Below, one piece after another: positions 1 through 24,655 of a DNA stretch of 24,655 nt. Origin of the DNA: a virus; IMG/VR virus record IMGVR_UViG_3300030117_004379, positions 1 to 24,655 of that record; one strand, 5' to 3'. The first letter of the stretch is position 1; each line of letters starts with the position of its first letter. The notes below the pieces were generated by a model, which saw nothing but the letters and a program-made list of their open reading frames with translations, was not told where the DNA came from and did no database searches. The position numbers were made by a program, and so were the translations under genes.

Positions 1-164
1 TGACTAAGGATGTTTTGTTGTTTACCTCCATTAGTACAATCCCATTCTTTTCTCCAAGGTTGTTTACCTGATTCCATCAGAGTAATTAGTTCTTCTACTA
101 ACTTTTCTTCTGGAGTAGGTTTCTTACTCTTGGGTTTTGCTTTTGAGCGAGTTGCTGTTGTCAT
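1..164 (-). CDS. ArdC N-terminal-like (antirestriction/ssDNA-binding) protein, cut by window edge
   Basis: Starts at the ATG at 164 and runs off the left end, so only the first 54 codons are visible. After a basic Lys/Ser/Pro-rich leader, the segment KLVEELITLMESGKQPWRKE followed by W and, further on, GGKQQNILS matches the start of the ArdC N-terminal domain (helix, then PWRK.W, then a conserved N). In ArdC that domain binds single-stranded DNA, and short stand-alone versions are common in cyanophages. The start overlaps the end of the upstream gene by 41 bp. The family match is by eye on a fragment; the remaining domain motifs lie outside the window. Confidence 0.65.
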   Translation of the reverse strand, partial: MTTATRSKAKPKSKKPTPEEKLVEELITLMESGKQPWRKEWDCTNGGKQQNILS

Positions 165-357
165 TGGATTTGAATTGTTGTTGAAGTTTTAATGCAGCGG
201 CTTCCGCATCTGATCGAAGGGGATATGTAGTCCCCCACCAGACAGATTTACCGTCGTAGTACCAAGGTTTAAATTCATAAACCAATTCTTTGATAACAGG
301 CTCAACGCCACATTTATCTGGTACTAGATCACTATGCCGATAGGAATGAAATTCCAT
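124..357 (-). CDS. Hypothetical protein, 77 aa
   Basis: ATG at 357, stop at 124-126. An aromatic-rich middle (KPWYYDGKSVWWGTTYPL) is followed by a helical Ala/Glu/Gln stretch and a polar tail. I do not recognise the family. The W/Y-rich centre followed by a helix (RSDAEAAALKLQQQF) could be a small beta-alpha fold. It lies 6 bp downstream of the 58-aa membrane gene and overlaps the ArdC-like gene by 41 bp, so it is probably co-transcribed with both. No clear ribosome-binding site is visible. Confidence 0.7.
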   Translation of the reverse strand: MEFHSYRHSDLVPDKCGVEPVIKELVYEFKPWYYDGKSVWWGTTYPLRSDAEAAALKLQQQFKSNDNSNSLKSKTQE

Positions 358-363
358 TAGGAT

Positions 364-540
364 CTACTGGTTTAATACAATAATTAAACGCAGTATTATC
401 CCAGTAATTAAAACGTAGTAAGACCACATAATCCACATACCAATTTGGTTGTGTTTGGAACCACGTTTATAAGGATGTACAGCTAGATGAGGAGATCTAT
501 CCCACCCATCTACCATGTAATCTTTAGTTTTAATGGTCAT
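364..540 (-). CDS. Small single-pass membrane protein, 58 aa
   Basis: ATG at 540, TAG at 366-364. The N-terminal 35 residues are polar and basic (PHLAVHPYKRGSKHNQ). A strongly hydrophobic C-terminal helix follows, about residues 35-56 (MWIMWSYYVLITGIILRLII). The basic flank before the helix suggests an N-in, C-out topology. Its ATG shares bases with the TGA of the preceding reading frame (ATGA), which suggests translational coupling. Function is unknown; many phage early regions encode such host-membrane peptides. Confidence 0.65.
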   Translation of the reverse strand: MTIKTKDYMVDGWDRSPHLAVHPYKRGSKHNQIGMWIMWSYYVLITGIILRLIIVLNQ

Positions 541-671
541 GATTTAGGTAATTTACGATTGAAATTCCAGTGATCAAATCGTTGCCATAACAAATAAAGT
601 CCACTCAGAATTCGTTTAACAAATTCCTCCAGGAACAATATTGGTATGACAATGATTTCAAATAGATCCAG
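537..671 (-). CDS. Possible small membrane-associated protein, about 34-44 aa, uncertain start
   Basis: An open frame runs from just inside the end of the DUF2997-like gene to a TGA at 539-537, where it shares the ATGA overlap with the next gene. It contains a hydrophobic stretch (FEIIVIPILFLEEFVKRILS) followed by an aromatic, basic tail (LLWQRFDHWNFNRKLPKS). There is no ATG; the only candidates are CTG at 671 and TTG at 638. The protein-like composition and the exact stop/start coupling argue that it is real, but the lack of a standard start keeps confidence low. Confidence 0.4.
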   Translation of the reverse strand: MDLFEIIVIPILFLEEFVKRILSGLYLLWQRFDHWNFNRKLPKS

Positions 672-885
672 TCCAGTCATGATCTTCTAAGTACTCTATA
701 TACTTATTTTCTATTGAATTAATCTTCTTATAGAAATCAGCAGTATGAGTACGTTTTTCTACTTCACCTAAAGATTGTTCTATAGGTTTAGTAAGTAGAT
801 CACAACCATGTCCTGTAACACCTTCTACAATTTCTTGTACAGTTCCATCAGGATTGATGTTAAAGCGAAGAGTAATTTGAGGCAT
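658..885 (-). CDS. DUF2997-like protein, 75 aa
   Basis: ATG at 885, preceded by AAGGAGATTAATTA, a good ribosome-binding site. The N-terminal half (MPQITLRFNINPDGTVQEIV, then EGVTGHGCDLLTKPIEQSLGE) has the DUF2997 pattern: a short beta strand, an N.DG turn, then G..G..C..LT..IE..LG. That family is common in cyanobacteria and their phages and has no established function. The C-terminal third is polar and helical. The gene sits 3 bp downstream of the preceding 39- or 42-aa gene. Confidence 0.75.
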   Translation of the reverse strand: MPQITLRFNINPDGTVQEIVEGVTGHGCDLLTKPIEQSLGEVEKRTHTADFYKKINSIENKYIEYLEDHDWTGSI

Positions 886-888
886 TAA

Positions 889-1008
889 TTAATCTCCTTT
901 AAGATCTTCATAGATTCTTTTACGTTCTTGGTGTGTAAGATTTGGATGATCTTCACATACCATAATCCAGATAGGATCATCTGGATCATTGTTACCTTCA
1001 TGACTCAT
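889..1008 (-). CDS. Acidic hypothetical mini-protein, 39 aa
   Basis: Starts either at ATG 1008 (MSHEGNNDPDDPIWIMVCED) or three codons earlier at ATG 1017. I prefer 1008 because GAGG lies 9 bp upstream of it, whereas the same motif would be only 1-2 bp from 1017. The product is acidic in its first half (NDPDDPIW) and ends in a basic helix (THQERKRIYEDLKGD). Its start overlaps the end of the preceding 46-aa gene. No family recognised. Confidence 0.6.
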   Translation of the reverse strand: MSHEGNNDPDDPIWIMVCEDHPNLTHQERKRIYEDLKGD

Positions 1009-1138
1009 CTGATTCATCCTCACAATAAGGTAATTCAAAAATAACTTCTAAAGTATCAACATAGTCTGTATGTTTTAAAACTTTTACAGGACATTTGTTA
1101 TACCATTGATAGAAAGCATCATATTCTTTTTGACTCAT
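998..1138 (-). CDS. Hypothetical protein, 46 aa
   Basis: ATG at 1138 with a strong AGGAGG ribosome-binding site 8 bp upstream; TGA at 1000-998. The N-terminal part is amphipathic (MSQKEYDAFYQWYNKCPVKV) and the C-terminus is acidic (CEDESDES). The start codon shares bases with the stop of the 28-aa membrane peptide (TAATG), so the two are probably translationally coupled. Family unknown. Confidence 0.65.
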   Translation of the reverse strand: MSQKEYDAFYQWYNKCPVKVLKHTDYVDTLEVIFELPYCEDESDES

Positions 1139-1224
1139 TAATTACCTCCTAAGTAATAGTTGATTAGTAATAAAGATCCAATAATGGAACATGATTCCAT
1201 GAATGCACGAATGAGATTATGCAT
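1138..1224 (-). CDS. Tiny membrane peptide, 28 aa
   Basis: ATG at 1224 lies across the end of the upstream 101-aa gene (AAT GCA TAA read one frame over). Its TAA shares bases with the ATG of the next gene, and its last codons contain that gene's AGGAGG site. The product is MHNLIRAF followed by a hydrophobic helix (SIIGSLLLINYYLGG). Exact packing at both ends is good evidence that this is translated despite the small size. A membrane location is inferred from composition; function unknown. Confidence 0.5.
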   Translation of the reverse strand: MHNLIRAFMESCSIIGSLLLINYYLGGN

Positions 1225-1522
1225 TTTCAGATTGAATTTGTGATAAATGTTTTCTGAAACGAAACTCTTGTTCTAATCCCATTTGAGTATTAGCTTTTTC
1301 AACTTGTTCATGAAAGGCTTCTAGTATTTTTTTATCACCTTTAGATTCTTTAAACAAGTTGTAGATGAAAGCAGCAAGATCTATCTTTTCATCTTTAGTT
1401 AAAGCTACATAATTTTTTGCAGGAGATTCTTCATGCATTCGTTTTCTTGCTTCTTCTACATTTTCAATGTGTTGTAAGCATTCAACAAATTTAGGATCGT
1501 AGTTTCCTGGATTAATACTCAT
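1217..1522 (-). CDS. Helical hypothetical protein, 101 aa
   Basis: ATG at 1522 overlaps the TGA of the upstream gene (ATGA); stop at 1219-1217. The sequence is polar and predicted mostly helical, with charged stretches such as HIENVEEARKRMHEESPAKN and KESKGDKKILEAFHEQVEKA. No signal peptide, membrane segment or metal motif is visible. It belongs to a block of at least three coupled genes (2210 down to 1138). No family recognised. Confidence 0.7.
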   Translation of the reverse strand: MSINPGNYDPKFVECLQHIENVEEARKRMHEESPAKNYVALTKDEKIDLAAFIYNLFKESKGDKKILEAFHEQVEKANTQMGLEQEFRFRKHLSQIQSENA

Positions 1523-1824
1523 AGATCTGAATACTCGTCATTAAAATACCAAGTGATACTACTTGAGTGTTTATTTAAATAACTAATCCAGTCTTTGTCT
1601 GTATTAGGTTGAACTTCATCATCATCAAATTCAATTGTTGTATGAGCATCAACCAGTATGGTTTTATATTCATCTGGATGAGACATCTCAGGTGGATTTA
1701 AAATAGCTGGTTTAGCTAGATACTCATATTCAATTGTTGCTTCTACTTTTGCAGAAGCTTCAACTTTATTTATATGAGGTGTAGTTGTTAATGAAACTAC
1801 AGGAGCATCCATTACTGTTTCCAT
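1519..1824 (-). CDS. Acidic hypothetical protein, 101 aa
   Basis: ATG at 1824, with AAGGAG about 9 bp upstream, overlapping the stop of the upstream gene (TAATG). The N-terminal half looks like beta-strand sequence (APVVSLTTTPHINKVEASAK). The middle is acidic (TTIEFDDDEVQPNTDKDWIS) and the C-terminus aromatic (SSSITWYFNDEYSDL). An acidic, strand-rich, short protein could be a host-inhibitor or DNA mimic, but this is only a guess from composition. Confidence 0.7.
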   Translation of the reverse strand: METVMDAPVVSLTTTPHINKVEASAKVEATIEYEYLAKPAILNPPEMSHPDEYKTILVDAHTTIEFDDDEVQPNTDKDWISYLNKHSSSITWYFNDEYSDL

Positions 1825-2210
1825 TACTTTTTCTCCTTTTTGATGATTAGTTTTTCTGCACAGTTATAAGCTGTTGTTTTTATATAATCTTTTAATGCAT
1901 CAGGATCAATTAATTCACCTCGTTTATCTGAGAAAGGTAGATCAGACAATCCAGGAATTTTATGAATTTCTTGATCTAAGTTGTTGTAATCTTCTCTGGT
2001 TTCAGGTGAATCAAAGATACCACCTTCAGCATACCTAGAGAATAATTCAGGAAAGGAATTAACTATTTTAACTTTCCTTTGTGGATCAGATGCTCTGTAG
2101 AATGCCAAGCAAGCTTGTTCAGAGGAACCTGTGCCAAAGCGATCAAATAGATATAGAGCATAATCACTCGTATATTTATTTGTAATTGGAATTGGAGTTG
2201 ATTCAGTCAT
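1824..2210 (-). CDS. Hypothetical protein, 128 aa
   Basis: The first ATG is at 2210 (MTESTPIPITNKYTSDYALY). The frame stays open upstream to about 2327 and could start at a TTG at 2285, so the N-terminus is not certain. The product appears globular and helical, with LFDRFGTGSSEQACLAFYRA, RKVKIVNSFPELFSRYAEGG and a basic tail (CAEKLIIKKEKK). It heads a coupled run with the next two genes. I do not recognise the family. Confidence 0.7.
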   Translation of the reverse strand: MTESTPIPITNKYTSDYALYLFDRFGTGSSEQACLAFYRASDPQRKVKIVNSFPELFSRYAEGGIFDSPETREDYNNLDQEIHKIPGLSDLPFSDKRGELIDPDALKDYIKTTAYNCAEKLIIKKEKK

Positions 2211-2270
2211 AAGATGAATAGAATAAAATGAGTAGTGGGGACTAACAGGATCTAACTTAGTACCAGCCCT

Positions 2271-2417
2271 ATGGGGGGATTTCAAGCCCTGGAACCACTG
2301 ATACTCCTCGATGGGAACTCGATGTACTTAAAGATAAAGTCTGGAATCTTACCAGTTGGTCCGACCAGTAAGTATCTATCTTTAGAGCAGTTAGAAGAAC
2401 TCAGCTATGCAAACTGA
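2271..2417 (+). CDS. Possible plus-strand 48-aa protein in a GC-richer gap (or a structured RNA)
   Basis: ATG at 2271, TGA at 2415-2417. The product is protein-like (LLDGNSMYLKIKSGILPVG, then SKYLSLEQLEELSYAN) but has no ribosome-binding site, and its third codon positions are richer in G and C than in neighbouring genes. The gap 2211-2434 otherwise holds no gene. The same DNA contains an inverted repeat, CTTAC..TGGT..ACCA-GTAAG, around 2348-2372 and a CTCGATG direct repeat at 2307-2323. In an AT-rich genome such a GC-rich gap may equally be a structured RNA. Confidence 0.35.
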   Translation: MGGFQALEPLILLDGNSMYLKIKSGILPVGPTSKYLSLEQLEELSYAN

Positions 2418-2434
2418 CCACGCCCCGATTAGTT

Positions 2435-2593
2435 TTAATAATCCTCACTTGGTAATAAATAATTTATTTCCCACCAAGGATCTGTAGGTTCATAACCATT
2501 ACGTTCTAAGCATTTATAAACTATAGAATTAATAATAGTTTTTTCAGATTTTGTTAAGTGACTATAAATACACCATGTTTTTTCTAGGTTCAT
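2435..2593 (-). CDS. Hypothetical protein, 52 aa
   Basis: ATG at 2593, overlapping the TGA of the upstream gene (ATGA); TAA at 2437-2435. The sequence starts MNLEKTWCIYSHLTKSEKTI and has a helical core followed by NGYEPTDPWWEINYLLPSEDY. Two Trp residues and an acidic tail suggest a small folded domain. No family recognised; the coupling supports translation. Confidence 0.6.
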   Translation of the reverse strand: MNLEKTWCIYSHLTKSEKTIINSIVYKCLERNGYEPTDPWWEINYLLPSEDY

Positions 2594-2805
2594 TTAATAG
2601 TCCACCTCGGCTTTCTTACAGTACGTGTTTGCTTTTTACCAGTAGCATTGTACTTATCAGTCATAGTTAACCACTGAGCATCACCAATCTTTCTGCCATA
2701 CATATAAGCATTGACAGATTGATTAGGTTTAGGACCCGCTGGTTTTAGTTTTTTGAGAGTAAAGTTTGTAGCTGGTTTCCAGTCTTTGGTTTTCTTTGAG
2801 TTCAT
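2590..2805 (-). CDS. Basic hypothetical protein, 71 aa
   Basis: I chose ATG 2805 (MNSKKTKDWKPATNFTLKKL); an in-frame ATG at 2868 would add 21 residues inside the upstream gene. The protein is strongly basic throughout, ending KKQTRTVRKPRWTIK, with a central beta-like segment (AYMYGRKIGDAQWLTMTDKY). The basic charge would suit nucleic-acid binding, but no motif proves it. It overlaps the upstream gene by 77 bp in another frame and is coupled to the 52-aa gene. Confidence 0.6.
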   Translation of the reverse strand: MNSKKTKDWKPATNFTLKKLKPAGPKPNQSVNAYMYGRKIGDAQWLTMTDKYNATGKKQTRTVRKPRWTIK

Positions 2806-2941
2806 GATTTTTGCGAATGTGTTTGAGTTTAAGGTTGAGATTACAGAAGAATTCTGTATTTGTTTCACATAGAGAAATTAAATGTTCCATTTCGACTAAT
2901 TCAATTAAGCAAGTAATTTCTTCTTTAGTGAAGTTAGTCAT
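2729..2941 (-). CDS. Helical hypothetical protein, 70 aa
   Basis: ATG at 2941 (MTNFTKEEITCLIELVEMEH), 7 bp after the stop of the upstream gene, with GAGG about 12 bp before the start. The N-terminal half is a clear amphipathic helix pair of a type often seen in small phage proteins starting with FTKEE. The last 25 residues (ELKENQRLETSYKLYSQKTK and on) overlap the next gene in another frame and may be less constrained. Function unknown. Confidence 0.6.
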   Translation of the reverse strand: MTNFTKEEITCLIELVEMEHLISLCETNTEFFCNLNLKLKHIRKNHELKENQRLETSYKLYSQKTKTSGS

Positions 2942-2948
2942 AGGTAAA

Positions 2949-3212
2949 TTAATCCTCAACGATTCCTTGTATCCTTGGACCAAATGTTCGATCTATATGT
3001 CTATAAATGACACGATCTAAATGTTGATGACGAAGCCCATTTGTTTGATCTTGAACTTCAAGAAAAACACGGTCAGCTTCTTCTAAGGAGTTACAAGGAA
3101 TATAGCCTCGCCTAATTTCATAAATGTTAATTCTCCATGGACCTTTATCTTCTTTACTGTTTTCATACCAATTACTTAAATAATTAGTATCATTCCAGTC
3201 AGTATCTTTCAT
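2949..3212 (-). CDS. Hypothetical protein, 87 aa
   Basis: ATG at 3212, TAA at 2951-2949. The sequence has an aromatic N-terminus (MKDTDWNDTNYLSNWYEN), a likely beta segment (GPWRINIYEIRRGYIP) and a charged helix (SLEEADRVFLEVQDQ), then a His/Arg-rich stretch (LRHQHLDRVIYRHIDRTFGP). This strand-helix order resembles many small unclassified cyanophage proteins. No ribosome-binding site is obvious, and the upstream gap is AT-rich. Confidence 0.65.
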   Translation of the reverse strand: MKDTDWNDTNYLSNWYENSKEDKGPWRINIYEIRRGYIPCNSLEEADRVFLEVQDQTNGLRHQHLDRVIYRHIDRTFGPRIQGIVED

Positions 3213-3232
3213 GATGGATGATTTGGGTGTGA

Positions 3233-3264
3233 GTTATTTATAAATAGTCTTATTAATAAATAAC
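3233..3264. promoter_or_regulatory. AT-rich inverted repeat between two minus-strand genes
   Basis: Perfect 9-bp arms, GTTATTTAT at 3233-3241 and ATAAATAAC at 3256-3264, are separated by 14 bp. It sits in the 3213-3297 gap between two minus-strand genes, where no frame is open. It may be a weak terminator or an operator; no T-run follows on either strand. Confidence 0.35.
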
Positions 3265-3297
3265 AAATGAAGATAGAAGATGCAATGAAAATGTAAC

Positions 3298-3516
3298 TCA
3301 TGTTGTTAAATGTTCTTCAAAGGCCATTGTTTGAACATTGCCTGAGCCTTTAGCTTTCACCCAGTAAATCTTTTTAGAGCTGGATGTAAGTTCGTTAATC
3401 TTAACAATTCTGTAAGATTCGCCCTTAACAAGACTCTTGTTTGTAGTAGTAACTTTTGCAGTTACAGTATCACCTACTTGCATAGTTTTAATAGATTTAG
3501 GAGTGGAGTGCGACAT
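3298..3516 (-). CDS. Small beta-rich (SH3-like) protein, 72 aa
   Basis: I chose ATG 3516 (MSHSTPKSIKTMQVGDTVTA) over an upstream in-frame start because the beta-barrel-like core begins here (VGDTVTAKVTT, then KGESYRIVKI). The C-terminal motif KIYWVKAKGSG followed by AFEEHL parallels YYWIKHEGTG and QHRL in the gene at 5310-5546, so the two look like distant paralogues. The turn-rich strand pattern suggests an SH3/KOW-like barrel, with no evidence for a ligand. It overlaps the upstream gene by 20 bp. Confidence 0.6.
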   Translation of the reverse strand: MSHSTPKSIKTMQVGDTVTAKVTTTNKSLVKGESYRIVKINELTSSSKKIYWVKAKGSGNVQTMAFEEHLTT

Positions 3517-3994
3517 GTTCTTTCCAGGCTTTTGTATGCATCTCGTTAAGCGTAATAGGAGGTTCACCATAATTAATTAATTCAGCATCTGTTGGTTCAG
3601 GATCTCTTTCCCATCCCAGTTTAGTAGCTGTAATTAAGATTTCCTCTCTATTCATATCAGTGATGTTATGGTCACTATTTTCTTCTAAGAAGTCAGCAGC
3701 TAGATCTTCATCATCTGAAGTCGATTCATTTACTACTGCTTCAAGTCTTTGCTTTGCCCAGACATGTGTCGTAAGTATCAAAGCCTCTTTTAGTGACTCT
3801 TCTTTCACTTGATCATTATTGAATCCATGGGAGAGAGTCATTAGTTTTCTAGCTAGTGCTACAGAGAATTGTTTCCATGTAGATTCGGGAGTTAGTTCCA
3901 TTAACTTATAAGGAATAGATGTAGGTTCTGTTATTGAATTCCCCTTTGGCTGTTCCTCCGTGGGGGTGTGGGGGAATGTAATAGACATGTGCAT
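3497..3994 (-). CDS. Hypothetical protein, 165 aa
   Basis: ATG at 3994, with AAAGG about 8 bp upstream; ATG 3988 is an alternative. The N-terminus is Pro/Thr-rich and probably flexible. A helical core follows (KQFSVALARKLMTLSHGFNN, then KEALILTTHVWAKQRLEAVV), then an acidic linker (ESTSDDEDLAADFLEENSD) and a C-terminal WKEHVALHS. No catalytic motif or membrane segment is visible. It lies 2 bp downstream of the 138-aa gene and overlaps the SH3-like gene. Confidence 0.7.
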   Translation of the reverse strand: MHMSITFPHTPTEEQPKGNSITEPTSIPYKLMELTPESTWKQFSVALARKLMTLSHGFNNDQVKEESLKEALILTTHVWAKQRLEAVVNESTSDDEDLAADFLEENSDHNITDMNREEILITATKLGWERDPEPTDAELINYGEPPITLNEMHTKAWKEHVALHS

Positions 3995-3996
3995 TG

Positions 3997-4413
3997 TTAT
4001 ACCTTTGTTTCCCAGTACATTGGAGGATCTTCTGGATCAACAAAGCTTCCATCTTTAACTTCTAATCCTGTTACAGGATCAACTCCTGACCATTCTTTAG
4101 GATCTGAGTTATACATGGATTCTTTATCTTTCATCCAATCTGGGAGCATGTCATCAGTTACTTCTTGCTCGAAGTACTTATTTTCCTGTTCAGCCATGAT
4201 TTTCATTTTGTTGTCATGATCATCAGCAGCTATAAAAAGATTATCGACCTTAATCTCTTTGTCATAGTTTGTGTCTGATTGTTTCACAGATTTAGGGGAA
4301 TGCATTACATAATCCTCAAGATTGTGTTCAAGAAAATCAATCTCGTAGTTATCGAGATTCTTTACTCCAGATGGGAGTGGTTCTTTGAAATGATCTTTAG
4401 TCATAAGTTTCAT
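3997..4413 (-). CDS. Acidic hypothetical protein, 138 aa
   Basis: ATG at 4413, overlapping the TGA of the upstream gene (ATGA). The product is acidic and appears largely disordered with short helices. Typical segments are NYEIDFLEHNLEDYVMHSPK, QEVTDDMLPDWMKDKESMYN and DPKEWSGVDPVTGLEVKDG; the end is DPEDPPMYWETKV. I do not recognise it. Confidence 0.7.
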   Translation of the reverse strand: MKLMTKDHFKEPLPSGVKNLDNYEIDFLEHNLEDYVMHSPKSVKQSDTNYDKEIKVDNLFIAADDHDNKMKIMAEQENKYFEQEVTDDMLPDWMKDKESMYNSDPKEWSGVDPVTGLEVKDGSFVDPEDPPMYWETKV

Positions 4414-4610
4414 TTAAGTTGAATTTCATAATCAATAGATTTGATACACCAGCCTGATGCAGTTGTAAGTTCTTCGATTAAGTCATCTTCATCATCTGCT
4501 GACCAACAACCAATATGTTTACGAATAACATCTTGTTGTTCATCATTAGTCATGGGAGATTCATAATCATCTTTGAAATCAAAATCAATTGATTTAACAT
4601 TAAAAAGCAT
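4410..4610 (-). CDS. Acidic hypothetical protein, 66 aa
   Basis: ATG at 4610, overlapping the upstream TGA (TGATG) and preceded by GGAGGT. A beta strand with alternating polarity (MLFNVKSIDFDFKDDYES) leads into an acidic helix (WSADDEDDLIEELTTASGW) and a last strand (CIKSIDYEIQLK). The layout of strand, DDL..EL..ASGW.I, then strand is one I associate with small unannotated proteins in T4-like cyanophages, but the match is by eye only. Confidence 0.65.
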   Translation of the reverse strand: MLFNVKSIDFDFKDDYESPMTNDEQQDVIRKHIGCWSADDEDDLIEELTTASGWCIKSIDYEIQLK

Positions 4611-4789
4611 CAAGTTACCTCCACAGTGTCATAGATTTCTACATCATCACTACTAATTTCTTCGTAGTCATGGAAATCTGCTTCAAGCTTTCGTTCTGCT
4701 AATGCAGTAGCTTCTCCTTTAGTTTCTGCTTCATATGTATACCCATAATAGGTAAGACACTTTGCATAAACTCTAAATTCTTTAGACAT
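4610..4789 (-). CDS. Small alpha/beta hypothetical protein, 59 aa
   Basis: ATG at 4789, preceded by AAGGAGGTTTA, the best ribosome-binding site in this block. The sequence starts with a strand (KEFRVYAKCLTYYGYTYEAE) followed by a helix (TKGEATALAERKLEAD), then an acidic stretch with a final strand (SSDDVEIYDTVEVT). The pattern resembles small DUFs where a strand with a Y.YEAET motif precedes an A..LA..K helix. It is the first gene of a minus-strand unit and faces the plus-strand gene at 4887 across about 100 bp. Confidence 0.7.
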   Translation of the reverse strand: MSKEFRVYAKCLTYYGYTYEAETKGEATALAERKLEADFHDYEEISSDDVEIYDTVEVT

Positions 4790-4829
4790 TAAACCTCCTT
4801 GGTTGTAGTGAACTAAACAGTTTAATTAA

Positions 4830-4847
4830 GCGTCATATTTAGGACGC
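4830..4847. promoter_or_regulatory. Inverted repeat in the divergent gap 4790-4886
   Basis: GCGTC at 4830-4834 pairs with GACGC at 4843-4847 around an 8-nt AT-rich loop. A smaller inverted repeat, AACT-AAAC-AGTT, lies just before it at 4811-4822. This is the gap between a minus-strand gene starting at 4789 and a plus-strand gene starting at 4887, so promoters for both are expected here. I cannot pick out convincing -35/-10 pairs. Confidence 0.35.
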
Positions 4848-4886
4848 ATAGAATAGATGAATACTTATGTGATTCTGTGATTAATA

Positions 4887-5186
4887 ATGTTTGATCAAGT
4901 CATGCGATTAGCTGGTAACATTCTTAAAGGAAGCAATTTAGATCCACAAGGACAAGCTCAACGCCACATGATGGCAGCGAGAGCATCTAATATTGCTAAA
5001 CAGAAAGTTACTGTTCTACCTTCTGCTATGGGTAATCCAGCTGTATTGAGAGAACAAATATCTGGTCCAAGTGCTTTATATTCTCATCAGAATATGCCAG
5101 CAGTACCAATAAATCCAGGTATGGGTCCAATTGTTTCAACAGATCCAGCTGTACTTAGACAGTTAGCTGACGAAGGAAGAATATAA
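4887..5186 (+). CDS. Plus-strand hypothetical protein, 99 aa, probable virion-type
   Basis: ATG at 4887, TAA at 5184-5186, no ribosome-binding site. It is the only sizeable plus-strand gene in the left block. The product starts with an amphipathic helix (MFDQVMRLAGNILKGSN), continues with a His/Met-rich helix (AQRHMMAARASNIAKQK), then a Pro/Met-rich flexible half (SALYSHQNMPAVPINPGMGP) and a short acidic helix (AVLRQLADEGRI). Style and composition resemble the late virion proteins to the right more than its neighbours. Function unknown. Confidence 0.6.
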   Translation: MFDQVMRLAGNILKGSNLDPQGQAQRHMMAARASNIAKQKVTVLPSAMGNPAVLREQISGPSALYSHQNMPAVPINPGMGPIVSTDPAVLRQLADEGRI

Positions 5187-5194
5187 ATCTGGGA

Positions 5195-5265
5195 TCATGT
5201 CCTTCGACTAAACATGACGACTTACATAGATGCAATCATGCAGACCTACTTGCCTCATGCATCTA
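5195..5265 (+). other. Structured spacer with two inverted repeats and a 22-codon frame
   Basis: After the plus-strand gene, TCATGT (5195-5200) can pair with ACATGA (5212-5217), and TAGATGCA (5227-5234) with TGCATCTA (5258-5265). A 22-codon frame (MTTYIDAIMQTYLPHASNAQ and on, 5215-5283) overlaps the second repeat. TACGCTA occurs twice (5275-5281 and 5306-5312). The spacer could be a terminator region or a small RNA. No T-run follows the hairpins. Confidence 0.35.
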
Positions 5266-5309
5266 ATGCCCAGCTACGCTAAGTGTTTATAAACCTGGGT
5301 GATAATACG

Positions 5310-5546
5310 CTACGAAGGGGGGAGGGGAGCAGCAGCTAAACGATGTTGAGCATGCTTAGATAACTTCCCTGTTCCTTCATGCTTTATCCAGTAATAATAA
5401 AATGCACGACCAATCTTGTTCTTCTCTTTAACAACTTCAGTTACATAACCGTAAATACGTTCATTACTAAAGGTTGTAGCTGTATGAGCTTTCTTGTAGA
5501 CACGATCTTTTAATTGAAAGATTTGGCCTACTAGTTTGTTGGTCAT
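5310..5546 (-). CDS. Small beta-rich (SH3-like) protein, 78 aa
   Basis: ATG at 5546, TAG at 5312-5310. The segments LVGQIFQLKDRVYKKAH and RIYGYVTEVVKEKN, then AFYYYWIKHEGTG and HAQHRLAAAP, give a strand-rich layout. It shares the Y-W-[IV]-K-..-G-[ST]-G motif and the terminal [EH].[HR]L with the gene at 3298-3516. It is basic and could bind nucleic acid or be an SH3/KOW-like adaptor. No ribosome-binding site is visible. Confidence 0.6.
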   Translation of the reverse strand: MTNKLVGQIFQLKDRVYKKAHTATTFSNERIYGYVTEVVKEKNKIGRAFYYYWIKHEGTGKLSKHAQHRLAAAPLPPS

Positions 5547-5601
5547 AGATTCAAAATATTATTATTGGATAATCATAATAAAAATTAACGAAAATGACAA
5601 A

Positions 5602-5625
5602 GCCCTTGGAAATTAAACCAAGGGC
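5602..5625 (-). terminator. Rho-independent-type terminator for the minus-strand genes at 5633-6129
   Basis: A perfect 8-bp stem, GCCCTTGG / CCAAGGGC, with an 8-nt AT loop lies 7 bp past the stop of the 101-aa gene. In the minus direction the stem is followed by TTTGTCATTTTC, a U-rich tail. No other spacer here has such a clean terminator. Confidence 0.75.
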
Positions 5626-5632
5626 GTTGCAA

Positions 5633-5938
5633 TTAGAAACAAATTCTTTCTGCAGAATGAAGTTTACATTCTGGAGTGATAATGAATTTGTGTGGGTCAT
5701 CAATGTCTTTAGTCTTTAGATGATCTAATTGTTTGATAAGAATCTTGAGTGATTTCTTAGCAGCATCTAAATTTTCAAAACTGATTGTACCTCTACTTGT
5801 GTGGCAAGGTCCAATACAAGTGGAATGTTCTATGTAAATAGCTTCATTACCAGCATTTGGATGGCAATGATGAGATGTTTTTGAAACTTGGAAAGTTTGA
5901 TTTGTAGGAGTGTTTTGAAGCTCGTCTTCTAAGCTCAT
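5633..5938 (-). CDS. Cys/His-rich hypothetical protein, 101 aa
   Basis: ATG at 5938 overlaps the stop of the upstream gene (ATGA). The sequence carries HHCHPNAGNEA, then HSTCIGPCHTSRG, later PECKLH and a final C, a spacing that could hold a metal ion such as zinc. A basic helical middle follows (AAKKSLKILIKQLDHLKTK). I find no named zinc-finger family that fits. It is the last gene before the terminator at 5602-5625. Confidence 0.65.
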   Translation of the reverse strand: MSLEDELQNTPTNQTFQVSKTSHHCHPNAGNEAIYIEHSTCIGPCHTSRGTISFENLDAAKKSLKILIKQLDHLKTKDIDDPHKFIITPECKLHSAERICF

Positions 5939-6129
5939 TTAGATGCCTCCTGTTCTTTGATGTACTCATCAAGTTGTTGATTTTCACGAGCAGCTTCAGC
6001 AAGAACTTCAGCAGCATCATCTTTGGCATTTAAATCAATGCCTTGAAATTGCCCACAATCACCAGCATCAAGAGTAGAAGATTTTGGTTCAGGCATTTCA
6101 ACATCATTCCAATTAACTTGGTTCATCAT
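5935..6129 (-). CDS. Acidic helical hypothetical protein, 64 aa
   Basis: Two adjacent ATGs (6129 and 6126); stop at 5937-5935. The product is acidic (MNQVNWNDVEMPEPKSST, then DLNAKDDAAEVLAEAARENQ) and ends in a charged helix (LDEYIKEQEASK). It is the first gene downstream of the hammerhead ribozyme. If the ribozyme cleaves, this mRNA would begin with a 57-nt leader from position 6186. No ribosome-binding site is seen before the start. Function unknown. Confidence 0.65.
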   Translation of the reverse strand: MMNQVNWNDVEMPEPKSSTLDAGDCGQFQGIDLNAKDDAAEVLAEAARENQQLDEYIKEQEASK

Positions 6130-6154
6130 TAAAGTTGCGATTAAGTAATAACCT

Positions 6155-6209
6155 GTCTCATCAGGATGGGTCGGTTAGTTCCCATCGACTCCCCGAAGGG
6201 AGTTTCGAC
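6155..6209 (-). ncRNA. Type II hammerhead self-cleaving ribozyme
   Basis: Read on the minus strand the order is: stem II 3' strand GUC (6209-6207); GAA (6206-6204); A then stem III CUCCC-UUCG-GGGAG (from 6202) closed by A-U; the cleavage triplet GUC with C at 6187; stem I GAUGGG (6186-6181), 10-nt loop, CCCAUC (6170-6165); core CUGAUGA (6164-6158); stem II 5' strand GAC (6157-6155). Every conserved hammerhead core position is present, including the G10.1-C11.1 pair. The ends are open at stem II (type II). Stem II is only 3 bp but may extend by U-A pairs beyond a mismatch zone. Predicted cleavage is between 6187 and 6186. The element begins in the stop codon of the upstream gene. Confidence 0.9.
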
Positions 6210-6571
6210 TATTTAGCCATAGTCTTTACCTTTGGATTGGTATTAGATACTTCAGGTTTACCAAGTCTTTCAACAACTGCATATCTCAAACGCATTTCAG
6301 GCATTTTGAGTGTACGCATTGCTCCTTCTTGATCAACATAGTGATCTCTAATAGTGCGTCTATCGGCACTACCATGGAAGGCGACTTGTCTACCTTGAAG
6401 CTTGGCACCATCTTTATGAGCTTTATAAAGACCGTTCTTACTTCTAGCAAATACTTTGACGAGGCTATCATCAAGATCGCTAGAGATAATTTCGATCTCT
6501 AACCACTCATCTTCTCCGTTCTTAGCTAAACGAACGTAGCTGATGTTTCCAGTACCTTGTACGGTAAGCAT
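6209..6571 (-). CDS. Possible OB-fold single-strand DNA-binding protein, 120 aa
   Basis: I chose ATG 6571 (MLTVQGTGNISYVRLAKNGE) because the frame upstream lies in a hairpin-rich spacer and lacks another ATG. The strand order and the segment LQGRQVAFHGSADRRTIRDH, then YVDQEGAMRTL and RYAVVERLGK, parallel the SSB pattern (L.G..V.V.G....R.Y.D..G..R, then a strand and an L G end). In that reading it would coat ssDNA during phage replication. The C-terminal tail (NPKVKTMAK) is basic, unlike the acidic tip of bacterial SSB. The assignment is tentative. Its TAG stop begins the hammerhead element. Confidence 0.5.
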   Translation of the reverse strand: MLTVQGTGNISYVRLAKNGEDEWLEIEIISSDLDDSLVKVFARSKNGLYKAHKDGAKLQGRQVAFHGSADRRTIRDHYVDQEGAMRTLKMPEMRLRYAVVERLGKPEVSNTNPKVKTMAK

Positions 6572-6595
6572 GGTATTAAGTTGAATTGTGTTGGA

Positions 6596-6663
6596 GCCTA
6601 TCCCAAACGTGTAGGCAGAGAGGATGAACCCCTCAGGGAGCCAACCCTTTCGGGAATGACTCC
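6596..6663 (-). ncRNA. Structured spacer with three hairpins (H1 GAAA loop, H2 GGG-UUC loop)
   Basis: On the minus strand, H1 (6663-6637) is GGAGUC..CCC-GAAA-GGG..GGCUCC, a two-part stem capped by a GNRA loop. H2 (6633-6619) is AGGGG-UUCAU-CCUCU. H3 (6616-6596) is GCCUA, an 11-nt loop, then UAGGC. They fill the gap between the coiled-coil gene and the SSB-like gene. Four other spacers up to 8590 share the H1/H2 plan. They are not typical terminators because no U-run follows. Confidence 0.6.
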
Positions 6664-6676
6664 AGGAGAGAATCAA

Positions 6677-7270
6677 CTATAGTTCCACGTTCTTAACCCT
6701 CAATATGAAAGAGTTAATAGCTTCCTTTAAAACAGGGAGATACTTGTTTTGGAAGTCGGAAACTAGATCATTCCATTCCTTTAGATGTTCTTTCCAACGG
6801 AGGATGAAATCACTTTGGTAGCTAAGAGTATCAGTACCTAGAAGAGGAATTTTACGGACAGATTTAAGAACCTTAATTTCTTGATCAGCAATCTTTAGTA
6901 AAGATTCATTCTCATTGTTATCAGCTTTAAGCTTGTCACATTGAGAGCGAACTTTAACTAACTCTGCTTCAAGATCATTATTGGTACATTTAAGTCCTTC
7001 GATTATCTCTTCAAGAGTCTTGATATCATGGTCATGATCTTCTTTTAAAGTCTTAATTTGATTCATTTGGTTATCATTGAAACCACGTAAATCCTTAATA
7101 GTAAGCTTTAAAGAATCACATTCCTTTTGACTACCTTCGTATTCATCTTCTGATTCTTTGAGAAGAGCATAACAGAGTTGCTTATCAGCACCCAGATACT
7201 CTGGATGAGTAAAGTCAATGTTGAATTTATCAACAAGCTTTTGCTTCAACTCTTTCTTAGCTTTGTCCAT
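6677..7270 (-). CDS. Coiled-coil protein, 197 aa
   Basis: ATG at 7270, TAG at 6679-6677. From about residue 35 to 130 the sequence is continuous heptad-rich coiled coil (for example KTLKEDHDHDIKTLEEIIEG and NDLEAELVKVRSQCDKLKAD). A C-terminal globular part follows (DTLSYQSDFILRWKEHLKEW, then LPVLKEAINSFILRVKNVEL). It is probably an oligomeric cytoplasmic protein; partners and role are unknown. It sits between two structured spacers and lacks a ribosome-binding site. Confidence 0.75.
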   Translation of the reverse strand: MDKAKKELKQKLVDKFNIDFTHPEYLGADKQLCYALLKESEDEYEGSQKECDSLKLTIKDLRGFNDNQMNQIKTLKEDHDHDIKTLEEIIEGLKCTNNDLEAELVKVRSQCDKLKADNNENESLLKIADQEIKVLKSVRKIPLLGTDTLSYQSDFILRWKEHLKEWNDLVSDFQNKYLPVLKEAINSFILRVKNVEL

Positions 7271-7337
7271 AGAACAAGTAGGTATAGAACAAGCAGGGCA
7301 GAACCCTGCAGAAAGCCCACCATTGCTGGAAGGGCTT
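7269..7337 (-). ncRNA. Structured spacer with GCAA-loop hairpin, GGG-UUC hairpin and 10-bp direct repeat
   Basis: On the minus strand, H1 (7337-7313) is AAGCCC-UU-CCA-GCAA-UGG-U-GGGCUU, with a GNRA loop. H2 (7309-7293) is GCAGGG-UUCUG-CCCUGC, a perfect 6-bp stem. Two direct copies of ATAGAACAAG (plus strand 7269-7278 and 7284-7293) follow up to the next start codon. No gene fits in 7271-7347. Confidence 0.6.
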
Positions 7338-7347
7338 TGAGAAGGGA

Positions 7348-7608
7348 TCAGAGATTACATGACTTTTCCTCGTAGTAAGATCTCATGGTTTCTATTAGAT
7401 CTTTGCAACCAGACATACGACTGATTTCAAATTCTCTAGTTTCTACCATTTCGTCATAAGGAGAAAAAGTTGTAACTCTGTGATACTCCATGAGTAATGA
7501 CCTGTTGTGACTCGTACGGTTAATAACCTGAGTAGGAGCACATTGAACCCAGTCATCAGATGCTTCTGATTTGGGAGGCCAGAATTCAAGTTTGTGAGTA
7601 ATAGCCAT
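7348..7608 (-). CDS. Hypothetical protein, 86 aa
   Basis: ATG at 7608, TAA at 7350-7348. The sequence starts with a strand-like MAITHKLEFWPPKSEASDDW, then VQCAPTQVINRTSHNRSLLM, an acidic aromatic stretch (TTFSPYDEMVETREFEISRM) and a C-terminal helix (CKDLIETMRSYYEEKSCNL). Three Cys residues are not in a recognised motif. No ribosome-binding site is visible. It is flanked on both sides by structured spacers. Confidence 0.65.
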   Translation of the reverse strand: MAITHKLEFWPPKSEASDDWVQCAPTQVINRTSHNRSLLMEYHRVTTFSPYDEMVETREFEISRMSGCKDLIETMRSYYEEKSCNL

Positions 7609-7631
7609 AATAAATTAGGGGCTAAAGGACA

Positions 7632-7669
7632 AGGGGATGAACCCCTCAGTCTGCCTCCGAAGAAGCAGA
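7632..7669 (-). ncRNA. Structured spacer with UUCG-loop hairpin and GGG-UUC hairpin
   Basis: On the minus strand, H1 (7669-7650) is UCUGCUUC-UUCG-GAGGCAGA, an 8-bp stem with one G.U pair and the very stable C(UUCG)G loop. H2 (7646-7632) is AGGGG-UUCAU-CCCCU. The H2 core CUGAGGGGUUCAUCC is shared with the spacer at 6619-6636. They fill the gap between the 39-aa and 86-aa genes. Confidence 0.6.
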
Positions 7670-7678
7670 GGGAGAGGA

Positions 7679-7798
7679 TCAAGATTCAATAAAACGTAGA
7701 AGAGATTGCAATAACCTCTTCCGTGTTTCAATTTTGCGGTCTATTAAAGATCTTTGGTAGTTATCTTCAATGTCAGACCATGTGCGATCATTTTCCAT
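7679..7798 (-). CDS. Helical mini-protein, 39 aa
   Basis: ATG at 7798, TGA at 7681-7679. The product (MENDRTWSDIEDNYQRSLID, then RKIETRKRLLQSLLRFIES) is one long charged amphipathic helix. It overlaps the end of the 26-aa membrane peptide by 11 bp. The stop is followed at once by the H1 hairpin. Function unknown. Confidence 0.55.
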   Translation of the reverse strand: MENDRTWSDIEDNYQRSLIDRKIETRKRLLQSLLRFIES

Positions 7799-7868
7799 AA
7801 GCATTAATATTCTTGAGGAATATATAAAGCAGGACGATCACACAGATAAGAACTATGAAGGAGGTCAT
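7788..7868 (-). CDS. Tiny single-pass membrane peptide, 26 aa
   Basis: ATG at 7868 shares bases with the TAA of the upstream gene (TAATG), and its TGA lies inside the next gene's start region. The product MTSFIVLICVIVLLYIFLKN plus INAYGK is almost entirely one transmembrane helix with a basic, polar C-terminal end. Exact packing on both sides supports translation. It may insert into the host membrane; its role is unknown. Confidence 0.55.
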   Translation of the reverse strand: MTSFIVLICVIVLLYIFLKNINAYGK

Positions 7869-8059
7869 TAGATAACCTCCTCATGCCATGATTTAATATC
7901 AGTCGTAGGACGAATAGCATCAGCTACTTTGAAACGTAGTGAGTTCCATTTACCTGATACTTTCTGTACTACTTTGGTATTATCAATGGCATTATCAAGC
8001 TTCTCAACAGCCTGGGAAGACTTATTGAGAACAGTGCTAACGGCTTTAATAAAAGACAT
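7868..8059 (-). CDS. Hypothetical protein, 63 aa
   Basis: ATG at 8059 is the preferred start; an in-frame GTG at 8074 lies inside a hairpin and is unlikely. The sequence starts with an amphipathic helix (MSFIKAVSTVLNKSSQAVEK), followed by LDNAIDNTKVVQKVSGKWNS and LRFKVADAIRPTTDIKSWHE. The start lies 11 bp after the 8070-8088 hairpin and has no ribosome-binding site. Family unknown. Confidence 0.6.
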   Translation of the reverse strand: MSFIKAVSTVLNKSSQAVEKLDNAIDNTKVVQKVSGKWNSLRFKVADAIRPTTDIKSWHEEVI

Positions 8060-8069
8060 AGTTAAAAAG

Positions 8070-8088
8070 ACCACTCTCGTTGAGTGGT
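8070..8088 (-). terminator. Hairpin plus U-run directly before a start codon
   Basis: On the minus strand, ACCACTC-AACGA-GAGTGGT forms a perfect 7-bp stem followed by CTTTTTAAC, the shape of an intrinsic terminator. The U-run ends about 5 bp before the ATG at 8059. That is an odd place for a terminator unless transcription is attenuated or the RNA is processed here. Confidence 0.6.
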
Positions 8089-8097
8089 AATACCAAG

Positions 8098-8136
8098 GGG
8101 AGGGAGTTGAACCCTCCTTTACAGCTAAAGCTGACC
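8098..8136 (-). repeat. 39-bp direct repeat, copy 1 (two-hairpin element)
   Basis: Identical to 8550-8588. On the minus strand it holds H1 CAGC-UUUA-GCUG (8133-8122) and, 4 nt further, H2 GGAGGG-UUCAACU-CCCUCC (8117-8099). In this copy the TAG stop of the 66-aa gene (8127-8125) lies in the first hairpin. H2 looks like a tRNA T-arm (5-bp stem, TTCAACT loop), but no tRNA body surrounds it. Confidence 0.7.
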
Positions 8137-8325
8137 CTGCTTGGTAGGATAACCAAACTCTTTACAGAAATCGAGATGGTTTTGATGTAGGTGTGTAGGC
8201 CAGTCATGAGCAAGACACTGGGTACGTGTAGCTTTCTCAATGAAATGACCAGCTACTAGGGGAGTACTTAAAAGTACGACCCCATAGGTAGCAACTGTTA
8301 AAACAGTTTTGTAGGAGGTAGGCAT
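8125..8325 (-). CDS. Small membrane or secreted protein, 66 aa
   Basis: ATG at 8325 overlaps the upstream TGA (TGATG); TAG at 8127-8125 sits inside a hairpin. A hydrophobic helix (YKTVLTVATYGVVLLSTPLV) is followed by a polar, His/Cys-containing domain (CLAHDWPTHLHQNHLDFCKE). The layout suits a signal-anchored protein with its C-terminal part outside the membrane, where the two Cys could pair. Function unknown. Confidence 0.6.
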   Translation of the reverse strand: MPTSYKTVLTVATYGVVLLSTPLVAGHFIEKATRTQCLAHDWPTHLHQNHLDFCKEFGYPTKQGQL

Positions 8326-8501
8326 CACTTACCCCCTTTAAGGTTGGACCAGAACTCTCTTGCACCTGTATAGGTCAAGATTGCACAGCGGTCATAACCT
8401 TTCTGACCTTTACGTACATGTTCTTCAACCATTACGCCATTGGGTGAACCAACGTGGAAGTGGTAATGAGCCTTCTGATTATGTAAGACGTAAGTAGTCA
8501 T
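8325..8501 (-). CDS. Hypothetical protein, 58 aa
   Basis: ATG at 8501 with a strong AGGAGGA site 6-8 bp upstream; TGA overlaps the next ATG. The sequence is strand-rich at the start (MTTYVLHNQKAHYHFHVGSP), then basic (EEHVRKGQKGYDRCAILTYT) with a short final helix (GAREFWSNLKGGK). No family recognised. Unlike most genes after structured spacers in this stretch, it has a clear ribosome-binding site. Confidence 0.65.
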   Translation of the reverse strand: MTTYVLHNQKAHYHFHVGSPNGVMVEEHVRKGQKGYDRCAILTYTGAREFWSNLKGGK

Positions 8502-8522
8502 AGGATTCCTCCTGTGTGCAGT

Positions 8523-8541
8523 GCCTATCTCTGCTGAAGGC
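8523..8541 (-). other. Third hairpin of the 8504-8596 spacer
   Basis: GCCT (8523-8526) and AGGC (8538-8541) flank an 11-nt loop. Together with the 39-bp repeat at 8550-8588 it mirrors the three-hairpin order at 8070-8136, although this third stem is shorter and lacks a U-run. Confidence 0.4.
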
Positions 8542-8549
8542 GATACCGA

Positions 8550-8588
8550 GGGAGGGAGTTGAACCCTCCTTTACAGCTAAAGCTGACC
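8550..8588 (-). repeat. 39-bp direct repeat, copy 2 (two-hairpin element)
   Basis: Identical to 8098-8136, 452 bp away. H1 is at 8585-8574 and H2 at 8569-8551. Here the element begins 9 bp after the TGA of the 71-aa gene, so it is fully intergenic. Perfect identity, at least in the part not constrained by coding, suggests a recent duplication or conserved RNA function. Confidence 0.7.
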
Positions 8589-8596
8589 AAACTCAG

Positions 8597-8812
8597 TTAA
8601 AAGGGAACAGGACCAAGCTCTTTAACAGTAAAGTTCTTAGTCTTATCTCTTGCTGTTTTCCATGCATACTTAATAGCGTCATCTCGATCCAAGAAAAAAC
8701 GAGCAGTATTTCGAGTATCAAATTGGACACCGTACCGTATGTCACGAGTATCATCATCCAATACAAAATGGAATGATGAACCATCAGGGAAACGCCAAGC
8801 CTTTACATACAT
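8597..8812 (-). CDS. Small alpha/beta hypothetical protein, 71 aa
   Basis: I chose ATG 8812 (MYVKAWRFPDGSSFHFVLDD) because GAGG lies about 10 bp upstream; the frame could extend to 8857 but would then overlap the preceding gene. Strands (DIRYGVQFDTRNTARFFLD) are followed by a helix (DDAIKYAWKTARDKTK) and a last strand. The layout is compatible with a small open-faced sheet. Function unknown. Confidence 0.65.
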   Translation of the reverse strand: MYVKAWRFPDGSSFHFVLDDDTRDIRYGVQFDTRNTARFFLDRDDAIKYAWKTARDKTKNFTVKELGPVPF

Positions 8813-8822
8813 AATGAATACC

Positions 8823-8966
8823 TCAATTAGTAGGAACGTATGAGTGCCATGAGCCACTGTAGTGATGTGTGACTAAAGCCATGCCAATAGCAAAGATTGC
8901 AAATGGAATTGGATAGTCATCAATCATGTAGCTAATGCCAGCGAGAATACGTTGAATTGATTTCAT
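8823..8966 (-). CDS. Small membrane protein, 47 aa
   Basis: ATG at 8966 (MKSIQRILAGISYMIDDYPI). A hydrophobic segment (PFAIFAIGMALVTHHY) follows, then a polar aromatic end (SGSWHSYVPTN). The basic start and single helix suggest a membrane peptide. It is the first gene of the leftward block, so its upstream region should contain the main leftward promoter. No ribosome-binding site visible. Confidence 0.55.
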   Translation of the reverse strand: MKSIQRILAGISYMIDDYPIPFAIFAIGMALVTHHYSGSWHSYVPTN

Positions 8967-9100
8967 AATGATTAATGAGAGTGTGGTGCTAATCTCCACG
9001 TAAAGCAAACGACTGGACTTATAACTACTGTCGTAGAAAGCCAGAGTAATTACAGTTCTATCCCGAACTTATTCCGCTGAGATTCTCTCCCCAATTTCAG
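8967..9100. promoter_or_regulatory. Non-coding divergent region, left part
   Basis: No convincing gene lies between 8967 and 9413. This part has two inverted repeats: GTGG/CCAC around 8981-8998, and ACGAC (9009-9013) with GTCGT (9030-9034). It directly precedes the leftward block, so leftward promoters are expected, but I cannot define -35 and -10 hexamers with confidence. Confidence 0.4.
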
Positions 9101-9105
9101 GCACG

Positions 9106-9160
9106 ATTGTGGAAAAACGTGGGAAAATTGTGGAAAAACACGCAGAAAAGTAGGGAAAAG
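9106..9160 (-). promoter_or_regulatory. Helically phased DnaA-box-like array, candidate replication origin
   Basis: On the minus strand, five units beginning TTTTC follow each other every 10-12 bp between 9160 and 9108. Two contain a perfect TTTTCCACA (9137-9129 and 9116-9108), the DnaA-box form reported for cyanobacteria. Between them lies TTTTCCCACG, and before them TTTTCCCTA and TTTTCTGCG. The 13-bp ATTGTGGAAAAAC is repeated exactly 21 bp apart. The array sits in the strand-switch region between leftward and rightward genes. Origin or host-DnaA-controlled regulator is an inference. Confidence 0.6.
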
Positions 9161-9390
9161 TGTATATTGTTACAATCCTTTACATTCCAGTGGTCATACA
9201 AGGATGGTCTATATACCCTTTCTTTTTTTTCTTTCCAGGTTTGCATTCGGGAGACAGGTGTGTTACCCGTCAGGAAATTTTGTTCCCTATTTGGGCCATA
9301 CACGGTTTTTTCGTTGAACAAAAAGTCTAATTTTGTACTAAAAATCCCTAATTAGCCCAAGAATGGGGCCAAAAGTGTGCAAAGTGCAAG
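9161..9390. other. Non-coding divergent region, right part, with hairpins and a T-tract
   Basis: Contains an imperfect hairpin GACAGGT-GTGTT-ACCCGTC (9253-9271, one A.C mismatch) followed by GGAA..TTCC (9273-9286), a T8 run at 9223-9230 and TGTA..TACA arms (9161-9174). Overlapping frames on both strands here lack ribosome-binding sites and convincing composition, so I treat the stretch as non-coding. Confidence 0.4.
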
Positions 9391-9412
9391 AAAAAAGTAT
9401 TACTTAGTAATA
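9391..9412 (-). terminator. AT-rich hairpin with U-run after the 9414-9623 gene
   Basis: On the minus strand, TATTAC-TAA-GTAATA is followed by CTTTTTT, immediately past the TAA at 9416-9414. The stem is weak but the position and U-run fit an intrinsic terminator, which would stop leftward transcription before the DnaA-box array. Confidence 0.5.
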
Positions 9413-9413
9413 A

Positions 9414-9623
9414 TTATTTTTTAGATTTCTTATATGTGTCGGCTGCTTTTACGGCTTTTCTAAATGCATCTTCATCTGGAAGGTTAAATGCTAATTCTTT
9501 CTTACCTTCGTCTATAAAATCACGAACTTCCCCATCCGTCTTACCATCGGCTGCCATTTGTAGGGCTTTACCTTTAATTGCTTCTAGTCCTTCGACTCTT
9601 TTTTGCCTTGTTCCAGCGTCCAT
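9414..9623 (-). CDS. Helical hypothetical protein, 69 aa
   Basis: ATG at 9623 (MDAGTRQKRVEGLEAIKGKA). The whole product is polar and helical (ALQMAADGKTDGEVRDFIDE, then FRKAVKAADTYKKSKK) with a lysine-rich tail. It stands alone between the origin-like array and the late module, divergent from the 910-codon gene. Position and basic tail would suit a small DNA-binding regulator, but no helix-turn-helix can be shown. Confidence 0.6.
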   Translation of the reverse strand: MDAGTRQKRVEGLEAIKGKALQMAADGKTDGEVRDFIDEGKKELAFNLPDEDAFRKAVKAADTYKKSKK

Positions 9624-9722
9624 TCGCTCATCTCAAGTTATTTACTAATAATAATGCCACTATTTCTTAGATTTATGAAGAATAGAATGATTAGAAGGAA
9701 AATATTTTGAAAATAAGCTGAT

Positions 9723-12455
9723 ATGGCTGTCGCTGCTGCTGATTTTTACACATATGCTAGAGCTACTGGTACTCCATTACCTAAGACTAAGCAAGAAGAG
9801 GCACAATTAACGCCAGCTGTGGATAAGTGGAAAAGATCTAGAACAAAAGCACCAGAACGACAAGAAGATTCAAACGCAATTAGAAATATCCTTGGAACAG
9901 GAGCAGTTGCTGCAGGATTAGCAGGTGCAGCGGCATATGGTTATAGACGTGGATGGGGAGATACCCCTGGAAGACCAGGTGATGGTCCAACACCAAAAGG
10001 ATCACCTAGTCCTGTAACTCCTGGAGGTGATTTACCTTCTGATATTCCTGTTCGTTTATATAAAGACGATCAAAGAGGTATTCAAGTTGGTAAACAAGGA
10101 AACTTATATAGAACACAACCAGTTGATATAAAAGAACAACCTCAATTTCAGACTGAAGTTATAAATACAGCAGGTCAAGAAAGGGATTGGCGGATTGCTT
10201 ATATCAAAGGAAGAGAAGATGGCTTATCTGATGCAGATGCAGTTTTATATGCAAAAAGAACAGTAGGTCAGCCAATTAAAGAAGGTTACTATCCTGGTCC
10301 AGAGACAGAGCATAGACAACATCTATCAACATTAAAAACAAGTAGTCCTATTAATCCTCGTGCTTATATTGAAAAAACTGGAGCTATAGAGCCTACAGTA
10401 CAAGTAACTAAGACAGAAACACTTAATCCTTGGGATGCTCCTTTTGTTAGACAAGGAACAACCTCAGTAACTAATGTTGATACTCCTAAAGATCTTTTAG
10501 CTTTACCTGCTGCACCGACATATATAGATACAACTTCACCTGAACAGTTATATGTACAAAAGAAATTAGCAGAATTACAAACAGGTCCAAAAGCTTTGGA
10601 ATCCTTGGGTGATGAACAAATAGATGTAATACGTGGAACAGTAGCAAATTCTAAGTTATATCCTGATACGACAAGTGAAGTACGTCGTCAAGAAGCAAGG
10701 ATGAGAAGTAATGACAAGATTGCTAAAGAAGGTATTGATGAATTATTAGGAAGGGAATTTCTTGACGATACTTTAGTTGAACAACAGAAAACTATTGGTC
10801 CAGAACTAACTGAACAAACACTTGAATCTGCTAATAGTGGTTATGAGCAGATGGATGATGCATTCGATAGATCTGTTCAAAGAGATACAGATTCTATTGC
10901 TGTTGGTAGCCAAGCAGTCGAATTAGAAAAAACTCAACAGGCATTATTATCTCAAGCACAACTAGATAAAATTAATCGAGTAGGAATTACAGGTTCACGT
11001 ATTGCTGGTCCTAGTAATATTCAAAGAGGTTCGGTAAGACCTGGACAAAGAGAATTACCAATTGTTTATAGTACTCAAGAAAAAATTAATCCTACATTAA
11101 AAAGTGAACTTATTAATGAAGGGCCAACGTATACCTCGGTAGATGAACATTTAGCACGTTTTGAACCTGTACCAGAAAATGTTTCATTAGATCCTTTAGA
11201 AAAAGATCTTATAGAAGCTCGTGCCATGGCAGAGTTAAGTCAAAGAGAAGAAGAATTAATAAAAAGTGGATTAAGACCTGTTACTAAAGGAGGTCAACCA
11301 ACTATCAGATTTGATAATGCAAGAGCAGCTGGATGGACTAGTAAACAATACACTCCAATAAGTATCACTAGTAGTCGTTTTCAAGAAAATGCTTCAATGC
11401 CGAAAACATTAAGAGAAGCATTAGGACAAGAATCAGGAAGAGTATTTTATGAAGTAGATCAACGAGGAGAAATAATTCCAGAAACTGTACAAATACGTGG
11501 AGAACGTCCTGAAGTAATTAGACAACCAAAAAGTGGAGGTGGTAGAAAAACAGCAGAAGTACCTGGACCTAATCCTAATAGTGAATTAGATAGATTAATA
11601 AGAGAAGCACAACAAGGAACGGGTTCAGGATTATTAGATAGTAGAAAAATGAAAACAAGACAAACAAGATATATAGGAGAAGAAATAGAACCTGAAAGAC
11701 AATATTATGGATACAGAATTACTGATACAGGTGGTTTAGAAACTTCTCCTCGTATAGATACAGATGGAGTAGGTGATGCTGTAAGTGGAAGAACTATTGG
11801 TCCTTATGGTATTGAAAATCAAAATACATCACCAAAAGAATGGACAAATAAATCACATGCTATTACTTCTATTGCACCATCAGCCAGTCCACGTTCATGG
11901 ACACCAGCAGCAGGTACAGCAGGAAATGAAAATGTAAATATTGTAATTTCAGGAAGTAGAGATTATACAAATTATCCTGAATTTGTTCAAAAGACAGATC
12001 AGATAATTAGAGAAATGAATATACCTGCTAATAAAAAAATTACCATTGTTGAAGGAGGAGCAAAAGGAGCTGATAAATTAGCTGAACGTTATGCAAGAGA
12101 AAGAGGATATGGTCTTGTAGTAAAACCAGCTGATTGGAGTAAAGGAGGAACTTTAAAATATCCAGAATATGATAAATCTGCAGGACCTAGAAGAAATGAA
12201 GAAATGGCTGAAATGGGTGATGTAGGTATTGCATTCCCTGGAGGAAAAGGTACTAGTAATTTTGTAAAAACAATGGCTAGAAAAAAAGGTAAGCCTGTTT
12301 ATTACGCTAGTGAAATAACAGAAGCAACTCCCGAAAGTAAGAGAGCAATGGAAGCAAGCGAAGAGATTAGAAAGATTTATAGTAGTGGTAGACCTGATGC
12401 CCAACAGCAAGTACAGGCTTATATACAAGGTCTTCGTAAAGGACAGCAATTCTGA
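9723..12455 (+). CDS. 910-aa virion-type protein with C-terminal SLOG (DUF2493/YspA-like) domain
   Basis: ATG at 9723 opens the rightward module. The N-terminus has a short Gly/Ala-rich membrane-like segment (TGAVAAGLAGAAAYGYRRG, about residues 58-76). Roughly residues 80-730 are polar, low-complexity and probably mostly disordered or extended. Residues about 738-865 form a clear SLOG-superfamily domain of DUF2493/YspA type: VISGSRDY (G744, R746, D747), VEGGAKGADKLAERYARERG (from V776), GPRRNEEMAEMGD (from G821) and AFPGGKGTSN (from A837). SLOG domains bind nucleotides or nucleotide-like ligands. The fusion suggests a sensor or nucleotide-processing unit carried by a virion or ejected protein; that role is inferred. 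A short tail follows (QQQVQAYIQGLRKGQQF). Confidence 0.8.
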   Translation: MAVAAADFYTYARATGTPLPKTKQEEAQLTPAVDKWKRSRTKAPERQEDSNAIRNILGTGAVAAGLAGAAAYGYRRGWGDTPGRPGDGPTPKGSPSPVTPGGDLPSDIPVRLYKDDQRGIQVGKQGNLYRTQPVDIKEQPQFQTEVINTAGQERDWRIAYIKGREDGLSDADAVLYAKRTVGQPIKEGYYPGPETEHRQHLSTLKTSSPINPRAYIEKTGAIEPTVQVTKTETLNPWDAPFVRQGTTSVTNVDTPKDLLALPAAPTYIDTTSPEQLYVQKKLAELQTGPKALESLGDEQIDVIRGTVANSKLYPDTTSEVRRQEARMRSNDKIAKEGIDELLGREFLDDTLVEQQKTIGPELTEQTLESANSGYEQMDDAFDRSVQRDTDSIAVGSQAVELEKTQQALLSQAQLDKINRVGITGSRIAGPSNIQRGSVRPGQRELPIVYSTQEKINPTLKSELINEGPTYTSVDEHLARFEPVPENVSLDPLEKDLIEARAMAELSQREEELIKSGLRPVTKGGQPTIRFDNARAAGWTSKQYTPISITSSRFQENASMPKTLREALGQESGRVFYEVDQRGEIIPETVQIRGERPEVIRQPKSGGGRKTAEVPGPNPNSELDRLIREAQQGTGSGLLDSRKMKTRQTRYIGEEIEPERQYYGYRITDTGGLETSPRIDTDGVGDAVSGRTIGPYGIENQNTSPKEWTNKSHAITSIAPSASPRSWTPAAGTAGNENVNIVISGSRDYTNYPEFVQKTDQIIREMNIPANKKITIVEGGAKGADKLAERYARERGYGLVVKPADWSKGGTLKYPEYDKSAGPRRNEEMAEMGDVGIAFPGGKGTSNFVKTMARKKGKPVYYASEITEATPESKRAMEASEEIRKIYSSGRPDAQQQVQAYIQGLRKGQQF

Positions 12456-12457
12456 TT

Positions 12458-12685
12458 ATGGCTAATAAAAAGAAAAAGGATAAAAAGAAAAAAGAATGGA
12501 TTGGAGATGCAATCGAACGTCCTGGTACTTTTACAGCTAAGGCTAAAAAGAAAGGAATAACATCTGCACAGCTTCAAGAAAACGTTTTATCTAATCCTGA
12601 TGATTACGATGAAAAGACTGTAAAACAAGCGAACTTACGTAAGACATTAGTTAGAGTAAATAAAAATAAGAAATCTAAAAAATAA
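12458..12685 (+). CDS. Lysine-rich mini-protein, 75 aa
   Basis: ATG at 12458, 2 bp after the 910-codon gene. It has a run of Lys at the start (MANKKKKDKKKKEWIGDAIE), then RPGTFTAKAKKKGITSAQLQ and a basic end (RVNKNKKSKK). The central RPG.[FL]TAKAKK.G motif is one I associate with short basic proteins encoded among podovirus-like structural genes. The likely role is nucleic-acid binding or DNA condensation in the virion, inferred from charge. Its stop overlaps the next ATG (TAATG). Confidence 0.75.
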   Translation: MANKKKKDKKKKEWIGDAIERPGTFTAKAKKKGITSAQLQENVLSNPDDYDEKTVKQANLRKTLVRVNKNKKSKK

Positions 12686-13347
12686 TGGTAAAAGACGCTC
12701 GCTTTGATTTAGGCAGATACGTTAGTAATCCTTTTAATAAAAGAGGACATATACCGAAACGACTAGATTTTAATGAACTGTTTGTATCAAAAGCTAAGGA
12801 AGGAGAATATCCTTGGAACCCTTCACGATTTGGTTCAAGCGATTTATTAAAGAAAGCACAAAGCAGAAAGATGACTCTGAACCCAGAGTTAAACTTTGTC
12901 GGTAATTCTCCTTTCTTTGATCAAGATGGGGAGCAAATGGCTCCTAATGATTATGAAATGTTTGAAGGTCTTGGAAGATTTAAAAGACCTTTTGATTATG
13001 ACTTTGAAGAAGGCAGAGCACGTACTAATAATCGACCACAAACACAGCCAGATTTTAATCCTGAATGGATGGAAGCTTATCGTTTAAGTCCAACTTTAAA
13101 TCCTGGAGAAATGTCGAAGAACCCAATGCCTCGCATGCGTGACCCTGATCCAAATGGTTACTTAATGGCAATGGCAGAACAACGTGCAAAATCAGAAGTT
13201 GAAGATGATCCAGATATATCTGATCTACTAGCTAGAGGTAATCAAGTTGTATCTGAACAGAAAGCAGCAACGGAACAAAAGGAAGGACAAGAAACAGTTG
13301 AAGAAGCTGAGAGTAGTCCAGATAAAATAAAAGGAACGGAGAAATAG
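12685..13347 (+). CDS. Probable virion-associated protein, 220 aa
   Basis: ATG at 12685 overlaps the upstream stop. The sequence is Pro/Asn/Arg-rich with little predicted core (DLGRYVSNPFNKRGHIPKRL, then GLGRFKRPFDYDFEEGRART and SPTLNPGEMSKNPMPRMRDP). The C-terminus is a long acidic, Glu/Gln-rich helix. It may be a flexible linker or scaffold-like factor. No family recognised. It is followed 1 bp later by the next gene. Confidence 0.7.
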   Translation: MVKDARFDLGRYVSNPFNKRGHIPKRLDFNELFVSKAKEGEYPWNPSRFGSSDLLKKAQSRKMTLNPELNFVGNSPFFDQDGEQMAPNDYEMFEGLGRFKRPFDYDFEEGRARTNNRPQTQPDFNPEWMEAYRLSPTLNPGEMSKNPMPRMRDPDPNGYLMAMAEQRAKSEVEDDPDISDLLARGNQVVSEQKAATEQKEGQETVEEAESSPDKIKGTEK

Positions 13348-13348
13348 A

Positions 13349-13915
13349 ATGAGACAAGTATTAACAGCACTTAAATATTTTAAGCCGCCAGCTTCTGCAG
13401 GAGGTTTAACAAAAGAATTATTACTCCAATCATTACCTGGTGCTTTAGCTTCTGGTGGTTTAACAGGAATAATGACAGGAGATCCTATGGCTGGTTTAGC
13501 TGTAGGAGGAACTGATTTACTTGGTAGTACAGCAATAGCTAGAGTTTTAGGAAGTAGAAGATTGAATACAAAATTAGCAAAAATGGGTGCTCCTAATTTA
13601 GGTATAAAAAGCCCATTAGGAGGTAGATGGGGAAAAGTAGAACTAGATGACGGCACTATGGGTCCTAGTAGATATTTAACAAGTGTTCCTCAAAACATAG
13701 GAATTATGGGTACAACCTTTATGACTCCTATGCTTGTTGAACCAATGTTTGCTAAAAAGCAACAACAACTTGCAGGACAAGGAGCAACAACTGCACAGCA
13801 ATTAACACAAAGACAAAATGTTAATCAGTCACTTATGACTGGTCCAATGTCTGCAGGAACGATGTTTCAATTAGCAGGAACTCCAGTTCCTAATGATGTC
13901 AGAGGAATCTACTAA
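13349..13915 (+). CDS. Gly-rich membrane-interacting virion-type protein, 188 aa
   Basis: ATG at 13349, stop overlapping the next ATG (TAATG). After a basic N-terminus (MRQVLTALKYFKPPASAGGL) there is a glycine-zipper stretch (ALASGGLTGIMTGDPMAGLA, then VGGTDLLGSTAIARVLG), and later a Met-rich hydrophobic stretch (IGIMGTTFMTPMLVEPMF). The C-terminus is Gln/Thr-rich. The TGDP.[AG]GL..[AG]GG element recurs in the gene at 14961. Such proteins often form internal-core or ejection channels in short-tailed phages; this is inferred. Confidence 0.7.
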   Translation: MRQVLTALKYFKPPASAGGLTKELLLQSLPGALASGGLTGIMTGDPMAGLAVGGTDLLGSTAIARVLGSRRLNTKLAKMGAPNLGIKSPLGGRWGKVELDDGTMGPSRYLTSVPQNIGIMGTTFMTPMLVEPMFAKKQQQLAGQGATTAQQLTQRQNVNQSLMTGPMSAGTMFQLAGTPVPNDVRGIY

Positions 13916-14910
13916 TGGCACGTAGAGATTTTTTACAAGATCTTGTAGAAGATATAGCTTCTGGTTATAAGATTGGAGAAAGAGCGACTTATGACGCTAA
14001 GAAAAGACGTGGTTCTTATAGACATAGTGTTTTTGATCCTCGCTTTGCGAAGGATATGTTTGAAGGTACAGAAGGATATACAACACAAGAAGGTGCAAAA
14101 GTTTCAGGTACTAGAAAGTTAAAAAATCCTGCTGAATTTTTAGGAGCTTATGGTGCTCGTTTAGCAACAGATTTAGGTTCTGATGCATCTCGTCAATTCC
14201 TTTGGAGATATAACCATCCAATGGCTTTAGCAGAACTTGCAGGTAATACGGTTATAGGTGAAGAAGGAATGGCAAGATTAGATTCATTAACTCCTACTCA
14301 AAAAGCAGGGATCATGAGTGTATCTGTTGGTATGCCAGCTTTTGCTTCTATGGGTACTATTGATGCAACAAATCCTGGTGAACTATTTAGACCTAAAGGT
14401 TATTCACAAAACTATCCAGGAGTAGGTTCAGACGATAGACGAAAAACAGAACAACCTGGACTTGAAGCAATTGATCGTTTTGTTTTAGGTCGTAGAGGTA
14501 AACCTCTTAAGTATGAAGATGCTAAAAAAGATATACCAAATTTAACTCCTCAAAAATATGGTGAGTTTTTAAGAAACCATTATCAAGATAGAGGTTTAAC
14601 AGGTCTTGGATTATTTAAATTTACTGGTGAAAATATAGAAGGACATCCTGAAGCAAGAGTATTAGGATTTCCTATTGGCTTACAAGGCGTTGGAGCTGTT
14701 GCTGGTGGTGCTTTAGGTGCTAGAACAGGTTTGAATCCAAGAGCAAAAGCTAGTGGTGTTAAACCTTTAATTAAACCTAGATATATTGCACTTAGAGGAG
14801 GAGCAGGTGCATTAGCTGGTATGGCTGCTGGAAAACTTACAAATATGGCAATTGCGTCAGCGAATAGACCTAAGTATCCATCTACTTATGAATACACTCA
14901 GGGACAATAA
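13915..14910 (+). CDS. Virion-type protein with C-terminal Gly-zipper, 331 aa
   Basis: ATG at 13915 overlaps the upstream stop. The basic N-terminal region (MARRDFLQDLVEDIASGYKI, then AKKRRGSYRHSVFDPRFAKD) is followed by a helical central domain. Near the C-terminus lie two Gly/Ala zippers (LQGVGAVAGGALGARTG and RGGAGALAGMAAGKLTN). It probably belongs to the same internal-virion or ejection set as its neighbours. No enzyme motif seen. Confidence 0.7.
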   Translation: MARRDFLQDLVEDIASGYKIGERATYDAKKRRGSYRHSVFDPRFAKDMFEGTEGYTTQEGAKVSGTRKLKNPAEFLGAYGARLATDLGSDASRQFLWRYNHPMALAELAGNTVIGEEGMARLDSLTPTQKAGIMSVSVGMPAFASMGTIDATNPGELFRPKGYSQNYPGVGSDDRRKTEQPGLEAIDRFVLGRRGKPLKYEDAKKDIPNLTPQKYGEFLRNHYQDRGLTGLGLFKFTGENIEGHPEARVLGFPIGLQGVGAVAGGALGARTGLNPRAKASGVKPLIKPRYIALRGGAGALAGMAAGKLTNMAIASANRPKYPSTYEYTQGQ

Positions 14911-14912
14911 TT

Positions 14913-14960
14913 ATGCTGATAAAATTAAAGTTAGGACAAGCCTGTATAGATGTTACTTAA
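14913..14960 (+). CDS. Possible 15-aa leader peptide directly abutting the next gene
   Basis: ATG CTG ... ACT TAA at 14913-14960 encodes MLIKLKLGQACIDVT, and its stop touches the next ATG at 14961 with no gap. There is no strong ribosome-binding site. A similar arrangement occurs at 16242. It could couple translation or be chance. Confidence 0.25.
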   Translation: MLIKLKLGQACIDVT

Positions 14961-15578
14961 ATGAACAATAATTGGGATTGGCAAGGCGTTTATGATCAAT
15001 TAACTTTTGAACAGTTAATGAATCAAGCCCGTAGGGGTAAACAAAGTGTTGGACAAGTATTAAGACATACTTTTCCACAGACAGGTGCAAGGATAGGTGG
15101 TAGTGGTTTAGTTGCGATGGGATCTAGAAGAATCCCATTAATTGCAGGTGGATTACAAGCATTAACTGGTGATCCTGTAGGTGGTCTTGGTACAGCAGGT
15201 GGTGGAGTTGCAGGTGCAATGATAGGTCAAGCTCTTATTCCTATTCCTGGAGTAGGTGCAGTAGTTGGAGGTCTTGTAGGTTCTCAAGTTGGTCAAGGAA
15301 TTACAAGAGGAGCACAAAGACTTGCAGGAAACGTAGTTGGTATAGATCCTACTGATCCTTTAAGTGGACCTGATTGGAATCTTGGTGGTATTGCATTAAC
15401 TCCTTATGCAAAAACAAAGAAAAGGACAAAACGTGGATTAGAGATAGCTAATATGCAATTACCTTTGTATAACGAAATTGCTAATAAAGAACTTGAGAGA
15501 AAAATGAAAAGAGATTCTCTACAGCAAACTTCTCAGATAGTTAGCAATATCTATTCATCTAATCCATACATGAGGTAA
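14961..15578 (+). CDS. Gly-zipper membrane-channel-like virion protein, 205 aa
   Basis: ATG at 14961. The N-terminal 50 residues are polar (MNNNWDWQGVYDQLTFEQLM). Then comes a long glycine-zipper region, about residues 50-115 (GGLQALTGDPVGGLGTAGGG, VAGAMIGQALIPIPGVGAVV, GGLVGSQVGQG), able to pack as membrane helices. The C-terminus is basic and helical. Alternating G..G..G helices are typical of pore-forming or ejection proteins that cross the host envelope. Confidence 0.7.
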   Translation: MNNNWDWQGVYDQLTFEQLMNQARRGKQSVGQVLRHTFPQTGARIGGSGLVAMGSRRIPLIAGGLQALTGDPVGGLGTAGGGVAGAMIGQALIPIPGVGAVVGGLVGSQVGQGITRGAQRLAGNVVGIDPTDPLSGPDWNLGGIALTPYAKTKKRTKRGLEIANMQLPLYNEIANKELERKMKRDSLQQTSQIVSNIYSSNPYMR

Positions 15579-15583
15579 TAAAA

Positions 15584-16225
15584 ATGGGAAGAAAATCAGG
15601 ACCACAACGAAGAGCAGATCAAGCTGAAAGATTGCTTAAAAGTCAGCTTGAAAAAGAAGAAAAATTAAAACAACTTGGAATTACCAATTTAGCTGAAGGA
15701 AAGACTTCTATATTAGATGGACGTGTTATAGCTAAAGATAGACCAAGTGGATTTAATAGAGGACTTGCTGGAGTTGGCGATTGGGCAACTTTTGGTTATT
15801 GGGATTTTGATAGACAAGGGAATTTATTTGGTGGACAACATAGTAAATCAAAATATGGAGGACTTGCTGAAGGCTTAGAAAGAGATGGAGGTGATATTAA
15901 ACTTAAAAAAGGATTTGAATATATAGATCCTTTAGATCCAGATGCAGGAACACAAAAAGAAGGTACAAGAGAAGCAGAAGCACTTGAAAAAGAAATAGCA
16001 GCAGAAACTAGAAAAGAAGAATTAGGAATTAGAGGAGCTAATAGACAATTATTTAATGCACAGCTTGCAGCTATTCCAGACATCATGCTTAGAGGTGGAG
16101 AAGGTGTAGCAAAAATTTATAGCGATCAAGCAGCTAATACACTTCAATGGGCAGCGAATTTACCGAAATATAATTTACCTGCGATGAATTATACAGCTCT
16201 TAGAAATTATGGATTGGGCGGCTAG
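15584..16225 (+). CDS. Probable virion-associated helical protein, 213 aa
   Basis: ATG at 15584 with GAGG about 10 bp upstream, 5 bp after the previous stop. A charged N-terminal coiled helix (RRADQAERLLKSQLEKEEKL) leads into a mixed region (GVGDWATFGYWDFDRQGNLF) and a second helical region rich in Glu/Ala (TREAEALEKEIAAETRKEEL). No catalytic residues recognised. Confidence 0.65.
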   Translation: MGRKSGPQRRADQAERLLKSQLEKEEKLKQLGITNLAEGKTSILDGRVIAKDRPSGFNRGLAGVGDWATFGYWDFDRQGNLFGGQHSKSKYGGLAEGLERDGGDIKLKKGFEYIDPLDPDAGTQKEGTREAEALEKEIAAETRKEELGIRGANRQLFNAQLAAIPDIMLRGGEGVAKIYSDQAANTLQWAANLPKYNLPAMNYTALRNYGLGG

Positions 16226-16241
16226 ACTTACGGGAGTTAAA

Positions 16242-16274
16242 ATGTTATATAGCATCACAGGAGGAAGCCAATAA
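16242..16274 (+). CDS. Possible 10-aa leader peptide directly abutting the next gene
   Basis: MLYSITGGSQ is encoded at 16242-16274. GGGAG lies 7 bp before its ATG, and its TAA touches the next ATG. Its codons contain the AGGAGGAA ribosome-binding site of the next gene. The design suits translational coupling; confidence is limited by length. Confidence 0.3.
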   Translation: MLYSITGGSQ

Positions 16275-16769
16275 ATGCTGGGCGCACTTTTTGCATCTAA
16301 AGGTTTTGCAGCTGCTGCTCCTATTATTGGTGCAGGTATCACTGGTATTTTTGGTGCTCGTGCTGCTGCACAACAAGCTAGAGCAGGTCTTGCTTCAGCT
16401 AAAGCAGCAGATTGGAGAGCAGAACAAAGTATTCTTGCTAATAGAGATACAGCTAAGTTTGGATTAGGTGCTCAGATCTATCAAAACTTATTTAATGAAA
16501 GAAGAGCAAATAAAGATTTAGCAAGACAAAAAGATGCAGCAAGATGGGGAGAAGAGGTATTAGCACCCTTATCAAATCGAAATCAAATAGATTTGTTTGA
16601 AAGGAAAGTTGCAGCGGAGTCTTCTCCAGAAGCGACTAAGTTAAGAAAGCGAATGAAAAGAGAAGATTTTGCAAATAAAATGCTAACAGCGAATGCAAAT
16701 CTATCAGGAATATTTGGTCCTACTTCTCAAGATCAAATGTATAAGTCACATCTAGGAATGTTTGGTTAA
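16275..16769 (+). CDS. Ala/Gly-rich virion-type protein, 164 aa
   Basis: ATG at 16275, AGGAGGAA about 10 bp upstream. The N-terminal hydrophobic segment (MLGALFASKGFAAAAPIIGA, then GITGIFGARAAAQQARAGLA) is followed by a long charged helix (AKAADWRAEQSILANRDTAK and on). Such an N-terminal hairpin plus coiled region resembles internal virion proteins of short-tailed phages. Assignment by composition only. Confidence 0.65.
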   Translation: MLGALFASKGFAAAAPIIGAGITGIFGARAAAQQARAGLASAKAADWRAEQSILANRDTAKFGLGAQIYQNLFNERRANKDLARQKDAARWGEEVLAPLSNRNQIDLFERKVAAESSPEATKLRKRMKREDFANKMLTANANLSGIFGPTSQDQMYKSHLGMFG

Positions 16770-16771
16770 TC

Positions 16772-18265
16772 ATGACTTGTTCACTTACACATCTAAATGT
16801 TCTTTTGGCTGATGGGGAAACTAAACCTATCGGTCATTTAAAAGTAGGCGATAAAGTCGATACATTACATCAAGAAAGTTTTAAGCGTGGTAAATATAAA
16901 ATCCTTTCTATTAAGAAGGAAAAGTCTAAGTTACTTGCTTTAGATTTTGAAGGAGAAAAGATTGAATGTTATCCTAACCATCGCTTCTATTGTGAAAACA
17001 AACGTAAGTGGATTAAGGCTAAAGATTTAAACAGAGGAACTAAAGTACTTGGTTTAGATGGATATATTGAATTTACTGATCGTAAAAAGATTGGTGAAGG
17101 TGAGGTTATTCATTTAGATGTAGAAGGAGCACATACCTATGTTTCAGGTAAAGTTCTTTCTCATAACAAAGGTAACGTTACATATAATCCACCACCTCCA
17201 CCACCACCTGATAAGACTTTTGAAAACTATTTAAAGTATCAAAGGGAAAGAGATGAAGATGCAGAGTATAGAGATTGGCTAGGTGGTATTCAAAAGTATA
17301 AAGGTCAGAAAGGAAAACAAACTTCTGGTAGATCTGGATGGGATGCACATAAAGCAAGTGTACAAAATAAATTAAGTAAGAATTTAATTAGCTTTACACA
17401 AGCTGAAAAAGAATTAAAGGATTACGCTACTGATTACAACTTAGCTGCTGGAAGTATTAATTATTCTGGTGGTGATGATCCACGTCAGATGTGGGATCGT
17501 TATAAAGATAAAGATGCTCCTGAAGGTGGATGGACAACTTCTCCAACTTATGAAACACCAGATAGATGGAAAAATTGGAGTGTTAATAAAGCTTTAGGTG
17601 AGTTAGGTACTTTCTATCATGGTGGTGCTGCTACAACAGGTGGTACGACTGGTGGTACGACTGGTGGTACGACTGGAGGAACGACAGGAGGAACAACTGG
17701 TGGTGGTTTATTAGGACAAAGAAGAGATACAAATATCAAAGCAGCCTATGAAGAAATCTTAGGTCGTTCTGGTACTGCTGATGAAATAGCTAAAGCTAAA
17801 GAAAGATTTGGTTCTGGCTATTATTCTGATATTGATAGTTTTAAAACAGGTCTTACTTCAAGTTCTGAGTACAAGGATAAATTCCAACGTAGTTATTTAG
17901 AAAACTACTACGATACGATGTATGGCAAAGAGGAAAGAGATGCCTCTGGAGCACGTACAGGTACACGTACATTTAACTTTGATAAATCACTACTGCCAAG
18001 TTACTCAGGTGACTTAGAAGGTGATACAGGCGTTAAGATGCCTGATTGGAAAGATCAATATAAAGGTACTCCTGCAGAGATTGACTTTGCAATGGATAAC
18101 ATACGTGAATCACGTAAGTTCCTCTATAGTGCTGGCTTAACTAACTTACAAGGAAGTATTGATAAAGAAGTTCAAAAACTTAAGAACGAAGGTGGTAAGG
18201 AAATTACTAGGATTGGTAAAGAAGGCGATATGTATGCAAGTGTCGTTAACGCATTTAATTTCTAG
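16772..18265 (+). CDS. Protein with N-terminal Hint (intein-like) domain and a DUF4214-like segment, 497 aa
   Basis: ATG at 16772, 2 bp after the previous gene. Residues 3-132 form a Hint domain: C3 with SLTHLNVLLADG..IGHLKVGD.V, a block-B-like CYPNHRF (H70) and a terminal VLSHN (H131, N132). C3 and N132 are the catalytic positions of inteins and Hedgehog/BIL domains. The residue after N132 is Lys, not Cys/Ser/Thr, and only two residues precede C3, so splicing is unlikely but cleavage at N132 is possible. Downstream come seven prolines, a Thr/Gly repeat (about residues 289-312) and a segment like DUF4214 (AAYEEILGRSGTADEIAKAK, then GLTSSSEYKDKF). It is probably a virion surface or tail protein released or matured by the Hint domain. 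Confidence 0.8.
   Translation: MTCSLTHLNVLLADGETKPIGHLKVGDKVDTLHQESFKRGKYKILSIKKEKSKLLALDFEGEKIECYPNHRFYCENKRKWIKAKDLNRGTKVLGLDGYIEFTDRKKIGEGEVIHLDVEGAHTYVSGKVLSHNKGNVTYNPPPPPPPDKTFENYLKYQRERDEDAEYRDWLGGIQKYKGQKGKQTSGRSGWDAHKASVQNKLSKNLISFTQAEKELKDYATDYNLAAGSINYSGGDDPRQMWDRYKDKDAPEGGWTTSPTYETPDRWKNWSVNKALGELGTFYHGGAATTGGTTGGTTGGTTGGTTGGTTGGGLLGQRRDTNIKAAYEEILGRSGTADEIAKAKERFGSGYYSDIDSFKTGLTSSSEYKDKFQRSYLENYYDTMYGKEERDASGARTGTRTFNFDKSLLPSYSGDLEGDTGVKMPDWKDQYKGTPAEIDFAMDNIRESRKFLYSAGLTNLQGSIDKEVQKLKNEGGKEITRIGKEGDMYASVVNAFNF
17636..17707 (+). repeat. 12-bp tandem repeat (six copies) encoding Thr-Gly-Gly-Thr
   Basis: Six in-frame 12-bp units of the type ACTGGTGGTACG lie in the 16772 gene. Three are identical or nearly so; the others differ at third positions or by single bases. 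They encode a flexible TGGT linker and can expand or contract without shifting frame. Confidence 0.85.
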
Positions 18266-18274
18266 AAATACACT

Positions 18275-18307
18275 TGCTATAATTACTTTAGTCTTGAACA
18301 ATTATAG
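18275..18307 (+). promoter_or_regulatory. Extended -10 promoter with overlapping inverted repeat
   Basis: TGCTATAAT at 18275-18283 is a perfect extended -10 (TG-N-TATAAT), 32 bp before the ATG at 18310. There is no good -35 at 17 bp, as is usual for extended -10 promoters. CTATAATT (18277-18284) and AATTATAG (18300-18307) form an 8-bp inverted repeat covering the -10 and the expected start site, which could be an operator or a leader hairpin. Confidence 0.55.
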
Positions 18308-18309
18308 AA

Positions 18310-18483
18310 ATGACAACACCTACAGGACAAGGTACTGGTGATGACTATTTTGACATCAAAAAATTTGAAGATTTATTAGGTCGCCTTGAAGCTTCTAAAG
18401 GTCGTCAGCAACGTCAGAAATCTCTAGAAGGTCGTCGTGATACATGGGCAGCTGGTCTTGCCAACATGATGAACAACTTCTAA
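18310..18483 (+). CDS. Small hypothetical protein, 57 aa, paralogue of the next gene's N-terminus
   Basis: ATG at 18310, TAA at 18481-18483. The N-terminus (MTTPTGQGTGDDYFDIKKFE) is followed by a basic helix (RLEASKGRQQRQKSLEGRRD) and a hydrophobic end (WAAGLANMMNNF). The GQ.T..DD[YW]FDI.K[FY] element recurs in the 82-aa protein at 18507. It is preceded by ATAGAA rather than a ribosome-binding site, as at 19285 and 22445. Function unknown. Confidence 0.65.
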   Translation: MTTPTGQGTGDDYFDIKKFEDLLGRLEASKGRQQRQKSLEGRRDTWAAGLANMMNNF

Positions 18484-18506
18484 ATTTCTTATAGGATTTA
18501 TTCGTT

Positions 18507-18755
18507 ATGACAAGCTCAGTACCAAAAGGTCAAACTGATGTCGATGACTGGTTTGATATAGATAAATATAAACAGGCTGCTGGAGTTGCCTACGAATTTT
18601 CCAAAAAGAAAATGGAGGATGCTGGTGAACAAGACAGGCAAACCATCGGTAAAAAAGGTACCGAACAAAGACGTTCCGCTGAACAAGAGCAACAGTATAA
18701 AGCAAAAGACGAAGAAAGAGACTACAACCAGGCGCAACGAGCTTATAGATATTGA
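18507..18755 (+). CDS. Small helical hypothetical protein, 82 aa
   Basis: ATG at 18507 (MTSSVPKGQTDVDDWFDIDK). After the DDWFDI motif shared with the 57-aa protein, the rest is a very charged Gln/Glu/Lys/Arg helix (YNQAQRAYRY at the end). It overlaps the start of the probable small terminase by about 131 bp. It may be a head- or terminase-associated adaptor; this is inferred from position only. Confidence 0.65.
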   Translation: MTSSVPKGQTDVDDWFDIDKYKQAAGVAYEFSKKKMEDAGEQDRQTIGKKGTEQRRSAEQEQQYKAKDEERDYNQAQRAYRY

Positions 18756-19242
18756 GCTATTTGATGCATGGGTTGATAATTTAGATTCATCAACTCAAGA
18801 GTCTTTTTGTTCGTTTGCTTCTGATAATTACTCGGTCATCGAAATCTATTTATATTCCCGATTTCTTGGTTATAGGGGATCTATAACTGCGTGTGATCTT
18901 TGGGTAAGAAAAGAATATACAAAACCAGATCATCGTCAAAAGCTTCTATTTGAAATAGATGCAATGCAAGAAGATATTCGTAAATTAAGAGCTGATGTAG
19001 AAACAGGTTTAGTTAAGCGTGATGCAGGTGTTGCACGTATAGCATCTATGCAAAAAGAATTACGTGGTCATATAGATCAAGTTGAAAAGTTTACCAATAC
19101 AAAAGATAGAAAAGGTATTCTAATGGCTGGTGCAGATCGAGCTATTAGAGAATTAATGTTTATATTTAAAGATGATCCAATTGAAATTCCTTTGGAGGAA
19201 GCAACTATGAGTGTATGGGCAAGAATGCAACTAGAAGAATAG
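18625..19242 (+). CDS. Probable terminase small subunit, 205 aa
   Basis: The frame is open from about 18586. I chose GTG 18625 because GGAGG lies 6 bp upstream; ATG 18619 is the alternative but would sit against the GGAGG. The first 40 residues are basic and overlap the 82-aa gene. The core reads ELIDIELFDAWVDNLDSSTQ, then a likely helix-turn-helix (YRGSITACDLWVRKEYTK), then a long helix (LFEIDAMQEDIRKLRADVET and on) and a C-terminal helix. A DNA-binding N-terminal part plus oligomerising helices, two genes before terL, fits a small terminase. Assignment is by position and layout. Confidence 0.5.
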   Translation: MNKTGKPSVKKVPNKDVPLNKSNSIKQKTKKETTTRRNELIDIELFDAWVDNLDSSTQESFCSFASDNYSVIEIYLYSRFLGYRGSITACDLWVRKEYTKPDHRQKLLFEIDAMQEDIRKLRADVETGLVKRDAGVARIASMQKELRGHIDQVEKFTNTKDRKGILMAGADRAIRELMFIFKDDPIEIPLEEATMSVWARMQLEE

Positions 19243-19284
19243 GTGAATTAAAATATATTTAAGTGAAAATTCTAGTGAATAGAA

Positions 19285-20121
19285 ATGGGTGCTGAAAGAA
19301 CACAAAAAGGTGCAGTAGGACAACAGTTAGCAGCATCTGGTAGAGCTAGAAGAGCTGAAAAGATTCGTCGGGATGAAACTGGAGGAGGACCAAATATTGG
19401 TAGAGATGTATCTAGAGGAGTAATGGAAGATCAGATGCTTAGGAATGATCAAGAAGGAAAGCAAAAACAAGGAAAAGGAGGCAGACCAGGCAAGCCTATT
19501 GATCGTAGACCAATGCCAGAAAAACCACCTAGAGATACTGGTTTTAAAGACTATAAAGAAATAGGAGGTAGACCATCTAAGCCACCTAGAGATACTGGTT
19601 TTCAAGATTATAAAGAAGGAAGACCTTTTGAACCACCAATGGATGGTAGACCTCCAAGTAGACCAATCAGGGGAGATGATCAGTATGGTCCAGGCAGACC
19701 AGGCAGACCAATAGGAGATGATAACTGGGCAACTTTACCTTATTTCCCTGGAAAGGGACCTATGCCTGGTATACCAGAGAAACCTATTGGTGGCAGACCT
19801 CCTGTAGAGAAACACCCTTGGGGTAGAGAAGATGATCCTAACTATGGTAGGAAAAAAGATGCATGGCATCAAAGAAGAAAAGAAATGGAAATGAAGAGAA
19901 AAGAAGATATGTGGAGAAGAGCAAAAGAAAGAAGAGGCGGTACTGATCTAGGTCCAGGTAGAGGAGATCGTTTACCAGAAGATCCTTATTTCTCTCAAGA
20001 TAGATTTGATGCTTTCAAACAACAAGGTGGTCAAAATTTAGAAAGACCAGGAGCAGCAGCTACAACTCTTCAAGATTTTATGGCACAAATGGCTAACCTA
20101 CGTGGTGGAGGAATGAGATAA
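19285..20121 (+). CDS. Disordered Arg/Pro/Gly-rich protein, 278 aa
   Basis: ATG at 19285. The whole protein is low-complexity and basic, with GGRPGKPIDRRPMPEKPPRD and many GRP/PPR motifs, no hydrophobic core, and a helical Arg/Lys/Met-rich zone (RRKEMEMKRKEDMWRRAKER). Residues about 80-117 are a 19-residue tandem repeat starting KPPRDTGF. The last 25 residues (ATTLQDFMAQMANLRGGGM) look ordered. It may be a nucleic-acid-binding or assembly factor. No family recognised. Confidence 0.65.
   Translation: MGAERTQKGAVGQQLAASGRARRAEKIRRDETGGGPNIGRDVSRGVMEDQMLRNDQEGKQKQGKGGRPGKPIDRRPMPEKPPRDTGFKDYKEIGGRPSKPPRDTGFQDYKEGRPFEPPMDGRPPSRPIRGDDQYGPGRPGRPIGDDNWATLPYFPGKGPMPGIPEKPIGGRPPVEKHPWGREDDPNYGRKKDAWHQRRKEMEMKRKEDMWRRAKERRGGTDLGPGRGDRLPEDPYFSQDRFDAFKQQGGQNLERPGAAATTLQDFMAQMANLRGGGMR
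19525..19638 (+). repeat. 57-bp tandem repeat (two copies) in the Arg/Pro-rich gene
   Basis: Two adjacent 57-bp units start at 19525 and 19582. Their first 21 bases are identical; later bases diverge. Each encodes PPRDTGF[KQ]DYKE followed by GRP. Confidence 0.7.
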
Positions 20122-20289
20122 ATGGCTAAAGGAAAAATGCCTCCGCAGTTAGTGGAATACTTTAAAAAGAAAAACGCTAAAAAAGAAGATGGTACTGAAA
20201 TGAATGATAAGGAAAAACGTAAGGCTGCTTTAGATAAAGCTCGTAAATATCAAGAGCAAAAAAAAAATAAGCCAAAAGAAGATAAGTAA
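20122..20289 (+). CDS. Lysine-rich mini-protein, 55 aa, with possible frameshifted extension
   Basis: ATG at 20122 overlaps nothing; it is next to the previous TAA. The product is basic (MAKGKMPPQLVEYFKKKNAK, then ARKYQEQKKNKPKEDK). An A10 run at 20258-20267 lies 22 bp before its stop. If one base is skipped there, reading continues to a stop at 20342-20344 with the protein-like end SKPEIQKHPAEIDDAGRHV. The extended product would be 73 aa. Function unknown. Confidence 0.6.
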   Translation: MAKGKMPPQLVEYFKKKNAKKEDGTEMNDKEKRKAALDKARKYQEQKKNKPKEDK

Positions 20290-20308
20290 ACCTGAAATTC
20301 AAAAACAT

Positions 20309-20331
20309 CCTGCAGAGATTGATGATGCAGG
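20309..20331 (+). other. Hairpin between the lysine-rich gene and terL
   Basis: CCTGCA (20309-20314) pairs with TGCAGG (20326-20331) over an 11-nt loop; AAACAT before and ATGTTT after can extend it across a 5-nt bulge. It lies inside the frameshifted extension, so it could be a structure that helps the slip or a simple attenuator. The rest of 20290-20390 is AT-rich with no gene. Confidence 0.45.
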
Positions 20332-20390
20332 TCGTCATGTTTAAAAATAATTTATTAGTTATTATTAAAGTAATACTTTGATTACTTCTT

Positions 20391-21917
20391 GTGCCTTCAT
20401 ATACTCATCTTGCATATAGACGTAATGCGAAGGCTGCTGCACGTAATCAACAAATAAAGAAACCTAAAAATTTAGCAGACTTAAAAAGAGCAAGAGATGA
20501 TTTTGGTTACTTTTGTGATTATGTAGCAGATAAACCTCCTGCGTATCACCATAAAGAATGGAATAGAAATTTTATAACAAATGAAGATAGTAGTTGCTTA
20601 ATAAAAATTGCTGGACCAAATATTGATCTATTAGCCCCTCGTGGTTCTGCGAAATCAACTGTTCTTGGTTTATTAACTGCATGGGCTATTGGTGTTCATA
20701 CACAAGCTGGTCTTCCCTTACAAGTTCTTTATCTTTCTTATACCGTTGATATTGCTCGTTCTAAATCAGCAACAATTAAACGTATTATTGAAAGTAAAAG
20801 ATACCAAGAAGTATTTCCTAAAGTTCGTTTACTTAAGAATGTAACGAGTAACGAATATTGGTCGATTGATCATAAATTTGCAGGTATAGATACAACTGGT
20901 GAAGAACAATTTACTCTTTGTGCTGCTGGACTAAAAGGTTCCGTTACATCTAAGCGTTCTCATCTTGTCATGATAGATGACGCTATTAAATCAGCTGCTG
21001 ATATTGCTAATCCTGATATTCGTAAAACAATGCAGGAAAATTGGAATGCAGTTATCGCTCCTACTATGTTTGAAGGAGGACGAGCTATTTGTCTTGGTAC
21101 TCGGTTTAGACATGATGATATACATTCCACTACCTTTAACGAACAAAATAATTGGACACAAATAGTTCTTTCTGCAATACAAAATAATCCTAAAACAGGT
21201 GATGAAGAATCATATTGGCCTGAAATGTGGTCCTTGGAATACTTAAAAGAAAAAAAACGGCAATCTCCGATTGCCTTCTCCTTCCAGTATATGAATCAAG
21301 TCGTTCGACAAAATGAATTATCGCTTGCACCTGAACTGATTGTTAAAGCAGAAATATCAACCGAATTTGATACGTTAGGAGTGGGGGTAGACTTGTCAGC
21401 AGGAATAAGAGAAAAGAATGACTATACGGTAATGGTACTGGGAGGGAGGATCGAAGATCGAGTACATATCATTGATTACAGACGCATAAGAGTTATGGGT
21501 AATTTAGAAAAACTCGATGCATTAAAAGAACTGTTGAATGATTGGTCGATCATACAAGTAGATCAAGGTGGACTTTATTATCCAACACATTCAACTTGTG
21601 ATATATGGTCTGAAGCCGTTCAATATCAAGCATCATTAGAAGCAGATTTTAAACGTATTTGTTTACAAAATGAGAGTTTATATAATCTAATTTGGCATCC
21701 AGTTAAAGGTTTTAGAGGAGACAAGTTAGCTAGATTCCGTGGAATTATGGGTATGTTTGAAGATAGAAAAATTATATTTAACCGTTATAGAAACTTTACA
21801 AATATGTTTGAAGAATTAACTAACTTCGGTGTTAGTGGTCATGATGATTGTGTGGATGCATTAGTTTGGTTAGTTACTGGATTAATGAAGAAAGGTCATC
21901 TGCAATTAGATTTTTGA
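20391..21917 (+). CDS. terL: Terminase large subunit, 508 aa
   Basis: Starts with GTG at 20391; no nearer ATG exists. It packages DNA by coupling ATP hydrolysis to translocation and cuts the concatemer. Seen in order: Walker A LLAPRGSAKST (82-90), Walker B LVMIDD (192-197) with the catalytic acid next to it, the coupling motif LGTRF (235-239), then an RNase-H-like nuclease domain with VGVDLSAG (D334), IIQVDQGG (D390) and HDDCVDALVW (D485, D486, D489). Length and domain order are normal for the family. It acts with the probable small subunit at 18625 and the portal at 23100. No ribosome-binding site is evident. Confidence 0.93.
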   Translation: MPSYTHLAYRRNAKAAARNQQIKKPKNLADLKRARDDFGYFCDYVADKPPAYHHKEWNRNFITNEDSSCLIKIAGPNIDLLAPRGSAKSTVLGLLTAWAIGVHTQAGLPLQVLYLSYTVDIARSKSATIKRIIESKRYQEVFPKVRLLKNVTSNEYWSIDHKFAGIDTTGEEQFTLCAAGLKGSVTSKRSHLVMIDDAIKSAADIANPDIRKTMQENWNAVIAPTMFEGGRAICLGTRFRHDDIHSTTFNEQNNWTQIVLSAIQNNPKTGDEESYWPEMWSLEYLKEKKRQSPIAFSFQYMNQVVRQNELSLAPELIVKAEISTEFDTLGVGVDLSAGIREKNDYTVMVLGGRIEDRVHIIDYRRIRVMGNLEKLDALKELLNDWSIIQVDQGGLYYPTHSTCDIWSEAVQYQASLEADFKRICLQNESLYNLIWHPVKGFRGDKLARFRGIMGMFEDRKIIFNRYRNFTNMFEELTNFGVSGHDDCVDALVWLVTGLMKKGHLQLDF

Positions 21918-21944
21918 TTTAGAATAAAGAAAAAGGATAGAGTT

Positions 21945-22238
21945 GTGGGACCAGACTTTCTGACACTTGCATTAACAGCTGTTATTTCTTCTATAACAGG
22001 AGGAGGTTGGATTGCTAGTAAAGTTTTAGAACGTCATAAAGAACGACTGAAAGATTCTATTCAGAACTTAGAAAATCAACGAATGCGTATTAATGCATTG
22101 GAGGAACATGTGAACAGAATGCCTTTGGAATATGTTTTAAAAGTAGATTTTGTTCGTGAATTACAAGATATGAACGATCACTTTAGAGCAATTCATAATA
22201 AGCTTGATAAGCTAATGGAAAAGCTCATAGAGAAATGA
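21945..22238 (+). CDS. Membrane-anchored coiled-coil protein, 97 aa
   Basis: GTG start at 21945, with AAGGA about 8 bp upstream. An N-terminal transmembrane helix (FLTLALTAVISSITGGGWIA) is followed by a long coiled coil (KERLKDSIQNLENQRMRINA and on to KLDKLMEKLIEK). This layout resembles XhlA-like or spanin/holin-accessory proteins, but no sequence signature settles it. Its TGA overlaps the next ATG (ATGA). Confidence 0.7.
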   Translation: MGPDFLTLALTAVISSITGGGWIASKVLERHKERLKDSIQNLENQRMRINALEEHVNRMPLEYVLKVDFVRELQDMNDHFRAIHNKLDKLMEKLIEK

Positions 22239-22417
22239 CTTACATACTGGAGTTAGAAGATAATGTATTTGGTGACTTATGTATTAGTTTTCCTCCTGAA
22301 ATAACAGATGAATTGCAATGGGAAAGAGGAGATCATTTGGAGTGGGATATTAAAGGCATTGGTATTGTCCTAACTAAATTAAATGATCCAAAAGGCTACA
22401 AAGTACAAGAAGAGTAA
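22235..22417 (+). CDS. AbrB/SpoVT-type small protein, 60 aa
   Basis: ATG at 22235. The sequence DNVFGDLCISFPPEITDELQ, then WERGDHLEWDIKGIGIVL has the AbrB/MazE pattern: FGD..I.lP.ei...L.W..GD.LEW.I...GI.L.K. Proteins of this kind are frequent in cyanobacteria and cyanophages and usually bind DNA as dimers or act as antitoxins. It is coupled to the membrane/coiled-coil gene. No toxin gene is seen next to it. Confidence 0.8.
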   Translation: MTYILELEDNVFGDLCISFPPEITDELQWERGDHLEWDIKGIGIVLTKLNDPKGYKVQEE

Positions 22418-22444
22418 AATAGATCTATATATTGGGTAATAGAA

Positions 22445-22954
22445 ATGTATTACAGTGGTGAATCAAATGTACCAGGTGCTCCAGGAAATAATTGGGTTGG
22501 AAGTTCTATGCCTGTCGTTAATCTTGGATATGGTGGACAGCAAGGACAAGTAGTTGCAGGAAATCCAAGTTTTAATATTAATGAAAGTGCAGGAACTAGA
22601 AAAATTAGAAGTATCAGACGTTTAGGAGAAAGTGGTGTAGGAGGAGAAAAAGATGCAGCTGTTGAAATGCTTAAAAGATTAGGTGGACCACAACTTCCTC
22701 AAGTTAATGTTCCAGGTGCTCCAGGGAATATAGGAGGATTTGGTGGAAACACAGATTATTTAATAGCAGAAGGAAAACAAGAACAAAATTTAATAAATCC
22801 TTTGGATTGGTTTAGTGGAAGAAATCAAGAAACAATAAATCAAATACAAGAAGGAAATTTACAAGGAACACCTTCTAATAGTCCTACTGGTCAATTTATA
22901 AAAGGTGTTAATAATAGAAACAATGCATTAAATGAGTTAATGAAACAAATGTAA
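22445..22954 (+). CDS. Gly/Pro/Asn-rich protein with repeated NVPGAPGN motif, 169 aa
   Basis: ATG at 22445, preceded by ATAGAA like two other late genes. The NVPGAPGN element occurs near residue 8 and again near residue 89. Between lie flexible Gly-rich stretches and one basic helix (AGTRKIRSIRRLGESG). The C-terminal part is Asn/Gln-rich (GRNQETINQIQEGNLQGTPS). Probably a virion or assembly protein; no family recognised. Confidence 0.65.
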   Translation: MYYSGESNVPGAPGNNWVGSSMPVVNLGYGGQQGQVVAGNPSFNINESAGTRKIRSIRRLGESGVGGEKDAAVEMLKRLGGPQLPQVNVPGAPGNIGGFGGNTDYLIAEGKQEQNLINPLDWFSGRNQETINQIQEGNLQGTPSNSPTGQFIKGVNNRNNALNELMKQM

Positions 22955-23100
22955 TGAAACTAAAAAAGCTGGTCAAACAAGCAATTAAAAAACCAAAGCT
23001 TTTTACTAAAGAAGAGCTACTCTATTTTAAGAGATGGCTATATCTTAAGAAACAAACCAAAGCTGCTAAAATCATTAAAAGGAAAGAGGAAAAAGACTAA
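22954..23100 (+). CDS. Lysine-rich mini-protein, 48 aa
   Basis: ATG at 22954 overlaps the upstream TAA (TAATG) and its own TAA overlaps the portal ATG in the same way. The product is extremely basic and helical (MKLKKLVKQAIKKPKLFTKE, then LLYFKRWLYLKKQTK and KRKEEKD). Perfect coupling on both sides supports translation. It may bind DNA or neutralise charge during packaging; inferred. Confidence 0.65.
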   Translation: MKLKKLVKQAIKKPKLFTKEELLYFKRWLYLKKQTKAAKIIKRKEEKD

Positions 23101-24655
23101 TGGCTACTGACGCTAAAGCCCGTCTTAAAGAAATAATTGACTCTTATCTTGAAAGAGATGGAGGAGCTTCAATTGATACAGGGATTGTGGCTTCACATTT
23201 AGCTCAGATGAGGCTTTTCGGTATACGTCAAGGAGTTGAATTTTTTCCTGCTCAAGATAACTTTGGCAATCAAAGAAAAGATTTTATAGATCGAGTAATT
23301 AAATATAATCAACTTGAGTCTCGTTTAGACTCGATATGGGATTACTTTTTATGTGATGGACAAGGGTTATTTTATATTCGTCCTACAAATAATAATTATC
23401 GTCTTTATTATTTCCGTAAGCATGAATACAGAAGTTACTACAGTGTGGATGGGGAATTAGATGAAGTTGTAATTATCTATCATTACAAAGTAAGAAGAAA
23501 ATCAGGTACTGAACAGCCTATTGCAGATTCTGCATTAACAGGACAAGACCCATCTCAAAGACATGGAAGAAAGAAATTTATTCGTTTATCCATTAAAAGA
23601 AAAGTTATAAGTGAAACTCATTCAGATCATGAGATTACTTTTGATGCTCCTTATCCATCAATGCCAGGTAAGACGAAAGAATTTGATAATACTTTAGGTT
23701 TTATTCCTTGCGTAGAAATTTTTAATAACCCAAAAGGGTTTTCACACGACGGTTCTGGAGAGTTTGATGCATTAGCTAATCATATTTGTACTCATGATGA
23801 AATCGTTTCTACCATGAGAAAGAACGTTACTTTCTTTGGTAATCCAACATTACTTTCATCAAGACCAAAAACAGATCTTGTGGAATCAGGTGGAGATGCA
23901 AATATACAACGTCCTTCGATTGCAGCTAACTCAGGTTTTGTAGGTGTAGGAGCTATGAGTGCTTCTCGTTATAAATCAGATCCTGTATCTCGTGGTGTAG
24001 ATGGACAGATCAGAGTACCAAGAGTTATTGCAAACTTAGAACCAAATGATCGTGTAGGTTATATCGTTCCTGATGCTATTACTGGAGATCAAAATGCTTT
24101 TTCTCGTCAATATAGAGAAGAGATAAGAACTGCATTAGGTGGTGTTGATGAACTATCTATATCAGCAGGTGTAACAGCTACTGAATATAAATCATTATTT
24201 GGACGTGTTGCAGCTACTTCTAAAAAGAAAGCAAAAAGTATATATGACTATGGTTTATCTCGTTGTCTTGAGTTAATACTTTTCCAAGAAGAACGTCTAT
24301 TTAGAGATTCACTTGCAGCTGCTGCAGGTATAGAAAAACCAATGGATTTACCTGATGGTGCTAGTAATGAAGAAAGAGGCGCATATGAAGGTGCAATGGG
24401 GATGTATGAAGATCAAGTCAAGCAATTAATGATGGCTTGTTTGCAAACTGAACAGATACCACCAGGGGTTATGGGTTTAATTCCTGATGGTGACGTTACT
24501 ATCCAGTGGCGTTGGCTTGGGCCAGTCTATGAGGACTCGACCCAAGATACGCTAAACAACTCAATTGTTGTAAGAAACTTACAAGAATTAGGGGTAGATA
24601 GCATAGAAGCACTGAAATATCTCTTTCCGTCCAAGACGGATGAGGAAAGAGCAGC
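23100..24655 (+). CDS. Portal protein, N-terminal 518 aa, cut by window edge
   Basis: ATG at 23100 and open to the end of the window. The protein follows terL and has the layout of portal proteins: an N-terminal helical stretch (RLKEIIDSYLERDGG), a wing-like beta region (YYFRKHEYRSYYSVDGELDE), a stem/clip region (NLEPNDRVGYIVPDAITGDQ) and long C-terminal helices (RQYREEIRTALGGVDELSIS and on). The portal forms the dodecameric ring for DNA entry and exit. I infer the family from length, layout and position next to terL; no short signature motif defines it. Confidence 0.75.
   Translation, partial: MATDAKARLKEIIDSYLERDGGASIDTGIVASHLAQMRLFGIRQGVEFFPAQDNFGNQRKDFIDRVIKYNQLESRLDSIWDYFLCDGQGLFYIRPTNNNYRLYYFRKHEYRSYYSVDGELDEVVIIYHYKVRRKSGTEQPIADSALTGQDPSQRHGRKKFIRLSIKRKVISETHSDHEITFDAPYPSMPGKTKEFDNTLGFIPCVEIFNNPKGFSHDGSGEFDALANHICTHDEIVSTMRKNVTFFGNPTLLSSRPKTDLVESGGDANIQRPSIAANSGFVGVGAMSASRYKSDPVSRGVDGQIRVPRVIANLEPNDRVGYIVPDAITGDQNAFSRQYREEIRTALGGVDELSISAGVTATEYKSLFGRVAATSKKKAKSIYDYGLSRCLELILFQEERLFRDSLAAAAGIEKPMDLPDGASNEERGAYEGAMGMYEDQVKQLMMACLQTEQIPPGVMGLIPDGDVTIQWRWLGPVYEDSTQDTLNNSIVVRNLQELGVDSIEALKYLFPSKTDEERA

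Follow-up and report, generated by a model that had tools for sequence, protein, structure and literature searches.

A type II hammerhead ribozyme overlapping the stop codon of an SSB-like gene in S-EIV1-like phages

Perreault et al. described type II hammerhead ribozymes in 2011, including the pseudoknot that loop I forms with the tail; they also reported hammerheads next to prophage genes and proposed that phage hammerheads have a role in mRNA processing (PMC3088659). Related type II ribozymes cleave in vitro, and in one that was dissected the pseudoknot was required for speed (PMC3088659). Transcripts carrying several hammerheads were likewise cleaved in vitro, and an Agrobacterium prophage trio was cleaved in E. 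coli (PMC3088659). In haloviruses HF1/HF2, according to the same authors, a mapped 5′ end fits hammerhead cleavage (PMC3088659). What prokaryotic hammerheads do has been named among the field's unanswered questions (PMC6155905).

The DNA analysed here (the window) is a virus contig of 24,655 bases; its terminase and the one of Synechococcus phage S-EIV1 share 80% identity. The minus-strand letters CTAAATAGTCGAAACTCCCTTCGGGGAGTCGATGGGAACTAACCGACCCATCCTGATGAGACAGGTTATTACTTAATCGCAACTTTAATGATG, read as RNA, form a full type II hammerhead between two leftward genes. The features of this junction are the following:

6209 to 6571, minus strand: upstream SSB-like gene, ATG at 6571
6149 to 6209, minus strand: type II hammerhead ribozyme including its 3′ pseudoknot strand (predicted structure, Rfam match, nine-sequence alignment)
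6209, minus strand: G, first base of stem II and final G of the upstream TAG stop (6211-6209)
6209-6207 with 6157-6155, minus strand: stem II, open, GUC with GAC; the middle pair covaries UA/AU/GC
6203 to 6206, minus strand: core GAAA (G12 A13 A14 A15.1), identical in 9/9 aligned members
6202-6198 with 6193-6189, minus strand: stem III hairpin, CUCCC with GGGAG around a UUCG loop; invariant in the lineage, varying in other phages
6186 to 6188, minus strand: U16.1-C17 and the predicted cleavage site between 6187 (C17) and 6186, placed from hammerhead numbering
6186-6181 with 6170-6165, minus strand: stem I, GAUGGG with CCCAUC, loop I at 6180-6171; three pairs changed on both sides
6158 to 6164, minus strand: core CUGAUGA (C3-A9), position 7 being U, C or A in relatives
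6177-6173 with 6153-6149, minus strand: pseudoknot of UAACC in loop I with GGUUA in the 3′ tail; covaries as UAACC/GGUUA and UGACC/GGUCA
5935 to 6126, minus strand: downstream gene, 63 amino acids, of no family, differing between relatives

Reading of the minus strand confirmed what an earlier note on this DNA had stated, namely that the core elements are complete and correctly ordered, at the coordinates that it gave, and that the element begins inside the TAG stop of the upstream gene. G12-A13-A14 correspond to 6206-6204, and A15.1 (6203) pairs with U16.1 (6188). The element has the CUGANGA ... GAAA core, U16.1-H17 ahead of stem I, loops closing stems I and III, and an open stem II (Rfam alignment, model positions 1-66). 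The extent proposed previously, 6155-6209, is right for the hammerhead as such but overlooked the 5-bp pseudoknot, with which the element reaches 6149. The leader predicted for the downstream gene is 57 nt up to an ATG at 6129, or 60 nt to the ATG at 6126, the start conserved in relatives.

The Rfam type II model RF02276 matched at 32.0 bits over its full length, with E-values of 8.7e-5 (401 nt against all of Rfam) and 1.3e-6 (across the whole record). Its gathering score is 37 bits, which is a database inclusion rule and not a defining property of hammerheads, and at the gathering score Rfam gave no match in the window or in sampled relatives. The covariance-model hit above threshold that the earlier note had put forward as a check was thus not obtained (32.0 versus 37 bits), the E-value being significant nonetheless. 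Because the score lies below the curated cut-off, a standard scan comes back empty and annotation pipelines miss the element; when Rfam was run with 66 kb at once, the filters lost the hammerhead even at E 3. With a lenient motif parser, 200 copies of the window generated by a first-order Markov model gave 1 match. Fetched loci totalling 1.58 Mb, many of them themselves retrieved by hammerhead patterns, gave 260 matches versus 0 once their sequence was reversed. Minimum-energy folding of the strand alone produced no hammerhead (z -0.91), and plain folding does not single the element out. The hammerhead secondary structure lies at -18.6 kcal/mol versus -19.3 for the minimum-energy fold, 0.7 apart with the pseudoknot uncounted; a hairpin, CCUG-AUGAGA-CAGG, can compete with the hammerhead core.

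Using protein and pattern searches, we found ten related viral contigs with the element (L001-L006, L012, L035, L048 and L159). Terminase identity is 67% for L035 and L048 and 89% for L159; the SSB-like gene of L012 is 31-34% identical in the alignment. In an alignment of nine sequences all 20 pairs are kept, with 180/180 pair cells standard. Five pairs have changed on both sides, three in stem I, one in stem II and one among the five pairs of the pseudoknot, compared to 0 pairs when partners were slid by 1-3 columns. Compensatory changes extend over three helices: stems I and II covary within the nine members, and stem III, invariant among them, differs in sequence in the wider motif set. The sole variable core position is N7 (U, C or A), which hammerheads leave free. 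The claim of a complete sense-strand type II hammerhead between two genes is therefore upheld, by the covariation, by core variation limited to N7 and by the family-specific pseudoknot.

A model of the lineage found exactly one copy in each of the ten records; S-EIV1 has no hammerhead by this model, by the parser or by Rfam. Such a hammerhead is also absent from 18/18 further S-EIV1-like contigs, many of them incomplete. Most S-EIV1-like phages appear to lack it, and the ribozyme is therefore not essential to the lineage. A search of GenBank phages for near matches to the element returned nothing beyond short pieces. The genes flanking the constant ribozyme vary, with two SSB types on its upstream side and five or more unrelated genes on its downstream side.

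Pfam gave no match for the SSB-like gene of the window, PF00436 included. In the same slot, the L005 protein matches Pfam SSB (PF00436) at 29.9 bits, above the cut-off, and that of L006 falls just below it. The structural model of the SSB-like protein, built from five sequences, is a beta-rich OB fold (pLDDT 70.8), for which the top structural matches are mostly SSB, for example 4dam (Z 9.2, 92 residues, 2.9 A). The window's protein ends in KTMAK, without an acidic IPF tip, and homologues in L255 and L257 end in EEIPF. The label 'SSB-like' of the earlier note is fair, since the OB fold is nearest to SSBs, two homologues carry EEIPF, and Pfam SSB is found in the same slot of these relatives. 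A longer open frame for this gene, starting with TTG at 6676, is probably wrong. No promoter could be called, and a candidate terminator at 5625-5602 was rejected as it is not conserved in relatives.

Might the fold be irrelevant for cleavage, and persist as a relic or as a hairpin shielding the SSB-like mRNA at its 3′ end? Stem III and its UUCG loop are indeed invariant in the lineage and most relatives manage without the ribozyme. However, bases required for catalysis only (CUGANGA, GAAA, C17) are invariant as well, and stem I, stem II and the pseudoknot carry compensating pair changes; a plain hairpin would need none of these, and we regard this explanation as unlikely. Another explanation concerns the surroundings of the ribozyme. 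About 20 nt ahead of it and 25 nt behind it are common to contigs with different SSB types and downstream genes, as would be expected if the element were kept mainly as a recombination joint, a short homology allowing exchange of the genes on either side. Such a joint requires sequence identity and not paired compensatory changes, and exchange could be a side effect alongside cleavage, so that we give a joint as the main function very little credence.

Regulated cleavage is also conceivable, controlled for instance by a ligand or by the CCUG/CAGG hairpin that competes with the core; the element would then be a switch and not a constant cutter. The hairpin is possible in 9/9 lineage members and belongs to the predicted minimum-energy fold, but CAG occurs at the corresponding place in only 79/222 type II motifs and no aptamer-like domain is attached, which makes regulation improbable.

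The explanation that we favour, and consider very probable, is that a type II hammerhead with a pseudoknot cuts a leftward polycistronic early transcript between the two genes. We infer from gene order that the SSB-like and the downstream gene share one transcript. A single cut per RNA, between C6187 and G6186, would detach the SSB-like message from the genes that follow. This message would then end 22 nt past its stop, with the very stable UUCG stem III hairpin and a 2′,3′-cyclic phosphate at its 3′ end, and the downstream mRNA would start with a 5′-OH directly at the stem I hairpin. Both types of end would be expected to resist the usual exonuclease and 5′-end-dependent decay routes, and the likely use of the cut would therefore be to let the two mRNAs differ in amount, in the manner of the RNase III sites of T7. 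Because stem II includes bases of the stop codon, a ribosome that terminates there should sit over the ribozyme, and cleavage would probably be confined to gaps between ribosomes.

A wider survey of viral contigs with pattern scans and the parser gave 222 distinct type II motifs in 110 loci. In 161/222 motifs an open frame of 50 codons or more has its stop codon ending 0-8 nt before G12, compared to 31/1110 random same-strand positions and 16/222 antisense positions, in a sample that is biased by the search patterns and in compact phage genomes, which alone would favour tight placement. The start codon of an open frame lies behind the motif in 212, mostly 20-50 nt past C3. This placing rule, stop codon, hammerhead, start codon, helps to find more of them, including those below the Rfam cut-off. 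The flanking genes are diverse, 190 upstream proteins forming 164 clusters. The idea that phage hammerheads generally lie behind SSB genes was unsupported: 150 upstream proteins belong to many families, none dominant, and two are Gp2.5-like.

Several variants were seen along the way. In some individual viral loci (L062, L089, L116, L149 and others), six to eight type II hammerheads are interspersed among consecutive genes. An extra base between A9 and stem II is present in L012 (5301-5227, minus strand), L083, L117, L158, L163, L169 and L171, and in the L075 hammerhead CCGAUGA replaces CUGAUGA. The stem III hairpin CUCCCUUCGGGGAG recurs in type I hammerheads of other viral contigs, there too directly ahead of genes (L013, L041, L042, L043, L049, L050 and others).

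In relatives that have an SSB gene in the slot and no hammerhead, another folded RNA starts at the SSB stop. RNA B lies behind the SSB gene in L254 (1385 onward), L255, L256 and L257 (minus strand in these three) and L261, and its SSB-slot copies fold with z-scores between -4.3 and -6.3 (four distinct sequences folded); it has no Rfam match. One of its strands can pair with either of two partners, and it is seen behind SSB-like and other genes, L260 also carrying it near 2470 and 2815. Only four contigs were matched when the second junction RNA was sought with a strict pattern.

In two contigs with terminases that share 95-96% identity with that of the window (G011 and G012; L263 1908-2014, L264 1361-1255), the SSB slot is filled by a variant of another structured RNA, RNA A (21.6 bits). 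RNA A has a P1 helix often enclosing the stop codon, a T-loop hairpin that abuts P1 and a further hairpin, the loop of which can pair with the tail as a pseudoknot. Its copies include:

8498 to 8597, minus strand: RNA A copy 1 of the window, 75.2 bits with model R2, starting at the stop of the upstream gene; in the model alignment
8045 to 8145, minus strand: RNA A copy 2 of the window, 74.6 bits with model R2; in the model alignment
Elsewhere: L001 1596-2436; L005 2772-3732; L260 787-2032; S-EIV1 (L007) 43790-43702 and 43500-43408

Among 22 copies of RNA A, 12/20 pairs have changed on both sides, versus 0-5 when the partners were slid, and 58 cells show double changes versus 20 in shuffles. 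Weakest among the helices is the pseudoknot, where 75% of the cells are paired; the existence of two tail registers accounts for part of this. Model R2 gave 42 matches in 19 sources, including two in the window and two in S-EIV1, and matched 12/17 records; its E-values hold by construction for sequences in its alignment, S-EIV1, L012 and L172 being outside it. Rfam returned nothing credible for the RNAs replacing the hammerhead, and no family fits RNA A. There are no tRNA genes at these junctions in the window. Under strict tests, no match to an exact 27-base pattern of RNA A turned up in 84,980 prokaryote genomes, and blastn against GenBank phages gave nothing meaningful. RNA A might act as a stabilising structure, as a ribozyme or as a tRNA-like substrate of an RNase.

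At one junction of one phage lineage, the hammerhead and two unnamed RNAs thus occur in place of each other. Our hypothesis is that the three do the same job there. That interchangeable, stop-overlapping junction RNAs divide the early transcripts of S-EIV1-like phages, the hammerhead being one of them and RNA A a so far undescribed self-cleaving RNA or a tRNA-like substrate for host RNases, is a tentative extension that we think possible but not likely. If the RNAs do substitute for each other, cutting or protection of mRNA at the junction would be what selection keeps, and the replacing RNAs would be candidates for new ribozymes or processing signals. The lineage includes an isolated phage, S-EIV1 (host Synechococcus). 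The presence of other folded RNAs at the same place in close relatives makes the cutting of phage messages testable.

Other features of the window were recorded. Two more gaps between leftward genes, 6677-6572 and 7350-7271 (minus strand), are structured (z about -3.3 and -3.2), and the latter ends in CTTGTTCTATACCTACTTGTTCTATG, conserved in L001, L003, L005 and L006. The protein encoded at 16772-18265 (plus strand) has a Hint domain at its start (PF07591, E 9e-8). An intein is present in the S-EIV1 terminase (L008 4080-6617) and absent from that of the window. A large protein encoded at 9723-12455 (plus strand), adjoining packaging and structural genes, contains a YspA-like SLOG domain at residues about 739-807 (PF10686, E 2.8e-13).

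Phage T7 offers a protein-based parallel: its polycistronic RNA is cut at RNase III sites between genes, which leaves a hairpin at the upstream 3′ end. There a host protein cuts, whereas here self-cleavage would be expected to yield a cyclic phosphate and a 5′-OH. With described type II hammerheads and RF02276, the window's element shares the order of elements, the open stem II (2-4 pairs), the invariant core and the GUC site, and also the pseudoknot of loop I with the tail behind stem II and the adjoining phage genes (PMC3088659). It differs from them in being present as one copy per contig, in the S-EIV1 group, in starting in the stop of an SSB-like gene and in its score below the cut-off. 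As in the prophage clusters (ardA of Agrobacterium and others) and in haloviruses HF1/HF2, it lies in phage mRNA at a gene junction, and cutting of a long transcript is proposed (PMC3088659). The HF1/HF2 hammerhead precedes a helicase gene, and a mapped 5′ end is at most 3 nt from its site; this and the prophage hammerheads belong to other phages and other genes. The earlier view that no such arrangement had been described has to be narrowed, as hammerheads flanking phage genes are known (PMC3088659, PMC6155905), and stands for this lineage, which is new. The window's ribozyme is an ordinary molecule and a new case; what is new is its patchy occurrence in S-EIV1-like phages and the presence of other structured RNAs in the same slot of relatives.
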